From the NCBI RefSeq assembly GCF_016861655.1, contig NZ_BOLN01000002.1:310001-374000 (forward strand): a stretch of 64,000 nt of DNA, given 5' to 3'. This document shows positions 1 through 64,000 of the stretch, one piece after another. The position numbers and the translations under genes were made by a program. The stretch is from Levilactobacillus lanxiensis. Its GTDB lineage: Bacteria; Bacillota; Bacilli; Lactobacillales; Lactobacillaceae. Below the pieces are notes generated by a model. That model worked only from the letters and a program-made list of their open reading frames with translations, had not been told where the DNA came from and did no database searches. Within the stretch, counting starts at the first letter, position 1; the number at the start of each line of letters is the position of its first letter.

Positions 1-57
1 TGCCCCTAAAGCCATTACGGCGGTCAATGAAGCTGTGATTAACTTATTATTCAACAT
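1..57 (-). CDS. start of a secreted or lipoprotein-like protein (partial)
   Basis: Only the first 19 codons lie in the window; the gene runs off the left edge. The peptide MLNNKLITASLTAVMALGA has a short positive N-terminus followed by a hydrophobic stretch, as in a signal peptide. An AGGGGA ribosome binding site lies at 65-70. It follows the ECF S component by 14 bases on the same strand, so it is probably the last or next gene of that importer operon, perhaps an accessory surface protein. The function cannot be read from 19 residues. Confidence 0.6.
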   Translation of the reverse strand, partial: MLNNKLITASLTAVMALGA

Positions 58-71
58 AAAACTATCCCCTT

Positions 72-776
72 TTATAAAATATTGTACTTGGTAATCAAAC
101 GATCCATAAGCTTACGCCATGGTTGATACAGAAGCAGTAAACTAATCCCGTTCGTTGCGGCATGCATAGCATCAAACATGAGACTGGCTGCAAACGACAG
201 GAAGAAACTGGCGGGACGTAATGGCCGAACGTAGGCCAACGCGTACCAAAGATCCATGATCCAGCCGAACCAGAGGCCCCACAGAGTTCCCCAGATGACC
301 ATCACCCAAAGATTATTCTTCAACTGGGTGCGGCCGAGGAGTCCTGTGGTCAGTCCCATGAGCCCCCAGGCTAGCATTTGCCAAGGGGTCCACGGTCCCT
401 GTCCCAGGAACAGGTTGGAGACCAACGCCATCATCGACCCAGAAACGAAGCCGAGCTCCGGTCCCAGGCTGACGGCACTGACGATGACCACAAAACTAGT
501 CAGCTGCACGTTGGGAATTGCGGCTAAGGGCACGCGCCCCATGACGCCTAGGGCCACAATGACCGCTAAAAAGACTAACAATCGCGTACCCATTTGCCGT
601 TTCTCAAAGTGCCAGTAGGCTGGCAATAAGCTGACGGCCAGACAAGCAAAACTAAAAATCACAAAATGATGTCCCTTTAACAGGAGCATCCCCGCTAACA
701 GAACCAGGATTAAGCCCACCGGCACAACCAAATTCCAATTGTTTTTCCACCATCCACGCTGTACGATTTTTCTCAC
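72..776 (-). CDS. ECF transporter substrate-binding (S) component
   Basis: A 234-residue integral membrane protein with about six hydrophobic segments. The stretch LTSFVVIVSAVSLGPELGFV followed by a Gly/Phe-rich loop (GQGPWTPWQM) is typical of ECF S components, which capture a vitamin or related micronutrient and dock on the EcfT/EcfA module. It sits 4 bases after the double ATPase gene and downstream of EcfT, so this is a dedicated importer. The substrate cannot be assigned from sequence. The start is uncertain: the GTG at 776 lies directly against the AAGGAGG sequence, closer than normal. Confidence 0.8.
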   Translation of the reverse strand: MRKIVQRGWWKNNWNLVVPVGLILVLLAGMLLLKGHHFVIFSFACLAVSLLPAYWHFEKRQMGTRLLVFLAVIVALGVMGRVPLAAIPNVQLTSFVVIVSAVSLGPELGFVSGSMMALVSNLFLGQGPWTPWQMLAWGLMGLTTGLLGRTQLKNNLWVMVIWGTLWGLWFGWIMDLWYALAYVRPLRPASFFLSFAASLMFDAMHAATNGISLLLLYQPWRKLMDRLITKYNIL

Positions 777-780
777 CTCC

Positions 781-2427
781 TTAATCGGTTATCTGTGTGA
801 CGTCTTGACTAAACAAGGCGGTTGGGACCTGTTGCCGAAGCAGCCGGTTGACAGCGGTCGTGGACAAGAAGTTTTCCGTGAAGAACTGCCGCGTTGGTTG
901 CGGTTCGGTCAGACACCCGTTAAACATGAATGTGCAGGTGTCCGCAAATTCCGCACAAAAGTCCATGTCGTGGCTGGCCATGATCAGCGTTAGCCCGGCT
1001 TGATGCTTCGCTTGCAAGATACGCCCAACCAGCAATTTCGTCGCCGGATCCAAGCCCTTGGTCGGTTCGTCCAACAGCAGGACTTGTGGCCGCGTAATCA
1101 GTGCCAAGGCTAAGCCGAGAAGCTGTTGCTGGCCACCACTGAGGTCGAACGCATTCTGCTCGGCCACCGCCTGCAATTTAAATGTTTCCAACGCGCTTTG
1201 CACACGTTCGGTCACGTCACCGGATGCCAGCTTGGCTTGGGCCGTTAGCTCCTCGGTGACCGTGTCGCCGTTGAACTGCTCCGTCGGGTTCTGCGACAAA
1301 TAACTAAGCTGCCGCAGTCGGTCGCGATTCTTCATCTTCCAAATAATCTGATGATTCAAGCGAACCTTACCATGTTGCGGTTTGCGGAGGCCCGCTAACA
1401 CTGTTAATAGCGTCGACTTGCCGGACCCATTTTTACCGATGATGGCTAGCCAACTCGCTGGCGTCACGGTCAGGTCGAGTTGATGCAAAATGTCACCAGT
1501 TGTCGGATACCGTAAGGACACGTGTTGAACTTCAAAGTGCCAGTCGGCCGGTCGCTTGATGGACTCGGGTTCCACTAACGGTGCCGCCTTAAACCGCCAG
1601 CCCCGCTGGGTGATCAGCCGCCGACCAGCCGTCACGGTCAACGGCAAGGGCGTCGCATCCAAGTGGTGGGCCAGGAAAAACTGGGGCACGGCCGGGACAA
1701 ACGGTTGAAGCTTGGGGGCCGCCTGCATGCGCCGCAGACCGGTCGAGACATCCCCGTCGTATGTAAGATGCCCATCCTCTAGGAGCACCAGCCGGTTGGC
1801 TAGGGCCAACACCCGATTCAACCGGTGCTCCGTCAGGACGATGGTAATCGCGAGTTCATCGTGCACCTGCTGTAAAATGTTCAAAAAGTTTTGCGCCGTC
1901 GTCGGATCTAACTGGGCGGTGGGTTCATCCAGCAGAATCACCTGGGGCTTCAGTGCTAAGACTGAGGCTAAATTCACTAGCTGGAGTTGCCCACCTGAAA
2001 GGTCCTGAATCGGCATGTGGAGAAACTGATTTAGCCCTAAGAAGTTGGAGACCTCAGCGATGCGACTATTCATCTCAGCCGTTGAATAGCCCAAGTTTTC
2101 TAAAGGGAACGCCAGCTCCTCAATCACCGTGGCCATGATGGGTTGGACTTGCGGGTCTTGGGCGACGTAGCCCAGCTGCTGGGCACTGACGTTACTGGTG
2201 AGTTCGGCCACCGGCGTTCCCTGATACAGCACATCGCCGCGCTGTTCGCCAGCTGGCTTGAGCTCCGTTTTCAATTGTTTCAGTAAGGTGGTCTTGCCAC
2301 TCCCGGTTGCCCCCACGATGGTGACGAACTCACCGGCAGCGATTTTCAGGGAGATGTCCACCAGCATCGGCTGGGTCTGCCCCGCATATGTAAATGATAA
2401 ATTCGAACAGGAAATCAATTCTCGCAT
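781..2427 (-). CDS. ECF-type double ATPase (fused EcfA/EcfA')
   Basis: A 548-residue protein made of two ABC ATPase halves in one chain. The first half has the P-loop GATGSGKTT near residue 40, an LSGGQ signature and VILLDEPTAQLD. The second has GKNGSGKST near residue 330, LSGGQQQ and VLLLDEPTKGLD. Each half carries its own Walker B aspartate and glutamate, so both sites look active. Fused ATPases of this length (compare YkoD) power ECF importers. Its start overlaps the end of the EcfT gene by 13 bases and the S component follows 4 bases later, implying a translationally coupled operon. Confidence 0.88.
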   Translation of the reverse strand: MRELISCSNLSFTYAGQTQPMLVDISLKIAAGEFVTIVGATGSGKTTLLKQLKTELKPAGEQRGDVLYQGTPVAELTSNVSAQQLGYVAQDPQVQPIMATVIEELAFPLENLGYSTAEMNSRIAEVSNFLGLNQFLHMPIQDLSGGQLQLVNLASVLALKPQVILLDEPTAQLDPTTAQNFLNILQQVHDELAITIVLTEHRLNRVLALANRLVLLEDGHLTYDGDVSTGLRRMQAAPKLQPFVPAVPQFFLAHHLDATPLPLTVTAGRRLITQRGWRFKAAPLVEPESIKRPADWHFEVQHVSLRYPTTGDILHQLDLTVTPASWLAIIGKNGSGKSTLLTVLAGLRKPQHGKVRLNHQIIWKMKNRDRLRQLSYLSQNPTEQFNGDTVTEELTAQAKLASGDVTERVQSALETFKLQAVAEQNAFDLSGGQQQLLGLALALITRPQVLLLDEPTKGLDPATKLLVGRILQAKHQAGLTLIMASHDMDFCAEFADTCTFMFNGCLTEPQPTRQFFTENFLSTTAVNRLLRQQVPTALFSQDVTQITD

Positions 2428-3311
2428 AACTTGTATCCCCCCTCACCGACTAATGGTAATCCCACAAACGCTAGCAATGGGAGGAGTAACCAACCATCAT
2501 GACTGCCCAAAATGGTAAACCGAGTCACATCGCCGGTCCAGCCCCATCCTTGAAAACGGAGGATTATGGTTAGGCTGAAAATAACCAGGCTACCAACAAT
2601 AAACCAGCCGTCCATGGTCTGCCAACGAAACGTTTGATAGTGACTGCGTTTCTTGGCGCCAAATCCGCGGGCTTCCATTAAGACCGCCGTTTCCATGGCT
2701 GACGAAACGGAATCAATCAATAGGATGCGTAGTAGCCGGCCCGTTTTCTGCAACCGTTCGCGCCAGCTACCCTCACTCAATACCACGTTACGGGTCTTCT
2801 GGAGCATCAGTAACCGTCGAAACTTTTGGGTAAACAGATTGACCATCCGCAACGAAATCGTCAGGAGCATTGCCAAGCGCGGAACCACCGGAAACAGGAG
2901 GTAACTCAACTTAGGTGTGGTAATCACGCCATTAAACAGGACGAATGCTAAAATCATGCCACCCAACGACAGGGCCATGGTCACCCCATACAGCGTCGCG
3001 GTCTGCGTGATGCGAAAGGTCCAGCTGCCTAACTGCCATGACCACAACGTTTTGGTGCCGGTCTGATTTAAAATCACGTTAAAGACAAAGATCATCAGCA
3101 TCAGTGAGCCGACACCCTTTAACGTCCCCCAAACCTTTTGGCGACTGAAGTACCAACTACATAAGACGGCTAACCCGACAAACAAAACGCCTGTCACTAA
3201 TAAATGGTTAAACACCAGTAAGAGGACAAAAAGCTCAACAAAATAAATTGTCGCCGTCAGAGGATGCAAGCGACTAAAAAAATTCAATTCGTCAAAGATC
3301 CCGACTCTCAT
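2415..3311 (-). CDS. ECF transporter transmembrane (T) component
   Basis: A 298-residue membrane protein of the EcfT/CbiQ family. It has about five to six hydrophobic segments, then a cytosolic segment containing SSAMETAVLMEARGFG, which matches the conserved EcfT coupling motif ending in A-R-G. EcfT connects the S component to the ATPases. The ATG at 3311 is preferred to a GTG at 3323 because GGGAG lies just upstream of the ATG. It is the first gene of the operon, with a promoter at 3471-3479. Confidence 0.85.
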   Translation of the reverse strand: MRVGIFDELNFFSRLHPLTATIYFVELFVLLLVFNHLLVTGVLFVGLAVLCSWYFSRQKVWGTLKGVGSLMLMIFVFNVILNQTGTKTLWSWQLGSWTFRITQTATLYGVTMALSLGGMILAFVLFNGVITTPKLSYLLFPVVPRLAMLLTISLRMVNLFTQKFRRLLMLQKTRNVVLSEGSWRERLQKTGRLLRILLIDSVSSAMETAVLMEARGFGAKKRSHYQTFRWQTMDGWFIVGSLVIFSLTIILRFQGWGWTGDVTRFTILGSHDGWLLLPLLAFVGLPLVGEGGYKLCEN

Positions 3312-3470
3312 GTTTTCTCCCACCCATTCGTTATGAAACCGTTTTCCAGTATTCTATGATAGCATCTCAGTTATTTCACAATCCCCAATATCTTGTTAAG
3401 GTTATCCTTTTTAATACTACGAGTTGTGTTATATTGCAATTTTTATCTTTTCTTGTCACTACTGGGTGAA

Positions 3471-3479
3471 ATTATACCA
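3471..3479 (-). promoter_or_regulatory. extended -10 promoter of the ECF operon
   Basis: On the minus strand TGGTATAAT is an extended -10 element (TGnTATAAT). No good -35 is present, as is usual for extended -10 promoters. The leader to the EcfT start is about 150 bases and I could not match it to a known riboswitch. Confidence 0.55.
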
Positions 3480-3589
3480 GTAATCCAGTTTCTCTGTTTA
3501 GACAGGTCGGGCCAACTGCTCCCTTGACGACCTCAGCGCACCCGCCCGGTCGCCTTTTCACCAAGCCACTTTTATTTTGGGCGACACAC

Positions 3590-3633
3590 AAAAAGCCAGT
3601 ACTTCTCCGCTATTACGCGTGAAATACTGACTT
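3590..3633 (-). terminator. terminator after the tetR gene
   Basis: On the minus strand, stem AGTCAGTATTTC pairs with GAAGTACTGGCT (G-U pairs allowed) and is followed by TTTTTG. It lies just past the TetR stop codon. Confidence 0.75.
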
Positions 3634-3643
3634 CTGATTAAGG

Positions 3644-4282
3644 TTATTTTGCAATGGTGCGTACGATTTGCTCACTGATCAGCTGCAGGTCTCGCTGCTT
3701 ATCGCCCATAATACTGGGAACAAAATTGGACTCGATGATGAAGCCCATCAATTGACCCGCAATGATGCGGATGATTCCTGGCGCATCGATGTCGTCACGT
3801 AGCTCACCCGTCTCACGAAACATCTTCAAAAGTTCTGCCAGGAAATTAAAGTCATCGGCCGCCAGCAATTTGCCAAATAAGTCGCGCATTTCCTGACTGG
3901 TCATCATTTCCATGACCAAGATTTTAACCGCTTCTTTATTGCCCATGATGAACGCATATCGGTCGTGTACCATGAAGCTCACCATCTCTGGCAAGGTCTC
4001 ACAGGCGCGGATACCACTGAAAAATTCATCCCGATAATGGGGAAAGAAGTTTTCCATGACGGGTTCCACGATGGCCAACAGGAGATCCTGTTTCGTGTGA
4101 AAATACTTGAAGATGGTGGCCTGGCTGATGCCCGCCTTTTCCGCTACCTGAACGGTCGAGGTGCCATCGAAGCCCTGCTCCGAGAAGAGCGCCAGCGCAG
4201 CCACCAGCGCAGATTTCTTACCCTTTGGCATCTTTTCGTGGTCTAGCCATTGGCGGTAACTACTAAATACATCTGGTTCCAC
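3644..4282 (-). CDS. TetR family transcriptional regulator
   Basis: A 212-residue TetR-type repressor. The N-terminal helix-turn-helix reads ALALFSEQGFDGTSTVQVAE, then AGISQATIFKYFHTKQDLLL, a textbook TetR DNA-binding domain. The rest is a helical ligand-binding domain of normal length. The first possible start (GTG at 4291) abuts its ribosome binding site; the GTG at 4282 has GAAAGGG at a better distance. It lies downstream of the ABC exporter genes on the same strand, separated by a structured repeat, and probably represses that exporter through the palindrome at 6610-6629. Confidence 0.88.
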   Translation of the reverse strand: MEPDVFSSYRQWLDHEKMPKGKKSALVAALALFSEQGFDGTSTVQVAEKAGISQATIFKYFHTKQDLLLAIVEPVMENFFPHYRDEFFSGIRACETLPEMVSFMVHDRYAFIMGNKEAVKILVMEMMTSQEMRDLFGKLLAADDFNFLAELLKMFRETGELRDDIDAPGIIRIIAGQLMGFIIESNFVPSIMGDKQRDLQLISEQIVRTIAK

Positions 4283-4326
4283 ACCCTTCACCCTTTCTAA
4301 CTCTTTGTCGTTGCTTGTGCCTCCGG

Positions 4327-4482
4327 GTGCGTGAAAATAGGCCGTGACGCTGTGGGCGGACGCCCGGAGCCTTAGTGCGGTCTCCGGACTTACTTTGAGC
4401 CGCTGTGCGTCTCAAAGATACCAATTCCATAAGCGGCATAGCCACTAAGGGAATTCCCACGGCTGAGCCTATTTTCACCCAC
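4327..4482 (-). repeat. structured repeat family A, copy A1
   Basis: The outer stem GTGAAAATAGGC (4331-4342) pairs perfectly with GCCTATTTTCAC (4467-4478). On the minus strand the copy contains GCCGTGGG pairing with CCCACAGC, and a hairpin CTTTGAG/CTCAAAG, in the same order as copies A2-A4. CCTTAGTG near 4370 can also pair with CACTAAGG near 4443, competing with a CCGGAG/CTCCGG hairpin. It fills most of the 330-base gap between the ABC permease and tetR. Any reading frame in it is a by-product. Confidence 0.6.
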
Positions 4483-4614
4483 CCTGCGGCTTTACGTCTG
4501 TTTAGGTCGTTAGAACGGGCTCGCTACTGGTTTAATCCGTCCTCAACTCATTGTTAGTTACGATCTATATCCAATTCATTATACGCGATTCGTAGCCTAA
4601 TCTCTCGTACTTTC

Positions 4615-5829
4615 CTAAACTTTCCGGTACCGCTTCATACCGATAATGTTCAAGAACGTCAGCACAACCAGGAAGACCAACAAGACCAGAATGTTCCAGC
4701 CTTCGTCAAAGATGGACGTCCCCCGCATGATGATATCGCTAACGGCATCACCGGAATATTTCAATGGGATGATGTAGGAAATGCCTTTGACCCAATCGGC
4801 CATGGAGTCCAGCGGAATGATTCCGGAGAAGAAAATCTGCGGAATGACGACCAGCGGAATGAATTGCATCATTTGGAACTCGGAGTTGGCAAACGTTGAG
4901 AGCAGAATCCCAAAGGCCAAGGCGACCAGTGCAAGAATCAGGTTGATCACAACCACACTGACCATGTTGCCGACCACTTCCATGCCAAGCAACCAAACCG
5001 TAACCAACACGATGAGCACCGTTTGAATCACGGCCAGAATGCCATAACTCAACATGTAGCCGAAGACGATGGACGACCGCTTAACTGGGGTTGCCAGCAA
5101 CCGATCCAGGGTACCCGTCGTCCGTTCCTTTAACAGCGCCATCCCGGAAATCAGGAAGACGAAGAAGAACACGAAGAAGCCCATTAAGATTGGTAACATT
5201 TTGGCAAAGTAACCGGTATCCTTATCCCCATAAACGTAGTGATTGGTAATCTTCGGCGTCTTTTGACTGGTACTCTTGGTAGCCGTCGTCGTTGACTTGG
5301 CCTTAGTCGCTGCGGCCTGCTTGGCGGCTGCGGCATTCCCTGTCGCGGCCGTGGTACTAGCCGCCTGTTGCTTTTGCATGACCATCAGCTGAGCTTGGAG
5401 CTTGGCCATCCCAGTCGTGCTCTTTTTCAGCGCCGACTTTAATTGGTCAATGCTGGTGGCCGTCACGGCGTTCTTGAATGCCATCTTAACCGCCGCCGTC
5501 TTACTGGAGTCGGTGTTGGCGTAAGTCAGATCATAGTTGTTGCCATTTTTCTTGATGATGGCATCAATTTTTTCGTCCTGCAACGCCTGCTTAGCATCCG
5601 CCTTGGTGTCGTAGGTCTTCACGTCAACGTGCTTGATGTCGCCCATTTCCTGATTTAATTTCCGAGTGACGGCAACGGTCCCCACGTTCACGTCCGTGGT
5701 TGAGTTCGTGTTAAAGATCACACTCATTAGCAACATGATTAAAATGGGGGCGACAAACATTAACGCTAACGTTCGCTTATCGCGGATGAGTTCCTTCAGC
5801 ACCCGATTCATAATCGCAATTGTTCTCAT
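4615..5829 (-). CDS. ABC-2 type exporter permease
   Basis: A 404-residue ABC-2 permease (DrrB/YhgE-like layout). One membrane helix near residues 20-40 is followed by a long extracellular part of about 180 residues, rich in Ala, Thr and Lys. Five more helices form the ABC-2 core from about residue 210, including the stretch LKERTTGTLDRLLATPVKRS typical of drug and antibiotic exporters. The start codon overlaps the ATPase stop (TAATG), so the two are coupled. The low-complexity extracellular part is an odd insertion. The substrate is unknown; regulation by the adjacent TetR is likely. Confidence 0.85.
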   Translation of the reverse strand: MRTIAIMNRVLKELIRDKRTLALMFVAPILIMLLMSVIFNTNSTTDVNVGTVAVTRKLNQEMGDIKHVDVKTYDTKADAKQALQDEKIDAIIKKNGNNYDLTYANTDSSKTAAVKMAFKNAVTATSIDQLKSALKKSTTGMAKLQAQLMVMQKQQAASTTAATGNAAAAKQAAATKAKSTTTATKSTSQKTPKITNHYVYGDKDTGYFAKMLPILMGFFVFFFVFLISGMALLKERTTGTLDRLLATPVKRSSIVFGYMLSYGILAVIQTVLIVLVTVWLLGMEVVGNMVSVVVINLILALVALAFGILLSTFANSEFQMMQFIPLVVIPQIFFSGIIPLDSMADWVKGISYIIPLKYSGDAVSDIIMRGTSIFDEGWNILVLLVFLVVLTFLNIIGMKRYRKV

Positions 5830-6551
5830 TATTCAACACCCTCCGCCTTTAAGAAAACGTCCTCAATCGTGTCCACGCCGTACTGTTGCTTCAATACTGC
5901 GGGCTTATCAAATGCCATGACCTTGCCGCCTAGCAACAGGGCCACGCGGTCGGTCAGTTCTGCTTCGTCCATCACGTGGGTCGTAATCAGAATGGCCCGC
6001 CCCGCATCACGAATCTTCCCCAACTCTGTCCAAATTTGACGCCGGAGAGCCGGGTCAATACCGACCGTGGGTTCATCTAAAATTAAGAGTTCCGGATTGC
6101 CCAGCAGCGCGATGGCCAATGACAACCGCCGCTTCATCCCCCCGGAATAACCGGCGACGCGCTTTTTCAGGTCGGCCGTCAAATCAACAACGCCAGCGGC
6201 ATGGGCAATCTCTGCGGCCATTTTGGCCTTTGCAATGCCCTTCATCACGCCGAAAAATTTTAAATTCTCTTCCCCGGACAGGTCGTCGTACAACGCATCC
6301 GTTTGGGCCATGTACCCCATCCGGCCAAGCAATTTGCGGTCGGGCATGACAGTGTCAAAAACTTTGGCGGACCCGCCGTTAGCAACTTCCATCCCCAAGG
6401 CCACCTTGATGACCGTCGACTTCCCAGCCCCGGATGGTCCAATCAACCCGACGATTTCACCAGCGTTAACGGTTAAATTAATGTCCTTCAAGACGGTCTG
6501 GTCACCGAATTTTTTGGCCAAATGGGCTAAATCAATCATTGCTTGTGCCAT
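5829..6551 (-). CDS. ABC exporter ATP-binding protein
   Basis: A 240-residue ABC ATPase with P-loop GPSGAGKST, signature YSGGMKRRLSLA, Walker B ELLILDEPTVGIDP and switch histidine in ITTHVMDEAE, matching the drug-exporter (DrrA-like) class. The start is the ATG at 6551, preceded by GGGAGG; an upstream ATG at 6599 has no ribosome binding site and lies nearly on the operator. It pairs with the ABC-2 permease immediately downstream. Confidence 0.9.
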   Translation of the reverse strand: MAQAMIDLAHLAKKFGDQTVLKDINLTVNAGEIVGLIGPSGAGKSTVIKVALGMEVANGGSAKVFDTVMPDRKLLGRMGYMAQTDALYDDLSGEENLKFFGVMKGIAKAKMAAEIAHAAGVVDLTADLKKRVAGYSGGMKRRLSLAIALLGNPELLILDEPTVGIDPALRRQIWTELGKIRDAGRAILITTHVMDEAELTDRVALLLGGKVMAFDKPAVLKQQYGVDTIEDVFLKAEGVE

Positions 6552-6586
6552 AATAATGCCTCCCAAAACAAATTTTATGATAGGTG

Positions 6587-6600
6587 AGTGATTAATCACT
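6587..6600. promoter_or_regulatory. second palindrome in the ABC exporter leader
   Basis: AGTGATTAATCACT is a perfect 14-base palindrome 10 bases downstream of the main operator. It follows a second copy of AGGTGAGT (6582-6589), so a second repressor site is possible. Confidence 0.4.
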
Positions 6601-6609
6601 TACTCAATA

Positions 6610-6643
6610 AGGTGAGTATATACTCACCTCTGATTTTTGTCAA
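6610..6643 (-). promoter_or_regulatory. promoter with TetR-type operator for the ABC exporter
   Basis: On the minus strand a -35 TTGACA (6638-6643) and a -10 TATACT (6615-6620) are separated by 17 bases. A perfect 20-base palindrome, AGGTGAGTATATACTCACCT (6610-6629), covers the -10. This is the expected place for a TetR dimer to block transcription; the TetR gene is the last gene of the same cluster. Confidence 0.8.
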
Positions 6644-6730
6644 TAACTCTTGGAAAAATTCTATCATTTTGACAGGACACTCTGACCGCTATCCCGTGTC
6701 TCCCTAGCGATTTAGCTAATTGTGGGCAGC

Positions 6731-6762
6731 AAAAAAGTGGTCAACTTTCATCGTCGACCACC
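6731..6762 (-). terminator. terminator of the ars operon
   Basis: On the minus strand GTGGTC pairs with GACCAC, followed by TTTTTT. It lies 18 bases after the arsD stop, so the operon ends without a pump gene. Confidence 0.8.
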
Positions 6763-6779
6763 CATCTAAATTAGCTCAG

Positions 6780-7106
6780 TTAACGAACCTCGTCTCGCAG
6801 CGTCAGACCACTATAGTCTTCCATCTCCGCCGTTGTCGGGTAACCGCCCAGCTTCATGACTTTCTCACCCACGATGGTCACGGGTAAGACTTCAATGCCG
6901 TAATCCGCAATCAACTTGGCAACCTGCTTTTCCCGCACAAACGCCTGTGGGTTCTGGGCCAGATTCCGCCGCAAGACCCGGACATTCTCGCTGTGATTGA
7001 TGAGCTTGGTCTGCGCAGTCAACCGAATCAAATCTGGATTGACGCTGGGGCCACAAACCCCGGTCGGACAGCAAAGCGCTTCTTCATAAATATTGATTTT
7101 TTTCAT
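6780..7106 (-). CDS. arsD: ArsD arsenite metallochaperone
   Basis: A 108-residue ArsD. The metalloid-binding cysteines are present in EEALCCPTGVCGPS (Cys12, Cys13, Cys18). ArsD carries As(III) or Sb(III) to the ArsA ATPase and is also a weak repressor in some systems. AGGAG lies at the right distance from the start, and the gene follows arsA by 12 bases. It is the last gene of arsR-arsA-arsD. Confidence 0.92.
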   Translation of the reverse strand: MKKINIYEEALCCPTGVCGPSVNPDLIRLTAQTKLINHSENVRVLRRNLAQNPQAFVREKQVAKLIADYGIEVLPVTIVGEKVMKLGGYPTTAEMEDYSGLTLRDEVR

Positions 7107-7118
7107 TTCGCTTATCTC

Positions 7119-8846
7119 CTAACTTTTCACTGGCTGGAGTCGTTGGGTTTCAAAATTGGCTTGCACGCCGACCACCGCAAAGTGATCAGCCGCGGCCGTG
7201 GCGACCCGGTCAATCCACGGTTGCTCATTTTGCGCTCGGACTTGGAGGAACGGACTCAATTTGCCGTTGGTTCCGAGCAAGCTCTGGTTGACGACCCACC
7301 AGGTGTGGGCAATCTTTGCACGGTCTAAGTCCCGTTGCAGCCGGAGCGTTTCGTACACCGGCGTGGCCTCTGGCAAGGTCACCATGATGGTTTCCGTCTG
7401 CTGAGGGTCCTGTAACCGGGGCAATAACCGTGTGACCGCGGCGGGAACGGTCCCCGTCGTGCGTTTGACCTCGGCCGCGTAGCTCTCCGTCGAGGACAGC
7501 AGGAGCAGCGTGTGCCCGGTTGGCGCGGTATCGATGACCAGCACGTCGCTGTCGTCTTCGTCCACAATTTTGGCAAAGGCCTCGAACGTCGCAATTTCTT
7601 GGGTGCACGGCGACTTCAGGTCCTCCATCACGTAATCAACGTCCTCGCTACCCATGTCCTGTTTGACCTGGGCAATCACGGTTTCCTGATAGTCCTTGAG
7701 CACCTGTTGCTCATCGATGTGGCTGACCTGAATCGCCGAATCTAACTGAAACCAGCTCAGGTGATCCGCGGGGTCGGTCGTGGTCAAATGCACGCGTTTG
7801 CCTTGGCGGGCTAATTGCTGGGCGACCTGAACGGCGATGGTCGTTTTGCCCACGCCACCCTTACCCATGGTAAAAATGATGCGCTGATTCTGTAACGCTT
7901 GCACGACGCGGTCCAATCCTGGATAATCGGTTGCCGCTGGTGCTTCCTGGGTCAATGCCGGTTGCTCATCCGCTAGTAACTGGCGCAGTTGGGGCACGCC
8001 ACTCACGTTGTAAGCACGTAGGGGCACCTGCCAAGCGACGGGCAAAATATTGAACGGAATCGCCGCCAGGTCGGCCTGTTGCTGCTGATAAAGTTCTGGC
8101 GCCGCGGCCTGCTGGTCGGCTGGCAGGACCCCGTTGATCACCAGTTGGTGATGCGTGATTCCCAATTTGGCCAGCTCCGTCACCGTCCGACTGGCTTCCT
8201 GAAGCGTTGCCCGTTGCGGCCGTGCCACTAGGACTAGCGTTGTCTGATGCCCATCCGCCAACACCTGAGTGGCCTGGTGGTAGCGTTCCTTCTCCTCGCC
8301 TAGCCCAGACAATTGGCCCAGGCAACTCGTACCCAATTTATTCTCGTCGAGGTACTGACTCCACGCGGCGGGCAGCTGCAGCATTCGCAACGTGTGGCCG
8401 GTCGGCGCGGTATCAAAGAACACGTAATCATAGGTCTCATTAACGGTTTGATTCGTCAACATATTCGCGAACTCATTGAAGGCGGCCACCTCGACCGTGC
8501 AGGACCCGGAGAGCTGTTCGGCCATGTTGGTCAGTGCCGCTTCCGGTAAGATATTCCGGTACGGGCCAATCACGCTTTCCCGGTACGCCGCGGCGGCTTC
8601 GGTCGGATTGAAGTTGGCCACGTCCAGATTGGGCACGGTCGCCACCGGCTGAAGCTGGTTGGTCAGGTCGCCGGGAAAAATGTCCTGGAGATTGCTGGCC
8701 GGGTCGGTGCTGATCAGCGCCACGCGTTTGCCCTGGTCCGCCAACTGAACGGCCGAGCTGGCCGCAATCGTGGTCTTGCCGACGCCCCCCTTGCCGGTGA
8801 AAAAGAGGTACTTGGTCAAATCAAGTTGATCTTGAACGTTTACCAT
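7119..8846 (-). CDS. arsA: ArsA arsenite-stimulated ATPase
   Basis: A 575-residue two-domain ArsA. GKGGVGKTT occurs twice, near residues 18 and 330, and each half has the DTAPTGHTL signature. The three metalloid-site cysteines are visible (SGSCTVE and GTSCLGQ in the first half, SPCTQE in the second). ArsA normally drives an ArsB membrane pump, but none is encoded here. The upstream ATG (8855) overlaps the arsR stop as ATGA but touches the ribosome binding site AAGGAAGG; the ATG at 8846 has correct spacing and is used here. Confidence 0.92.
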   Translation of the reverse strand: MVNVQDQLDLTKYLFFTGKGGVGKTTIAASSAVQLADQGKRVALISTDPASNLQDIFPGDLTNQLQPVATVPNLDVANFNPTEAAAAYRESVIGPYRNILPEAALTNMAEQLSGSCTVEVAAFNEFANMLTNQTVNETYDYVFFDTAPTGHTLRMLQLPAAWSQYLDENKLGTSCLGQLSGLGEEKERYHQATQVLADGHQTTLVLVARPQRATLQEASRTVTELAKLGITHHQLVINGVLPADQQAAAPELYQQQQADLAAIPFNILPVAWQVPLRAYNVSGVPQLRQLLADEQPALTQEAPAATDYPGLDRVVQALQNQRIIFTMGKGGVGKTTIAVQVAQQLARQGKRVHLTTTDPADHLSWFQLDSAIQVSHIDEQQVLKDYQETVIAQVKQDMGSEDVDYVMEDLKSPCTQEIATFEAFAKIVDEDDSDVLVIDTAPTGHTLLLLSSTESYAAEVKRTTGTVPAAVTRLLPRLQDPQQTETIMVTLPEATPVYETLRLQRDLDRAKIAHTWWVVNQSLLGTNGKLSPFLQVRAQNEQPWIDRVATAAADHFAVVGVQANFETQRLQPVKS

Positions 8847-8851
8847 GGCAC

Positions 8852-9172
8852 TCATCCTTCCTTAGTCGTTGCCGGTTCCAGCTCACAAACGCAGCGCTGG
8901 TCGCTGGACAGGAGCGTGGTGGTCTGTTGGAAAAAGGCCGCCGCAAAATCCTCGCTGAGCGTGTAATGCTTCCATTTGCCTTCTTTATAGCTGGTCACGA
9001 TGCCCGCATCTGCCAACACCCGCATGTGGTGTGACAGGGTCGGCTGCGTGAAGTCGAAGTGGTCCAAAATATCACACGCACACAGCGTGCCCTGCGAAAG
9101 TAACCCGATAATTTTTAAACGGTTCTCATCGGCCATCGCCTTTAGCGCGGCCACGTAATCTGCATCATCCAT
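8852..9172 (-). CDS. arsR: ArsR family metalloregulatory repressor
   Basis: A 106-residue winged-helix ArsR/SmtB repressor. The metal-binding motif in the recognition helix region reads TLCACDILDHF, the Cys-x-Cys-Asp form typical of arsenic sensors, followed by TQPTLSHHMRVLADAGIVT. It should release DNA when As(III) or Sb(III) binds. GGGAGG precedes the start. First gene of the operon; its stop overlaps the arsA start region. Confidence 0.92.
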   Translation of the reverse strand: MDDADYVAALKAMADENRLKIIGLLSQGTLCACDILDHFDFTQPTLSHHMRVLADAGIVTSYKEGKWKHYTLSEDFAAAFFQQTTTLLSSDQRCVCELEPATTKEG

Positions 9173-9238
9173 TTGCTCGCCTCCCTATTCGCTCCTCTGA
9201 ATGTTGGAAATCACTAGTCGTTGTCAGTCGTTCCCGAC

Positions 9239-9324
9239 GGTGGGACAAGTCGGCCTGCTATGGGGACCGGCTGAGAAAGGACCTCAGCCAATACCGCCGA
9301 CACAGCTGGCCAAATTGGCCCACC
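9239..9324 (-). repeat. short family A repeat (copy A5) in the ars leader
   Basis: On the minus strand GGTGGG pairs with CCCACC at the ends. Inside are GGCCAGCTGTGTCGG and CCCCATAGCAGGCC, which match the conserved ends of family A, plus a hairpin GGCTGAG/CTCAGCC. The CTTTGAG hairpin of the long copies is absent. It lies in the inferred 5' leader of arsR. Confidence 0.5.
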
Positions 9325-9386
9325 TCTGGTCACTGACATAGACGGGTGCCTTCAACATCCAGTCACCGAATCCTTAATTGTCTTAC

Positions 9387-9417
9387 CAATATCTCTGTTA
9401 GTTCAGAGTTCATATTG
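9387..9417. promoter_or_regulatory. inverted repeat, candidate ArsR operator
   Basis: CAATATCTCTG pairs with CAGAG plus ATATTG across a short spacer (arms 9387-9397 and 9404-9417, three unpaired bases in one arm). It lies directly downstream of the inferred ars -10 element, where an ArsR dimer would block transcription. Confidence 0.5.
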
Positions 9418-9424
9418 ACGTTTG

Positions 9425-9453
9425 TCTATATGATTATGATAGCGCTTTCACAA
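9425..9453 (-). promoter_or_regulatory. promoter of the ars operon with an embedded cre-like site
   Basis: On the minus strand TTGTGA (9448-9453) and TATAGA (9425-9430) are 17 bases apart. TGATAGCGCTTTCA (9437-9450) lies across the spacer and fits the CcpA cre consensus TGWNANCGNTNWCA. It could alternatively serve a lost plus-strand gene. Confidence 0.5.
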
Positions 9454-9513
9454 GAACTCGACAAGGACTCACCCTCGCTATCTTACAAACTGTCCTCTAA
9501 CCCGTCACAAACC

Positions 9514-9554
9514 AAAAACACCCGCGCCGATAAAACGTTCGGTAGCGGGTGTTC
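9514..9554 (-). terminator. terminator after the glutamine amidotransferase-like gene
   Basis: On the minus strand GAACACCCGC pairs with GCGGGTGTT, followed by TTTTT. It lies 16 bases past the stop codon. Confidence 0.75.
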
Positions 9555-9569
9555 ACTCAACTATATTGT

Positions 9570-10268
9570 TTAGGTCAGCTGACCGTTGTCATCAGCCGAA
9601 ACGTGCTTACTAATAAAATCTAGCAAACGGAAGGTCAACGCCTCCATCTCAACGGATTCCTCATGATCAAGGATTTCTTGTGGTGTCTGCTGCAAGACGG
9701 ACCCGGCCGCGTAATCGCCATCGTTGACTACCATCTCGCGCACGTTGTTGGGCTGCGGTTCGATGTGAAACTGTAGGCCAATCACGTTGTCGCCTAGCAA
9801 GAAGCCCTGATTCCGCAGGTGCTGGCTGGAGAATAACAGCTGGGCGCCCTGGGGAATCTCAAACATCTCCTCGTGCCAATGTAAGACTTCCAGGCTGGCG
9901 GGAAGTCCGGCGATTGCCGTGCTTTGCCGCGTGACCGGGGCCCAGCCCACTTCCTTGGCCGGGGCCTTTTTCACCGGATAGCCGAGCAGCTTCGTAATCT
10001 GTTGGGCACCAAAGCACACGCCAAAGATTGGCTTGTGAGCGGCTAACAGTTTCTGAATCAACGCGCGTTCCGCCTTGATCCAGGGGTAGTCGTCATTGGG
10101 ACTCATCGGTCCCCCTAAAATTACCAACAGGTCCGTCTCCGCCGCGGTCGGTAATTTGCCATACACGGCTGGATGATAGACAAAAAGCTCATGGCGGTTG
10201 GCGTTGGCCCAACTCGTAATGGCACCGGGGCCCTCGTCGGCCACATGCTGTAACACATTGATACGCAT
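9570..10268 (-). CDS. class I glutamine amidotransferase-like protein
   Basis: A 232-residue GATase1 domain protein. The nucleophile elbow is FGVCFGAQQI with the catalytic Cys, and the His-x-Glu pair is visible in LQFHIEPQ. VILGGPMSPND is the oxyanion-region motif of the GMP synthase-like amidotransferases. No synthetase domain is fused, as in the stand-alone family. The ATG at 10268 follows GGAGGG and is preferred to 10304. The substrate is unknown. Confidence 0.85.
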   Translation of the reverse strand: MRINVLQHVADEGPGAITSWANANRHELFVYHPAVYGKLPTAAETDLLVILGGPMSPNDDYPWIKAERALIQKLLAAHKPIFGVCFGAQQITKLLGYPVKKAPAKEVGWAPVTRQSTAIAGLPASLEVLHWHEEMFEIPQGAQLLFSSQHLRNQGFLLGDNVIGLQFHIEPQPNNVREMVVNDGDYAAGSVLQQTPQEILDHEESVEMEALTFRLLDFISKHVSADDNGQLT

Positions 10269-10347
10269 GAAAATCCCTCCTACAGTTGTCCGAACACTAG
10301 ACACAGGATTGATTGGCCAGACCTTGACGCCCCGCTAGTTCTTGCAG

Positions 10348-10893
10348 TTAAACATTCATGGGATAGTAAACTTCGTTGCTAAAGTACCGCGGTCCCCGTT
10401 GCTTGGCGAGTTGCTTCGTCCGGTAGTAGTGTGCGCTGGTCCAGATGCCGGCACCGCCAGCCTGACTCAGGACGCTGATTTTCTTGCCATGATAGGTCTT
10501 GGTCATCACTTTGTAGAAATCGCCATCCCCCATGATTTGATTCCAGCCACGAACGTTGATCCATTGCGCTTGGTGCGCCTTTTTGTTCGTGACCGTACTC
10601 CAGGAATAGTGTTTCTTAAATTTCTTCGCGCTTAACTTGTGATGGTGAATGTGGGCCACATACTTGGCCCCCTGCCCATCGTAGTACGTCAGGCCAGAGA
10701 TTCGCTTGGCACTAAACGTCAGCGTGTCCATCTTGCCATGTTCGTAGTGGTACCACGTGTGCCGGTAACGTTGCGGCACCGCTTTCAAAGTTGTCTTGGT
10801 TTTCGCCTGTGCCGTCACCGGTGTCCCCAGTGACACGCCCCCGACAGCCAACAACGTCACAGCGGTCGCAACCGCCAGCATCATCTTTTTCAT
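10348..10893 (-). CDS. secreted protein of unknown function
   Basis: A 181-residue protein with a clear signal peptide: KKMM, a hydrophobic core and a likely cleavage after VTAQA. The mature part is basic and rich in Tyr, His, Lys and Trp, with no catalytic motif or anchor that I recognise. Small basic secreted proteins like this are common in lactobacilli; the partial protein at the right edge has similar composition. A monocistronic gene is likely. Confidence 0.75.
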   Translation of the reverse strand: MKKMMLAVATAVTLLAVGGVSLGTPVTAQAKTKTTLKAVPQRYRHTWYHYEHGKMDTLTFSAKRISGLTYYDGQGAKYVAHIHHHKLSAKKFKKHYSWSTVTNKKAHQAQWINVRGWNQIMGDGDFYKVMTKTYHGKKISVLSQAGGAGIWTSAHYYRTKQLAKQRGPRYFSNEVYYPMNV

Positions 10894-11085
10894 GTGTAAA
10901 TCCTCCCCGAAATAAGAGTGGGTCTGGCCCGTCTCTATCCCCTTAATTATACGCTTCTGGGTGGTTTTTCAGCCGATAAAATCTGGTGAAATTGAATTTG
11001 TAACAATTAAAAGAAAGAGCCATCGGTTTCTTCGTCCGTTCACGGCTAAGTTCCCATAAGCCATCCTAAATGTGTGCCCCCAATC

Positions 11086-11095
11086 ATGCTATAAT
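11086..11095 (+). promoter_or_regulatory. extended -10 promoter for the DUF1697 gene
   Basis: ATGCTATAAT gives an extended -10 (TGCTATAAT) 35 bases upstream of the start codon. No clear -35 is needed. Confidence 0.6.
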
Positions 11096-11130
11096 AAAAC
11101 CGACTTCAACGTTTAGAAGGGACTGACCCC

Positions 11131-11679
11131 ATGGACTACCTACTTCTCCTGCGCGGCATCAACGTTGGCGGTAACCATCGCGTGCCAATGGCGGATTTAC
11201 GCGATTACCTGACAGCCGCTGGCTTTACCCATGTGCGCTCATATATCAATAGCGGCAACCTTTTGGTCACTAGCGACCAGCCGCAAGTCGACTGCGAAAT
11301 CACCATTCAGCACGTGCTCACCAGTCATTTTGACTTTCCCCTCCCGTTTCGCCTGTTAGCCCAGCCGGAATTTCTCACCGACCTCGCCCAAGCTCCCGCG
11401 TGGTGGGGCGCCGACGACCAGCTCCGGCACAACGCGCTCTTCAAACTAAATGACTACGCCAACGCCAATGACACCTGGCTGGTCGACCACGTCACCGCGG
11501 ACTACGACCAGGTGGTGGTCACGCCTAACGTGATTTTCTGGACGTCGACGCTCAAGCACCACTTTAGTCGCTCCTTCTATTCCAAGATTATGGGCACGCC
11601 GCTTTACCAGCAGACCAGTACCCGCAACTACAACACGACCATGAAACTCAAACAACTTTTGGAGGCTTCCCATGATTAG
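11131..11679 (+). CDS. DUF1697 family protein
   Basis: A 182-residue protein that begins YLLLLRGINVGGNHRVPMAD, the hallmark of DUF1697, and continues with GFTHVRSYINSGNLLV. The family is widespread and uncharacterised. The C-terminus contains TTMKLKQLLEA. AAGGGA precedes the ATG. Its end overlaps the deformylase-like gene by 8 bases, so the two are co-transcribed. Confidence 0.88.
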   Translation: MDYLLLLRGINVGGNHRVPMADLRDYLTAAGFTHVRSYINSGNLLVTSDQPQVDCEITIQHVLTSHFDFPLPFRLLAQPEFLTDLAQAPAWWGADDQLRHNALFKLNDYANANDTWLVDHVTADYDQVVVTPNVIFWTSTLKHHFSRSFYSKIMGTPLYQQTSTRNYNTTMKLKQLLEASHD

Positions 11680-12082
11680 ACCCGTTGTTCACGACCAAAC
11701 TCGTTTAGCACAAAAGAGCCGGCCCGCCACCAAGGCCGACGCCGCAACCGTTACCGACTTACTCGACACCCTCAAAGCCAACAGTGAAAACTGCGTGGGG
11801 ATGGCCGCCAACATGATTGGCGTTAACCTACGCATCATCGTGGTCGATATGGGGATTTTGCCCGTCGCCATGATCAATCCGGTCATCACCAAGCAGGCCG
11901 GCCCGTTTCAAACCACTGAGGGCTGCCTCTCACTGACCGGCGAGCGGCCAACGAAACGGTTTAAGACGATTGAAGTTGACTTCCTCAATCAGGCCTACCA
12001 GAAACAGCATCAGACGTTCACTGGTTTTGTGGCACAAATTATTCAACACGAAGTCGATCACTGTAACGGCATTATTATCTAG
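11672..12082 (+). CDS. peptide deformylase-like protein with altered motif 1
   Basis: A 136-residue protein of the peptide deformylase fold. Motif 2 is EGCLSL and motif 3 is QHEVDH, so the metal ligands Cys, His, His and the catalytic Glu are present. Motif 1 reads CVGMAANMIG instead of the usual GxGxAAxQ, so the glutamine that stabilises the tetrahedral intermediate is replaced by Met. This variant occurs in a short Firmicute subfamily. It may be a weak deformylase or act on another substrate; it is probably not the housekeeping enzyme. Confidence 0.85.
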   Translation: MIRPVVHDQTRLAQKSRPATKADAATVTDLLDTLKANSENCVGMAANMIGVNLRIIVVDMGILPVAMINPVITKQAGPFQTTEGCLSLTGERPTKRFKTIEVDFLNQAYQKQHQTFTGFVAQIIQHEVDHCNGIII

Positions 12083-12101
12083 CAACCTAATTTTCTGTAA
12101 A

Positions 12102-12145
12102 AAAATAACTCGGAGAAATCACTGACGATTTCTCTGGGTTATTTC
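12102..12145. terminator. bidirectional terminator
   Basis: AAATAACTCGGAGAAATC pairs with GATTTCTCTGGGTTATTT, with A- and T-rich flanks on the two sides. It separates the deformylase-like gene from the convergent membrane protein gene and overlaps the end of the latter. Confidence 0.8.
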
Positions 12146-12510
12146 TTTTTGGCCGTTAATTTTAGCCAGCCCCAACCAATCAAGGCCAGGTTAAAAATCA
12201 TAATCAAGGCCCATAGCCACAGATAGTCGCTGATGAGCGCCGGAACCTGGGCGTGCCACAGCGCCAAGGTCATGCCAATAATCAGGACGCCATTGATAGC
12301 CAACCCAATGCGCTTGGCCTGCCGCTGTTTTGCAAACGCCGTCGCCGTAATAATCAGGAGCATCATGGCTACCATGGCAACATTGGCCTCGCCCCAGTCA
12401 AAGTCGACGCCGAAACTACTCATGGTGGATGGCTGAAGCGAAATAATCAGGAGAAACATCAAGCTCCCCACTGCGTTCAACAGGGGGACACAGCCGTAGA
12501 GTCTTTGCAT
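12139..12510 (-). CDS. small four-helix membrane protein
   Basis: A 123-residue hydrophobic protein with four predicted membrane helices: VPLLNAVGSLMFLLIISL, then VAMVAMMLLIITATAF, IGLAINGVLIIGMTLAL and LWLWALIMIFNLALIGWGWL. It has a short Lys-rich tail. The ATG at 12510 follows AAGGG and is preferred to 12573. I do not recognise the family. Confidence 0.7.
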   Translation of the reverse strand: MQRLYGCVPLLNAVGSLMFLLIISLQPSTMSSFGVDFDWGEANVAMVAMMLLIITATAFAKQRQAKRIGLAINGVLIIGMTLALWHAQVPALISDYLWLWALIMIFNLALIGWGWLKLTAKKK

Positions 12511-12610
12511 GATTGTCACCCTTCCGTTGTGATTGCCTCGACTGTAACGGAGTTTGGACGGAAAGTAAACCAATTCGCTGGGGGTAGGTTGTTTGGGATT
12601 ACAAACAGAG

Positions 12611-12750
12611 TGCGGAGCTAGCCGTTTAGGTTCTGAGCATTAGGGAGTCCTGTGGCTTCTGTTCGACAGCGTCGGGCAGGAGTCCCAGGTCTTTCTAAGC
12701 GCAGGGACCTGGCTTGCGGAGCACGTTTCAGAAGCCGCCAGACTCGGGAT
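12611..12750 (+). repeat. structured repeat family B, copy B1
   Basis: Conserved blocks are GAGCATTAG, CTAAGCGCAG and GCACGTTTCAGAAGCCGCC, then ACTCGGGATT. AGGTTC pairs with GGACCT, TTAG with CTAA, and an outer GCGG with CCGC. The apical part (12646-12690) differs from copy B2. No convincing gene lies here. Confidence 0.6.
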
Positions 12751-12756
12751 TGAAAA

Positions 12757-12886
12757 TGCGGGCGTTTAGCTGGCGAGCATTAACGTCACTAAGTGAATGA
12801 CCCCGGGCCTGAGTCGTTTGCTTAGTGGGGTTAAGCGCAACCAGCTGCCCGCGGACGCACGTTTCAGAGGCTGCCAGACTCGGGAT
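12757..12886 (+). repeat. structured repeat family B, copy B2
   Basis: Nested stems GCGGGC/GCCCGC, AGCTGG/CCAGCT, TTAAC/GTTAA and ACTAAG/CTTAGT can form one long imperfect hairpin. The internal loop (CGAGCA opposite GCGCAA) and the tail GCACGTTTCAGAGGCTGCC match the other copies. An overlapping reading frame is a by-product. Confidence 0.6.
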
Positions 12887-12904
12887 AGAGGATTCGAGAG
12901 ACCG

Positions 12905-13030
12905 ACTTTCCCTGAGCATTAGGGAGACCTGAGGCTTCTGTTCGACAACGTCGGGCAGGAGTCGCAGGTCTTGCTAAGCGCAGGGACCTGGCTAACGGAG
13001 CACGTTTCAAAGGCCGCCAGACTTGGGATA
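12905..13030 (+). repeat. structured repeat family B, copy B3
   Basis: Nearly the same as B1: TGAGCATTAGGGAG, GCTAAGCGCAGGGACCTGG and GCACGTTTCAAAGGCCGCC. Small differences between B1 and B3 lie mainly in loops. B1, B2 and B3 form a run of about 420 bases. Confidence 0.6.
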
Positions 13031-13081
13031 GCTGATTCGAGAAACTCTTTCAACAGTCGTATTCTCCACACATTTCCAACC

Positions 13082-13115
13082 AAAAAAGAAACCCAGAAGC
13101 CTCCCTCCAGGTTCC
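13082..13115 (-). terminator. terminator of the thioredoxin/reductase operon
   Basis: On the minus strand GGAACC pairs with GGGTTTC (G-U pairs allowed), with an inner GGAGG/GCTTC stem, followed by TTTTTT. It lies 8 bases past the reductase stop. Confidence 0.65.
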
Positions 13116-13122
13116 CGTCAAA

Positions 13123-14463
13123 CTAAGCTAAAAATTCCTTCAGTTTCGTGCCCAAGGTTGGGAAAATCAGGATCTGCTTCTGTTGGAAATCCTTGGCAGT
13201 CAGTCTCAAGCCGATAACACTCACCAACTGGTTCATGTCGTCCGTGGCCGTTTGACTGACCTCGGCCGCGCCCACCAATCGTTGGTCGTGGTCAAAGACC
13301 CCAATCAGTTCAGCGTCTTGATCATTGGTCCCTGCATAGGCAAAGTCAGGCGATAAGCCCATTTTCTTCAAATGGTATCGACTGTCTTCGGCAGCTTCTG
13401 CCACTGGCACCCCCACTTGTGCCACTTGTGGAAAGGTAAAGGACCCCGTGCCCGTGACTGGGTAGTGGATGGGTTCGTCGTCAGTCGCGGTTAAATAGGC
13501 ACCCTCGAACTGGGCAACCGGCGTGAGCTTCGGCGCAACTGCGGGTGACTTCGCCACCACATCGCCAGCCGAGTAAATCCCGGCCACGTTGGTTGCCAAA
13601 TGGTCATCCACGATAATGCCCTGCCGATTGGTCTCAACGCCCGCCACTGCCAGATTTAATTTATCAATGTTCGGACGACGCCCGGTCGCGTCAATCACGT
13701 AGTCGGCCGTGTAGCTGTCGCCTTCCGCGGTCGTCACGCTAAAGTCAGCGCCAGTCTGCGTCACTGCATTCACGGATTGGCCAAAGTGAAATTTAATTCC
13801 ACGTGCTTGCATTTGCTTGACCACCACGTTCACGTGTGGCTGGTAGAACGCGCCTAAAGCATGGGGCGCGTGCTCAACAATTTCCACGCTGGCGCCCGCT
13901 GCGCTCAGTACCGTGGCGAGTTCCATGCTGACGTAGCCCCCGCCAATGAAGAGGATACGCTGCGGCAACTCGGCCAGGTCCAACACATCATTGCTGTTGT
14001 GGGTGAGTTCCTTACCCGGGATTGGCAACTGATTAGCCGTCACACCGGTCGCAATCACGATTTTATCCGCCGTAAATTGCTCATCGTTGACCGCCACGGT
14101 GTGGGCATCAACGAAGCTGGCCGTACCCTGGCGTGTGGAGACCGTTTCCGAATCAAACGCTGCCTGCGCATTCGCTGGGTATGGCGCAAAGGTGGCTTTC
14201 TTCGTTGCCATCAGTGCGGGCCAGTCGATTTTAGCAGCCGTCTGAATCCCCCGTTGCTGAAGCTGTTGGGAGATCAGGACGGACCGCACGGCACCCTCTA
14301 GGAAAATCTTGGGTTCGCAACCATAGTTGGGGCAGGTCCCCCCGAACAAATCATTGTCCACAATCAGAACGGTCTGAGAACTTTGAGCTTCCTTCAACGC
14401 GGTCACGAGACCGTACGCAGCTGGACCACTACCTAAAACAATATAATCAAATTTTTGAGTCAT
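13123..14463 (-). CDS. pyridine nucleotide-disulfide oxidoreductase
   Basis: A 446-residue class I flavin disulfide reductase related to glutathione and mercuric reductases. It has an N-terminal FAD site (VLGSGPAAYG), the redox-active disulfide GGTCPNYGCEPK, an NAD(P) site FIGGGYVSMELA, and an ATGRRPN/YSAGDV FAD-binding segment. The C-terminal dimerisation domain lacks the classic His-Pro-Thr-x-x-E; FPTLGTKLKEF stands there, as in the glutathione-amide/thiol reductase-like subgroup. It starts one base after the thioredoxin stop, so it probably recycles that thioredoxin or a small thiol or persulfide. Confidence 0.85.
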   Translation of the reverse strand: MTQKFDYIVLGSGPAAYGLVTALKEAQSSQTVLIVDNDLFGGTCPNYGCEPKIFLEGAVRSVLISQQLQQRGIQTAAKIDWPALMATKKATFAPYPANAQAAFDSETVSTRQGTASFVDAHTVAVNDEQFTADKIVIATGVTANQLPIPGKELTHNSNDVLDLAELPQRILFIGGGYVSMELATVLSAAGASVEIVEHAPHALGAFYQPHVNVVVKQMQARGIKFHFGQSVNAVTQTGADFSVTTAEGDSYTADYVIDATGRRPNIDKLNLAVAGVETNRQGIIVDDHLATNVAGIYSAGDVVAKSPAVAPKLTPVAQFEGAYLTATDDEPIHYPVTGTGSFTFPQVAQVGVPVAEAAEDSRYHLKKMGLSPDFAYAGTNDQDAELIGVFDHDQRLVGAAEVSQTATDDMNQLVSVIGLRLTAKDFQQKQILIFPTLGTKLKEFLA

Positions 14464-14787
14464 CTAAGCACCTAACACTTTCTTTAATTCTGCAGCAAAC
14501 AACGGCTTGGGCCGCGCACCCACCAGGCGATTGATCACCTGGCCATCTTTCTTGATCAGAAAGGTCGGAATTCCCTGAACGTTGAATCGACTGGCCACGT
14601 CTTGGTCATGGTCGACGTTGATTGACGTGAAGGTCACCCGCTCACCAAACTCTTCGCTGGTCGACAGGCTCTTCAAAATCGGGTCCATCATCTTACAAGG
14701 CGGACACCAGTCGGCCCGAAAATCAACAACGGTGACGCCAGTATTGGTTTCAGTTTCAAAATTATCATCGTGGATTTCTTTAATCAT
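14464..14787 (-). CDS. thioredoxin family protein
   Basis: A 107-residue thioredoxin with active site DWCPPCKM (CPPC rather than the classical CGPC) and cis-proline region GIPTFLI. The CPPC dipeptide shifts redox potential, so this is likely a specialised rather than general thioredoxin. The ATG at 14787 follows GGAGG; an upstream ATG at 14823 would lie in the operator. First gene of a two-gene operon with the flavin reductase. Confidence 0.9.
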   Translation of the reverse strand: MIKEIHDDNFETETNTGVTVVDFRADWCPPCKMMDPILKSLSTSEEFGERVTFTSINVDHDQDVASRFNVQGIPTFLIKKDGQVINRLVGARPKPLFAAELKKVLGA

Positions 14788-14807
14788 GTTAAGTTCCTCC
14801 TGGTTAT

Positions 14808-14823
14808 ATACCCCAATAGGCAT
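14808..14823. promoter_or_regulatory. CstR/CsoR-like operator 2, near the trx ribosome binding site
   Basis: ATACCCCAATAGGCAT fits ATACCC-N4-GGGTAT with two mismatches. It is 8 bases upstream of the thioredoxin ribosome binding site, about 85 bases from operator 1. Confidence 0.55.
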
Positions 14824-14906
14824 TCAGTTGCTAATTAGCCAGCGTTCTAATTATTTCATTTCATCATCAAGGCTTTTAAAACGGTCGCTAATTAACAACG
14901 AGATTC

Positions 14907-14935
14907 AATATACCCCCTTAGGTATATTTTGGCAA
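14907..14935 (-). promoter_or_regulatory. trx promoter with CstR/CsoR-like operator 1
   Basis: On the minus strand TTGCCA (14930-14935) and TATATT (14907-14912) are 17 bases apart. ATACCCCCTTAGGTAT (14910-14925) lies in the spacer and overlaps the -10; it fits ATACCC-N4-GGGTAT with one mismatch. That is the operator type of CstR-like persulfide sensors of the CsoR family. Confidence 0.7.
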
Positions 14936-14968
14936 GCTTTTTCGCTTACTTTTTATAAGGCAGAACGT

Positions 14969-15002
14969 AAAAACAGCGCCAGCACGCGAATGCTGGCGCT
15001 GA
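14969..15002 (-). terminator. terminator of the tannase gene
   Basis: GCGCCAGCA pairs perfectly with TGCTGGCGC; on the minus strand the hairpin is followed by TTTTT. It lies about 10 bases after the tannase stop. Confidence 0.85.
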
Positions 15003-15011
15003 ATTATTTTT

Positions 15012-16412
15012 TTACTGACACAACTGATCGATCCAATCAAATAACTCGGGTAAATCATAATCCCCACTGTGGGGCGTGGCCCATGGCATGGCGAAATCGA
15101 CGTCATAACCCTGGTTGCGGAGCTTTGTCGCTAGAATCATTGGAATAGCAAACGAGGTATCCCGGTCAGCGGCCCCGTGACGAATCCGCCAGTGCGGAGC
15201 GACCTGTGACTGCTTCTTTAATAGATAGGTCAACGGATTAACCGCGGCTATCAGGTCGGCATCGGCCAACTGGGCGGGCACCGTCGTGTGCTTTTGGGCA
15301 AACGACGTGAAGTGCCGGGCCGCCGTCAAACGACTACCGAAGAGGTCATTTTCAGGATTGTTCACCGCCAACGCATCAAACGCGGGCACGCTCTTCATTC
15401 GGGTAATGGCGCGCAAATACTGGGGCCAATCAATCCGCGTGACCGTGTGGCCTTTGACAATGACGCCGGCATACTTGGTCACATCTTGTCCGGCATCCAA
15501 TGCGTGTTGGGCAGAGGCCAGCAGTTCGTGGATAATCTGGGTTTTAAAACTGCCCTCGCCCGCCGCGTCCAACGTGAGTGGGTTCCCCGCCTGATCCGTC
15601 AATGCCAAACCATTCAGATACGCCGGAAAGGCCGCACTTAGCTCTGGTGATAGCCGTTGCTCATTGGGGGTCAGGCGTCCGTGAACCGGCGTGCAAATCT
15701 TCCGACCGTTTTCGACCCGAACCTTTTGCCGGTGCCACTGATTGATCCCCTTAAATTGCCATTCGTAGGCGGCATCGGCGTGCTCCAGGTTGTGAATCGG
15801 GCAGTAAGCCGAGACGGCAAAGATATCGTCGGTTGCCGGAGCGGCGCCCAACTCCTGTAGGCGTGTTTCAAAGAAATCGGCGTTGCCACTAGCGCCCATC
15901 AACGCTGACGTGGCGCCGCCCGCACTGGTCCCGTTGGTGATGATACGTTCGGGGTTACCTGGTAACCAGCCGGCATTGAATTTCACGTAACGCACGGCGG
16001 CCTTCATGTCCACGATAAATGCTGGGGCCTTCCCGGTATTCTGGCCCTGGCCATCGGTCGACGTGCGGCCGCGCAAGCCCGCCGAGACCACGACGTACCC
16101 CCGTTGTAGGGCCCGCACAATCGTGTCACCGCGGCTAAAGGCATCCGGATTTTCCGGAAAGTCACGTGGCCCGGGTAAATAGCCCCCCACGGTATTGGGC
16201 ATAAAAATTGGCGCCGTCACCCGCTGGTAGCCGTTGACCGTGCCGCCATGGAAGTAGGCCTCCGGCACAAACACGTTCAACCGTTGAATCGGGTCGACCG
16301 GCATCATCACGTAGCTAATGTCCCTGGACGCCCGGTAGGCCACCGTTTCGGCACCCATCGTCGCTGTCGCCGACTGACCCTGAGTCTCATCGAATCGCAA
16401 ACCTGTTGGCAT
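15012..16412 (-). CDS. tanB: tannase (tannin acylhydrolase)
   Basis: A 466-residue alpha/beta hydrolase that I recognise as a close relative of the Lactiplantibacillus plantarum tannase TanLp1 (TanB). It hydrolyses galloyl esters of tannins and gallate esters. Shared stretches include LNVFVPEAYFHGG, RVTAPIFMPNTVGGYLPGP, the nucleophile elbow ITNGTSAGGATSAL (Ser near residue 163), FAVSAYCPIHNLEHAD and HWRIRHGAADRDTSF. The length matches the intracellular type and there is no signal peptide. The ATG at 16412 has GGAGG at good spacing; the ATG at 16418 is too close. No gallate decarboxylase gene is adjacent. Confidence 0.93.
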   Translation of the reverse strand: MPTGLRFDETQGQSATATMGAETVAYRASRDISYVMMPVDPIQRLNVFVPEAYFHGGTVNGYQRVTAPIFMPNTVGGYLPGPRDFPENPDAFSRGDTIVRALQRGYVVVSAGLRGRTSTDGQGQNTGKAPAFIVDMKAAVRYVKFNAGWLPGNPERIITNGTSAGGATSALMGASGNADFFETRLQELGAAPATDDIFAVSAYCPIHNLEHADAAYEWQFKGINQWHRQKVRVENGRKICTPVHGRLTPNEQRLSPELSAAFPAYLNGLALTDQAGNPLTLDAAGEGSFKTQIIHELLASAQHALDAGQDVTKYAGVIVKGHTVTRIDWPQYLRAITRMKSVPAFDALAVNNPENDLFGSRLTAARHFTSFAQKHTTVPAQLADADLIAAVNPLTYLLKKQSQVAPHWRIRHGAADRDTSFAIPMILATKLRNQGYDVDFAMPWATPHSGDYDLPELFDWIDQLCQ

Positions 16413-16499
16413 CCTCATTCCTCCATTTCAAGTCATCTTCGTTGGCTCTACTTTAGTGGAAATGCCGGTCGGACGCAATTCATTTGCCGAACCGCGTGG

Positions 16500-16949
16500 C
16501 TAATGACGCGGTAGATCCTGATTTTGCGTTTGAATCAAGGTGATGAGTTGCCACCGCTCCGTGGGCAACGGTGGCCGCGCAGGACTGTCAGCTGGTCGAC
16601 AAACCTTCGTCGGCCAACTGAGTTGATAGTCCAGGGAAAGCTCGCTGAACAGGTTCAGCTGATGGCCCCGATAGCCTTTGACATAACTGTTCACTCGGCC
16701 GTTAAAGTGGATCACATCACCGCGCTCTAGCTGACCTAGCCGCTGAAAGCCCTTGGTCAGGTTGAACCAGAGGTGGTCCGTTAATAATTGCTCGGTGGGA
16801 ATCAGCCGCACCTGCCGCAATAAAATCGTTGGCTCCTCCCCCTTGTACCCCGACTTGATCCCGTACCGTTCAAAAATCCCCTTGAATGGGTGTCGCTCCA
16901 TGTTCCCTAACTCTGCTAACTTCTGGCGCTGACTTGGCCGTGCCTTCAT
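16500..16949 (-). CDS. small protein of unknown function, possibly OB-fold
   Basis: A 149-residue basic, soluble protein. The central part (LLRQVRLIPTEQLLTDHLWF, then QLERGDVIHFNGRVNSYVKG) alternates beta-strand-like segments and resembles a nucleic-acid-binding OB fold, but I would not claim this without a profile search. The C-terminus is Pro/Arg-rich. GGGGC precedes the start. It may share a transcript with the tannase 80 bases downstream. Confidence 0.65.
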   Translation of the reverse strand: MKARPSQRQKLAELGNMERHPFKGIFERYGIKSGYKGEEPTILLRQVRLIPTEQLLTDHLWFNLTKGFQRLGQLERGDVIHFNGRVNSYVKGYRGHQLNLFSELSLDYQLSWPTKVCRPADSPARPPLPTERWQLITLIQTQNQDLPRH

Positions 16950-17127
16950 GGCTGTCGCCCCCTTTTAGGTTAACTCCGTAATTAATCGCCAAATATTTTT
17001 TTGAATTTAAAAATAGTTTGGCCGCCACCTTTACCAACCCAGTGCCGTTCACTAACCGTCGAAGCTGGCATCCCGCAACGGTCGCCCCTGCTCGCAACCT
17101 ATTTGTGAAAATCACGAGCCACATTCG

Positions 17128-17156
17128 TTGTTGTAAACGCTGTCATCAGGTAGAAT
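17128..17156 (+). promoter_or_regulatory. APC permease promoter with cre site in the spacer
   Basis: TTGTTG (17128-17133) and TAGAAT (17151-17156) are 17 bases apart. TGTAAACGCTGTCA (17132-17145) matches the CcpA cre consensus TGWAANCGNTNWCA at every position and sits between the two boxes, which implies carbon catabolite repression. Confidence 0.75.
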
Positions 17157-17226
17157 GACTAGAGGAATTTCACAAGTACATACGACCCGAAACCATTATT
17201 TAGTTCAATGAAAGCGAGCGATAACT

Positions 17227-18651
17227 ATGCAGAATTTGTCCCGTCACATTTCGTTTCCCCGCCTCCTGATTTTGGGTGCGTCCAGCGTCATCGGCAGTAG
17301 CTGGATCTATACCAATGGTATTTTCTTCGACAAGTACGGCGCTGGGGGCGAAATCTTTGGCTTCATGCTGGCAACGTTCATCACCGTGCTGGCCTCCCTG
17401 TCCTTTGCGGAGCTCTCCTCCATCTTTCCGCGGAGTGGCGGGCCCGTGGTGTACAGTTACTTGGCCTTTGGCAAACGTTGGGGGTTCGCGACCGGTTGGG
17501 CGATCCTGGGGGCCTATTTGAGCGCGCTATCCTTCTACGTGACGGCGTCGAGCATGTTGCTGGCGACGCTGGTCCCCAAGATTTCGACGGGACCAGGCTA
17601 TACGATTGCTGGGGCGCACGTCTCCCTGATGGAACTGGCGATTGGGGTGGCGTTCACCCTCTTCATTTTCGCGTTAAATATCCGCGGCACCAAGCTGACG
17701 GCGGGTGTTCAGGCGGTCCTATTTATCGGCCTGGTCATCCTGGGTGGCGCGCTGGTCGTCACCGGCTTTACGCAAGGGAGTCCGAAAAACTTCTGGCCGG
17801 CCTTCGCCACCGGGAATGATCCCTTAGCCAATGTGGTACGGTTCGTCCTGCCCGCCATGACCTTTCTGACGGGGTGGGAGGTCGTGACCATTCTGGCCGA
17901 GGAAGCGGCGATGCCCCCACGGAAAATTGGGAAAGCTGTGGTCGGCGCCATTCTGCTGGCGGCCAGCTACTATATTATCGTGCTACTGGCCAGCGCGTGG
18001 GTCTACCCGTGGCAGAAGACAGCGACCTTCAGCATGGGCTCCATCACGGCATTTACCGAGGCCGGCTTCCCGCTGTTAGGAACGGCGGCCTATCTGATTG
18101 CCTTTCTGGGCCTGCTGACCAGCTTTATCGGCCTGTTCACGGCGGCGCCCCGACTGATTTTATCGCTGGCGCGAGCGGGCCTGTTGCCACCCAAGTTTGC
18201 CGAAATTAATGAAAAACACAATACGCCGGTCAACGCGACGGTGTTGGTCCTGGTCTTTGCGGTCGGCTTCGGCTGGTTGGGCAAGGGCGCGATGACCTAC
18301 TTCCTAGACCTCGGTGGCTTCTTCGTGGCCATGGCCTGGGCAATCACGGCGGTCGCCCTCTGGCGAATTCGCCGGACTTACCCGACGCTCAATGGTGGTT
18401 TCCGCCTGAAACGCCTGTGGCCCAGCCTGCTGGGTGGCCTGTTGGCGGTCACGATTGCGGTCGCAACGCTCTATCCCAAGTCTCCGGTCGCGCTGGCCTG
18501 GCCGACGGAATATATCATGCTGGCGGTCTGGATTGGCCTGGGCCTGCTGTTCTACGCGCTTGGCCGTAAGGAACACCAGCCCAAGGATCAGGCGCTCCAC
18601 CACCTGTTGGGCGAAAAGGAATTTCAACGCTTAAAGGATTTGGAAAAATAG
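17227..18651 (+). CDS. APC family amino acid permease
   Basis: A 474-residue permease with about 12 membrane helices. The first helix region LILGASSVIGSSWIYTNGIF and the following FAELSSIFPRSGGPVVYSYL are typical of the amino acid-polyamine-organocation superfamily (a Pro-Arg-Ser-Gly-Gly sequence after helix 2). The C-terminal tail is short and charged. Codons are strongly GC-ending compared with neighbours. The substrate is unknown. The cre site in its promoter suggests use when good sugars are absent. Confidence 0.85.
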   Translation: MQNLSRHISFPRLLILGASSVIGSSWIYTNGIFFDKYGAGGEIFGFMLATFITVLASLSFAELSSIFPRSGGPVVYSYLAFGKRWGFATGWAILGAYLSALSFYVTASSMLLATLVPKISTGPGYTIAGAHVSLMELAIGVAFTLFIFALNIRGTKLTAGVQAVLFIGLVILGGALVVTGFTQGSPKNFWPAFATGNDPLANVVRFVLPAMTFLTGWEVVTILAEEAAMPPRKIGKAVVGAILLAASYYIIVLLASAWVYPWQKTATFSMGSITAFTEAGFPLLGTAAYLIAFLGLLTSFIGLFTAAPRLILSLARAGLLPPKFAEINEKHNTPVNATVLVLVFAVGFGWLGKGAMTYFLDLGGFFVAMAWAITAVALWRIRRTYPTLNGGFRLKRLWPSLLGGLLAVTIAVATLYPKSPVALAWPTEYIMLAVWIGLGLLFYALGRKEHQPKDQALHHLLGEKEFQRLKDLEK

Positions 18652-18656
18652 CCAAA

Positions 18657-18691
18657 AAGACGGCCACCTCACCATGGGGTGGCCGTCTTCA
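18657..18691. terminator. bidirectional terminator
   Basis: AAGACGGCCACC pairs with GGTGGCCGTCTT. T-runs follow best on the minus strand. It separates the convergent permease and hydroxyacyl-CoA dehydrogenase genes. Confidence 0.8.
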
Positions 18692-18699
18692 CGTTCAAT

Positions 18700-19644
18700 T
18701 TACTTGTCTTCATCCTGTTTCAATAGTTTTAGCAAATCGCGGTCCCGCTGCGCCACAATTTCAGCGCCGGCATCCCCGTCCCAGTCAAAGAACCCGTGAC
18801 CGGTCTTGAGACCGAGGTCGTGGTCGGCCACCTTTTTCGCCAATGCGGGGTCCTCGCCCTGCGTTGCGCCGAGGTCGGCGTAGAGATACTTGCTGATGTT
18901 GTCGAAGATATCGAGGCCACCCAAGTCGGCGCTGGCAACGGGCCCGACCAGGCTCCAGCGACGGCCCAGACTGTATTTGATAATGTCATCGACGGCCGCG
19001 GGTGAGGCGATGCCGGCGTCGATGATGTGCAGGGCTTCCCGCATGACGGCCAACTGGATGCGGTTGCCGACGAAGCCTAGTGATTCGCGCTTCAGGCTAA
19101 CGGCGTGCTTGCCAATGCGGTTCATCAGCGCCGTCGTCAGGTCGACCGTGGCTTGGTCGGTCTGCTTGCCGGGAACGACTTCGACCAGCGGCATAAGTTG
19201 TGCCGGATTCCAGAAATGGGCCACGACAAAACGGTTCGGGTGCTGCAACACCGACTGAATGGCGGTCGGACTGAGACCAGACGTGTTGGTCGCCAGAATG
19301 GTCCCCGCGCTGACCAGGGACTCGACGCGTTGCCAGACTTGCTTCTTGACGTCGAGGTCTTCGATGATGGATTCAATCACGAAATCGGTGCCGGCCAACG
19401 CAGCAGTGTAGTCGGTCGTGGGCGTGATGCGGTCCAGGATGGTCGCGTCGTCTTCGTGTAGCAGGCCGGCCTCACGGAAGGTGGCGAGGTCATGTTTAAT
19501 GGCAGTCAATCCTTGGTCAAGCACAGTATCGCTGGTGTCCAGTAAGTGAACCGGATACCCCTTCATGGCAAATTGTAGCGCCGTAGCGTGCCCCATGGTC
19601 CCTGCGCCAAGGTTGGTAATGGTCTTGATATCTTCTAGGTTCAT
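18700..19644 (-). CDS. 3-hydroxyacyl-CoA dehydrogenase family protein
   Basis: A 314-residue NAD-dependent dehydrogenase with Rossmann motif LGAGTMGHATALQFAMKG, the middle motif ATNTSGLSPT, and the C-terminal helical domain starting at VVAHFWNPAQLMPLVEVVPG and LGFVGNRIQ. It acts on the 3-hydroxyl of an acyl-CoA or a related hydroxy acid (lambda-crystallin/gulonate dehydrogenase members share this fold). Lactobacilli lack full beta-oxidation, so a non-CoA substrate is quite possible. GGAGG precedes the ATG at 19644; 19659 would place the start on the ribosome binding site. Confidence 0.85.
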   Translation of the reverse strand: MNLEDIKTITNLGAGTMGHATALQFAMKGYPVHLLDTSDTVLDQGLTAIKHDLATFREAGLLHEDDATILDRITPTTDYTAALAGTDFVIESIIEDLDVKKQVWQRVESLVSAGTILATNTSGLSPTAIQSVLQHPNRFVVAHFWNPAQLMPLVEVVPGKQTDQATVDLTTALMNRIGKHAVSLKRESLGFVGNRIQLAVMREALHIIDAGIASPAAVDDIIKYSLGRRWSLVGPVASADLGGLDIFDNISKYLYADLGATQGEDPALAKKVADHDLGLKTGHGFFDWDGDAGAEIVAQRDRDLLKLLKQDEDK

Positions 19645-19723
19645 TTGAAACGCCTCCAAATAAGTTGTTAGTTGGTTTGCGTTCTCTTTCTGCTCTCTGG
19701 GTTTAGTTTAGCATGGATTTAGG

Positions 19724-21121
19724 CTAGTTATCGTCAATTGCATCAAAAATAACGGAATGAACTAACGCAGCGGTACTCTCAATTCTCCGCTTCATCGTCG
19801 ATTCATTGTAATCGGTGTTTAAATATGGTTTCACTTTGTTTGCTAATTCAAGCTTGTCGTCTAACGAGAGTGCAACCGTTCTTTTCTTAGGATTATCGAG
19901 GAAAAACTTGAAGACAATCCGGAAAGGCTGATGTTGCAATAGCAGCCCAATCAACGATAATTTTCCTTCATTCGTATCCAGTTCCCGTAATAGCTTCCGT
20001 CCGTTATGGTTAATGACATAAGTGTTTTTCACTTTTGTACACAGTCCCAAATACCAAACTAAATTACCGTAATAGTCCCCCTGGCGCTCTGCGTAGCCAA
20101 AGACACTGGCAATATCTTGTTTGTGTAAGCCCTGACTCGCAATATCATCATCGTGATAAGCATCATTTAGTAGACTGAGCGTCTTGACCAACTTAATGTA
20201 CGAATTGGCTTGTGGGAAAACAATTTCAACAGGTTCGGTAACAACTTTGCTGGACTTATAAATATCAACAACTTTTTTCTCAGTAATTGGTGAATTATCT
20301 AAGAATCTAAATGACCTCTGCCTAACCATCTGAATGGTCGAGTAGTTATGGGGATCGGTAAACTCGTACTCATTAAAGTAGTAATTTCCACCAAGTAAGG
20401 ATAAGAACGCTGGACGTACAGGCTTTGTGACTCCCCGATGATGAATCACATAATAAGGATAGTAGAGCTGACGAACTAAGAAATCAGCTTCTGGAACAGC
20501 TTTGGCTTCAATAATAACAATTGACTGATTGTTCTCAAAGGTTGCGTCAATCTCAATTTGCGCACCGTTCACAGTTAACTTCTGTGGCCGATCAACTCCA
20601 ATGTTAAACTCCATTGGGCCAGACCCCATCCGTCCATGCAGTACGGGCAGAAACTGACTACCACCATCATCCAATGCCTTGTTTAACATCCCACTGGAAA
20701 AGGCCGCGTCAATATAGGTATTCTCTGATGGGATGGTATCCGGCGAAATAGTCTGAATATCCGGAAAGCGAATCAACTCTGGCTGTTTAGTCTCATCAAT
20801 CGCCAAATTTGCATAAGCATTGAATCTTCCCAAGCGATACGTATAGATCTTATCAACATACCCCAATGGCATGATGTTGATGTAATTTTTAATATCCTGT
20901 ACACCCGCTTTAAACGGCGTTGGCAAGCTATACGAACGGTCGAACTTTGCTAAATTACGGACATCTGGACCATTTAGCTGGTTACTAAAATCCTTTAGTT
21001 CTGAGGCAGTGATATCAAAATACCCTTTTTCACCAATAGACTCTGTAATCTCATCGCCAACTGTGTCGAATATTCTTTGCCACACATCATTTTTATTTGC
21101 TTTATTGGTTCCACGTGCCAT
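19724..21121 (-). CDS. type II restriction endonuclease-like protein R1 (PD-(D/E)XK)
   Basis: A 465-residue protein. The core reads QIEIDATFENNQSIVIIEAK (Asp192, Glu205, Lys207), a PD-(D/E)XK nuclease site, followed by DFLVRQLYYPY whose Gln may be the extra motif of Mrr-like and related enzymes. The C-terminal third (ERQGDYYGNLVWYLGL, then YVINHNGRKLLREL) looks like a winged-helix domain. The protein R2 at 22390-23673 is homologous along its length. It is not recognisably DpnII, MboI or Sau3AI. The ATG at 21121 with GGGGAG is preferred to 21142. It diverges from methyltransferase M2 and lies in an AT-rich island. Confidence 0.75.
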   Translation of the reverse strand: MARGTNKANKNDVWQRIFDTVGDEITESIGEKGYFDITASELKDFSNQLNGPDVRNLAKFDRSYSLPTPFKAGVQDIKNYINIMPLGYVDKIYTYRLGRFNAYANLAIDETKQPELIRFPDIQTISPDTIPSENTYIDAAFSSGMLNKALDDGGSQFLPVLHGRMGSGPMEFNIGVDRPQKLTVNGAQIEIDATFENNQSIVIIEAKAVPEADFLVRQLYYPYYVIHHRGVTKPVRPAFLSLLGGNYYFNEYEFTDPHNYSTIQMVRQRSFRFLDNSPITEKKVVDIYKSSKVVTEPVEIVFPQANSYIKLVKTLSLLNDAYHDDDIASQGLHKQDIASVFGYAERQGDYYGNLVWYLGLCTKVKNTYVINHNGRKLLRELDTNEGKLSLIGLLLQHQPFRIVFKFFLDNPKKRTVALSLDDKLELANKVKPYLNTDYNESTMKRRIESTAALVHSVIFDAIDDN

Positions 21122-21403
21122 TATTATTAACTCCCCGACCATCTGTGCCTTAGTTCCATCAATTACAATCCATTATACATGAATCCCAAATTCGCCTCCC
21201 AAATTCCACTTGTCACCAGCTCAAAAATTAGATGAAGGTAGCTGTTTTTTGAGTACCACTAATTATCCAGTCGAGTCCTCTATACAGTAGAGCTTCCTGA
21301 TTAAAGTGTTCCATATAAGTTCAAACGTACGTTCTCGAGACAACTTACACCCACTGTCATATACTTAGGCAATTCAATCTGAATTCATACTAAGAGGTGG
21401 CCT

Positions 21404-22177
21404 ATGAGACAACCATTCTATCAAAACAATCTAATTCGCTTATATCAAGGTGATTCGCTTCAACTCATGCAAAAAATGGCAGACAATAGCATTGATGTCA
21501 TTGTCGCTGATCCACCATACTTTCTTTCCAATGGTGGATTCTCAAATCGCGGAGGAAAGAAAGTTAGCGTAGATAAAGGCGCTTGGGATCAGGTTAATGA
21601 TAAATATGAAACCTCTGAAATTTTTAACGATTTGTTCTTGAAAGAATCTAGGCGTATTCTAAAACCTCATGGTACCATCTGGGTATTTGGTAGTTTGCAC
21701 AATATCTATGAGGTTGGCTATCTGATGAAGCAACACGATTATCGCATTCTCAACAATATTACTTGGCAAAAATTAAATCCGCCACCCAACCTTAGCTGTC
21801 GAATGTTTACCCATTCTACTGAGACAATCATTTGGGCCAGAAAATTTGCCAAACAAAAGCACTACTACAATTATGACCTAATGCGTGAGTACAATCACGG
21901 CAAACAGATGAAAGATGTATGGTCAACCCCCGTTATTAAACAATCAGAGCGTAAATTTGGACGCCATCCAACACAAAAACCGCTTGCAATTATCACAAGA
22001 ATAATTGAAGCCTCAACCACTGAAGAAATGCTAGTGCTTGATCCATTTATCGGTAGCGGAACCACAGCTGTTGCCTGCCAATTACTTAATCGACACTGTA
22101 TCGGAATTGATTTATCACCAGAATACCTAGAGATCGCTAAGCGACGTATCCATAATGAAGAAGAAACACTGTTTTAG
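21404..22177 (+). CDS. DpnA-type DNA adenine methyltransferase (M2)
   Basis: A 257-residue beta-class amino-methyltransferase. Catalytic motif DPPYFLSNGG lies at residues 36-45 and the AdoMet motif LDPFIGSGTTAVACQL near residue 213. Stretches such as NNITWQKLNPPPNLSCRMFT and HSTETIIWARKF and KQMKDVW are strongly like DpnA (M2.DpnII), which methylates GATC and can act on single-stranded DNA; HinfI-type enzymes are cousins, so GATC is likely but unproven. AGAGGTGG precedes the ATG. It is transcribed away from R1 and towards R2. Confidence 0.88.
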   Translation: MRQPFYQNNLIRLYQGDSLQLMQKMADNSIDVIVADPPYFLSNGGFSNRGGKKVSVDKGAWDQVNDKYETSEIFNDLFLKESRRILKPHGTIWVFGSLHNIYEVGYLMKQHDYRILNNITWQKLNPPPNLSCRMFTHSTETIIWARKFAKQKHYYNYDLMREYNHGKQMKDVWSTPVIKQSERKFGRHPTQKPLAIITRIIEASTTEEMLVLDPFIGSGTTAVACQLLNRHCIGIDLSPEYLEIAKRRIHNEEETLF

Positions 22178-22315
22178 TGAATGACAGATTTTAGAATTAA
22201 TTAAGATATTGTTCAAGTACTAAGAAAGATGTGAGTAAAACCTATCTTCTAAAATAGTGTATGTTTAATTGGAGAACCATTTCACAGGAAAATGATACTC
22301 ATGTTTTTTTTTGAT

Positions 22316-22349
22316 ACAGTAAAGGCCCGGCATGCCGGGCCTTTACTGT
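22316..22349. repeat. perfect 34-base palindrome between convergent genes
   Basis: The 17-base arm ACAGTAAAGGCCCGGCA is followed directly by its exact reverse complement. It has a T-run on its 5' side on the plus strand and none after it on either strand, so it is not a standard intrinsic terminator. It is far more GC-rich than the island around it and lies between M2 and R2. Confidence 0.8.
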
Positions 22350-22389
22350 CAGTTCAACTTTTAATGGTTCTAGCTTTAGTCGATAAACG

Positions 22390-23673
22390 TTATTCTAACG
22401 TAGCTGTATCTAATATCCAAGTTATCCAATTTTTGGCTGTAAAATTACGTCTATGTAGTGTTGATTTTCCACCAACACCACCATACTTACGTATCACATC
22501 ATCGATAAATTCATTTCTGAATTCCTGGTTAATCAAAAAGTCTTTAAAAATTAGATTAATAGCTTTACTCGACAACATATTTTGAATAATTATCAAATTT
22601 CGATCGTTTGAATTAGGCATTCTCGCAACCTTACGTCCAAGTCTCGTTAATTCAAACACATGATTGACACTATCCTTTTTTGCAAACCCCAAATAACGCA
22701 GTGCATTACCATAGTAGTCACTTTGACGTTCATCAAAACTGTAAATTTCTGCAATTTGATGCTTATTTTTAGGAGTTCGCAAAACATCAAGTAAATCAAG
22801 AACACGTGTAAAAGTATCAGCTTGAGGAAAAGATACTTCCTGAGGAGTCACATCAGCACTTTCCTTGCTGATCCGCTTTATATCATCAAGATTAATGTCC
22901 AGTGTTTTGTCGACAATGAAGTTTACTTGTTTTACTTTTTCAATGCTCGAATAGTTATTCAATTCATTGAACTTGTAAACATGAAACGCATAAATACCAT
23001 CAGAATAAGTAAAGAAAATGGGTATAACACGCTTTCCAGTTGCTAGGTTCTCAAACAATCTGTACGGATAATACAGTTGACGAATAATAAAGTCATTTGG
23101 AATACGATTCTTAGCCTCAATTACAACTAACTCATTAAGTGTCTCAAATCCAGCGTCAATTTCTACTTGGCTATTGTTTACACTAAAATGATATGGTTTC
23201 TGACTGCCCATCATACTAATATCATAGTTAATCTGTCCAGACTTTAAACGTCCCGTTATTGTACTTACTGCAGGAGTACTGACATTACCCAAAACCATAT
23301 CGATCATACCCGTCATCTGCGCTATGTTTAGTGCCACTGCCTCCGAACTTACAGTAAAATCATCGAAGGAACGTACCCAATCAGTCATTTTCACACTAAT
23401 CGGACGGATCTCCTTATAGTTAAGTTCTTGGTAAGCCCTAAACTTGCCAATAACATACTCACCGCGACTATCTGGCAAAATAGAGAGCTTGTGAGATATA
23501 AATTTTTTAGGGCGGGCAGATTTCCAATCAAACTTTGTCATTAGTCTTGGCTCACGAAACTCCTTAATTTGATTGGCACTTATTATAAATTTCCCCTTAC
23601 TCTCAACCTCATTAGTAATGTCATATTTTTCAAATAGCTTATCCCATGCGTTGTCCAGTTTACTTTCAGCCAT
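22390..23673 (-). CDS. type II restriction endonuclease-like protein R2 (PD-(D/E)XK)
   Basis: A 427-residue homologue of R1. The nuclease core QVEIDAGFETLNELVVIEAK (Asp173, Glu186, Lys188) is followed by DFIIRQLYYPY, aligned with R1 without gaps. Shared later motifs are ERQSDYYGNALRYLGF and the ending STLHRR. Identity outside the core appears modest, so this is an old duplication or two acquisitions, not a recent copy. It starts 11 bases after the Dam-type methyltransferase M1 on the same strand, so M1-R2 is a classical restriction-modification pair. Strongly AT-rich. Confidence 0.75.
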   Translation of the reverse strand: MAESKLDNAWDKLFEKYDITNEVESKGKFIISANQIKEFREPRLMTKFDWKSARPKKFISHKLSILPDSRGEYVIGKFRAYQELNYKEIRPISVKMTDWVRSFDDFTVSSEAVALNIAQMTGMIDMVLGNVSTPAVSTITGRLKSGQINYDISMMGSQKPYHFSVNNSQVEIDAGFETLNELVVIEAKNRIPNDFIIRQLYYPYRLFENLATGKRVIPIFFTYSDGIYAFHVYKFNELNNYSSIEKVKQVNFIVDKTLDINLDDIKRISKESADVTPQEVSFPQADTFTRVLDLLDVLRTPKNKHQIAEIYSFDERQSDYYGNALRYLGFAKKDSVNHVFELTRLGRKVARMPNSNDRNLIIIQNMLSSKAINLIFKDFLINQEFRNEFIDDVIRKYGGVGGKSTLHRRNFTAKNWITWILDTATLE

Positions 23674-23684
23674 AATTCATTACC

Positions 23685-24554
23685 TTACTTATTAGACTTA
23701 TAATCGTAATTCATAATCAACACTTCATCAACTTTACCTCTGCCAGCCGCATTAGAGTTAATTGAACGGGTAGCCTTAACAATCTGAGTAGTGTCTTTAT
23801 ATGCCGAGTACAGTTCTTCAATTAACGGGACCCTCGAATTAGACATCATAGCTCTAACACCCTTATTAGTTAGAACATCAAAAGACTCTTTCAACCTAAG
23901 CTGTTCATCTTCACCAAATCCATTTAACGTATATCCAACAAAACTTTGTTTGTCATCAGAGACCGGTGCATATGGTGGATCCAAATACACAAAATCGCCC
24001 TTCTTTGCCAAACTAATTGCCTTCGAATAATCACCTGTAAGTATTTTTACATCATTAATATTCAAGTAGTGTGAAACTGCACGTAAAACCTCCTCATTTA
24101 CAATAGATGGATTCTTATACCTACCATATGGCACGTTAATTTGATTTTGTGAATTCACTCTAAATAAGCCATTAAATCCGGTCTTATTCAAGAAAATAAA
24201 TCTAGCAGCCTTTTCAACATCACTCTTTTGGGAAAGCGTGTTATCTCTATCCCAAGAACGCATCTGATAGTAATACTCACTACTATTATTGGCTTCGTGT
24301 TCCTTAAGTAATTCAATTAATTCATCAACATTATCCTTCACAGCTATGTATGCCGTTATCAATTGCCCGTTAAAGTCATTAACGGTTACCTTAGAATACT
24401 GCATACTCAAAAATACTGCCCCACCGCCAACAAAGGGTTCATAAAATCTCTTTATACCGCTCGGCAAATACTTTTTTATCTCTGGCAGTAACTGCCTTTT
24501 TCCACCCGCCCATTTAACAAATGGCTTAACCAGTGGATTCTTTCTTGTCGTCAT
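23685..24554 (-). CDS. Dam/DpnM-type DNA adenine methyltransferase (M1)
   Basis: A 289-residue alpha-class adenine methyltransferase. N-terminal AdoMet site FVKWAGGKRQLLPEI, FYEPFVGGGAVF, a mid-region FNGLFRVNSQNQINVPYGRY and catalytic DFVYLDPPYAPVS are those of DpnM and Dam, whose target is GATC. The ATG at 24554 follows AGAGG. First gene of an M1-R2 operon. The partner nuclease is unlike the usual DpnII/MboI partner. Confidence 0.9.
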   Translation of the reverse strand: MTTRKNPLVKPFVKWAGGKRQLLPEIKKYLPSGIKRFYEPFVGGGAVFLSMQYSKVTVNDFNGQLITAYIAVKDNVDELIELLKEHEANNSSEYYYQMRSWDRDNTLSQKSDVEKAARFIFLNKTGFNGLFRVNSQNQINVPYGRYKNPSIVNEEVLRAVSHYLNINDVKILTGDYSKAISLAKKGDFVYLDPPYAPVSDDKQSFVGYTLNGFGEDEQLRLKESFDVLTNKGVRAMMSNSRVPLIEELYSAYKDTTQIVKATRSINSNAAGRGKVDEVLIMNYDYKSNK

Positions 24555-24768
24555 ATTATTAATTCCTCTTTCAAGAATAATGCAAACATCAGTTCTCAAG
24601 GTATCTATCCTGCTATTGTATCGTGATAGTAGTCATCCGTCAATTTCAAACGTTGGCACTAAAAGTTCTCATCCAAATTACCACCCTACTAATCATAAAA
24701 GTAAAATAGTTAGTAAACCTAGATTGCTCCCAAAGTATATCATTTGGCTTCAAGGGGCATTGTTTTGC

Positions 24769-24774
24769 TATAAT
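24769..24774 (+). promoter_or_regulatory. extended -10 promoter for the DUF1801 gene
   Basis: TTTGCTATAAT (extended -10) lies 33 bases upstream of the start codon. A weak TTGGCT lies 19 bases before it. Confidence 0.55.
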
Positions 24775-24806
24775 AAACCCAAAACAACCAGAAAGAAGGC
24801 CCCAAA

Positions 24807-25154
24807 ATGACCCCCATCCCCACCTACCTCGCCGCAGTCGCCACAGAACATCGTCCCCAACTAATCGACCTGTATCACTTCCTGCAAAACCAGCTCCCAG
24901 ACGCCACCGAAAAACTCAGCTACGGCATGCCTGCCTTTTTCGTTGCCGGCAAGCCGGTCATTTACTTTGCTGCTATGAAACACCACCTTGGACTGTACCC
25001 GACGGCCGCACCCATTGCCCATTTTGCCGATGACCTTACTAACTTCAAGGCCTCTAAGGGTGCTATCCAATTACCCTATGATCAACCTTTGCCCACCGGC
25101 CTCATCGCCCAGCTGGTAGCGTTTCGCGTCGCTGAAATTCAAATTGTCGACTGA
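24807..25154 (+). CDS. DUF1801 family protein
   Basis: A 115-residue protein with the DUF1801 (YdhG-like) pattern: EKLSYGMPAFFVAGKPVIYF then AAMKHHLGLYP and SKGAIQLPYDQPLP. The family is cytosolic and of unknown biochemical role. GAAGG precedes the ATG. It marks the right border of the restriction island, where GC content returns to the local average. Confidence 0.85.
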   Translation: MTPIPTYLAAVATEHRPQLIDLYHFLQNQLPDATEKLSYGMPAFFVAGKPVIYFAAMKHHLGLYPTAAPIAHFADDLTNFKASKGAIQLPYDQPLPTGLIAQLVAFRVAEIQIVD

Positions 25155-25183
25155 CTTAATTGTCTGGTCAGCCGGCTTTTTTT
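25147..25183 (+). terminator. probable terminator after the DUF1801 gene
   Basis: CTGAC pairs with GTCAG and the sequence runs into GCCGGCTTTTTTT. The stem is short, so this is a weaker call. Confidence 0.45.
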
Positions 25184-25284
25184 CACGCAATTGGCACCTT
25201 ACTAAAATGTTTACCCCAAAGTCTAAAAAAATTCACGATTAGCGACCATACTGAGCGCAACTTAAATTTGGAAGGATGATTCTG

Positions 25285-25908
25285 ATGCAAATCTTTGATG
25301 TCACCGATGAGCGCTTTCGCCCATACGGCCGGATCGTTCACGCTGGCGACCTGGATGAACTGCTCACCAACCTCGCTGCCGTTCCCTATCCCGCTGAAAG
25401 TACGAAAGCCGTGGCCAACAAGACTTCCCTCGCCGATACCAAAGCGGCCCATCGCTTGGAGCAAACCTTCTTCGGCGGTCTGCCGACCGAGACCGGCTAC
25501 TGCATCGGGCACAATCACCTTCTGAATCGCCTCGAGTTCCACAGCAGTTCTGAAATCAACCTCGCCGCCACCGACCTGGTCCTGCTGTTGGGCAAACGCC
25601 AGGACATTCACGACGACCTGACCTACGACACCGACCAGCTGGAAGCTTTCTTGGTTCCTAAAGGCACTGCCATCGAAATCTACGCCACCACCCTGCATGG
25701 TGTGCCCTGTGAGGCGCTCGGCCAAGATGGCTTCCGTTGGCTGGTCATGTTACCGGCCGGCTCCAACCGCGACCTGGAATTTTCCGTCAACCATGATGAC
25801 CCCCTGAATCGGCTCCTCTTCAAGACCAACACCTGGCTGATTGCCCACCCGGACGCGCATATAGACGGCGCCTTCGTTGGCCTGGTCGGCGATAATGTTC
25901 AGGTTTAG
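25285..25908 (+). CDS. DUF4867 family protein (cupin-like)
   Basis: A 207-residue protein that starts MQIFDVTDERFRPYGRIV and contains RLEFHSSSEINLAATDLVLL and AFLVPKGTAIEIYATTLHGV. This is the layout of DUF4867, which resembles the ureidoglycolate lyase/cupin fold with His and Glu as possible metal ligands. The family often occurs near sugar genes; here alpha-galactosidase is two genes away. The ATG at 25285 has GGAAGG at correct spacing; 25276 abuts it. Function unknown. Confidence 0.7.
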   Translation: MQIFDVTDERFRPYGRIVHAGDLDELLTNLAAVPYPAESTKAVANKTSLADTKAAHRLEQTFFGGLPTETGYCIGHNHLLNRLEFHSSSEINLAATDLVLLLGKRQDIHDDLTYDTDQLEAFLVPKGTAIEIYATTLHGVPCEALGQDGFRWLVMLPAGSNRDLEFSVNHDDPLNRLLFKTNTWLIAHPDAHIDGAFVGLVGDNVQV

Positions 25909-25934
25909 CTACCATTCAACTAAAGATTCATCGC

Positions 25935-25980
25935 AGAAAAAATCGTAAACTGATGACATCCCAGTCCACGATTTTTTCTA
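25935..25980. terminator. bidirectional terminator
   Basis: AGAAAAAATCGT pairs with ACGATTTTTTCT, with an inner ACTG/CAGT stem. It serves the convergent DUF4867 and pcp genes. Confidence 0.8.
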
Positions 25981-25998
25981 TCCCCATTTAGCAAAATT

Positions 25999-26646
25999 CT
26001 AATTCAACGTTCCCTCAATCGTCGCCACATCACCCTGCCCGTCGCGTTCCACGATGGCCGTGATGGCCGCCGTCATGCCCCGAACATCATCCGCCAAGGA
26101 CAACGACGGTTGGCCTGGCCTAGTCGTCACCTGACTGGGGAGAAACGGGATGTGCATGAAGCCCGCCCGCAACTGCGGGAATTCCGTGGCGCGCAGGTAC
26201 TGGACCTGGTACATGATGTGGTTGCAGACGTAGGTCCCCGCCGTGGTCGACACGCTGCTCGGCAGCCCCGCCGCCCGAATGGCCCGGGCCATCGCCTTGA
26301 CCGGCAGTTGAGTGAAATACGCCGCGGCCCCGTCCGCCTGAATTGGCTGGTCAATCGGCTGTTGCCCGGCATTATCCGGGATCCGCCCGTCATCCAGATT
26401 GATGGCGACCCGCTCCGGCGTCAAGGCCGCGCGCCCACCAGCCTGGCCAATGTTCAAGACGACATCCGGTTGTTCCGTCAAAATGGCCCGCCGCACCACC
26501 GTCGCGCATTTACCAAACACCGTGGGAATCTCCAGCTTCACGATTGTTGCGCCAGCAATCTTATCTGGTAGCTGGTTAACCGCGGCAATCGCTGGATTCA
26601 TGGGCTCACCGCCAAATGGATCAAACCCCGTAACTAAAATTTTCAT
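25999..26646 (-). CDS. pcp: pyrrolidone-carboxylate peptidase (pyroglutamyl peptidase I)
   Basis: A 215-residue cysteine peptidase (family C15) that removes N-terminal pyroglutamate from peptides in the cytosol. It begins [18 protein letters not shown], has the catalytic-Glu region [12 protein letters not shown] and the catalytic cysteine in [10 protein letters not shown], and a catalytic His in GFMHIPFLP. Length matches the family. GGGGCC precedes the ATG. It is monocistronic between two terminators. Confidence 0.92.
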
Positions 26647-26709
26647 ATCCTCGGCCCCCTATTATGAGTATTTGATGAGAATTATACGCTAGTTCAGACA
26701 AAATTGGAC

Positions 26710-26752
26710 AAAAAATCAGGCAACCAACACAACGTCGGCTACCTGATTTTTT
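26710..26752 (-). terminator. terminator of the alpha-galactosidase gene
   Basis: On the minus strand AAAATCAGG pairs with CCTGATTTTTT; the hairpin is symmetrical and may work in both directions. Confidence 0.75.
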
Positions 26753-26759
26753 AATTCAC

Positions 26760-28979
26760 CTATTTCACCGCGTCAATCACAAACAACCGTGAGCTAAAGT
26801 CAGCCGACTCTTCGACACCCTCCGTTAAAGCCAGGAGGTGCGGAATAAACAGGCCAGCATGCATCAGCTCATCGCCAAAGTACACGTGCTGGTCGCCGGA
26901 CACCCGATACTGTTGGTCGGGCACCAGTCCCCGCAGGTATAGCCGGTTGTAGGCTGGGTTGGGCCGGTTTAAAATTTGGTAGCGCGCCGCAATGGCGTGT
27001 TGGCCGTCGGGACTGACGACCGCCCAGCTACCCACGTTGCCATCCCCGGTAAAGGGATTGTCGATGCGGTAGAACGTGCCTTGCTGGAACAACTCACGGT
27101 GTCGCTTGTAGAACGCCACCTGTTCCTTGATGGCCGCCTTCTCTGCTGGCGAACATTTTGTCACGTCCAGCTCGTAACCCAGGTCGCCAAAGTAGGCTAC
27201 GGCCGCCCGCGTTTCAATCGAGGTGATTCGGCCAGTCTGGTCGTTTGGCACGGCCGAGACGTGGGCGCCCATCATCGCTTGCGGGTATCCGTATGAGGTG
27301 CCGTACTGAATCCGCAGCCGCTCAATGGCATCGGTGTCGTCACTAGTCCAAGCTTGGGGCGCGTAGGCCATCATGCCCAGGTCGAACCGACCACCACCGG
27401 AGGCACAGGATTCGAACAAGACTTCTGGATAGTCCGTGGTCAACCGCGCGTACAGCCGGTAAACGCCCAGCATGTAGCGGTGGGTGAATTCCAATTGCTG
27501 GTCGGCCGTCAGCGTGGCGCTGTAGGCCTCCGTGATGTTCCGGTTCATATCCCACTTGATGTAATCCAGATGGGCTTCCACAATCAATTGACTAATTTTG
27601 CCATAGAGATAATCGACCACGTCCGGGTTGGCCATGTCGAGGACAAATTGGTTCCGTCCTGGTGTCTTCTCGCGGTGTGGCGCCACGACCAACCATTCGG
27701 GATGGGCCCGGTACAGGTCACTATCGACGGAAATCATTTCCGGTTCGAACCATAAGCCAAACTTGAGGTCCATGCCATGAATCTGTTCGGCCAGGTGGGC
27801 AATGCCGTTCGGCAACTTGGCGGCGTAAACGTCCCAGTCCCCTAACGACGTGGTGTCGTCGTCCCGGTGGCCGAACCAGCCGTCATCGAGAACAAACATT
27901 TCAATTCCTAATTCCTTGGCATCACTGGCAATCGCCGTCAGCTTGGCTTCATCGAAGTTAAAGTAGGTGCCTTCCCAGTTGTTGATCAGCACGGGACGAG
28001 GTTCTTGCGCAAACCGGGGATTGACCAGGTGATGCTGATAGAAGGTCCCCATCTGCTGACTCAGTTGATTCAGACCGGCCGACGTGTAACTCAGGATGGC
28101 TTCCGGCGTTTGGAAACTGCTTCCCGCCGTCAGCTGCCAGCCAAATTCGGTCGGGTTGATGCCGGTCAAAACTCGGGCGGCCCCATAGGAATCCACCTCA
28201 ATTTGGTCCAGGAAGTTCCCGGAGTAAACCAGGTTCAGGCCAATCGCTGCCCCCTGATCTTCGGTCGTTTCGGGTCGTGCCAAAGCGATGAAGGGATTCT
28301 GTTGCGGACTGGATGCGCCCCGCAAGCTGCCAATACTTTGCGTGCCGCTGTGTAACGGCGACCGCACCAGGTGACGTTCCCGAGCCCAACTCCCAGAAAA
28401 CTGGAGCAGGTCGTACTTCGCATCTGGCAGGTCCAGTTGCAGGCTCAAGGCGCGGTCCAACGTCACCGTTTGCTCACCCTGATTTTCAAATTTAGCACTC
28501 CGGACAATCACGTCCTGGTTAGGGAACACGGCGTAGCTCAGCGTCAACGTGACGCCGTTCACTGCATCCTTCAGGGTGACCAGCAGCGTTTGCGCGTCGT
28601 CGTCCGAATCGTCAAAGGTCGCTGGCAAATCAACCAGTCGCTGCTTACCATCAATAATTTCATAACCCTGATACTGAAATTCACTGATACGGCTGCCATC
28701 CGGTCCGCTAATCTGAAACGCCGGGTCGCGATAATCGCCCTTGCCCAGGCTAGCAAACTCCTGCTTCAACGTTTCCGGCTGGAAGTCTGGTTTATCCAAC
28801 CGCCAGGCCGGCGCGGCCCCGTGAACCTCGCGGACCATCAGCTCAGGATAAGCGGCTTGGTCGTGGATACGGGGGCCGTAGTAAAGCTGGCCCAATTCCC
28901 CATTTTCCATCACATGAAAGACATAACTACTGTGCGCCGTTTGCAGGTGAAACTGGTGCTGGTTAACTAAGATTGACAT
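26760..28979 (-). CDS. alpha-galactosidase (GH36)
   Basis: A 739-residue cytosolic glycosidase of family GH36 that releases terminal alpha-galactose from melibiose, raffinose and stachyose. It has an N-terminal beta-sandwich domain, then FVLDDGWFGHRDDDTTSLGD, the nucleophile aspartate in DYIKWDMNRNI and the acid/base aspartate in TSDDTDAIERLRIQYG. Length is that of the tetrameric AgaA/RafA group. GGGAG precedes the ATG at 28979; an in-frame ATG at 29045 lies beyond the cre site. Transcribed divergently from the PucR-type regulator. Confidence 0.93.
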   Translation of the reverse strand: MSILVNQHQFHLQTAHSSYVFHVMENGELGQLYYGPRIHDQAAYPELMVREVHGAAPAWRLDKPDFQPETLKQEFASLGKGDYRDPAFQISGPDGSRISEFQYQGYEIIDGKQRLVDLPATFDDSDDDAQTLLVTLKDAVNGVTLTLSYAVFPNQDVIVRSAKFENQGEQTVTLDRALSLQLDLPDAKYDLLQFSGSWARERHLVRSPLHSGTQSIGSLRGASSPQQNPFIALARPETTEDQGAAIGLNLVYSGNFLDQIEVDSYGAARVLTGINPTEFGWQLTAGSSFQTPEAILSYTSAGLNQLSQQMGTFYQHHLVNPRFAQEPRPVLINNWEGTYFNFDEAKLTAIASDAKELGIEMFVLDDGWFGHRDDDTTSLGDWDVYAAKLPNGIAHLAEQIHGMDLKFGLWFEPEMISVDSDLYRAHPEWLVVAPHREKTPGRNQFVLDMANPDVVDYLYGKISQLIVEAHLDYIKWDMNRNITEAYSATLTADQQLEFTHRYMLGVYRLYARLTTDYPEVLFESCASGGGRFDLGMMAYAPQAWTSDDTDAIERLRIQYGTSYGYPQAMMGAHVSAVPNDQTGRITSIETRAAVAYFGDLGYELDVTKCSPAEKAAIKEQVAFYKRHRELFQQGTFYRIDNPFTGDGNVGSWAVVSPDGQHAIAARYQILNRPNPAYNRLYLRGLVPDQQYRVSGDQHVYFGDELMHAGLFIPHLLALTEGVEESADFSSRLFVIDAVK

Positions 28980-29030
28980 GATTGTGCTCCCTTCAATTGT
29001 TTTAACTGCTGTACATATCGTAGCATATTT

Positions 29031-29044
29031 TGTAAGCGCTGACA
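29031..29044. promoter_or_regulatory. cre site upstream of alpha-galactosidase
   Basis: TGTAAGCGCTGACA matches the CcpA consensus TGWAANCGNTNWCA at all positions. It lies 52 bases upstream of the GH36 start, consistent with catabolite repression. The rest of the 291-base divergent region shows no other clear element. Confidence 0.8.
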
Positions 29045-29270
29045 TCTCGAATCAGACAACTCCTGAGTGATGCAACGATGGCCACAGTCATTCTGAAATC
29101 GAAACGGCTCCCCGCCAGCCAGCGTCGTATCAGTGGACAAGTTGCCCACTAAATGCTAAGCTGTTTTTCAGCGAAATATCGCGACAACGCTGTTATATCA
29201 AGTGTTTAGCGGTAACAATGACCACTAAAAAACAAAATCAATAGGCACTCTGCACACCGGAGGAATAATT

Positions 29271-30290
29271 TTGACAAACGAAGCATTTTTACTGAACGCC
29301 ATTCAATGTGCCTCACTAGACCCACTCATGGCTTTGATTGGTCATTACTTAGAACAGCCCGTCTCAATCGTGGATCAAGCCGGCACGATTATCAGCCAGA
29401 GTTCAACTGCCGCCAGCCAATCTGATCAGCCACGTACCCGGACCCTGTTAGATCCCCAAGCGCTGCATCCCTGGTACCTGGTTCAGCCGCAAGCCCAAGC
29501 CATCCCCGCAGACCACCTACGGCTCGTCTTGCAGGTCATCAACAACTTCACCGACCGGTACGCGCTCAATCCCAATCAGCGTGAGGTCAATGCGGTGCTG
29601 GCGCAACTCCTGCAGGCACCCGCTCAAACGGACGCCCGGCTGCTCCGATCACTGGTCACCGACAACATCGTCTGCGTCACGGTGACCGCCGAACCCGGAA
29701 CCGCCCATCCAGCTGCGTTGGTGACCGCGTTACAAACCTTAGCGGCACCACTGCCCCTGACCGAAACGCCGGCCGGCTTGGTCCTGCTCCTGTCGGCCAG
29801 TCAGTTGCCCCGAGCTCAGGCCGTTTTGACCAAGCTGGGAAAGCAGACCCACCACGTCTTCTTCATTTCTGAGCCGTACGAAGATGTGGCCCAGACGCCC
29901 GAATTTCTCAGCATCTGTCGCCAGGCCGAGCAGATTGCACGACGCTTAGGGACAGTCACGGTGCTCAACCCCACGCAAAAGTACAACATCTACATCATTT
30001 TGGACCACGTGGATAACAGTACCCTCTTGAAAAACACCATGTGCACGCAGCTGCTCACGTTACGGCAGTACGACGAGGCCCACCATGCCGCGCTCTTCCA
30101 CACACTGGCCGTCTATTTGGAAAACGACTGCCACGTCACCAAGACGGCGGCCAAGCTCAATTTACACCGCAACAGCCTGGGCAAACGGCTCGCCAAGATT
30201 CAAGACTTGATCGACATCGACTTTGACAATCCCGACCGAACCTTCGGCATGCGTCTCAGCTACCGCCTGTTCAATTACCTAGCACTCTAA
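29271..30290 (+). CDS. PucR/CdaR-type transcriptional regulator
   Basis: A 339-residue regulator. The N-terminus (MALIGHYLEQPVSIVDQAGT) resembles the sensor start of PucR/CdaR-like proteins. The C-terminus has the PucR helix-turn-helix: ALFHTLAVYLENDCHVTKTA then AKLNLHRNSLGKRLAKIQDL. It starts with TTG, justified by GGAGG at 29259-29263. It diverges from the alpha-galactosidase and is followed 20 bases later by a HxlR-like gene, so it may control local sugar genes; the ligand is unknown. Confidence 0.8.
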   Translation: MTNEAFLLNAIQCASLDPLMALIGHYLEQPVSIVDQAGTIISQSSTAASQSDQPRTRTLLDPQALHPWYLVQPQAQAIPADHLRLVLQVINNFTDRYALNPNQREVNAVLAQLLQAPAQTDARLLRSLVTDNIVCVTVTAEPGTAHPAALVTALQTLAAPLPLTETPAGLVLLLSASQLPRAQAVLTKLGKQTHHVFFISEPYEDVAQTPEFLSICRQAEQIARRLGTVTVLNPTQKYNIYIILDHVDNSTLLKNTMCTQLLTLRQYDEAHHAALFHTLAVYLENDCHVTKTAAKLNLHRNSLGKRLAKIQDLIDIDFDNPDRTFGMRLSYRLFNYLAL

Positions 30291-30310
30291 TCACGAAAGG
30301 AACCTGACTC

Positions 30311-30625
30311 ATGGCATTAACACAGTTAAATTTGGGTAGCGAGCTTGGCTTAGAGGTGCTCCACCAACGCTGGTACGCCTTGATTCTGTACCAACTTGAT
30401 CCCGCTCCCACAGACTTCATGGAGCTTCGCCGGACCGTCCGCGGTATTTCCACGTTCAACCTCTTACTCCGGCTGAAAAAACTGACCGAACTGGGCCTGA
30501 TTGAAACCATCCCCGAGGACGACTACAGTTACCGGCTGACCACTGACGGTGCCACATTTCATGCGATTCTGACGACGCTGGAGGACTGGGGCAATCTGCA
30601 GCTGAAGCGGGAACTTTCTCGCTAA
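30311..30625 (+). CDS. HxlR-like winged-helix regulator
   Basis: A 104-residue winged-helix protein: VLHQRWYALILYQLDPAPTD then MELRRTVRGISTFNLLLRLK and KLTELGLIETI, which follows the HxlR pattern. No cysteine is present, so it is not a thiol sensor of the HypR kind. AAAGGA precedes the ATG. It is co-transcribed with the PucR-type regulator and ends at a terminator. Confidence 0.75.
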   Translation: MALTQLNLGSELGLEVLHQRWYALILYQLDPAPTDFMELRRTVRGISTFNLLLRLKKLTELGLIETIPEDDYSYRLTTDGATFHAILTTLEDWGNLQLKRELSR

Positions 30626-30654
30626 TATCCGGCTCAGCCCCCATTTGAATACGC

Positions 30655-30695
30655 CAAAAGCGGTTGGACGAACCTCATGCCAACCGCTTTTTTGA
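30655..30695. terminator. bidirectional terminator
   Basis: AAAAGCGGTTGG pairs with CCAACCGCTTTT, followed by TT. It separates the regulator pair from the convergent GPH transporter. Confidence 0.85.
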
Positions 30696-30706
30696 CGTCA
30701 ATTCAC

Positions 30707-32143
30707 TTACTTGTCACTCTCGTCTTTGTTCCAAGTCTTTTCCAACTCATTCACAATTTCCGCATGCTTTTCTTCGGTAATCTTGACCTTCTTCAGGAAG
30801 ATGAACGTCCCAATCAACACGGCAATCGCTGGTCCGACCACCATGATCAGTTTAAAGGTCATGACGTTGCTGGCGGTAATGTCGGTAACTTTGGCGTTGC
30901 CAGACATCCCGGCAAGGACGGCCGTCATCCCGGTAATCCCAGTAACCACGGCGCCGGCACACTTATCAATCAACGGACGAACGGAGAGAACCAGGGATTC
31001 GTCCCGGTGACCCAACTTCAGTTGCCCGTATTCCACGATATCGGTGAAGGTCATCAGCACAACCAGGAAGATCAGGGGTTGTGGCAAGTTAAACAGCGCA
31101 CCCGCTAAGATGACCAGCCAAACGTTCTTGTCGGCAAAGGAGAACAGTGCCAACGCAACTAGAAGAATCACGATACATGACACAAACACGTTCCGCCGTT
31201 TGAATTTCTTCGCTAAGGCTGGGAACATGGAAACGGCCAGCAGACCAATCACCATGTTGGCCATCCCCAGAATGGAGAACATTGCCGCGTGACCCAGCAC
31301 GTAGGTGAAGTAGTACAGCATCAGGGAGTTGGTCAGGTAAGCGCCCATCCCGTAGAGCAGGTAGGCAAAGGATAACCACATCAGTTGGTCGTTGTGGACC
31401 AACACACCGAGCACTTGCTTGAAGCCAGTTTCTTCCTTGTTTTCCCGCAGTGGTGACTCCACTTCACGGGTCCCAAAGCCAATAGAAAGCGCTCCCAAAA
31501 TTGCGATAATGGCAGCAATGGCGGCGTAGATAAACCACCCACGGGAGTCCCCGGTACCCCCTTCATTACTCTTAGAGAAGAAGAGAATGACAGGAATGAT
31601 GGTCACGGTCACAATGGTCCCACCTAAGGTCGAGCCAATCCGCGCAATGGTTGCGGTCTTTTCCCGTTCCAGGGAATCGAAGGACAGTGCGGGTAACATG
31701 GACCACAGGCCGATATCTTTGAATGAGAAGAAGATATCCATGATGATGTAAATAAAGGTGAAGACAAACAGGTACATGAATGGACTTTCCGTCAGACCCC
31801 AGAGGTTACTGAACAGAAGCATCATGCAGACCCCGGAAATCAAGGTCCCGATGATCACCCATGGCTTGAACTTCCCCCATTTGGTATTCGTCTTATCAAT
31901 CGTGTTCCCAATGAAGGGGTCAATGAACAGTTCAGCAATCCGCAGAACAAAGATAATGGTCGTCATAATCCCGATCATCCGGTTGTTGGCGGCGGTATCA
32001 CTCCCGTTGAATAGGTGATTGGTCACGAACATAATAAAATAGCTATTCATGACTTGATTAAATAAATCGTGACCAAAGGCCCCAAAGGCATACGTGGTTC
32101 GCGTTAAAATTTTGTTTTGTTTGACGCTCTGATCCATTTCCAT
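30707..32143 (-). CDS. GPH family glycoside:cation symporter
   Basis: A 478-residue transporter with 12 membrane helices. RTTYAFGAFGHDLFNQVMNS at the N-terminus and GKFKPWVIIGTLISG and FIDPFIGNTIDKTNTKWG are hallmarks of the GPH family (MelB, XylP). No EIIA domain is fused. It follows the GH31 gene by 27 bases, so it probably imports the GH31 substrate, for instance an alpha-glycoside or isoprimeverose-like sugar. The substrate is inferred from context only. Confidence 0.88.
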   Translation of the reverse strand: MEMDQSVKQNKILTRTTYAFGAFGHDLFNQVMNSYFIMFVTNHLFNGSDTAANNRMIGIMTTIIFVLRIAELFIDPFIGNTIDKTNTKWGKFKPWVIIGTLISGVCMMLLFSNLWGLTESPFMYLFVFTFIYIIMDIFFSFKDIGLWSMLPALSFDSLEREKTATIARIGSTLGGTIVTVTIIPVILFFSKSNEGGTGDSRGWFIYAAIAAIIAILGALSIGFGTREVESPLRENKEETGFKQVLGVLVHNDQLMWLSFAYLLYGMGAYLTNSLMLYYFTYVLGHAAMFSILGMANMVIGLLAVSMFPALAKKFKRRNVFVSCIVILLVALALFSFADKNVWLVILAGALFNLPQPLIFLVVLMTFTDIVEYGQLKLGHRDESLVLSVRPLIDKCAGAVVTGITGMTAVLAGMSGNAKVTDITASNVMTFKLIMVVGPAIAVLIGTFIFLKKVKITEEKHAEIVNELEKTWNKDESDK

Positions 32144-32170
32144 GCTTTCATCCTCGATTCTATCAATTAA

Positions 32171-33730
32171 TTACAGACGCCGATAAGCCGGTAAACTACT
32201 GAGGGTCACAGGCACATCCACTTCGGCCGGACCGGTAATGGTTGCTGCGGTCTCGTCCGTCACGGACTGCCACTGACCCGCTGGGAAATACACGGACTTG
32301 GTCGTCGCGTGGGCTTCCAAGACTGGGGCTACCAGTAAGGCGGGACCAAGCTTGAACTGACTCTTCAGGTAGGCTTGCGGCGTTTCTGGATGGTCATAGG
32401 CCATCGTTTGAACAATGGGTTCCCCTGTTTTAGCGGCATGTTCCGCTAATTTAATAATGGTTGGCGCAAATTGTTGATGCAGGTCAGCCGTTTGCCGACA
32501 AATATCTAAGTGTTCCTGGTCCAAAACCCGCCACGGTGCCAAGGAGAATTGCATCATCGGCATCAACGCGGAGCACTGTGCCGAGCGCACGATGAGCTCC
32601 TGATCGAAGGTCTCGAGGGATTTCAGACTACCAATCTCCCCGCCACCAATCATGTCGGGACAACTGAAGTAATACCCCATCAGCCCCTGCGCAATGGTAT
32701 CCGGAATTAATTCAGACAACCCCTGCTCGCCCCAGGCGAATTGCTTATCCTGTAAGCGGTTTACCAGCGGTGCACCCTGATTCTTGTAGAGCGCCCGGAA
32801 TTCATTGTAAGGGAACTCCTTGCCAAACTTGCCCCACAACTCGGTCTGTTGAACCGGGGATAAATTCATGTGGGACACGTCATCGTCCCGGTAGAAGTAG
32901 CTATCGCCGGCATCCAATTTGAACCCGTCCACCCCAGTGGTTTCCTGGAGATTTTGCAGGGTTTCCTTGAACCATTGATAGGTGGCCGGATTGCTGAGGT
33001 CCAGGATGGCGCTGTAGCCGTTCCACCATTCACGAACGACCGGTTTGCCATCTGGACGTTTCAACAGCATATCCCGGTCCCATAAGTCGCGGAACTCTGG
33101 TGAATCTGGGCTGACAAATGGGCAGGCCCAGACCATCACTTTAAAGCCCAAAGTATGTAGCTCTTGAATCATTGCCGGAGCATCTGGGAACTTACGCGCC
33201 GAGAATTCCCACCGACCATAGTAATCCGCCCACAGGTCATCAATCATGATGATGCCGGCCGGAAAGCCATTATCAACAATGCTGTGTGCATAAGCTAAGA
33301 TGTCGGTCTGATTCTGTTTGTACAACAGCTCCATCCAAGTATTCCACTGGGGAAGCTCGAAGAACTCTTGTGGCGGCAGGCTGCCCAACTCAAATGTATG
33401 CTGAGCTAGCCATTGCTGTGACCCCTTGAGACCGTCATTGCCCGCAACTAATTTGACGTGATCCTGCGTGACAACGTTCAGGCGGTCCCCGCTAACTGTC
33501 AGTGAAAATGGCGTCTGACTGGTCAAGACGCGACCCTTGGACGAAACGAAGGCTGGCGCCACCTGATTGTACGTTTCCAGGTGGAACAGGTCTAACTTGT
33601 ACGAACTCCCTTTGGTCAAGGGATACTGTGAGCCAGCAAAAATGTCGCCCCCATACCACTCCTCTCCGGTTAAAATTTCAATTTGAAGTGGTTGCTTTAG
33701 GTTGGTCGTTAATTCGTTGACAGTGATCAT
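32171..33730 (-). CDS. GH31 family alpha-glycosidase
   Basis: A 519-residue GH31 enzyme. It contains IIMIDDLWADYYGRWEFSAR, the nucleophile region GVDGFKLDAGD, and FSCPDMIGGG with the likely acid/base aspartate. Shorter than typical alpha-glucosidases (600-800 residues) because the N-terminal domain is small and the C-terminal domain short. It could be an alpha-xylosidase, alpha-glucosidase or alpha-galactosidase. AAAGG precedes the ATG at 33730. First gene of an operon with the GPH symporter. Confidence 0.85.
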   Translation of the reverse strand: MITVNELTTNLKQPLQIEILTGEEWYGGDIFAGSQYPLTKGSSYKLDLFHLETYNQVAPAFVSSKGRVLTSQTPFSLTVSGDRLNVVTQDHVKLVAGNDGLKGSQQWLAQHTFELGSLPPQEFFELPQWNTWMELLYKQNQTDILAYAHSIVDNGFPAGIIMIDDLWADYYGRWEFSARKFPDAPAMIQELHTLGFKVMVWACPFVSPDSPEFRDLWDRDMLLKRPDGKPVVREWWNGYSAILDLSNPATYQWFKETLQNLQETTGVDGFKLDAGDSYFYRDDDVSHMNLSPVQQTELWGKFGKEFPYNEFRALYKNQGAPLVNRLQDKQFAWGEQGLSELIPDTIAQGLMGYYFSCPDMIGGGEIGSLKSLETFDQELIVRSAQCSALMPMMQFSLAPWRVLDQEHLDICRQTADLHQQFAPTIIKLAEHAAKTGEPIVQTMAYDHPETPQAYLKSQFKLGPALLVAPVLEAHATTKSVYFPAGQWQSVTDETAATITGPAEVDVPVTLSSLPAYRRL

Positions 33731-33813
33731 CACAAAATTCCTTTCCAATGCTAATTTTTAAAACCCGACTCCGCACACATCATATCGAATGAGCAGGCAA
33801 AATAACAGTAAAG

Positions 33814-33826
33814 TGAATCGCTTTCA
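33814..33826. promoter_or_regulatory. cre-like site upstream of the GH31 operon
   Basis: TGAATCGCTTTCA resembles a cre site with one base missing in one half; TGAAAGCG is present on the minus strand. It lies 84 bases upstream of the GH31 start. The rest of the 300-base intergenic region (33731-34030) has no gene and no other convincing signal. Confidence 0.4.
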
Positions 33827-34030
33827 TTTGACCCATTAAGACATCCCAGTGCTTAATTAGTTAAATCACTTACTTTACCGGTCTAAAACGAACGCTATGT
33901 ATTGATTCCGTATGCTTTCTGTATCATTTTCATTAACCCTACTGACTTTGCAAACTAGGTCGGTTATGATGAAAATGTACCTGAAAGTTGAAAACGACTC
34001 GACACGTTCAAGATGAAAGGCGGAATTTTC

Positions 34031-35755
34031 ATGAAAATGCGACAACGCACCTGGACCCGCAAAGCAGCCGCGATGGTTTCCCTCGCAGCCGTCACTTTAC
34101 CCCTGATGACCACGGTTGCCCAAGCCAAAACGGTAACGGACAACCTGACCCCACAAGCCGCGCCTTACGGCTACTTTGTGGACACGTACCAAGCCAACGT
34201 CAGCAAGAACACGACCCAACAAAATAATCCAGTCGTGGGTGAAATGGCTGAATTCTCTACATATTGGGCAGACGGTAAGAAGCTGAATGAGGGCCTGCTG
34301 GCCCAAAACGTGGCCAAAGCAGCCGACATCACGCAGCACAGAAATGATGCCGAGGCCGAGCGTTCCTACCTCACCGACCGGCGGGACCTGCGCTACAACC
34401 TGATCTCAGGCTTAGGGCCTTACGCCACAGCCTTCGTCAAGAACGCCGACGCCCAAACCGATTTCAACTCGATGCCTAGCGAACCGCTTCCCGCTAACGC
34501 CCCTTACAGCAAGGTCAACTGGGCGTCTACGACTTCAACACTCGGGCCCCTGGTCCAACTCGTGAACACCACGGCCCGCTCACCATTCTCCGGAACTGGT
34601 GTCGTAAAGCACGTGGTGAAGTACGTCCGGCCATACCGCCAGAGTGATCAAGTCAAAGTCGTGCCCGCCCTGTCCAAGGTCATGGCCGCTGCCAAGGCCG
34701 ACGACTACGACTTCCCTAGTGGCCACACGACCGCTGCATTTGAAAGTGGCCTGACATTGGCCTACGCCGTGCCTGAACGCTTCCAAGAACTCCTGACGCG
34801 TTCTTCCGAAGTCGGCTACGACCGCGTTCTGGCTGGCCGGCACTCCCCACTCGCCGTCATGGGTGGTCGGATGGTCGGGACGGCCATGACCGCCGCCACC
34901 TTAAACGACAGCAACAACCGCGACCTCATGAAGCAAGCCTACCAGGTGGCGCACTCCGATGCCCTGCTTGGTAGCAAGGATACGACCGCCACGGATACCT
35001 TCAGCGATTACCAAACGAACCGCGACGCCTACCGTTTCCGGATGACTTACGGCTTCAATCAAACCGGTGACACGACCCAAGCGATGCGCGTGCCGAAGGG
35101 TGCCGAAGTTCTGCTGGCCACTCGCCTGCCTTACTTAAGCGATACCCAACGCCGTGACGTGCTCTACACGACGGGCATGCCTTCTGGCTACCCCGTGATG
35201 GACGACGCTGAGGGCTGGGGTCGGTTAGACCTCTTCTCCGCTGCCAATGGTTACGGTGCCCTGAACGACAACGTCACCGTCAATATGGATGCCAAGCAAG
35301 GCGGCTTCAACGCTAAGGACAACTGGCGTAACGACATTGACGGTCAGGGTCAATTGACTAAGCAAGGTTCCGGTCGCCTGATTCTGAGCGGTCACAACAG
35401 CTTCAACGGCACGACCTTAAAGGCTGGGACGTTGGAACTGGCAAACGCAACCGCAGCCGGTACTGGTAACGTTAAGCTGGCCGGTGGTGTGCTGCAACTC
35501 AGCACGGCCAAGGTCACCGTTAAGGGCAATTACCAACAAAAGGCCGGTCAACTGAAATTGGCCCGCAACGCCCACGTCACCATCAAGAAGACCGCCAAAT
35601 TGGGTGGCACTTTGAAGTTAACCAAGGGGAGTCTCAAGAGTGGCACCAAGCTCTTGACCTTCCACAAACGGACGGGTAAGTTCACCCACGTTTCTGGTCT
35701 GCCTAAGGGCTGGCACATCAGCTACACCAAGCACGCTGTTAAACTCGTTAAGTAA
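34031..35755 (+). CDS. secreted PAP2-type acid phosphatase with beta-repeat C-terminus
   Basis: A 574-residue exported protein. The signal peptide ends near VAQAKT. Residues about 40-300 form a class A acid phosphatase/PAP2 domain with the three signature blocks KYVRPYR, DFPSGHTTAAFESG and GYDRVLAGRHSPLAVMGG. The last 150 residues hold an autotransporter-associated beta-strand repeat (GSGRLILSGHNSFNGTTLKA, then GTLELANA), followed by a basic tail. This repeat is rare outside Gram-negative autotransporters. There is no LPXTG; the basic tail may bind the wall. Start at 34031 by AAAGGCGG. Confidence 0.85.
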   Translation: MKMRQRTWTRKAAAMVSLAAVTLPLMTTVAQAKTVTDNLTPQAAPYGYFVDTYQANVSKNTTQQNNPVVGEMAEFSTYWADGKKLNEGLLAQNVAKAADITQHRNDAEAERSYLTDRRDLRYNLISGLGPYATAFVKNADAQTDFNSMPSEPLPANAPYSKVNWASTTSTLGPLVQLVNTTARSPFSGTGVVKHVVKYVRPYRQSDQVKVVPALSKVMAAAKADDYDFPSGHTTAAFESGLTLAYAVPERFQELLTRSSEVGYDRVLAGRHSPLAVMGGRMVGTAMTAATLNDSNNRDLMKQAYQVAHSDALLGSKDTTATDTFSDYQTNRDAYRFRMTYGFNQTGDTTQAMRVPKGAEVLLATRLPYLSDTQRRDVLYTTGMPSGYPVMDDAEGWGRLDLFSAANGYGALNDNVTVNMDAKQGGFNAKDNWRNDIDGQGQLTKQGSGRLILSGHNSFNGTTLKAGTLELANATAAGTGNVKLAGGVLQLSTAKVTVKGNYQQKAGQLKLARNAHVTIKKTAKLGGTLKLTKGSLKSGTKLLTFHKRTGKFTHVSGLPKGWHISYTKHAVKLVK

Positions 35756-35772
35756 TTTTATTAAGGCATGAC

Positions 35773-35820
35773 AAAGGGACCGCAATGACTGGTATTGGCC
35801 AGTTGTTGCGGTCCCTTTTG
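35773..35820 (+). terminator. terminator of the acid phosphatase gene
   Basis: AAAGGGACCGCAA pairs with TTGCGGTCCCTTT, followed by TG. An inner ACTGG/CCAGT stem extends it. Confidence 0.8.
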
Positions 35821-35879
35821 CATGGCATACTTTTAACTTTTTAATAATCTTGTGACTGACAACTATCAGCTAAATCTAC

Positions 35880-37928
35880 CTACTTGATCACTTGCACCAG
35901 TTTGGCGTTAGCTGTGACATAACCATTGGCAACCTTATAACGCTTGGTCCCATTGCGACTGTAATCCCAGCCCTTAACGGCCAGCTTAGTTCCCTTCCGG
36001 TAGCGCTTAAGCAGATGCTTCAGGTTAACGTCACGATAACGATTGACCTGTGTCTTGGTCTTAATGGTCTTGGGCATCGTCACCCGACCACTTTGAACCA
36101 GCTTCCGATTAGCCGTAATGTAATGGCCATCCTTCAAGACATAACGTGTTGTTAAATTGTGGATGACCTTCCGAACGACTGCCAGTGTCTGACCTTGACG
36201 GTAATGTTTGGTCTGTCGACTAAGGTCCTTGTTCTTGTAAGCATTCACCCCATTGGGCGCAATGACAGTGATCTTAGAAAGCTTTTGTTGGTAATAGACC
36301 GACTGCACAAACGCTGACTTGGTCGTCACGTAACCCGTTTTGCCATACGTCTTAGACTCATGGTTAACGTCCTTGACCAGGTAACGCGGTGTGCCCTTCG
36401 TCGATTGTGCATAACCAGTGACTTCAAACATCGGCCGATAGATCCGTGGTTGCTTAGCGTACCAAGCTTGCCGTGTCTTGGTAGAAAAGTTTGGCGTCCG
36501 GTATAACCCAATTTTCTTTGTAGCGTAGATGACAGTCGGACGTTTACTCGTTGATTGATTAGTCGTCGCTGAACTGGATTCGCTAGTGACACTGCTTTCA
36601 CTAGAGCTATTTGCACTAGCACTATTCGATCCACTGGTATTCGTATCAGTTGCGTCTGTCATCCCCGCGATGGGAATCGTGTAGATTTGAGTGTAGGTAG
36701 CCTTGTTATTTGCATCAGTAACGGCAATCCGAACCTGAACCTTTTTCGCGCCTGCTGGAACATTGATAACTAGCGTATCATTATCAAGAAAATTATCAGG
36801 AAGCTTATCAGATGTGGTTGTGCCGCCACCAGGTACCGGTACCGTAAAGATCATGTCAGGGGAAGACTCAATAGCGCTTAACATACTTTCATACAAATCC
36901 TTTGGCGCCCTAATATAATATTTTGGTCCCTGAACTTGGTATTGATCCCCCTTAGCAATTTGATCCGTATCTAAAACGTTAATTTCACTAAGATCTAATT
37001 TTACATCAGAAAATTCAACAGTGCCTAAAGAATATTCAGCGATATTTTGCGGATATAGTTCCCCAAAAAGTGTTTCTGAGCTATCTGAGGTTTCTTCATT
37101 GTGTCCATCAAAGTAATCTGGAATTCCCTGATAATATCTAATAGCTAAAGCACACCCTGCCAGTGAATCGCTGGCATGACTATACTCAGTGAATGCTGAG
37201 TACGGCACCTTAATAGTTGAATCCTTCACAGCCACCGGATCAAGGGTTTTCCCTTTACCATCAAGCTTCAATTCATTTGCATTCAACGCTTGAATTTTTT
37301 CAGCATTGCCAGGATTGGTCGTCTTATTTTTAAAAACTGTCCAAGCAGTGAAATCATTCAGCGGATTACGATTAAGGATTAAGTATTTAATCGCCGATGT
37401 CGAATCAATCCCACTAACCGTCTTTAAAATATTGTCCAGTCCGTCTTCATTTATGCTGTCATTAGAGAACCCCAAGGCCTCTAGCTCGGGCCCAGTGGCA
37501 TTATCCGTTAACAAAGCTGTTGTTATCGTAGTGACATCAATTTTACTCAAATTATCCTGATCATTTAAAAGTAGCCCGTTAAAATATTTTTCTACTTTCA
37601 ACAATGATGCATATTTCGTCAATTTATCTGAAATGGTCACGGTTAACTTAGCATTCGCAACATCAGCCAGCGTGGAATCTTTCGTGAGTGGCTTACCATA
37701 ATTGGTTCCCGCTGTCAGAATCGCGTCCTTAACGATTTTGGCGTTCGTGTCACTGTCTGGCAACGCATTATCTATGGTCGTCCCACTATCAACTGGCGTG
37801 ACGGTTGCCATCGCATCCGTCGTCGCCGCCATGACCGTAGAATTAGCGGTCAAACTAATGCCGCCTACGCTAACCAATACCAGCCCCATCATTACTAACG
37901 CCCTTACAATTTTTCGCTGTATTTTCAT
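35880..37928 (-). CDS. secreted surface protein with DUF5776-like repeats
   Basis: A 682-residue secreted protein. A signal peptide ending near VMAAT is followed by a 400-residue N-terminal region with leucine-rich-repeat-like spacing (ATGPELEALGFSND; SAIKYLILNRNPLNDF). A Ser/Thr linker follows (residues about 425-465), then three basic Tyr-rich repeats of about 70 residues (LYRTPNFSTKTRQAWYAK; NAYKNKDLSRQTKHYRQGQ; NRYRDVNLKHLLKRYRKGT) of DUF5776 type, thought to bind the cell wall. No LPXTG. The N-terminal part is AT-rich compared with flanks. An adhesin-like role is inferred. Confidence 0.8.
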   Translation of the reverse strand: MKIQRKIVRALVMMGLVLVSVGGISLTANSTVMAATTDAMATVTPVDSGTTIDNALPDSDTNAKIVKDAILTAGTNYGKPLTKDSTLADVANAKLTVTISDKLTKYASLLKVEKYFNGLLLNDQDNLSKIDVTTITTALLTDNATGPELEALGFSNDSINEDGLDNILKTVSGIDSTSAIKYLILNRNPLNDFTAWTVFKNKTTNPGNAEKIQALNANELKLDGKGKTLDPVAVKDSTIKVPYSAFTEYSHASDSLAGCALAIRYYQGIPDYFDGHNEETSDSSETLFGELYPQNIAEYSLGTVEFSDVKLDLSEINVLDTDQIAKGDQYQVQGPKYYIRAPKDLYESMLSAIESSPDMIFTVPVPGGGTTTSDKLPDNFLDNDTLVINVPAGAKKVQVRIAVTDANNKATYTQIYTIPIAGMTDATDTNTSGSNSASANSSSESSVTSESSSATTNQSTSKRPTVIYATKKIGLYRTPNFSTKTRQAWYAKQPRIYRPMFEVTGYAQSTKGTPRYLVKDVNHESKTYGKTGYVTTKSAFVQSVYYQQKLSKITVIAPNGVNAYKNKDLSRQTKHYRQGQTLAVVRKVIHNLTTRYVLKDGHYITANRKLVQSGRVTMPKTIKTKTQVNRYRDVNLKHLLKRYRKGTKLAVKGWDYSRNGTKRYKVANGYVTANAKLVQVIK

Positions 37929-38116
37929 AATCTCCCTACCTCCACCCGAATCAGACTTTTCTTCCCCTGAAACTAGAACGTCACTAGCACCTCATTACGA
38001 ATCGGCTTAAAAAATGCAAAACAAAAACGGTTTTCGTATTTAACCTATCCGCCCAGGTACTGTTTGTAACTTGACCTAACTATACCATTTTATTCGAACC
38101 ATTTAGTACTTTTTTC

Positions 38117-38175
38117 ACAAAAAGGGCTCGTGATGAACATTCAGATTCTACAATCTGATTATTCATCACGAGCCT
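38117..38175 (-). terminator. terminator of the MarR/ABC exporter operon
   Basis: On the minus strand GGCTCGTGATGAA pairs with TTCATCACGAGCC, with an inner AATCAGATT/AATCTGA stem, followed by CTTTTTG. Confidence 0.85.
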
Positions 38176-38181
38176 ATGCAC

Positions 38182-39951
38182 TTATTCTTTAAATTGAATC
38201 CGAACGTAATCCCGGTAAATCGGTAGGCTAGCCATGAGTTCTTGGTGCGTCCCGTTACCGCTAATGTGGCCGTCCTCAACGAAGTATATGTTATCCGCGT
38301 CCACGATGGTGCTCAACCGGTGCGCAATGATCAGCGTTGTCCGGCCCTTCATCAGTTCCGTTAACGCCTGTTGGACCATGGCTTCGGACTCGGAGTCCAA
38401 GCTGGCCGTGGCTTCATCCAGCAATAAGATCTTCGGGTCCCGCAGAAAGGCACGGGCAATCGCCAGCCGTTGACGTTGACCGCCACTCACCTTGACGCCC
38501 CGCTCACCTACTTGAGTGTCCAGGCCGTCAGCCATGTTGTGGACAAAGCCATCCGCGGAAGCCAACTGCAGGACATGCCAGAGTTCCGCGTCGCTATAGC
38601 TCTGGTCCGCCCCGTAGGTTAAGTTGTGCCGGATGGTCCCCGCCATGATGGCCGAGTCCTGACTGACATACCCAATTTGAGACCGCCAATCGCTCAGGTT
38701 AAACGCCTCAACGTCCTCACCACCAATGGTGACCCGTCCCTGTTGCGGGTGGTAGTAGCGTTCAATCATCCCAAAGATGGTCGACTTCCCGCCACCGGAT
38801 GGCCCGGCGAAGGCCACGACCGTATTGGGTTTCGCTTCAAAATTCACGTCCCGCAAGACCGGTTGCCCGTCATCCTCGTAGGCAAAATCTACGTGTTCCA
38901 TGGCCAAGGTCTGGTCGGTCACGGACTGCGTCGGCCCACTGGTCAGACGTTCTTCTGGTTCTGCCAGTAAATCCCGAACCCGTTCGGTCGAGCCATTGGC
39001 CTTGGACAGATCCGTAAAGAACCGCGCCAACGTGCCGGCTGGGCCGATGATTTGGAAGAGGTACATCAGGAAGGAGAACATGGTCCCCATCGTCATGGTG
39101 CCGGCCGATACCCGAGCAGCCGCGTAGGCCAGGACCCCGACAAAGACCGCCAACATGGCCGCCGTCATAGCCGGTCCTGCGATGGAATCGTAAATGGCTT
39201 CCTTCAACCCAATGCGGTACAGATCATTGATCTGGGTCGCGCCATTTTGCGTTTCGTACCCCTCGGCGTTAGACGACTTCACCAATCGAATCTCACTCAG
39301 CGTTTCGTCCGTGGCACCGCTAAACGTGGCCATGGCGTCCTGTCGCTGGTGGCCGATCTTCCCGGACTGTCGCATGATGGGGAACATCACCAGCATGACG
39401 ACGGGAACGGCGACGAACATGATGGTCGTCATCCGCCAATCCATCAGGGCCATAATCACTAATGCCCCCACTAGTTGGAGTAAAGAAGTGACCATCTGGG
39501 GAAACGAATTAGCCAACAGATTCTTGATCTGCATGGTATCGTTGACCAGCCGGGAGGTCATTTCCCCGGTCTTCACGTTGTCAAAGTAGCTGACCCGTAA
39601 ACGCACTAATTTTTGCCATAAGGTCTCACGTAACCGGGCCACGACATTTTCACCGAAGAACCCCAGCAGTGCGCCGGAAATGGCACTCACGACCGCACTC
39701 ACAATAAATAACACGATGACCGTTATCAACATGGGCTTGTTCAGCGCATGACCCAGTCCGTTGATTAAAGATTGGGCCAGCTTGGGCACTGCTAACTGTG
39801 CGCCCGTGGCAAGTAAGCCTAGGAACAGGCCGACCCACAATTGCCAATACTTCGGCTTCGTTTGCCGAATCAAGTGTAAAAATCCTTTGATATCAAACTT
39901 GCCAGTCGGCCGTTTGCGGGCGGTCGCCGGTGCTGCCATTCTGTGTTCCAT
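38182..39951 (-). CDS. ABC half-transporter, multidrug exporter type
   Basis: A 589-residue half transporter (LmrA/BmrA/MsbA type). Six membrane helices occupy residues about 35-310 with the coupling-helix region NSFPQMVTSLLQLVGALVI. The ATPase has P-loop AFAGPSGGGKST, signature VKVSGGQRQRLAIARAFL, Walker B ILLLDEATASLD and switch His in IIAHRLSTI. It should form a homodimer that expels hydrophobic compounds. The start at 39951 is served by GGAGG ten bases upstream. It lies 41 bases downstream of the MarR gene and shares its promoter. Confidence 0.92.
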   Translation of the reverse strand: MEHRMAAPATARKRPTGKFDIKGFLHLIRQTKPKYWQLWVGLFLGLLATGAQLAVPKLAQSLINGLGHALNKPMLITVIVLFIVSAVVSAISGALLGFFGENVVARLRETLWQKLVRLRVSYFDNVKTGEMTSRLVNDTMQIKNLLANSFPQMVTSLLQLVGALVIMALMDWRMTTIMFVAVPVVMLVMFPIMRQSGKIGHQRQDAMATFSGATDETLSEIRLVKSSNAEGYETQNGATQINDLYRIGLKEAIYDSIAGPAMTAAMLAVFVGVLAYAAARVSAGTMTMGTMFSFLMYLFQIIGPAGTLARFFTDLSKANGSTERVRDLLAEPEERLTSGPTQSVTDQTLAMEHVDFAYEDDGQPVLRDVNFEAKPNTVVAFAGPSGGGKSTIFGMIERYYHPQQGRVTIGGEDVEAFNLSDWRSQIGYVSQDSAIMAGTIRHNLTYGADQSYSDAELWHVLQLASADGFVHNMADGLDTQVGERGVKVSGGQRQRLAIARAFLRDPKILLLDEATASLDSESEAMVQQALTELMKGRTTLIIAHRLSTIVDADNIYFVEDGHISGNGTHQELMASLPIYRDYVRIQFKE

Positions 39952-39992
39952 CTCTCTTATGCCTCCAGCACTCTCTTATTAGCGACGATTGC

Positions 39993-40523
39993 TTACCAGC
40001 GGGGCCGCTGTCCCATGGGTCCCATACCGCGGTGGGGCCAGTTGTGGTGATTGGGCATGAACTCATCCATTTTCAAATCGCCCACGTGGTGCGTCACCTT
40101 CGTTAATAGGTCACGCAATTGTGTTTGTTCTTCATCGGATAAACCGCCAAATAATTTTTCGGACCAATCGTCAACGCGTTCATCGTATTGGTCAAACATC
40201 TGCCGACCCTGATCGGTCAATTTAACAATGACGGCGCGCTTGTCGTTTTCACTCGGCACCCGTTCCACCAGTCCGGCATCCGCCAACTTACTGATGCCGG
40301 CACTAACGGAACTGGGCCGGATGTCTAACATCTCGGAGATATCCGCGTTGGTCAGCCCATTCTTGGCCTGATACAACAGGTGGAGTAGGCGCATTTGACC
40401 GCCCCGGCCACCAGGTCCCCCGTGACCGCCCATCCCCGGCTGATGCCCCACGGACATGATGAAGGCTCGGTTCTGTAGTAACTTGCCAAACGTTTGCATT
40501 AACTCACGACTTTTTTCACTCAT
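39993..40523 (-). CDS. MarR family regulator with Gly/His/Met-rich segments
   Basis: A 176-residue MarR repressor. The winged helix reads GLTNADISEMLDIRPSSVSA, then ISKLADAGLVERVPSENDKR. A Gly-rich insert GMGGHGGPGGRGG follows helix 1 and the C-terminus is rich in His, Pro, Met and Trp (NHHNWPHRGMGPMGQRPRW). These tails might bind a metal or an unusual ligand (inference). GGAGG precedes the ATG. It autoregulates with the ABC exporter through the operator at 40569-40594. Confidence 0.88.
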   Translation of the reverse strand: MSEKSRELMQTFGKLLQNRAFIMSVGHQPGMGGHGGPGGRGGQMRLLHLLYQAKNGLTNADISEMLDIRPSSVSAGISKLADAGLVERVPSENDKRAVIVKLTDQGRQMFDQYDERVDDWSEKLFGGLSDEEQTQLRDLLTKVTHHVGDLKMDEFMPNHHNWPHRGMGPMGQRPRW

Positions 40524-40554
40524 CGAAAATGCCTCCTCGTTCTTGATGAAAATT

Positions 40555-40594
40555 ATATTATCACGATAGTTAGTTTTTGTAAACTAAAACTAAC
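40555..40594 (-). promoter_or_regulatory. promoter and operator of the MarR/ABC exporter operon
   Basis: On the minus strand TTTACA (40578-40583) and TAATAT (40555-40560) are 17 bases apart. GTTAGTTTT (40569-40577) and AAAACTAAC (40586-40594) form an inverted repeat centred on the -35, the usual place for a MarR operator. Confidence 0.8.
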
Positions 40595-40628
40595 CACTTT
40601 TGAACTATTTATTTTTCCTGGGCAAGAT

Positions 40629-40657
40629 AAAAGGCCGTCCACGTAAGGGCGACCTTG
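40629..40657 (-). terminator. terminator after the first VOC gene
   Basis: On the minus strand AAGGTCGCC pairs with GGACGGCCTT (imperfect), followed by TTAT. A short but GC-rich stem. Confidence 0.6.
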
Positions 40658-40681
40658 AAATTTATAATTTGAATTTAGCGA

Positions 40682-41035
40682 CTAAGCCTTAGCCACGGCA
40701 AAGTATCGGCCGTCGGGATCCGGAAAGGCAAACGTGGGTAGCCCATTGTTATCAGCGATTGGCGTGGCGCCTGCCAATTTTTCATGTAGCGCGTCAAAGT
40801 CGTCGCTGAAAAACATGAGCGAAGGCACATCGTCGAGGACTTCCGGAGAATACTTCTTTATAAAATCACGTGAGAAGAAGGATAGCTCGGTTCCGGCGTT
40901 CATCTGAAGAACAATATTCTGTGAGCCATCGGGCAACGCGTTCGTCGCCACTACCGGCAGTTCAAAGTGCTCCTGCCAAAAATTAACGGTCTGAGTAACG
41001 TCGGTCACGTATAGCATGATACGGGTCTTATTCAT
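40682..41035 (-). CDS. VOC (glyoxalase/bleomycin resistance) family protein
   Basis: A 117-residue VOC-fold protein: TRIMLYVTDVTQTVNFWQEH at the start and FPDPDGRYFAVAK at the end, with beta-alpha-beta-beta-beta modules between. Members bind metals or small molecules; glyoxalase-like or antibiotic-binding roles are possible. AGGA precedes the ATG at 41035. The upstream ATG at 41104 is not supported by a ribosome binding site. Confidence 0.82.
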   Translation of the reverse strand: MNKTRIMLYVTDVTQTVNFWQEHFELPVVATNALPDGSQNIVLQMNAGTELSFFSRDFIKKYSPEVLDDVPSLMFFSDDFDALHEKLAGATPIADNNGLPTFAFPDPDGRYFAVAKA

Positions 41036-41142
41036 CAATTCACGTCCTTTGAATTTGATAAAACCTAGTCTACCCCAGCACCGAATCAAAAACAATTTAG
41101 ACAACTTGCCAAATAACCCTAGCTATTCCACCGCAAAACAGT

Positions 41143-41248
41143 TATGATAGGTCATGCAGGTTTGCGCCTGCCTAGTTGCTCTGTACATTCCAGATGTAAC
41201 CTATGGATCAACTAGTTGCCCTCATCTCGGATTGATGAGGGCTTTTTT
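41143..41248 (+). ncRNA. candidate structured small RNA
   Basis: This 200-base gap between two minus-strand VOC genes contains a plus-strand unit: TATGAT (41143-41148, possible -10), hairpin GCAGG/CCTGC, stem CTAGTTG (41172-41178) with CAACTAG enclosing TACAT/ATGTA, then a strong terminator GCCCTCAT/ATGAGGGC with TTTTTT (41218-41248). ATAGGT near 41147 can pair with ACCTAT at 41199-41204, but would overlap the -10, so one of these two is wrong. No reading frame fits. Not matched to a known family by eye. Confidence 0.5.
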
Positions 41249-41260
41249 GTGCGCTTTTTT

Positions 41261-41295
41261 TTAAAACGCCAGCGAGGTCATCCCTCACTGGCGTC
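41261..41295 (-). terminator. terminator of the PhnB-like gene
   Basis: On the minus strand ACGCCAGTGAGG pairs with CCTCGCTGGCGT, followed by TTTTA. It is separate from the plus-strand terminator just upstream. Confidence 0.8.
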
Positions 41296-41304
41296 ATTTA
41301 GTTG

Positions 41305-41757
41305 TTAAGCTTGCGTCACCCACGGTGCACTATTAAAAATCCAGAACACCCCATACCGATCAATCACGGTTCCCATTTTGTTGCCCCAGAACTGCGTCTT
41401 GTACGGCACCTTCACGGTTACTTGCCGCGAAGCCACGACCCGTTGATACAGCTTGAGCAAGGCCGCTTCGGCTGTTGGGTCCCGACTATTGATATCCAAC
41501 ATGACCGACACCTGATTGGATGACTGCGGCTGGTCGCCCGAGGCATCTGAGAAGCAGAAATTCAGGTCCATAATCTTGAAGCCCCCGTAAATCGTGATGT
41601 CGGCTAGGTTCGTGTCTGGCGGAAGGTTCAGGGCCTGGGCCTGTTGTTGATCTGGACTCAGTCGATAGACCTCGGTCGCGCCAAAAACGTCTTGGTAGTA
41701 GGCAACGGCCTCTTTCGCGTTGGCAAAGGAAAAATAAGGTGTGGTTCTGGCATCCAT
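41305..41757 (-). CDS. PhnB-like VOC family protein
   Basis: A 150-residue protein of the PhnB/3-demethylubiquinone-like VOC group: TPYFSFANAKEAVAYYQDVF and GATEVYRLS at the start, GGFKIMDLNFCFSD in the middle, QFWGNKMGTVIDRYGVFWIF at the end. Function is unknown in most bacteria. AAGGAG precedes the ATG at 41757, which is preferred to 41808. Confidence 0.85.
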   Translation of the reverse strand: MDARTTPYFSFANAKEAVAYYQDVFGATEVYRLSPDQQQAQALNLPPDTNLADITIYGGFKIMDLNFCFSDASGDQPQSSNQVSVMLDINSRDPTAEAALLKLYQRVVASRQVTVKVPYKTQFWGNKMGTVIDRYGVFWIFNSAPWVTQA

Positions 41758-41889
41758 CGTGAACATCTCCTTAATCATCTTAATTTCATTAAACGAGTTG
41801 CCCACCAAACTGTCAAGTGACGTTACTCATTGACATCTATCCCGATTTCGACCACACTAATTAGAGACTTAACAAAGGAGGCACTCCCG

Positions 41890-42606
41890 TTGGCTTGGCT
41901 CATCGTTTTATTCGCAGGCTTTTGTGGTGGCTTGGTCCAAGGCCTGACTGGCTTTGGTGCCGTCATCATCATGATGATTTTTCTACCCAACATTCTGCCC
42001 ATCGACCAAAGTGCCGGGGTGGCCGGCCTGATGATGCTCGGCAGCGTCATCACCCTGGTCTATCGCAACCGACACGAGATTCGACTGACCCGCATCATCA
42101 TTCCCTTCCTGGTTTACGCCAGCGTGGCGACCTGGTCGGTACATCTCGGCCACGTCCTCGACGTTCACCTCTTGCGGATGTTGCTGGGTGGCCTGTTAGT
42201 CGCCCTCTCCATCTACTTTACCTTCAGCAAGCGCCAAGGCGATAGCCAGTATCCCTGGTTCATCGCCGGCATGTTTATGATCATCTCGGGATTCTTCAAC
42301 GGCCTGTTTGGAATCGGTGGCCCGCTGATGGCGCTCTACTTTCTCTCCAAGGCCCATTCGATGTCCCAGTATCTGGCGGATCTCCAAACATTTTTCCTGA
42401 TTGACACCTTCTACATCACCAGTCTGCGGGTGGCCAGCGGCATCGTGACCCTCCACCTGGTACCTCTGATTCTGATTGGCATGGTCGGCGCCATCACCGG
42501 GACCATGATTGCCGCCCACCTGCTGAACCGCCTGAACGTGACAACCATGAAACGCCTGATTTACGTCTTCATTGGCCTCAGTGGACTATATTACTTATTT
42601 ATCTAA
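41890..42606 (+). CDS. TauE/SafE family sulfite/sulfonate exporter-like protein
   Basis: A 238-residue membrane protein with about eight helices arranged in two halves. Each half has the family's glycine-rich motif: GFCGGLVQGLTGFGAVIIMM in the first and SGFFNGLFGIGGPLMALYFL in the second. Related proteins export sulfite, sulfoacetate or similar organic anions. A TTG start at 41890 with GGAGG 8 bases upstream is preferred to the ATG at 41830, which has no ribosome binding site. Confidence 0.85.
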   Translation: MAWLIVLFAGFCGGLVQGLTGFGAVIIMMIFLPNILPIDQSAGVAGLMMLGSVITLVYRNRHEIRLTRIIIPFLVYASVATWSVHLGHVLDVHLLRMLLGGLLVALSIYFTFSKRQGDSQYPWFIAGMFMIISGFFNGLFGIGGPLMALYFLSKAHSMSQYLADLQTFFLIDTFYITSLRVASGIVTLHLVPLILIGMVGAITGTMIAAHLLNRLNVTTMKRLIYVFIGLSGLYYLFI

Positions 42607-42609
42607 AAC

Positions 42610-42643
42610 AAAAGGAAGCAGCCAGCGCGGTTGCTTCCTTTTT
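42610..42643 (+). terminator. terminator of the TauE/SafE gene
   Basis: AAGGAAGCA pairs with TTGCTTCCTT (one G-U-like mismatch), followed by TTT. Confidence 0.8.
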
Positions 42644-42649
42644 CAAACG

Positions 42650-42674
42650 AAAAAAGCCCGACCTAGTCGGATTC
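42650..42674 (-). terminator. terminator of the MFS gene
   Basis: On the minus strand CCGAC pairs with GTCGG, followed by GCTTTTTTC. The stem overlaps the stop codon of the MFS gene. Confidence 0.6.
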
Positions 42675-44051
42675 GACCGGATCAAGCTTCGAAGACTTTT
42701 TCAATTGACGGGCCAGTAACCAGCAGACGAAGACCATCCCCGTCGACAACAGGTAGCTGAACTTGATTCCGACCAACTGACTGTTCATCGACCAGTGAAT
42801 GTGACTGGTGCTGGTCAGACTGATGATGGCCACCAGGAGCGCCGTCCCAAAGGAAGCCGCCACCTGCCGCAACGTGTTGTAGACCGCGACCCCATCGGGA
42901 ATCATCGGCAACGGCAGCATCGACCAGGCATGCGTCTGAATCGGGATCAGGACTAAGACCAGTCCCAGTTGCCGAATCGTTTGCCCCGCGACCACGTAGG
43001 CCATTGAGGCGTGACTCCCCGTGGCGCTCAACATCAGCGAGCCACTCATGTCGATGGTCAGGCCAATCATGACCATCCGGCGGAAGTTATATTTATCATA
43101 GAACCGCCCACTCAGCGGTGAAATGATGGCCGTGCAGACCGACCCGGGCAGGAGTGTCAGCCCCGAGACGAAGGCACTTTGGTGAAACACGTTTTGGACC
43201 AGCACCGGAATGATGATGGCATTGCCGTACATCGTAACCATCAGTAACATGTTGATGATCAGTGGTAAATTAAATTGGCGATAACGGAACACGTGCAAAT
43301 TTAATAACGGGTAGCGCTTGGTCCACTGGCACTTGACGAACAAGCCCAGCAGAATCACGCCGGCCACCAGGGGTACGACGCCCTTCAGTGACCAGAACGC
43401 CGTCTCCCCCACGTTGGAGAAGCTGTAGAGGGCTAACGTCAAGCCGAACCCGGACAACAGTAACCCCGTTCGGTCGAGGCGTTGCTTATGGAGTTCCCCC
43501 ACGTTACGCAAAAATTTGGGCGCTAAAATAATGTCGACCAACATTAATGGGAGCGTCAGGCCAAATAAGTATTGCCAACTCAGGTGCGTCAGGATGACCC
43601 CCGCCACGGTGGGCCCGAGAACCGGTGCCAGGTTCAGCGCCAGCCCGACGATGCCCATCGCCGCACCCCGTTCGCTGGGTTTGGTCGAGGTCATCACGAC
43701 CACGTTGACCAGCGGAATAATAATTCCGGCCCCTAGCGCTTGAATCATTCGGCCAATAATCAGGACGGGATAGAGTTGCGCCGTGGCCCCAATCAGGGAG
43801 CCGACGATGAAAATCAGCGACGCCGTTAAGTACAGTTGCCGCGTGGTGTAGCGTTTGATCAGGTACGCCGTGGTCGGAATCATCAGGGCATTAATCAGTA
43901 AATACCCGTTGTTGAGCCACTGTCCCTGGGCGGTCGTAATGTGAAACGCCCGCATGATAGCGGGTAAGGCGGTGGACATCAGCGTCTGGTTCAGCACGCT
44001 GAGGAACGCCCCCACCATGATGAGGCTAAAGGAGAAGCGGTTCTTATGCAT
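42663..44051 (-). CDS. MFS multidrug transporter, DHA2 type
   Basis: A 462-residue major facilitator protein of the DHA2 (EmrB/QacA) group with about 13-14 helices. Key segments are FLSVLNQTLMSTALPAIMRA, WLNNGYLLINALMIPTTAYL, and LGAGIIIPLVNVVVM with the antiporter motif C pattern GLALNLAPVLGPTVAGVI. It exports lipophilic drugs in exchange for protons. The ATG at 44051 is chosen; a TTG at 44096 would lie almost at the inferred transcription start. It is divergent from and probably repressed by the neighbouring MarR. Confidence 0.88.
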   Translation of the reverse strand: MHKNRFSFSLIMVGAFLSVLNQTLMSTALPAIMRAFHITTAQGQWLNNGYLLINALMIPTTAYLIKRYTTRQLYLTASLIFIVGSLIGATAQLYPVLIIGRMIQALGAGIIIPLVNVVVMTSTKPSERGAAMGIVGLALNLAPVLGPTVAGVILTHLSWQYLFGLTLPLMLVDIILAPKFLRNVGELHKQRLDRTGLLLSGFGLTLALYSFSNVGETAFWSLKGVVPLVAGVILLGLFVKCQWTKRYPLLNLHVFRYRQFNLPLIINMLLMVTMYGNAIIIPVLVQNVFHQSAFVSGLTLLPGSVCTAIISPLSGRFYDKYNFRRMVMIGLTIDMSGSLMLSATGSHASMAYVVAGQTIRQLGLVLVLIPIQTHAWSMLPLPMIPDGVAVYNTLRQVAASFGTALLVAIISLTSTSHIHWSMNSQLVGIKFSYLLSTGMVFVCWLLARQLKKSSKLDPVESD

Positions 44052-44082
44052 ATGTAAGTCAAACGACCTTCCAGAAAATTTA

Positions 44083-44134
44083 GTTGACAAAAGCAACTTA
44101 TCTAATCATAATGGCGATAGTTGCCTTTGTCAAC
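44083..44134. promoter_or_regulatory. MarR operator with mirrored divergent promoters
   Basis: GTTGACAAAAGCAACT (44083-44098) and AGTTGCCTTTGTCAAC (44119-44134) are reverse complements with one mismatch. Each arm holds a TTGACA -35: plus strand TTGACA-N17-CATAAT towards marR, minus strand TTGACA-N17-TATGAT towards the MFS gene. One repressor dimer per arm would silence both. Confidence 0.85.
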
Positions 44135-44152
44135 TACAGAAGGAGCCTTGCC

Positions 44153-44587
44153 ATGAATAATGAAGCCATCACCCAAATTCGGGCATTCGACCGTTTCTAT
44201 ACCCGAATATTTCACCTCGCCGATAAGTACCACCTCAAAACAAATTTAACGCTACTGGAAGCCCGTATCCTTTTAGAAATAGGCGAACACCACCGCGACA
44301 CCGCCAGCCTCCTGATTCAGGAACTGACCGTGGACAAGGGCTATCTCAGCCGCGTCCTCAAGCGGTTGGTGGAACAGGACTTACTCCGCCAAACACCGGA
44401 CGAAACCGACAAACGGGCCAAGCGCCTGTCGCTGACCCCCACCGGCCAGGAACAATTGGCCCTGTTGAACCAACGGGCCGACGACCAGGTCGCCACCCTC
44501 TTCGCTGGCCTATCTGCAGCGGAAACGCAACACCTGCTGGCCGCCATGCAGTACGTGGAGGATCACGTGCATTTACCTCAAGACTAG
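44153..44587 (+). CDS. MarR family transcriptional regulator
   Basis: A 144-residue MarR repressor with winged helix SLLIQELTVDKGYLSRVLKR then LVEQDLLRQTPDETDKRAKR and LSLTPTGQ. AGGAG precedes the ATG at 44153; upstream in-frame starts lie inside the operator. It should autoregulate and repress the divergent MFS exporter through 44083-44134. Related MarR proteins respond to phenolic compounds or drugs, but the inducer is unknown. Confidence 0.88.
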   Translation: MNNEAITQIRAFDRFYTRIFHLADKYHLKTNLTLLEARILLEIGEHHRDTASLLIQELTVDKGYLSRVLKRLVEQDLLRQTPDETDKRAKRLSLTPTGQEQLALLNQRADDQVATLFAGLSAAETQHLLAAMQYVEDHVHLPQD

Positions 44588-44637
44588 TAAAAGCCCCTGA
44601 ACGTTGCCGATTACGCGGTCGTTCAGGGGCTTTTTAA
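44588..44637. terminator. bidirectional terminator
   Basis: AAAAGCCCCTGAAC pairs with GTTCAGGGGCTTTT. It separates marR from the convergent ABC permease. Confidence 0.85.
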
Positions 44638-44646
44638 ATTGCTGTA

Positions 44647-45411
44647 TTAATTTGGAATCGTCTCGACCCACTTCTTCAGCAGGAAGATATTGATCACGGC
44701 CTCAATCACGGCAATGACCAGGATACCGACGATGTTGAGGATAAATTGGCCCTGTCCACCCGTACTCATGATGCCACCAAGGTTGTTGACCTCGTGCAGC
44801 ATGAAGGCAGCAACCCGCACAACCAGGTAGATGACGACCACGTAGAGCACCACGTTGATGGCCCGGCGGCTCACATTTGGCAAAAAATTGTTTGTCGCAC
44901 TAACCACTAAGTGCACCAGTGAAATCGTGGTCCAGCCCAGGATAACCATAGCTAGTCCCATCAACAGTAAGCCGATGACAATTTTGCCCGCTTCCAGGTT
45001 CGTGTACGCTGGCCCCGTGATGCCATCCAAGATGCCTTTAATAAAATCGGCATCAATCGATGCGGTGATGGTGTAGAGCACCACCTGAACAATCCCGAAG
45101 TAGAGGTACATGACGAAGGAAGATAGCAAATTCGTGGTATATAATTTCGTCTCGCCAACCGGAATCAGCCGGTAAGTGTCGCGCGTATAAACGTGTTCGT
45201 TAGCGACTGACATCAAGATGAACACGGCAAGGAAGGCTGGCCCCGACCAGGACGCCGTGACGCCAAAGAATTCTCCGGAAGAAACTCCCCGTGTCGCCAC
45301 GCTCCACAAGAGGGTAACCGCAATCACAGCCAGTTCCGCCAGAATCACCTTGCTGGTGGTCCGGAACCGATCTTTACTCATCACTTTAAAAACTGACCCA
45401 AAACTAGTCAT
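44647..45411 (-). CDS. ABC transporter permease (ABC-2 like)
   Basis: A 254-residue membrane protein with six predicted helices, among them ASWSGPAFLAVFILMSVANE, LLSSFVMYLYFGIVQVVLYT and NVVLYVVVIYLVVRVAAFML. ETKLYTTNLLSSF resembles ABC-2 permeases of bacitracin-type or lantibiotic-type exporters. The ATG at 45411 overlaps the ATPase stop (ATGA-like coupling). It is the third gene of gntR-ATPase-permease, a layout typical of YtrA-regulated cell-envelope stress transporters. The substrate is unknown. Confidence 0.78.
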   Translation of the reverse strand: MTSFGSVFKVMSKDRFRTTSKVILAELAVIAVTLLWSVATRGVSSGEFFGVTASWSGPAFLAVFILMSVANEHVYTRDTYRLIPVGETKLYTTNLLSSFVMYLYFGIVQVVLYTITASIDADFIKGILDGITGPAYTNLEAGKIVIGLLLMGLAMVILGWTTISLVHLVVSATNNFLPNVSRRAINVVLYVVVIYLVVRVAAFMLHEVNNLGGIMSTGGQGQFILNIVGILVIAVIEAVINIFLLKKWVETIPN

Positions 45412-46114
45412 GCTTGACGCCCCCCTCGTATAAACTTTCGTAGTAAGCTTCGATACCAATGCCAAATTCCTCACGGATGGCATCGCTTGGCTTGTGGGCA
45501 TAAATCCCCTGGTCCTTAACGATGACCACTTCATCCAAGATGGGCGCAATTTCTGACACGTAATGGTCTGAGATGACCATCGTGGCGTCCTCTGGCTTCC
45601 ATTTGATAATGCTACTGATAATCCGCTTCCGGCTCATGGAATCGATCCCGCTGAACGGTTCGTCCAGCAGATACAACTGGGCTTGACGCGCTAAGGTCAA
45701 GGCGATAACCACCTTTTCCTTCATCCCCTTGGACAGCGCCCCCAGCTTCAGGCTAGTATCAATCTGTAAGAACGTGATCAGTTCTTCAAACCGCTGCCCG
45801 TCAAAGTCTGGGTAGACCGTCCGGTAAAAATTGGCCACCCGGTCGATTCGCGTGTTGGGTTTGAACCCACGAAGTTGTTCCGTGAAACTGACGTGGCTCT
45901 TATGGTGCGCCGCCACGCTATCGCCACACACGGCAATCGTGCCAGACCCCTTGGCACTCCCCGTGATCAACCGCATCAGGGTCGTCTTCCCGGCACCGTT
46001 TTCCCCTAACAGGCCGATAATCTTGCCCGTCTCCAGGGTCAGGTCAACATCCTTCAAAATAGTTTTCAAGTTGTGCTTATAAGTTAATTGATTAATCGCT
46101 AACACGTTGGTCAT
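45404..46114 (-). CDS. ABC transporter ATP-binding protein
   Basis: A 236-residue ABC ATPase with P-loop GLLGENGAGKTT, signature GALSKGMKEKVVIALTLA (a degenerate LSKGM form common in exporters linked to GntR regulators), Walker B LYLLDEPFSGID and switch His in MVISDHYVSEIA. The start at 46114 lies inside the end of the gntR gene, so translation is coupled. Confidence 0.88.
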   Translation of the reverse strand: MTNVLAINQLTYKHNLKTILKDVDLTLETGKIIGLLGENGAGKTTLMRLITGSAKGSGTIAVCGDSVAAHHKSHVSFTEQLRGFKPNTRIDRVANFYRTVYPDFDGQRFEELITFLQIDTSLKLGALSKGMKEKVVIALTLARQAQLYLLDEPFSGIDSMSRKRIISSIIKWKPEDATMVISDHYVSEIAPILDEVVIVKDQGIYAHKPSDAIREEFGIGIEAYYESLYEGGVKHD

Positions 46115-46481
46115 CTCGCTGCCCCCTTTGTGCAATGTATTGTTTCAAGCTCGTAATGATTTGTTCATCGGTTAAGTTCAGTGCGTGTAATTGTTCGTAG
46201 ACCCGCTCCAACTGTTCCATGACTAACTGCTCCTTTAATCGGGTAATTCGTTGTTCATTCATGGTGACGAAATTCCCCTTTCCCCGCTGGGATTCGAGAA
46301 TCCCCTCCGTGATCATTTCCCCGAGTGCCCGCTGCACAGTGTTGACGTTAACCGTCAAATCCACCGCCAACTGACGAACGGCCGGCAGCTTGTCCCCTGG
46401 CTTTAAAGCGCCGGTCATCATTTCATGATAAAGATAATTCTTGATTTGATAGTAAATCGGAATCTTATCATCAAACTTCAT
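46092..46481 (-). CDS. GntR family regulator, YtrA type
   Basis: A 129-residue repressor. The GntR winged helix reads IPIYYQIKNYLYHEMMTGAL, KPGDKLPAVRQLAVDLTVNV and NTVQRALGEMITEGIL. The C-terminal part is only about 50 helical residues, the mark of the YtrA subfamily. Such proteins govern ABC exporters responding to cell-wall antibiotics. GGGAGG precedes the ATG. First gene of the operon; autoregulation is expected. Confidence 0.9.
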   Translation of the reverse strand: MKFDDKIPIYYQIKNYLYHEMMTGALKPGDKLPAVRQLAVDLTVNVNTVQRALGEMITEGILESQRGKGNFVTMNEQRITRLKEQLVMEQLERVYEQLHALNLTDEQIITSLKQYIAQRGQRDDQRVSD

Positions 46482-46495
46482 TTGTCCTGCCTCCC

Positions 46496-46546
46496 TAGTG
46501 TTCTATTTAACTATTACACTATAACATGGAAACTGACTGTTAACAA
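46496..46546 (-). promoter_or_regulatory. gntR promoter with operator
   Basis: On the minus strand TTGTTA (46541-46546) and TATAGT (46518-46523) are 17 bases apart. TAGTGT (46496-46501) and ACACTA (46516-46521) form an inverted repeat with a 14-base spacer that overlaps the -10, as in YtrA-type operators. Confidence 0.7.
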
Positions 46547-46580
46547 GTCTCTGCCTCTAAAATAATTCCGCTGACACAGT

Positions 46581-46640
46581 AAAAAGCGCGTCCCAACAGC
46601 CTTCGTCGTTAATAACGAATTTTGTTGGAACGTGCTTTTT
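46581..46640. terminator. long bidirectional terminator
   Basis: AAAAAGCGCGTCCCAACA pairs with TGTTGGAACGTGCTTTTT, with an inner TTCGT/ACGAA stem. On the minus strand it would end transcripts that leave pntB and cross the family A repeats. Confidence 0.8.
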
Positions 46641-46830
46641 CACCAAATTCAGGTGATTGTTTTTAGAGAATTAAGTTAGCCTAACTGCCTTCAGCAAACA
46701 CTGAATCTACCTAACCAATCAAAACGAACCGTCCATTAACAGCCAACCGACTAACCGGGCCAGCAGAATCACCAGCAGATTGCGGCCACCACAATGGAAT
46801 AGTGAGCCCACAACCAGGAGCCGGAGGAAG

Positions 46831-46994
46831 CCAGGACGGAGCCGGCTGTGTCGGTGATGTTAGACCGAGCGATTTTCCTCGGCCTTACATCACGAGACGA
46901 CTTTGGAAACTCGCGATTCTCAGCGAGGTTTCAAAGCGAGGTGGAGGACCGTTCCTCAGGCCGTAACCGGGCCCCACAGCAGGCGTAGTCCTGG
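46831..46994 (+). repeat. structured repeat family A, copy A2
   Basis: CCAGGAC pairs with GTCCTGG and GCTGTG with CACAGC as the outer stem. Inside, hairpin 1 is GTGATGT/ACATCAC capped by CCGAG/CTCGG; hairpin 2 is CTTTG..CTCGC/GCGAG..CAAAG. The layout is a multibranched fold. Confidence 0.65.
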
Positions 46995-47112
46995 AAGCCG
47001 CAGGCGGCAACATCCACTACCTCATCACCAACCCAACCGGACCAGCAGAATCACCAGCAGATTGCGGCCACCACAATGGAATAGTGTGACCACAACCAAG
47101 AGCCGGAGGAAG

Positions 47113-47272
47113 CCAGGACGGAGCCAGCTGTGTCGAGTCTGTTAGTCGGCGTTTTGTGCCGGCTTACAGACTGGGACAACCTTTGAGACCTGCACGATTC
47201 TCGCAGGGCTCAAAGTTGAGGTGGGAGCCCGCCCTTCGGCGGAAACCGACCCCACAGCAGGCGTAGTCCTGG
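47113..47272 (+). repeat. structured repeat family A, copy A3
   Basis: Same outer stems as A2. Hairpin 1 is AGTCTGT/ACAGACT capped by CGGC/GCCG; hairpin 2 is CTTTGAG/CTCAAAG with CTGC/GCAG. The arms differ from A2 but stay complementary, which is covariation visible within this window. Confidence 0.65.
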
Positions 47273-47318
47273 AAGCCGCAGGCGGCCAGCATACCGCAAC
47301 CTCGTCAGCAATCAAAAC

Positions 47319-48734
47319 CTATTCCAAATACTGTTTAGTAGCCGCCACAATCTCCTGGAGACCCTTCTTGGCGTCGGAGAAGAACATTTGCGTGTTATCC
47401 ATCGCAAACAGCGGGTTCTGCACCCCAGCGTACCCGGTACTCATGGAACGCTTGATGACGACCACGGACTTCGACTTATCCACGTCCAGAATTGGCATCC
47501 CCGAAATGGCGTTGCCACTTTCTCTGGCCAGTGGGTTCGTGACGTCGTTGGCCCCAATGACCAGGGACACATCGGTGCTTTCAAACATCGGATTGGCGTC
47601 ATCCAACTGTTTCATTTGTTCATAAGGCACGTTGACGTCGGCCAATAAAACATTCATGTGACCCGGCATCCGCCCAGCAACTGGGTGAATCGCGTAGTTC
47701 ACGCTGATGCCTTGGTCGGTCAAGACCTTGGCCAACTCGGCCACTTCATGTTGGGCCTGGGCAGCGGCTAAGCCATAGCCAGGCACAATCATGACGCTGT
47801 GGGCGTAGGCCAGTTGCAGGCCAATGTCGTCCGCAGAAGTTTCCTTCACGTCGACGGGCACGTCCGCTGCGGCCGCCCCGCTGTCGCTATCACCGGTCCC
47901 AAAGCCCCCAGCCAAGATATTGGCAACGGAGCGGTTCATGGCATCGGCCATTTGTAAGGTTAAAATGGTCCCGGCTGCCCCAACTAAAGCCCCGGCAATG
48001 ATCAAAACTTGGTTGTTGATGACGAAACCGGCAAAGGCGACGGCTAAACCCGTGAACGCATTTAACAGCGAAACGACGACGGGCATGTCGGCCCCACCAA
48101 TTGGCAAGGTCATCAGCAGGCCAAAAATCAGACTCATCGCCAATGCCAAGGTGACGTACCAGACATTGGTCGTCAACCCCATCATCAGGTAGGCGGAGGC
48201 CAGAATCGCGATGACCACGATGATATTTAGCAACCGCGACCCCGGAAAACTAATCGGCTTCCCGGAAACGTGACCGGAGAGTTTCCCCGTCGCAATCAGT
48301 GACCCGGAGAAGGTGATGCCCCCGATGACCACGTCCAGGAAGACGGGCAGGGAGAAGGCCACGCCCAGACCGGCACCATCGCCCTTTAACAAGTAATCGA
48401 AAATCCCAATCGTAGCGGCGGCCCCGCCACCCACGGCGTTAAAGAGGCTGACCAGCTGAGGCACGTCGGTCATGGGCACCTTGCGCGCCTTGACGACCCC
48501 GTAAAGAATCCCCAGCGCCAGGCCGACCAGTAAGACGACCCAGCCAATCGCATCAATTTTACCTTCAATGATAATCGTCACAATAATCGTGATGACCGCG
48601 AGAAACATCCCCACGGCGGAGAGGCCGTTCCCCTTCCGCGCCGTCTTTGGCGAGCGCATCAGGTGGACCCCCAGGACGTAGCAAACGGCGGAGACCAGAT
48701 AGATTAAGGACGAAATTGTTTGTAGCGCACTCAT
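47319..48734 (-). CDS. pntB: NAD(P) transhydrogenase subunit beta
   Basis: A 471-residue subunit of the proton-pumping transhydrogenase that exchanges hydride between NADH and NADP+. The N-terminal two thirds form domain II helices; the last 180 residues form the NADP(H)-binding domain III with SVMIVPGYGLAAAQAQHEVA and GRMPGHMNVLLADVNVPY and VSLVIGANDVTNP and GMPILDV. Its ATG overlaps the pntA2 stop (ATGA). The transcript probably continues through the family A repeats to the terminator at 46581-46640. Confidence 0.95.
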   Translation of the reverse strand: MSALQTISSLIYLVSAVCYVLGVHLMRSPKTARKGNGLSAVGMFLAVITIIVTIIIEGKIDAIGWVVLLVGLALGILYGVVKARKVPMTDVPQLVSLFNAVGGGAAATIGIFDYLLKGDGAGLGVAFSLPVFLDVVIGGITFSGSLIATGKLSGHVSGKPISFPGSRLLNIIVVIAILASAYLMMGLTTNVWYVTLALAMSLIFGLLMTLPIGGADMPVVVSLLNAFTGLAVAFAGFVINNQVLIIAGALVGAAGTILTLQMADAMNRSVANILAGGFGTGDSDSGAAAADVPVDVKETSADDIGLQLAYAHSVMIVPGYGLAAAQAQHEVAELAKVLTDQGISVNYAIHPVAGRMPGHMNVLLADVNVPYEQMKQLDDANPMFESTDVSLVIGANDVTNPLARESGNAISGMPILDVDKSKSVVVIKRSMSTGYAGVQNPLFAMDNTQMFFSDAKKGLQEIVAATKQYLE

Positions 48735-49045
48735 TTCTGATCAGCCTCCCCCTTCTTCGCAGCTGGCTTCCGGTCAAACATGCCCAGCATCCGGTCGGTC
48801 ACGGTGTACCCACCGGCCACGTTTACGGCCGCAAAGAAGGCACCCAGAAAGGCAAGAACATAAAATAACGTGCTGTTGGCTTCCGCCGCAATCACGAAAG
48901 CCCCCACGACAACGACGCCGTGAATGGCATTCGCCCCGGACATCATGGGCGTTTGGAGGGTCGCGGGAATTTTACTCATGACTTCAAATCCCACTAACAG
49001 ACTCAAGACAAAAATTGCTAAATTTGTAAATAATTCCTGACTCAT
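48731..49045 (-). CDS. pntA2: NAD(P) transhydrogenase subunit alpha 2 (membrane part)
   Basis: A 104-residue membrane protein with three helices. LLVGFEVMSKIPATLQTPMM then SGANAIHGVVVVGAFVI is the conserved domain II start of PntA. It is encoded separately here as in the three-subunit form. It starts 2 bases after the pntA1 stop and is coupled with pntB. Confidence 0.93.
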   Translation of the reverse strand: MSQELFTNLAIFVLSLLVGFEVMSKIPATLQTPMMSGANAIHGVVVVGAFVIAAEANSTLFYVLAFLGAFFAAVNVAGGYTVTDRMLGMFDRKPAAKKGEADQK

Positions 49046-49047
49046 GC

Positions 49048-50247
49048 CTAATCAACTCCTTTGGATTCAGTTGATTCTGCGGGTGCTTCCGCTGGCTTGG
49101 CGGGCTCGCGTGGTGGCAATTTCATCGCTTCACGCACCCGACTACTGATGATGTCGCCCTGATAGGTGGCCAGCAGTTCGCCAACCACTTCGTCGTCCAC
49201 GTCCAGCACCAATTTGCCATTCTGGACAACAGCGTTCAGCACGGCTTGCACGTTCTTGGCAAACATATCGGATGCCGAGGCCGGCAATTGACTGGCCATG
49301 TCGCCAGCCCCCACAATCTGGGCCTGTTGCGGCGTTGTTACGGTCTTTCCCGGCTGTGAACCGGCAACGTTCCCGCCCAATTCACTCGCCGCGAGGTCGA
49401 TAAATAAGGTCCCCGCCTTGGCCGCATCCACGGACTTCTGGGTGACCAACAACGGTGGCCGCCGTCCGGGCACTTGCGCCGTCGTGATAATGACATCGTT
49501 TTGGGCAATGAAGTCCGCCAGCTCAGCCTGTTGTTGCGCCGTTTCTTCTGGCGTCAAGGCCCGGGCATACCCGCCCTCACCGGTGGCAGAGACGGATGTG
49601 GTCAGGAACGTCGCACCCAGCGATTCGACTTCCCCGCGTGAGGCTGGCCGAATGTCATAGCCGGAGACCATGGCACCAAGCCGTTTAGCGGTTCCGATGG
49701 CCTGCAGACCGGCAACCCCGGTCCCTAAGACCAGCACCTTGGTGGGTTTCGCCGTCCCGGCAGCCGTGATCATCATGGGTAAATACCGGGCAAAACTGTC
49801 TGCCGCCACCAATGCTGCCTTATACCCGGCAACACTGGCCTGTGAACTCAAGACATCCATGGTCTGAGCCCGCGAAACGGTCCGTGGCAGCAGTTCAAAG
49901 GCTAAGGCATTGACCTTTTTCGCCGCTAATTCTTTGACATAATCCAAATCCGTTAGCGGTCGCAACAGGCCCAGTAACGTTTGCCCGGCCGTCAACTGGT
50001 CGACCACGTCAGCGCCGGGCTGACCAATGGTCGCAATCACATCGGCGTCCTTGATGACGGCGCTTCGCTCACTGATTTTGGCCCCAGCCTGCTCGTAAAC
50101 GGCATCCGGATAGAAGGACCGCGTCCCAGCCCCGGCCTCAATCAGCACTTGAAATTCACTCTTGACCAGCTTCCGTACCACTTCTGGTGAGAGGGCAACC
50201 CGGTTTTCCCCAGGCGCTTCCCGTAAAGCAGCAATCGTTAATGACAT
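49048..50247 (-). CDS. pntA1: NAD(P) transhydrogenase subunit alpha 1 (NAD-binding part)
   Basis: A 399-residue domain I subunit. It starts with the alanine dehydrogenase-like REAPGENRVALSPEVVRKLV, has the NAD(H) motif VLVLGTGVAGLQAIGTAKRL and the domain I loop ALTPEETAQQQAELADFIAQ followed by NDVIITTAQVPGRRPPLL. The C-terminal tail is Pro/Ala/Glu-rich. GGAG precedes the ATG at 50247. First gene of pntA1-pntA2-pntB, behind a good promoter. Confidence 0.95.
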   Translation of the reverse strand: MSLTIAALREAPGENRVALSPEVVRKLVKSEFQVLIEAGAGTRSFYPDAVYEQAGAKISERSAVIKDADVIATIGQPGADVVDQLTAGQTLLGLLRPLTDLDYVKELAAKKVNALAFELLPRTVSRAQTMDVLSSQASVAGYKAALVAADSFARYLPMMITAAGTAKPTKVLVLGTGVAGLQAIGTAKRLGAMVSGYDIRPASRGEVESLGATFLTTSVSATGEGGYARALTPEETAQQQAELADFIAQNDVIITTAQVPGRRPPLLVTQKSVDAAKAGTLFIDLAASELGGNVAGSQPGKTVTTPQQAQIVGAGDMASQLPASASDMFAKNVQAVLNAVVQNGKLVLDVDDEVVGELLATYQGDIISSRVREAMKLPPREPAKPAEAPAESTESKGVD

Positions 50248-50327
50248 GCCACCCATCTCCTTTTGAGAATTCCTTCACAATTTCAGCATAGGCCTCTCCG
50301 GGGGCCAAAACAAGTTTGACCTGCTTT

Positions 50328-50356
50328 ATTAGACAGTTAATAAGTTGACCGTCCAA
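50328..50356 (-). promoter_or_regulatory. promoter of the pnt operon
   Basis: On the minus strand TTGGAC (50351-50356) and TCTAAT (50328-50333) are 17 bases apart, leaving a leader of about 75 bases before pntA1. Confidence 0.6.
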
Positions 50357-50403
50357 CGTGATTCGTCCACCGGTCATTCACCGTAAAAACCAGCCAGGAC
50401 AAC

Positions 50404-50446
50404 AAAAATGGCCACTCAGCATGATTGTGAGTGGCCACTTATTTTG
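50404..50446 (-). terminator. terminator upstream of pnt
   Basis: On the minus strand GTGGCCACTCA pairs with TGAGTGGCCA, followed by TTTTTG. It would end the transcript of the gene at 50857-51525 after that transcript crosses repeat A4. Confidence 0.8.
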
Positions 50447-50645
50447 ACGCAAATAAATTCAGTGAATGTCCTGACTTGCAAATAATGGTGAATTCTGATT
50501 TATCAGGATGGTCTACGTCAAGGTAGATTTAGCTTGACTTTGTTCAGTGAGCACCACCAAGAAACACCATGCTTGCGAATTAAACGCACGCCCACCGCAG
50601 GGCTGGGGAAACTGGGCCGGTTGTGGAAGTGACCAGAGGCGAGCC

Positions 50646-50790
50646 AAGGTGCCCGGCTGTGTCGATGGCCTTGGCTGGGGTATTTTCCCAGCCTAGTTCC
50701 ATGGGACAACCTTTGAGACTGCCCCTCAGGCTCAAAGTTGAGGTGGAAACCCGCCCTTTGGCTGGAACCGGCCCCACAGCAGGGCGCCTT
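50646..50790 (+). repeat. structured repeat family A, copy A4
   Basis: Outer stem AAGGTGCCC pairs with GGGCGCCTT; GCTGTG pairs with CACAGC. Hairpin 1 is ATGG/CCAT capped by GCTGGG/CCCAGC, hairpin 2 is CTTTGAG/CTCAAAG. The outer arms are unlike those of A2 and A3 but again complementary. The rest of 50248-50856 (apart from the promoter and terminator) holds no gene. Confidence 0.65.
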
Positions 50791-50856
50791 GAGCGCGCCG
50801 CCGGGAACGGACGCGACCAGGTCCAGTTTTCACCAGCCCGGATGCTATGACAACGT

Positions 50857-51525
50857 TTAGCTCAGCCAACCATCCATCTCAAACTTCTTCATCTGGATGA
50901 TTTCAGCGGCGGCCACCGTCACCTGCTTGACGGTTTGCACGTAGCTATCCCCCGCCGTAGCGGCTGCGAATTGCTCGGACAACGTCGCCCCTTCAGCCTC
51001 ATCAAACAGCCACTTCAAGGCGTCCTGCTGCGACAAAATCAGGAACAAATTACTGCCAGCCCGGGTCAGCTTGCCCGCCTGAATCTGGTCCTCGAGCGTG
51101 GTCAGGACCTCTTGTTTACTGGTCGCCGTGGGCTCGTAGATCACGTGGGGCTTCAAATTATTTTGGAAAAGCACCCGCTCCGTAGTCTGCTCTGCCAGCG
51201 TTTCCGCGCCGATGCCGTCGTAAATGGCGTTGACGATATCCCAGCTCGTCACCAATTTCAGCACCGTCTTCAAGCGGTCGTCCTGGGCAATATCACTGGT
51301 CAACCGAATCCGGAATGAATTCAGGTATGCCGGCTGCTGATCCAAGCGCGCCTCGTCAGCCACAATCAACCGGTCACCCTCTACCTGAAGAATCTCTTGG
51401 TCCAATAGGTCGAGGAGCGTCGCCAGCACGAAGTATGCCTGCGTGGTGAAGCGCGTCCGCAACGTGGGTTTTTGCCCAATATGTTCGGTTACTAGTAAAA
51501 AGTTTTTGGCGGTTGTAAGTGCCAA
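50857..51525 (-). CDS. hypothetical protein, possibly GPP34-like
   Basis: A 222-residue soluble, mainly helical protein. Stretches such as AYFVLATLLDLLDQEILQVE then GDRLIVADEARLD and FRIRLTSDIAQDDRLKTVLK faintly recall the GPP34 (Golgi phosphoprotein 3-like) family, but the likeness is weak. No catalytic motif is evident. The gene is monocistronic, with its transcript apparently running through repeat A4 to the terminator at 50404-50446. Confidence 0.7.
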   Translation of the reverse strand: MALTTAKNFLLVTEHIGQKPTLRTRFTTQAYFVLATLLDLLDQEILQVEGDRLIVADEARLDQQPAYLNSFRIRLTSDIAQDDRLKTVLKLVTSWDIVNAIYDGIGAETLAEQTTERVLFQNNLKPHVIYEPTATSKQEVLTTLEDQIQAGKLTRAGSNLFLILSQQDALKWLFDEAEGATLSEQFAAATAGDSYVQTVKQVTVAAAEIIQMKKFEMDGWLS

Positions 51526-51676
51526 GTTGGTTCCCCCTTAGAAAATCTCGAAATTAAAGCCTACGAAGCGTTAGTATACCACACGTTTGCCGGGTCTCGG
51601 CTATTTTTCTGGTAGACTGTGTACCTAACACCACTAATTAATCAGAAAAGCATTTAGTCATTAACTTACTGATGAC

Positions 51677-51705
51677 ACAAAAGGACCGACCCGCAAGTCG
51701 ATCCT
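51677..51705 (-). terminator. terminator of the arc/yfcC operon
   Basis: On the minus strand GGATCGACT pairs with GGTCGGTCC (G-U pairs), followed by TTTTG. It lies about 75 bases after the yfcC stop. Confidence 0.7.
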
Positions 51706-51780
51706 CAGTTGATTTAATCTTAATGGGTTCTAAATACTTCATGCTTTGTGATAGTTGGTAACAGAAACCACCTCGCCCTT

Positions 51781-53331
51781 CTAGCTGAACAGCACTTCCA
51801 TCACCAGGATGGCGCCACCAAAGAACAGCACGAACAGCACAACTGGCCAAACGAACTTGAACCAGTGCGAGTACTTCATGTCCAGCATTTGTAGCGTTGC
51901 CATCACCAGACCGGTTGGGGCCAGGAACAGCATTGCGTATTGCCCGAATTGGTAAGCGGTAACCACGGCGAACCGAGGAATATCAACCGTATCGGCCAAT
52001 GGCGCGAAGATTGGCATTGCCAAAACAGCTAAACCAGAAGATGATGGCACGATGAATCCCAGAACGAAGAAGATCAGCATCATGACGATGATGAAGACGG
52101 ACCCACTGACATGGGCGACCAGGTTCGAGGAGTATTGTAAGATCGTATCGGAAATCATCCCGTTGTTCATCACCAGGTTAATCCCACGGGCTAACCCAAT
52201 GATCAATGACACCCCAACTAAACTTGCGGCCCCATTGGTGAAGGCATCAACGACACCCTTTTCACCGATACCATACTTACCAGTAGCGGTAATAAACATA
52301 ATGATAATGGCAAAGAGGAGGAAGGAAGAGGCCATGGTTGGGAACCACCAGCCCTGGGACATAACGCCCCAGACCATGATTGGGAACGTCACCACGAACA
52401 AGACCAAGATAATCTTCTTCCGCATCGTGAAGGCCGTGTTGGCGGTGTCATCAGAGGAAACGGACCACATTTTATCAAAGGAACTCTTATCTTCGTATGA
52501 ATATGAGAATGATGGCGTGTCCTTAACCTTCTTGCTGTACCAGTGCAGGTAAGCGACAACGAAGGCCGCCGCCACAACCAACCCAGCAATCCGCCAAGTA
52601 ATCCCCTCGGTAAAGTTAATCCCGGCAGCGTTAGAGGCAATCACGACAGAGAACGGGTTAATCGTTGAGAAAGCGGTACCAATTGAACTCGACAGGAAGA
52701 TAGCCCCCACACAGACGATGGAGTCGTAGCCCATCGCAATGAAGATAGGCACCAAAATTGGGTAGAAGGCCACCGCTTCTTCTTCAATCCCACACAACGT
52801 CCCACCAAGAACCATGAGAATGGAAACCATGAAAATCAGTAAGAACTCGTGCCCTTTCGTCTTCTTCGTCAATGCCATCAGGCCGGATTCAAAGGCCCCA
52901 CTGGCCTTAACGACCCCAATCAGGCCCCCCAGAACGAAGATGAAGACCATGATGTCCACGGCTTCGATCGTCCCGTTGACCATACTCGTCGTAATGGCGC
53001 CGAGTCCGGCTGGCCGTTGCTTCAAGCGATGATATGTGTTGGGAATCGAGACCGCTTGCGTAATCCCACCAGACGTGAATTCTTTGATCTTAATCTTCAC
53101 GCCCAATTTGTCCAGTTCCTGTTGCGTCGCTGGTACTTTAACGGTCTTACCAGCTGGACGAGAAATCTCCAGGTGGGAACCACTATATGATAGCTTAGAA
53201 TATGAACCGGCTGGAATAATGTAAGTGGCAAGCACGGCGACAATCGTCAAAATAAATAAGATGACGAACGCGCCGGGCATTTTCAATTTAAATCTTTTCT
53301 TCTTCGGTTTTGGTGCGACTGATGCATCCAT
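51781..53331 (-). CDS. yfcC: YfcC family membrane transporter
   Basis: A 516-residue transporter of the YfcC/ArcD2-like part of the ion transporter superfamily, with about 12 helices and a basic cytosolic N-terminus. Segments FIFVLGGLIGVVKASGAFES and GGTLCGIEEEAVAFYPILVP and FLSSSIGTAFSTINPFSVVI are diagnostic. Next to arcB and arcC it most likely exchanges ornithine for citrulline or arginine (inference). The ATG at 53331 follows AAGGGG. A hairpin separates it from arcC, so it may be expressed at a lower level. Confidence 0.85.
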   Translation of the reverse strand: MDASVAPKPKKKRFKLKMPGAFVILFILTIVAVLATYIIPAGSYSKLSYSGSHLEISRPAGKTVKVPATQQELDKLGVKIKIKEFTSGGITQAVSIPNTYHRLKQRPAGLGAITTSMVNGTIEAVDIMVFIFVLGGLIGVVKASGAFESGLMALTKKTKGHEFLLIFMVSILMVLGGTLCGIEEEAVAFYPILVPIFIAMGYDSIVCVGAIFLSSSIGTAFSTINPFSVVIASNAAGINFTEGITWRIAGLVVAAAFVVAYLHWYSKKVKDTPSFSYSYEDKSSFDKMWSVSSDDTANTAFTMRKKIILVLFVVTFPIMVWGVMSQGWWFPTMASSFLLFAIIIMFITATGKYGIGEKGVVDAFTNGAASLVGVSLIIGLARGINLVMNNGMISDTILQYSSNLVAHVSGSVFIIVMMLIFFVLGFIVPSSSGLAVLAMPIFAPLADTVDIPRFAVVTAYQFGQYAMLFLAPTGLVMATLQMLDMKYSHWFKFVWPVVLFVLFFGGAILVMEVLFS

Positions 53332-53366
53332 TAATTTCACCCCTTAAGTGATTTTTAACGCCATAC

Positions 53367-53425
53367 GAAAAACGTGGTCCAAGAACGGGTGTCACCAACA
53401 TCACCGTACGATTGGACCACGTTCC
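53367..53425 (-). terminator. hairpin between arcC and yfcC
   Basis: On the minus strand AACGTGGTCCAA pairs with TTGGACCACGTT, followed by TTTCG; an inner stem is possible. It could be a partial terminator or an mRNA-stabilising structure inside the arcB-arcC-yfcC operon. Confidence 0.7.
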
Positions 53426-53439
53426 GTTAATTTAACTGA

Positions 53440-54369
53440 TTAAGCTTTGATCAGCGTCCCGACCTTGCCAGCTAAGGCATCGTCGAGGTGATCCAGTGAC
53501 GTAATCAGTGCCGTGCGGCCGTTACCTGAAGCGACGAAGCTCAAGCAAGCTTCAATCTTAGGTAACATACTGCCGGGGGCAAACTGACCCTCGTCAATGT
53601 AACGTTGGGCGTCTTTGGTCGACAATTCACGCAAAGCCTTTTCGTCTGGCTTACCGTAGTTGACGTAAACGTCATCAACGGCGGTCAAGATGATCAGTTG
53701 TTCTGCGGAAATGTTGGCCGCCAATAAGGCACTTGAACGGTCCTTATCGATGACGGCTGGCACACCCTTCAAGCCCTCGTCAGTTTCGATGACGGGTACC
53801 CCGCCACCACCACCGGCGATAACCAAGTTATCATTTTCAATCAAGTCATTGATACTCTTGATTTCAATGATAGACTTAGGAAGTGGGGATGGGACAACTT
53901 GACGGTAGCCCCGACCAGCGTCTTCAACAAACGTGTAGCCCTTTTCAGCAGCAATCTTGTCAGCATCTTCCTTACTGTAGAAAGACCCAACTGGCTTGGA
54001 TGGGTGATCAAAGGCGGCGTCATTTTGGTCAACTTCAATCTGGGTCACAACGGAAGCCACGTCCTTCTTGATGCCTTGACGGTGCAATTCGTTGTGCAGA
54101 CTTTGTTGTAAGTGGTAGCCAATGTACCCTTGGCTCATCGCGCCACACTCTGGGAATGGGAAGGCCGCGCCTTGACCATTTTCAGCAGCGTAGTTCATGC
54201 CTAAGTTAATCGCCCCAACTTGGGGACCATTACCGTGGCTGATAACCACTTTGTTCCCGGCAGCGACTAAGCCAATCAGAGACTTAGCGGTGTGCTTTAC
54301 TAGATTTAATTGTTCTTCTGGTGATTTGCCCAAAGCGTTTCCGCCTAAAGCAACAACGATTTTAGCCAT
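53440..54369 (-). CDS. arcC: carbamate kinase
   Basis: A 309-residue amino acid kinase-fold enzyme that makes ATP from carbamoyl phosphate and ADP. It begins [18 protein letters not shown] and contains [50 protein letters not shown] and [17 protein letters not shown], all standard for ArcC. It follows arcB by 14 bases. It is the energy-yielding last step of the arginine or citrulline route. Confidence 0.96.
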
Positions 54370-54383
54370 ATGTTAGTCCCCCA

Positions 54384-55382
54384 CTATTCGCCTAAGGTTG
54401 CAACCATGACAGCCTTGATGGTGTGCATCCGGTTTTCAGCTTCTTGGAAGACAACTGAAGCATCGCTTTCGAAGACTTCATCCGTAACTTCCATTTCGGT
54501 GATGCCAAACTTGTCAGCAATTTCCTTACCAACCTTGGTTTCAGCATTGTGGAATGAAGGCAGGCAGTGTTCGAAGATGACGTCTGGGTTGCCAGTCTTA
54601 GCCATCATTTCGCTAGTGATTTGGTATGGTGAGAGTAACTTGATCCGGTCGGCCCAGACTGAGTCGGGTTCACCCATGGATACCCAAACGTCGGTGTATA
54701 AGACGTCAGAATCCTTAACCCCTTCGTCGATGTCGCTGGTGATTAAGATTTCAGCACCGGTCTTTTCGGCGATCGCGTTAACTTTGTCACGGAGTTCCTT
54801 GGTTGGCCGTAATTCCTTAGGGCAAACTAAGTGGAAAGTCATCCCCATGATTGCGCCACCGATCATCAAGGCGTTGGCCACGTTGTTCCGGCCATCACCC
54901 ACGTAAGTGAAGTGGATGTCGCTGTAGTTCTTCTTCAAAACTTCTTTAGCAGTCAAGAAGTCAGCTAAGACTTGGGTTGGGTGATCTTCATCGGTCAAAC
55001 CGTTCCAAACAGGCACGCCTGAGTACTTGGCTAACGTTTCAACAGTCCGTTGAGAGAACCCACGATATTCAATCCCGTCGAACATCCCACCTAAAACGCG
55101 GGCAGTATCTTTGGCAGATTCCTTCTTACCCATTTGGGTCCCAGTAGGTCCTAAGTATGTAACTTGTGCGCCTTGGTCATGGGCACCGACTTCAAAGGCA
55201 CAACGGGTACGAGTTGAACTCTTTTCAAAGATTAAAGCAATGTTCTTACCAGCTAATTTTTGTTGTTCAGTCCCAGCGTACTTGGCCTTTTTCAGGTCTT
55301 CGGCTAATTGCAGTAAATAGCCCATTTCCTTAGGGGTGTAGTCCAATAAAGTTAAAAAGCTACGGTTACGAAGATTAAACAT
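54384..55382 (-). CDS. arcB: ornithine carbamoyltransferase, catabolic
   Basis: A 332-residue enzyme that splits citrulline with phosphate into ornithine and carbamoyl phosphate. The carbamoyl-phosphate motif FEKSSTRTR is at residues 52-60, the HPTQ motif follows [12 protein letters not shown], the ornithine loop is VWVSMGE and the catalytic HCLPSFH is near residue 272. SMG and HCLPxFH distinguish it from putrescine carbamoyltransferase. GGAGG precedes the ATG. No arginine deiminase gene lies in the cluster. Likely regulation: cre and GlnL-like sites upstream. Confidence 0.95.
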
Positions 55383-55415
55383 TGTGTGTTCCTCCTTTAG
55401 TTAATTACAAGTACT

Positions 55416-55445
55416 AGTATAGAAAGCGGTTTCATAGAACTTCAA
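55416..55445 (-). promoter_or_regulatory. arcB promoter with cre site
   Basis: On the minus strand TTGAAG (55440-55445) and TATACT (55416-55421) are 18 bases apart. TGAAACCGCTTTCT (55421-55434) in the spacer matches the cre consensus TGWAANCGNTNWCA at 13 of 14 positions, so CcpA should repress the arc genes. Confidence 0.7.
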
Positions 55446-55457
55446 AATGCTTCAAAA
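55440..55457 (-). promoter_or_regulatory. GlnL-like direct repeat upstream of arcB
   Basis: On the minus strand TTTTGAAGCATTTTGA is two TTTTGA copies 10 bases apart. B. subtilis GlnL is reported, as I recall, to bind TTTTGT-N4-TTTTGT. The second copy runs into the arcB -35, a usual position for an activator. Confidence 0.55.
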
Positions 55458-55490
55458 CTTTGTTAAACTTTTTTCGAAGGAGCTCAAAAT

Positions 55491-56786
55491 ATGATGAAAC
55501 AGTTCCATTTATACCGCCAGGAACGTTATCAACGCATTATCCTGGCAGCGATTTGCATTGCCTTAGCCTCGCAGGTAAATTTTCAAACCTACGCCCCCGG
55601 CTTCATTATTACGCTGTCCGTTTTCATTTTGCCGGTCATCCTGTACTTCAATAGCGACCTGAATCCGATTCAGTTGTTGGTCGCGGTTACGATTGCCTCA
55701 CCGATTTTCAGAGGCCTGTTGCTATTCATTGGCCACGCCGTTGATCCGTATGACAACGTCATCTACATCCTCGCGGACATGGCGTTCTACATGTGTTACG
55801 GCATTCTCTACTACTTCTTGTACTGGCGCAAAACGGAGCGGACCAACACCACCTTTTTCCTCACCATCGTGCTCTGTGACTACCTTTCCAACCTCTTAGA
55901 AGTTAGCTTGCTAACCGATTTCTCCCATTATACATACAGACTTTTTCAGATTTTATTTATCGCCGCACTGGTCCGCAGCATTGTCAGTTGTCTCTTGGCC
56001 TTTCTCTACCATTACTTTAAACTGATGTTACGGGACGAAAAACACGAGCAACGCTACTATCATTTCATCTGGGTGGCCTCGGCTGTAAACAGCGAAGTTT
56101 ATTTCATGCGCAAGAACATCAGTGAAATCGAGAACGTCATGAAGAACGCCTACCTCTTGAATCAGGACCTCCAGCACACGGATATCGACAAGGCCGAGCA
56201 GGATAAAGCCTTACAGATTGCCCGCGACGTGCATGAAATTAAGAAAGACTACCAAAACGTGATTCGGGGACTGGGCGATTACTTCAATGACGATGAAGAT
56301 ACCGCCATGCAACTGTCAGACATTTTAACAATTACGACTTCCTACATCCGAGAATCCATCAAGGCCAAGTTCCCGCACGTGACCATCGAGGTCCACAACC
56401 ACGTGGATCTCGTCATTCCCAACCACTATTACGTCGTATCCATCCTGTCCAATCTGATTTTTAACAGCGTGGACGCCATGGAAAATCAGCCTTCCGGAAC
56501 CGTCGTCGTGAGCGCCATCGACCGCGGCAACCACATCATCCTGAACGTCAGTGACAACGCCAGCGGCATGGACCAGGAAACGCTGTCGATGATCTTTCAG
56601 CCCGGCTTCACCACTAAGTTCAACGAGAACGGTGACGTCTACCGGGGCATTGGCCTGTCGCACGTGAAGATCATTGCCCAGGAACAGTTTGACGGCGACA
56701 TCAACGTGACATCCGAACTCGGCAAAGGCACCAATTTTGAAGTGACCCTCAGTAAGAAACGCTTAGAGCAGGAGGAAGAAGCCTAA
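55491..56786 (+). CDS. sensor histidine kinase, GlnK/YcbA-like
   Basis: A 431-residue kinase. Residues 1-175 carry about six membrane helices with little extracellular part. The phosphoacceptor is probably His248 in ARDVHEIKKDYQNVIRGL. The ATPase domain has N box SNLIFNSVDAM, G1 DNASGMD and G2 RGIGLSHVK. AAGGAG precedes the ATG. It overlaps the response regulator gene (ATGA-like coupling) and diverges from arcB. By analogy with GlnK it may sense an amino acid such as glutamine, arginine or citrulline (inference). Confidence 0.85.
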   Translation: MMKQFHLYRQERYQRIILAAICIALASQVNFQTYAPGFIITLSVFILPVILYFNSDLNPIQLLVAVTIASPIFRGLLLFIGHAVDPYDNVIYILADMAFYMCYGILYYFLYWRKTERTNTTFFLTIVLCDYLSNLLEVSLLTDFSHYTYRLFQILFIAALVRSIVSCLLAFLYHYFKLMLRDEKHEQRYYHFIWVASAVNSEVYFMRKNISEIENVMKNAYLLNQDLQHTDIDKAEQDKALQIARDVHEIKKDYQNVIRGLGDYFNDDEDTAMQLSDILTITTSYIRESIKAKFPHVTIEVHNHVDLVIPNHYYVVSILSNLIFNSVDAMENQPSGTVVVSAIDRGNHIILNVSDNASGMDQETLSMIFQPGFTTKFNENGDVYRGIGLSHVKIIAQEQFDGDINVTSELGKGTNFEVTLSKKRLEQEEEA

Positions 56787-57619
56787 TGAATTTCTACATT
56801 GTTGACGACGACCCCTCGATTCCGATGATTTTACGTCAAATTTTGGAAAAGAACCCCGATAACACAGTGGTCGGCATCGCCCACGACGCGAAGAAGGCCC
56901 TGTCAGACATCATGATCATGGACGTCAACATCGTGCTGGCGGACCTCTTGATGCCGGGTATTTCCGGTATCGACCTGATCAAACAGCTCAAGGACCTGAA
57001 GCCCGACCTGCGTTCCATCATGATTTCTCAGGTCAAGGACAGCGACTTGCGGGCCCAAGCCTACGAGGCCGGCATTGAGTTCTTCATTGATAAGCCCATC
57101 AACGTGATCGAAGTGAAAACGGTGGTCGAGAAGGTCGCCCAGAGCGTCCAAATGGCCACGAAGCTCAACAACATTCAATCGCTAGTCGGTGGCGGGGCCA
57201 TCACCGCTGCCCCCGTGGTTGACCAACATCAACACCAAAAGGAAAAGATTCTCTCGATTCTGCGGTTTCTGGGAATCACCTCGGAGGCCGGTTCATCAGA
57301 CATCTTGGCAATTGCCCAGGTCATGCTCGACCAAAACATCAGTTTCCGTGACATCGACTTCAACGCCACCTACCACATCGACGACCGCGAAAAGAAAATC
57401 ATGTTCCAACGCATCCGCCGCGCCATCAAGACCGGCCTGACTAACCTCGCCAACATCAGTCTAGACGGCATGGGCGACGAAATCGTCGTCGAATACGCCA
57501 ACACCCTCTACGAATACAAGAACGTCCGCAGCGAAATGCTCCTACTAGAGGGCACCCGGACTACCGGCGGGAAGACTTCTTTGAAGCGGTTCTTTGATGG
57601 GTTGGTACAAGAGGTTTAG
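56786..57619 (+). CDS. response regulator, GlnL/YcbB-like
   Basis: A 277-residue regulator. The receiver domain has acidic residues Asp7-Asp9, phosphoacceptor Asp53 (VLADLLMPGISG) and the conserved Lys in FFIDKP. The C-terminal half (ILSILRFLGITSEAGSSDIL then DIDFNATYHIDDREKKIMFQ and RIRRAIKTGLTNLANI) matches the YcbB/GlnL DNA-binding domain. It is the partner of the adjacent kinase and the likely binder of the direct repeat upstream of arcB. Confidence 0.85.
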   Translation: MNFYIVDDDPSIPMILRQILEKNPDNTVVGIAHDAKKALSDIMIMDVNIVLADLLMPGISGIDLIKQLKDLKPDLRSIMISQVKDSDLRAQAYEAGIEFFIDKPINVIEVKTVVEKVAQSVQMATKLNNIQSLVGGGAITAAPVVDQHQHQKEKILSILRFLGITSEAGSSDILAIAQVMLDQNISFRDIDFNATYHIDDREKKIMFQRIRRAIKTGLTNLANISLDGMGDEIVVEYANTLYEYKNVRSEMLLLEGTRTTGGKTSLKRFFDGLVQEV

Positions 57620-57620
57620 A

Positions 57621-57760
57621 GTGCGGAGCAGGGCGCCTAACTGGCGAGCATTAACGGCGTAACGGGAATGCCCCCGGGCCTGGGGCATTTTCGTTACGGT
57701 GTTAAGCGGAACCAGTTGCCCTGCGTAGCACGTTTCAGAGGCCGCAAGGACCAGGATTAT
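57621..57760 (+). repeat. structured repeat family B, copy B4
   Basis: Starts right after the response regulator stop. Stems: GCGG/CCGC, CAGGGC/GCCCTG, ACTGG/CCAGT, TTAAC/GTTAA, GTAACG/CGTTAC and AATGCCCC/GGGGCATT. The loop GTAGCACGTTTCAGAGG is shared with the copies at 12.6-13.0 kb. Stem sequences differ from B2 but remain complementary. Confidence 0.65.
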
Positions 57761-57830
57761 TCCGCGAAGAACCAATCAAACGACCTAAGAAAGTAAAAAA
57801 CTAACGGCAAATCCTAGACCCGAGCCAATG

Positions 57831-57895
57831 CGGTTAAGCGCAGGAACCTGGCTCTCGTAGCACGTTTCGGAGGCCGCAAGTATCGGGATTGTTCC
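57831..57895 (+). repeat. structured repeat family B, copy B5 (truncated)
   Basis: Only the 3' half remains: GGTTAAGCGCAGGAACCTGG and GTAGCACGTTTCGGAGGCCGC. About 75 bases following B4 are repeated after B5 (CAAACGACCTAAGAAAGTA against CAAACGACCTAGGAAAGTA), so a short tandem duplication created it. No gene is seen between 57896 and 58183. Confidence 0.6.
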
Positions 57896-58033
57896 AGGAC
57901 GAACTAGTCAAACGACCTAGGAAAGTAGAAAATCAATGGCAAATCCCAGACCTGAATCCAACCGGCTAAACACAGACTTACACTCCACAAAACACACCCT
58001 TGAACTTAACAAGCATCCCCAAATCCAACACCC

Positions 58034-58064
58034 CAAAAAGAATGGCCCCCACCATTCTTTTTTA
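58034..58064. terminator. bidirectional terminator
   Basis: AAAAAGAATGG pairs with CCATTCTTTTT. It would end the two-component transcript after it crosses B4 and B5. Confidence 0.8.
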
Positions 58065-58183
58065 ATCCCGACACAACCCCAACAATTACCTACCGTTATT
58101 TTCACGTGTACGCCATCGATATTTGAGCGTATAATTAAAAACATTAATTAGTTAGCCAGACAAACCCTAAAGAAGTGAGATAG

Positions 58184-59155
58184 ATGCCCATGAAACACGC
58201 GAAACGCCTTCCCCTCAAAGACCTGCTGGTCAAATACCGCATCGTTGTCATGATTGGCGCCATTGTGGTCCTTGGTTTTACTGGCATCTTCAGTGTGCAA
58301 GCACGGCAAAAACAAGCCACGCCTCACGTCCAAGCCGATAAGCCGGCAACCAGTCGGCAGATCAGTGCCCAACAACGGCACGTCAAACGACAACTACATA
58401 CCTACTTTAAAAAGCTCACCGCCGATGGCACCACCAGCATCACCTTCTACAACTTGGGTGTCACCAAGGGGAGTCAATCGGCTAAGTCAGCCGTCGCCAA
58501 TCGGTTTTACAAATCCGGTAAGCTAGCCACGTCGGCCAATGCCCATACGCCAGAGGTTACCGCCAGCACCTACAAGATCTACATCGCGGCCTACCTCTTC
58601 CACCTGAGCAGCCAACAGGCCTACACCTGGACGCCGACGAATCAGGACGGTTTCCACCGAATGATTGTGAACAGCGACAACGACTTTCCCGAAGGTATCC
58701 TCGATACGTACGGCCTCGCCGGCATCAATGAATTTCTCAGTAGCGAGGGCCTCTACGCTCCCACCTTTGTCATGAACCAGGAATCGATGACGACGGCCGC
58801 CAGCCTGCAGAAGATGCTGCTTAAATTGGCACGGGCGGATGCGCCATTTAATAACGCCCATAATCGTCAATGGCTGCTATCCCTAATGAAGCAACAAGTT
58901 TACCGTGACGGGATTCCCGCCGGAGCGGCCGCCGCAACCAAGGGCACCCTCGTGGCGGACAAGGTCGGCTGGTTAGCCGATACCAACAACGACGCCGGCA
59001 TCGTCACCCTACCCAATGGGCAACGCTACGTGCTGGTCATCATGACCCACGGCCACGGTCAAACCGGCTTCACTGGTTTCCCCCGGATGGCCAAAATTAC
59101 CAAGCACGTGCAGAAGCTCGTGTACAATCCGCAATTGGTTAAAAATTTAGAATAG
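58184..59155 (+). CDS. serine hydrolase, class A beta-lactamase fold
   Basis: A 323-residue protein with one N-terminal membrane helix (IVVMIGAIVVLGFTGIFSV) and an extracellular domain. The Ser-x-x-Lys motif is ASTYKIYIAAYLF, the Ser-Asp-Asn motif is VNSDNDFPEGIL and the Lys-Thr-Gly-like motif is VADKVGWL, with Val replacing Thr. Such proteins in lactobacilli are usually not antibiotic resistance enzymes but D,D-peptidase-like or unknown. The ribosome binding site is AGTGAG. Monocistronic. Confidence 0.85.
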   Translation: MPMKHAKRLPLKDLLVKYRIVVMIGAIVVLGFTGIFSVQARQKQATPHVQADKPATSRQISAQQRHVKRQLHTYFKKLTADGTTSITFYNLGVTKGSQSAKSAVANRFYKSGKLATSANAHTPEVTASTYKIYIAAYLFHLSSQQAYTWTPTNQDGFHRMIVNSDNDFPEGILDTYGLAGINEFLSSEGLYAPTFVMNQESMTTAASLQKMLLKLARADAPFNNAHNRQWLLSLMKQQVYRDGIPAGAAAATKGTLVADKVGWLADTNNDAGIVTLPNGQRYVLVIMTHGHGQTGFTGFPRMAKITKHVQKLVYNPQLVKNLE

Positions 59156-59166
59156 GCTTTTCTGAA

Positions 59167-59207
59167 CGAGCAATCGCTGTACGACCGGCGATCTGCTCGC
59201 TTTTTTG
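59167..59207 (+). terminator. terminator of the serine hydrolase gene
   Basis: CGAGCAATCG pairs with CGATCTGCTCG (one bulge), followed by CTTTTTT. Confidence 0.8.
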
Positions 59208-59268
59208 TCCCCTTGGTGCCGCAATATTCCCCAACAAATATGTAATCTTGGCATACCGATTTTTTATC

Positions 59269-59298
59269 GTTGACAAACGTAAACGATGGCGGTATGCT
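59269..59298 (+). promoter_or_regulatory. copper operon promoter with cop box 1
   Basis: TTGACA (59270-59275) and TATGCT (59293-59298) are 17 bases apart. GTTGACAAACGTAAAC (59269-59284) fits the CopY box RNYKACANNTGTMRNY with one mismatch and overlaps the -35. Confidence 0.75.
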
Positions 59299-59314
59299 TA
59301 ATTCATCAATTAAG

Positions 59315-59330
59315 GATTACAGATGTAAAC
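59315..59330. promoter_or_regulatory. cop box 2 (CopY operator)
   Basis: GATTACAGATGTAAAC matches RNYKACANNTGTMRNY at all positions. It lies just downstream of the expected transcription start, so bound CopY would block the operon. Confidence 0.85.
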
Positions 59331-59349
59331 ATAAAAGGAGATCGCTCTC

Positions 59350-59721
59350 ATGACAAAAATTTTAGTGCTTATCGTTGCCTTATTACTCATCGGATTTATC
59401 GCTTGGTGGTTCTTCGGCAAGCACACCACCGCCGCAGTTGACGCCGCCGTGACTGGTTCCAGCCAGGACGTGGGCGTTGAAGTCAGCGGTGGGTACTCCC
59501 CCAGCACCGTGGTTTTGAAGAAGGGCGTACCCGCCACGCTCACGTTTAACCGGAAGGACCCCTCCAGTTGTTTAGAACAGGTCGTCTTCCCCGACTTCGG
59601 CATCAACGAATTTTTACCGCAAAATGAAGCGCACGTGATTCCCATCGACACCAGCAAGCCTGGCGAATACGATTACGCGTGCGGCATGAACATGTTCCAC
59701 GGCAAGGTTATTATTAAATAA
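59350..59721 (+). CDS. cupA: membrane-anchored cupredoxin, CupA-like copper chaperone
   Basis: A 123-residue protein with one N-terminal membrane helix (ILVLIVALLLIGFIAWWFFG) and a cupredoxin domain. Candidate copper ligands are the Cys in SSCLEQVVFPDFG and the Cys-x-Met-x-Met cluster in YACGMNMFHGKV. Length and layout match Streptococcus pneumoniae CupA, which takes up Cu(I) at the membrane and hands it to CopA. AAAGGAG precedes the ATG. First gene of the operon. Confidence 0.85.
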   Translation: MTKILVLIVALLLIGFIAWWFFGKHTTAAVDAAVTGSSQDVGVEVSGGYSPSTVVLKKGVPATLTFNRKDPSSCLEQVVFPDFGINEFLPQNEAHVIPIDTSKPGEYDYACGMNMFHGKVIIK

Positions 59722-59737
59722 ATCGGAGGTCTTCATC

Positions 59738-60010
59738 ATGACAAACAAACAATCAGCAACGGTCATCGTCAACGGCGGCTACTCCCCAGCAGAAGTCGTG
59801 CTCACCCAAGGCGTCCCCGCCGAACTCACTTTCAAACGCATCAACGACGCCGGCTGTCTGGACCAAGTTCATTCCGAGAGTCTGAACTTCAGCGAAGACC
59901 TCCCTTTAAACGAGGCCCGCACCGTCACCATCGACACCAGCAAGGCCGGCGAGTTTCCGTTCAGCTGTGGGATGGACATGTTCTTCGGAAAGGTGGTCGT
60001 TCACCCATGA
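59738..60010 (+). CDS. stand-alone cupredoxin, detached N-terminal domain of CopA
   Basis: A 90-residue cupredoxin without a membrane anchor, paralogous to the CupA domain: [20 protein letters not shown] then AGCLDQVH and [14 protein letters not shown]. In S. pneumoniae a domain of this kind is fused to the N-terminus of CopA. Here it ends with a TGA that overlaps the copA ATG (ATGA), in a different frame. It probably loads Cu(I) onto CopA as a separate subunit. Confidence 0.8.
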
Positions 60011-61944
60011 GTATTAAAAATCGGTTCGTCTTCTCACTCATCCTGTCCTTACCCCTATTAATTGAAATGTTTACCACCCCACTGGGCATCATGTTGCCCG
60101 GCGGTGTCTGGACCATGTTCTTTCTCACCACGGCGGTCATGGCCGTTTCGGCGGGCCCCTTCATCGAGAGTGCCTGGGCCGCCTTTCGCCACCACCACGC
60201 CAACATGGATACCCTGGTCGCCATCGGGACGACTACCGCCTACCTGTACAGTTTCTACGCGATGTTAGCCGGCAAGGACGTCTTCTTTGAAAGTGCCGCC
60301 TTCGTGGTTACCCTGATCTTACTGGGTCAATATTTCGAAGAGAAAATGAAGCACTCCGCGTCTGGCGCCGTCAGCAAGTTAGTCGACTTGCAGGCCAAGG
60401 ACGCCGAGGTCATGCGCGACGGCCAACTGGTCAAGGTTCCCCTGGCCGAAGTCGCTGTCGGTGACATCATTCGCGTCCGTCCCGGCCAAAAGATTGCCGT
60501 CGACGGCGTTATCACCGAAGGTACCTCGACCATCGACGAATCCATGGTCACCGGTGAAAGCATGCCCGTCACCAAGAAGGCTGGCGACCACGTCATCGGC
60601 GCCACCATGAACAGCAACGGGACCTTCATGTTCAAGGCCAGCAAGGTCGGCAACGACACCCTGCTTTCCCAAATCGTGGAAATGGTCAAGAAGGCTCAGA
60701 CTAGTCACGCACCGATTCAAAAGTCCGTGGATAAAGTCGCTGATATCTTTGTCCCTGCCGTCTTGATTGTGGCCATCGCCACCTTTACCATCTGGTACGT
60801 CTTCATCGGCGCTTCCCTGGTCACGGCCATGCTCTTCGCCGTTTCCGTCGTCATCATCGCTTGCCCGTGTGCGTTAGGGATTGCGACGCCAACTGCCTTA
60901 ATGGTAGGAACCGGCCGCAGTGCCAAGATGGGTATCCTGATCAAAAATGGGGAAGTCCTCGAAGCGGCCAACCACGTTAAGACGGTCGTTTTCGACAAGA
61001 CTGGGACCATTACCGAGGGTCATCCCCAGGTCACGGACATTGTCGGCGACGAAGCCACGGTCTTACGGGTGGCTGCTAACCTTGAAGTTTCCTCAGAACA
61101 TCCCCTGGCCGCTGCCATTTTGGACAAGGCCAAGGCTGAAAAAGTTGACGTCACCGCTGCTGAAAACTTCCAAGCCATCGAAGGTAAAGGGGTTCAGGCC
61201 ACGGTTGACGGCCAACAAGCCTTTATTGGGAATGATAAATTAATCGCCGATTACAAATTAGACGCCACGCTGAGTGACCGCATGGCCCAGCTACAAAGCG
61301 AAGCCAAAACCGTGGTTCTCGTGGGCATCGCCGACCAAATCATTGGGTTGATTGCCATTCAAGATGCGCCAAAGGCCAGTTCCGCTGGTGCCATGGCTGC
61401 GCTTAAAGCGCGCGGGTTACGGACGGTCATGTTGACCGGTGATAACCAACGGGTCGCCGAAGCCATTGCGGCCGAAGTGGGCATCGACACGGTCATCGCC
61501 GACGTGTTGCCTGGCGACAAGGCTGACCACGTGAAGCAGCTTCAGGCCGAGGGGCCAGTTGCCTTCGTGGGTGACGGTATCAACGACGCCCCCGCCTTAA
61601 CCACCGCCGACGTCGGAATCGCCATGGGTTCCGGGACCGATATCGCCATCGAATCTGGTGGGATCGTCCTGGTTAAGAATGACCTGATGGACGTGGTCCG
61701 GGCCCTTGAACTCAGCAAGAAGACCTTCAACCGAATCAAGTTGAACCTGTTCTGGGCCTTCATCTACAACACGTTGGGGATTCCCGTTGCCGCTGGGGTC
61801 TTCGCCGTCTTCGGCCTGGCTTTGAATCCTGAAATTGCTGGCCTGGGCATGGCCTTGAGTTCCCTGTCCGTCGTCGCCAGCTCCCTGTTGTTGAATAAGT
61901 CAAAATTAACGTCAACGCCGGCGACTGACGCCCACGTTGCCTAA
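60007..61944 (+). CDS. copA: copper-exporting P1B-type ATPase
   Basis: A 645-residue copper pump. Eight helices, ion-binding CPC in [16 protein letters not shown], actuator TGES (near residue 185), phosphorylation site [19 protein letters not shown], hinge [10 protein letters not shown], and the Cu(I) residues Tyr-Asn in FIYNTLGIP and MALSSLSVV. No CxxC or cupredoxin domain at its N-terminus; that domain is the separate protein just upstream. Together (90 + 645) they equal the size of pneumococcal CopA. Cu(I) export is the expected role. Confidence 0.93.
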
Positions 61945-61960
61945 ACCGGAGGGATTTCTC

Positions 61961-62065
61961 ATGGATGAAAAATTTTGGAGTAAAAGCACGCGGTTAACCG
62001 CCATCGCCGCCGTTGTCTACCTCATCGTAGCCACGGGCGTTGGCATGTTGATCATGAATCACTAA
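61961..62065 (+). CDS. 34-residue membrane protein of the copper operon
   Basis: A short reading frame starting ATG at 61961 with GGAGGG at 61948-61953. The product is charged at the start (MDEKFWSKSTR) and has one hydrophobic helix (LTAIAAVVYLIVATGVGMLI). It lies 16 bases after copA and is followed by a terminator, so it is the last gene of the copper operon. It may be a small regulator or assembly factor for CopA (inference). Too short for standard gene finders. Confidence 0.7.
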   Translation: MDEKFWSKSTRLTAIAAVVYLIVATGVGMLIMNH

Positions 62066-62077
62066 TTTTAGCCAAAC

Positions 62078-62126
62078 GAAAACCGTTGTCATCAGCGCCT
62101 GTGAGCGTTGGTGGCAACGGTTTTTG
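62078..62126. terminator. bidirectional terminator
   Basis: AAAACCGTTG pairs with CAACGGTTTT, followed by TG. It separates the copper operon from the convergent glutathione peroxidase gene. Confidence 0.8.
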
Positions 62127-62127
62127 A

Positions 62128-62598
62128 TTACTTTTGGAGAGCTGTAAGAATATCGGGTTCCACCTTCTCGGGCGTGGTAATTGGGGCGTAGCGGTCGATC
62201 AGCTGGCCATCGCGGCCAATTAGAAACTTGGTGAAGTTCCATTTGATCCGACCGTGACCCGCGGTGGCCTTGAGGTAGGTGAACAGTGGGTCCTCGTCAT
62301 CCCCGTTGACCGCAATCTTTTTGGTCATGGGAAAGGTGACCCCGTAATGCATCTGGCAGAAGTCGCTGGTGGCGGCGTCAGTCGCTAACTCCTGATGGAA
62401 TTGATTGGAGGGCAGGCCGAGAACTTCAAGGCCCTGCTCATGGTACTTGCGGTAGAGCGCCTCAATCCCTTCTAGCTGGGGTGCGAGGCCACATTTACTG
62501 GCGGTGTTCACAATCAACAGCACCTTGCCCTGATAGTCCTTGAAGTCAATGGTCTGGCCACTCATTTCCGTTTCGGTAAACTCATAAATCGTTGCCAT
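62128..62598 (-). CDS. gpo: glutathione peroxidase (thiol peroxidase family)
   Basis: A 156-residue cysteine-type glutathione peroxidase. The peroxidatic Cys is in VNTASKCGLAPQLEGI, followed by LGLPSNQFHQEL and the Trp-Asn pair in IKWNFTKFLIG. Most bacterial members use thioredoxin rather than glutathione as donor. It is convergent with the copper operon and monocistronic; detoxification of peroxides near copper stress fits the context. Confidence 0.92.
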   Translation of the reverse strand: MATIYEFTETEMSGQTIDFKDYQGKVLLIVNTASKCGLAPQLEGIEALYRKYHEQGLEVLGLPSNQFHQELATDAATSDFCQMHYGVTFPMTKKIAVNGDDEDPLFTYLKATAGHGRIKWNFTKFLIGRDGQLIDRYAPITTPEKVEPDILTALQK

Positions 62599-62714
62599 AG
62601 AACAGCATCCCTTCTCTTTGTGTGCTTAATGTTTAGCTTTCGAATTAATTGCGTACAAATCAATTATACATCATCAAGTTCACATTAGCCCGCAATCAGA
62701 TGACCAGCGTTGAC

Positions 62715-63434
62715 CTAGTCCTTGTCATAGATGGCCCGCAGGCTGGCTAAATCCGCCGTGGACAGTTGCGTCTTGCCATGATCCAACGGTGTCATGACGG
62801 AAGACTTGTCCGAACTGTGGTCCAGGCCCAGCGCGTGCCCCAACTCGTGGACGGCAACGGAGTGTTTGAACGCGTGCGGATAGGTGGCGTTGAGTTTGGC
62901 CGTAGCCGTGTTGGTCGTCAAGATGCCCCGCCAACTGATACGCTGCGTAATTTGGGGACCCCCGTGGCCGTACTCGATAGTCGTCTGGCCCTTGGGCTCG
63001 CGTTTGTGATAGGTGCCAAAGGTGATCTGGTTGGTCTTGGAACTCCCGGTGCCCGCTACCAGCTGAACGATGCCGGTCTGATCGTAGACATCGACGGCGT
63101 AGGTAAAGACCTCACGTACCTTCTCCGGCGTGTTCTTGGCAAAATGATAGTAGTATTTCTTCTGGAGTAAGAGTCCCTGCATAGCCTCTTCTACTGGCGT
63201 CTCGTCCGCTCCGGTCTGGGTGGTGCCGTCACTGGTGTTGCGCAGGATATAACCACTCGCCTGATAATTACCGGACTGACTCTGACTCGTAGCCGACTGT
63301 GCCTTGCCCGTCAGTGTGGCCACAATTGCCGCGCGGTAATAGGTGAACTGGGTCAACAGCGGCTGCCAATTGACAGCGATAAAAACGACGATTCCCAAAA
63401 CAATGGCAAGTAACAAACGTCTGACAATTTTCAC
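62715..63434 (-). CDS. matrixin-like secreted or membrane metalloprotease (M10)
   Basis: A 239-residue protein with an N-terminal hydrophobic segment (LLLAIVLGIVVFIAVNW), likely a signal anchor. The metzincin zinc site HELGHALGLDHS (three His, catalytic Glu) is followed by the Met turn SVMTPLD. The upstream region (KVREVFTYAVDVYDQTGI) forms the rest of the peptidase core. Similar proteins are common and uncharacterised in lactobacilli. No promoter or partner gene is obvious. Confidence 0.85.
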   Translation of the reverse strand: MKIVRRLLLAIVLGIVVFIAVNWQPLLTQFTYYRAAIVATLTGKAQSATSQSQSGNYQASGYILRNTSDGTTQTGADETPVEEAMQGLLLQKKYYYHFAKNTPEKVREVFTYAVDVYDQTGIVQLVAGTGSSKTNQITFGTYHKREPKGQTTIEYGHGGPQITQRISWRGILTTNTATAKLNATYPHAFKHSVAVHELGHALGLDHSSDKSSVMTPLDHGKTQLSTADLASLRAIYDKD

Positions 63435-63558
63435 AGCGCAATCTTCCCTTCGACTCTCTTCTGCCCCGACAATGTTTCCAATTAAGTTGATTCTAGGCTA
63501 TCTAGTTGTGGGGCGCAACTAGATTGACCTAATAATTTCTGGGCACACCGATTGGGTG

Positions 63559-63586
63559 AAAAAAGCCCGCCGGAAGCGGACTTTTA
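63559..63586 (-). terminator. terminator of the right-edge gene
   Basis: On the minus strand AAGTCCGC pairs with GGCGGGCTT, followed by TTTT. Confidence 0.75.
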
Positions 63587-63591
63587 GTGAT

Positions 63592-64000
63592 TTATTTATA
63601 GTAAACGTGACCGTAAGTTGGGTGCTTATTAGGTGAGGTTTGAACGCTTTCACCGGTCTGCTTGTAGCCGTACCACTGAGCCTTGTAGGACTTGTGCTTG
63701 CGGTTGGTCTTGCTGACCTTGAACTTGTAATAGTTCACCAACTTGCCATGGGTCCAGCCCATTTCGTGCCCCTTGATGTAGTAAACGTGACTGCCCTTCT
63801 TGTGTTGATACGTCATGTTCTTATTCGTAACAAATGGCAACAACAAGGCGTTGGATTTGATCGTAAACCAAGGATAATAGTCTAAAGCCTTATCCTTTTT
63901 CGGATCAACCCACTTGCCCCGCAAAACCTTCGGCGTCCCCTTGTGCCAAGTCGCGGCATTGGCGGATTGGGTGGTGCTGGCGCCAATGGCTAATCCAGCA
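63592..64000 (-). CDS. secreted protein of unknown function (5' end missing)
   Basis: The frame continues to the right edge without a stop, so the true start is outside the window. The visible N-terminal part (AGLAIGASTTQSANAATWHK) looks like the end of a signal peptide with cleavage near SANA. The mature part is about 120 residues, basic and rich in Lys, Tyr and Trp (KGTPKVLRGKWVDPKKDKAL). It resembles in style the secreted protein at 10348-10893. A TTG at 63924 could be mistaken for the start. Confidence 0.75.
   Translation of the reverse strand, partial: AGLAIGASTTQSANAATWHKGTPKVLRGKWVDPKKDKALDYYPWFTIKSNALLLPFVTNKNMTYQHKKGSHVYYIKGHEMGWTHGKLVNYYKFKVSKTNRKHKSYKAQWYGYKQTGESVQTSPNKHPTYGHVYYK

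Follow-up and report, generated by a model that had tools for sequence, protein, structure and literature searches.

Two type II restriction-modification modules, most likely both GATC-specific, apparently combined at a defence hotspot of Levilactobacillus lanxiensis

In pneumococcus DpnM protects double-stranded DNA, whereas DpnA methylates single-stranded DNA (PMC3573125). The DpnI, DpnII and DpnIII systems are alternative GATC cassettes found at one pneumococcal chromosomal site (PMC12707154). The island described here shares a DpnM-type and a DpnA-type methylase with the DpnII system and with the related system of plasmid pSRQ700, but its nucleases belong to another family, are longer and are two in number, and the gene order is different. 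SsuDAT1I of Streptococcus suis reportedly comprises two methylases along with a pair of isoschizomeric nucleases for GATC, which are said to be relatives of DpnII and LlaDCHI. It resembles the present island in its number of nucleases and methylases, two of each, and in its GATC target (here presumed), and differs in that its nucleases are DpnII/LlaDCHI-related.

The window, i.e. the whole stretch of 64,000 nucleotides of L. lanxiensis DNA that was analysed, carries four open reading frames, R1, M1, R2 and M2, all of them present and open. The features of the island and of its flanks are the following:

17227..19659: left hotspot flank with an APC-type permease gene (plus strand) and a 3-hydroxyacyl-CoA dehydrogenase-like gene (minus strand)
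19724..21142, minus strand: R1, DUF6996-DUF6997-DUF7226 nuclease (ORF, Pfam and PADLOC matches; likely start at 21121, giving 465 aa)
21404..22177, plus strand: M1, DpnA-type N6-adenine methyltransferase of 257 aa (ORF; divergent from R1)
22178..24764, no strand: segment with R2-M2 and its borders, apparently in place of the M3 gene of relatives (comparison with genomes G337 and G317)
22316..22349, no strand: GC-rich inverted repeat, perfect over 17+17 bases and preceded by a T run (sequence, by eye)
22390..23673, minus strand: R2, DUF6996-DUF6997-DUF7226 nuclease of 427 aa (ORF, Pfam and PADLOC matches)
23685..24599, minus strand: M2, DpnM/Dam-type D12 methyltransferase (ORF; likely ATG start at 24554)
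24807..26646, no strand: right hotspot flank with a DUF1801 gene, a cupin-like gene and a pyrrolidone-carboxylate-peptidase-like gene

The functions given for the left-flank genes, and the cupin-like and pyrrolidone-carboxylate-peptidase-like names on the right, are what we take these genes to be; DUF1801 came from the family scan. The start of R1 was placed by inspection of the sequence and by comparison with a 465-aa relative (P0121). The likely ATG of M2 is preceded by a Shine-Dalgarno-like AGAGGA (by eye). M2 lies 11 bases upstream of R2, and the two genes likely form one operon, as the earlier note had proposed. The inverted repeat reads as a putative terminator between the convergent M1 and R2 genes. 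GC content is 35-41% in the island and 56-57% in the flanks. An Rfam scan of the window gave no match.

R1 and R2 are homologous (31% identity across 410 residues, E 4e-58). Both matched PF22515, PF22518 and PF23871, in this order and above the Pfam cut-offs (cut-off 27 bits; DUF6997, DUF7226 and DUF6996 scored 160, 52 and 45 bits in R1, and 189, 99 and 105 bits in R2). The PD-(D/E)XK-type residues are E197, D199, E212-A-K214 and Q225 in R1 (472-aa numbering), and E171, D173, E186-A-K188 and Q199 in R2. In alignments whose rows were hand-picked from the best 120 matches of each nuclease, D199, E212, K214 and Q225 of R1 were invariant in 34/34 sequences, and D173, E186, K188 and Q199 of R2 in 39/39. 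The AlphaFold models were confident (mean pLDDT 93.7 for R2 and 89.2 for R1). The description of the locus as two full-length homologous PD-(D/E)XK nucleases around a DpnA-type methyltransferase, given in the earlier note, is borne out by the open reading frames, the identity and the intact residues.

The same note had called the nucleases not recognisably DpnII, which holds: PF04556 (DpnII/MboI) did not match R1 or R2 up to E 1. They are, however, not unrecognised. The PADLOC model PDLC03513 'Type II restriction enzyme' matched both, and NCBI uses the name 'type II restriction enzyme' for several of the best 120 relatives of R2 and for some of the listed relatives of R1. Because these annotations exist, the family is not novel, and the suggestion of a novel nuclease family fails on the three Pfam domains and PDLC03513: the family of R1 and R2 is large, already labelled, and not DpnII. 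For R2 3403 relatives were found at E <= 0.001; the close clade of R1 is small, with 17 members among the 120 matches listed, after which identity falls to ~33%. A literature search found no mention of DUF6996, DUF6997, DUF7226 or the three Pfam accessions. Nucleases with ~60% identity to R2 are encoded by plasmids of Lactiplantibacillus, Pediococcus and Levilactobacillus and also occur in Fructilactobacillus lindneri.

In the tree R1 and R2 fell into different supported clades: R1 groups with the nucleases of G337, G400 and G327, and the nearest relatives of R2 are two-gene cassettes. The tree label 'noD12' (L059, L069, L083 and WIN_R1) means that no D12 gene lies closer than 1.6 kb to the nuclease gene; in L059, L069 and L083 one is present further along. 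The placement of row L113, whose branch is very long, is unsure.

M1 shares 57% identity with the second methylase encoded by pSRQ700, whose nuclease is a PF04556 DpnII enzyme. M2 scored above the cut-offs of PF02086 (D12) and TIGR00571, gave 297 bits against the DpnM structure 2dpm, in agreement with its earlier assignment to the Dam/DpnM type, and shares 49% identity with the DpnM-type methylase of pSRQ700. It has kept K9, L122, R124 and P134, which we take to be the GATC-contact residues of EcoDam. The window's genome has no PF02086 match other than M2. M3, the D12 methylase of relatives, has 315-316 residues and is 34% identical to M2. A whole-genome search with M3 returned M2 alone, and tblastn of positions 15001-30000 of the window for an M3 remnant gave, besides M2, matches no better than E 3.7.

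At the window's chromosomal site the genomes G337, G400 and G327 carry R1 and, divergent from it, M1 followed by M3. In the sister species G337, which has no R2, R1 is 97% identical to that of the window. The DNA of the two is 92.7% identical over 15001-21135 and 90% over 21317-22176, and the match stops at the end of M1; in G337 M3 begins directly past the M1 stop codon, whereas M3 is absent from the window and R2-M2 comes after M1 instead. On the right, similarity to G337, in which other genes come after M3, restarts at 25194 (92.9%), and similarity to G317 restarts at 24765. The left edge of the segment 22178..24764 is the end of homology to G337, and its right edge is the restart of homology to G317. 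Repeats common to the two borders of R2-M2 are at most 9 bases long. The gene order is M1-M3-DUF1801 in G400 and M1-[R2-M2]-DUF1801 in the window; R2-M2 therefore occupies the place that M3 has in G400. Judged from these comparisons, R2-M2 appears to have taken the place of M3, the double-strand methylase that belonged to R1. R1 and M1 are under purifying selection (dN/dS against G337 0.05 and 0.029, respectively, Nei-Gojobori), so neither resembles a relic across the divergence from G337.

The distribution of the nuclease family was surveyed with PF22518, which was found in 33/397 genomes of the family, 10/35 of the genus, 15/395 of the order and 14/398 of the phylum (these are overlapping samples, and the window's genome is counted in every one). 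Regions were fetched from 50 of the 52 other genomes listed with a match (all except G864 and G1037), and six of the 20 plasmid records that matched R2 were opened; together with the window this made 57 loci. A full-length nuclease (at least 380 residues) was present in 50 of them; in the other seven the gene was fragmented or shorter, the contig ended, or the match was only weak. All 50 loci with a full-length nuclease also had a D12 methylase match, which in L052 was a 110-residue piece, and nine had a DpnA-type methylase (>150 bits) as well. The Dam/DpnM-type neighbour of R2 is M2; for R1 such a neighbour was seen only in relatives, the partner there being M3 or a DpnM-type enzyme. The island is thus like other loci of the DUF6996-DUF6997-DUF7226 family in the domains of R1 and R2, the PADLOC model and the D12 partner, and unlike them in having two full-length members, the sole case among the 57 loci. 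Three candidate two-nuclease genomes (G038, G101 and G278) were rejected; their double matches were adjoining pieces of one gene region.

R1-type nucleases without R2 were found in G337, G400, G327 and G217, each with one PF22518 match in the whole genome. In many loci an R2-type nuclease was accompanied by one Dam-type methylase and by no second nuclease of the family. In Lp16C and F. lindneri an R2-type nuclease and an M2-type methylase make up a two-gene cassette. Two-gene cassettes resembling R2-M2 are carried by plasmids; a recombinase gene was found within ~0.5 kb in four of the six opened plasmids, and in the other two there was none.

Evidence on specificity came from the partners of the related enzymes. 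Four plasmid relatives of M1 were opened, and each belongs to a DpnM-DpnA-nuclease cassette whose nuclease is a PF04556 DpnII enzyme; the three that were aligned are 54-57% identical to M1. In G398 a 70% relative of M1 adjoins an ORF matching PF04556 positions 69-277, and the contig stops 175 bases past this partial DpnII ORF, so that the system is readable in part only. G671 (L088), the only genome common to the order's DUF6997 and DpnII lists, has a DUF6997 nuclease divergent from an operon of a DpnA-type methylase, an M3-type D12 methylase and DpnII. Ten of 19 DpnII places were read, with short flanks. A D12 methylase was present in six of these ten loci; the best of three D12 queries was M3 in four, including G671, and the pSRQ700 DpnM type in two. 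An M1-type methylase (>150 bits) was present in eight of the ten. At the window's hotspot M3-type methylases accompany an R1-type nuclease in three genomes and an R2-type nuclease in four others that are closely related. Since methylases such as the M3 type swap nuclease partners, one common target, most likely GATC, is indicated. All parts of the island point to GATC, because relatives of M1 and M3 adjoin DpnII nucleases and M2 is DpnM-like, and GATC as their predicted target is well supported by context. As a counterpoint, a nuclease with a longer, GATC-containing site such as that of AlwI would also be protected (PMC4081073). GATC avoidance was dropped as evidence of specificity: GATC is scarce throughout the genus, so that its scarcity is not diagnostic.

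In our judgement the island is probably a composite of two type II restriction-modification modules, most likely both GATC-specific, at a defence hotspot, with nucleases that share M2 (together with M1). The resident module would be R1 divergent from M1-M3, as it still is in the sister species, and would consist of the DUF6997 nuclease R1, the DpnA-type M1 and, in the role of DpnM, the D12 methylase M3. A mobile two-gene M2-R2 cassette would have landed directly downstream of M1, and M3 would have been lost. Incoming double-stranded DNA with unmethylated GATC would be a substrate for R1 as well as for R2. By analogy with the Dpn enzymes, M2 would methylate double-stranded GATC in the chromosome and protect it against both nucleases, and the DpnA-like M1 would methylate single-stranded, newly taken-up DNA. 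This agrees with one reading of the earlier note, two neighbouring systems with related nucleases, and adds to it the absence of M3, whose position is now occupied by R2-M2. A stronger version, which we think rather unlikely, is that the island has become one interdependent unit by methylase takeover: M2-R2 would have displaced the resident methylase, R1 would now depend on M2, and loss of M2 would expose the cell to two nucleases simultaneously. R1 and R2 would then be kept as non-redundant, for example by differing preferences for flanking sequence or methylation state, or because a phage protein inhibiting one would leave the other active.

The identity of only 31% between R1 and R2, their different supported clades, the divergent pairing of M1 with R1 and the position of M2 just upstream of R2 would also suit two independent neighbours of different specificity, R1 protected by M1 alone and R2 by M2. 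We consider this improbable, because the DpnII-adjoining relatives of M1 and M3 and the DpnM-like M2 all point to GATC, and pneumococcal DpnA is a single-strand methylase (PMC3573125). R1, moreover, has no D12 methylase of its own and would be dangerous unless M2 or M1 covered its sites. Loss of the cognate double-strand methylase would be expected to select for loss of the nuclease, and R1 might accordingly be a decaying leftover after the loss of M3, silent or inactive; yet it is full length and has kept all family-invariant catalytic residues, which makes decay very improbable. Its dN/dS of 0.05 argues in the same direction, though as a value for the whole divergence from G337 it is compatible with recent silencing.

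The other proposal of the earlier note, an R1-R2 heterodimer, would make the pair an obligate Type IIT-like enzyme, in which each subunit cuts one strand and a single site is served by both methylases. Two homologous but unequal nucleases and two methylases within one island speak for it, and Type IIT systems generally come with two methylases (PMC4081073). Their sites are asymmetric according to the same source, however, whereas the Dam/DpnM-type partners suggest the palindromic GATC. The heterodimer is not supported, because R1-type and R2-type nucleases each occur without the other: R1-type enzymes in G337 (97% identical), G400, G327 and G217, and R2-type enzymes in many loci whose only other component is an M2-type methylase, the closest tree relatives of R2 being two-gene cassettes. 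We regard it as extremely improbable.

Two-nuclease GATC systems have precedent in SsuDAT1I, as reported, and in G671. The G671 island also has four genes, two nucleases and two methylases, but its nucleases are of two families (DUF6997 and DpnII) and its D12 methylase is of the M3 type; phage records searched with the G671 nuclease gave no match. New, as far as our searches show, is a same-family nuclease pair resulting from the replacement of M3 by R2-M2, a change that comparison of sister species makes visible; a literature search found no paper on an R1-M1-R2-M2 island. If the composite reading is true, the island is a snapshot of restriction systems of the same specificity competing and merging, in which the methylase was swapped between sister species and a nuclease formerly held in check by M3 was retained. 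It would offer a testable case of whether one system's methylase can sustain the nuclease of another, and would tie the large DUF6996/6997/7226 nuclease family, so far known by DUF numbers only, to GATC by context.

The right-flank marker gene of the hotspot was found in 30/35 genomes of the genus, and eight of the 30 have DUF6997 systems at this place (the window, G327, G337, G400, G135, G159, G250 and G292). Of the 22 other marker-bearing genomes 20 were read (all except G111 and G405), and both the permease and the marker were found in seven of these 20. In one of the seven, G406, permease and DUF1801 genes are separated by next to nothing, and G398 showed the right-hand flank only. The hotspot of G317 holds GmrSD_N and MrcB_N/NOV_C genes (family scan), and the hotspot proteins of G395, G399, G381 and G234 are visibly similar to those of G317. 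In G347 the site is occupied by genes for a C5-methylase, for Vsr and for two nucleases of MutH/Sau3AI-like type, the Sau3AI label being our presumption. One site in one genus holds R1-M1-M3, an R2-type nuclease with M3, an M1-type methylase with DpnII, and a C5-methylase with MutH/Sau3AI-like nucleases. It is like the pneumococcal DpnI/DpnII/DpnIII locus in having alternative cassettes at one chromosomal site (PMC12707154), but the two cassettes of the window appear merged, not exchanged, and the site also has GmrSD_N and MrcB_N genes.

The chromosomal site of the window island, a hotspot between the permease flank and the DUF1801 flank, is also occupied in G347 (L134:3734-8658), where two nucleases of MutH/Sau3AI type flank a C5-cytosine methylase and a Vsr gene. 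The two nucleases are 29% identical to each other, and the island is a second case of two related nucleases at this site. In the sister species G337 genes matching PbeC and PbeA (PADLOC) adjoin R1-M1-M3 (L085:982-5273), and represent another defence-type system at the hotspot. In G400 R1 and M1 are separated by two small ORFs (L083:6366-7552), one of which has a weak, sub-threshold match to PDDEXK_11.

A DpnA-D12-DpnII operon with a divergently oriented DUF6997 nuclease was found in G671 (L088:4427-8585); these nucleases, which belong to two different families, apparently have methylases in common. At the G201 locus (L069:8171-8958) transposase-like fragments, named by eye, separate a distant DUF6997 nuclease from an M1/M2 pair, which is convergent like that of the window but does not enclose R2.

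Among the 16 four-base palindromes GATC was the rarest relative to expectation in the window (1-64000; observed/expected 0.53). It was also lowest in G317, and likewise in the pooled genus members lacking the DUF6996-DUF6997-DUF7226 family.
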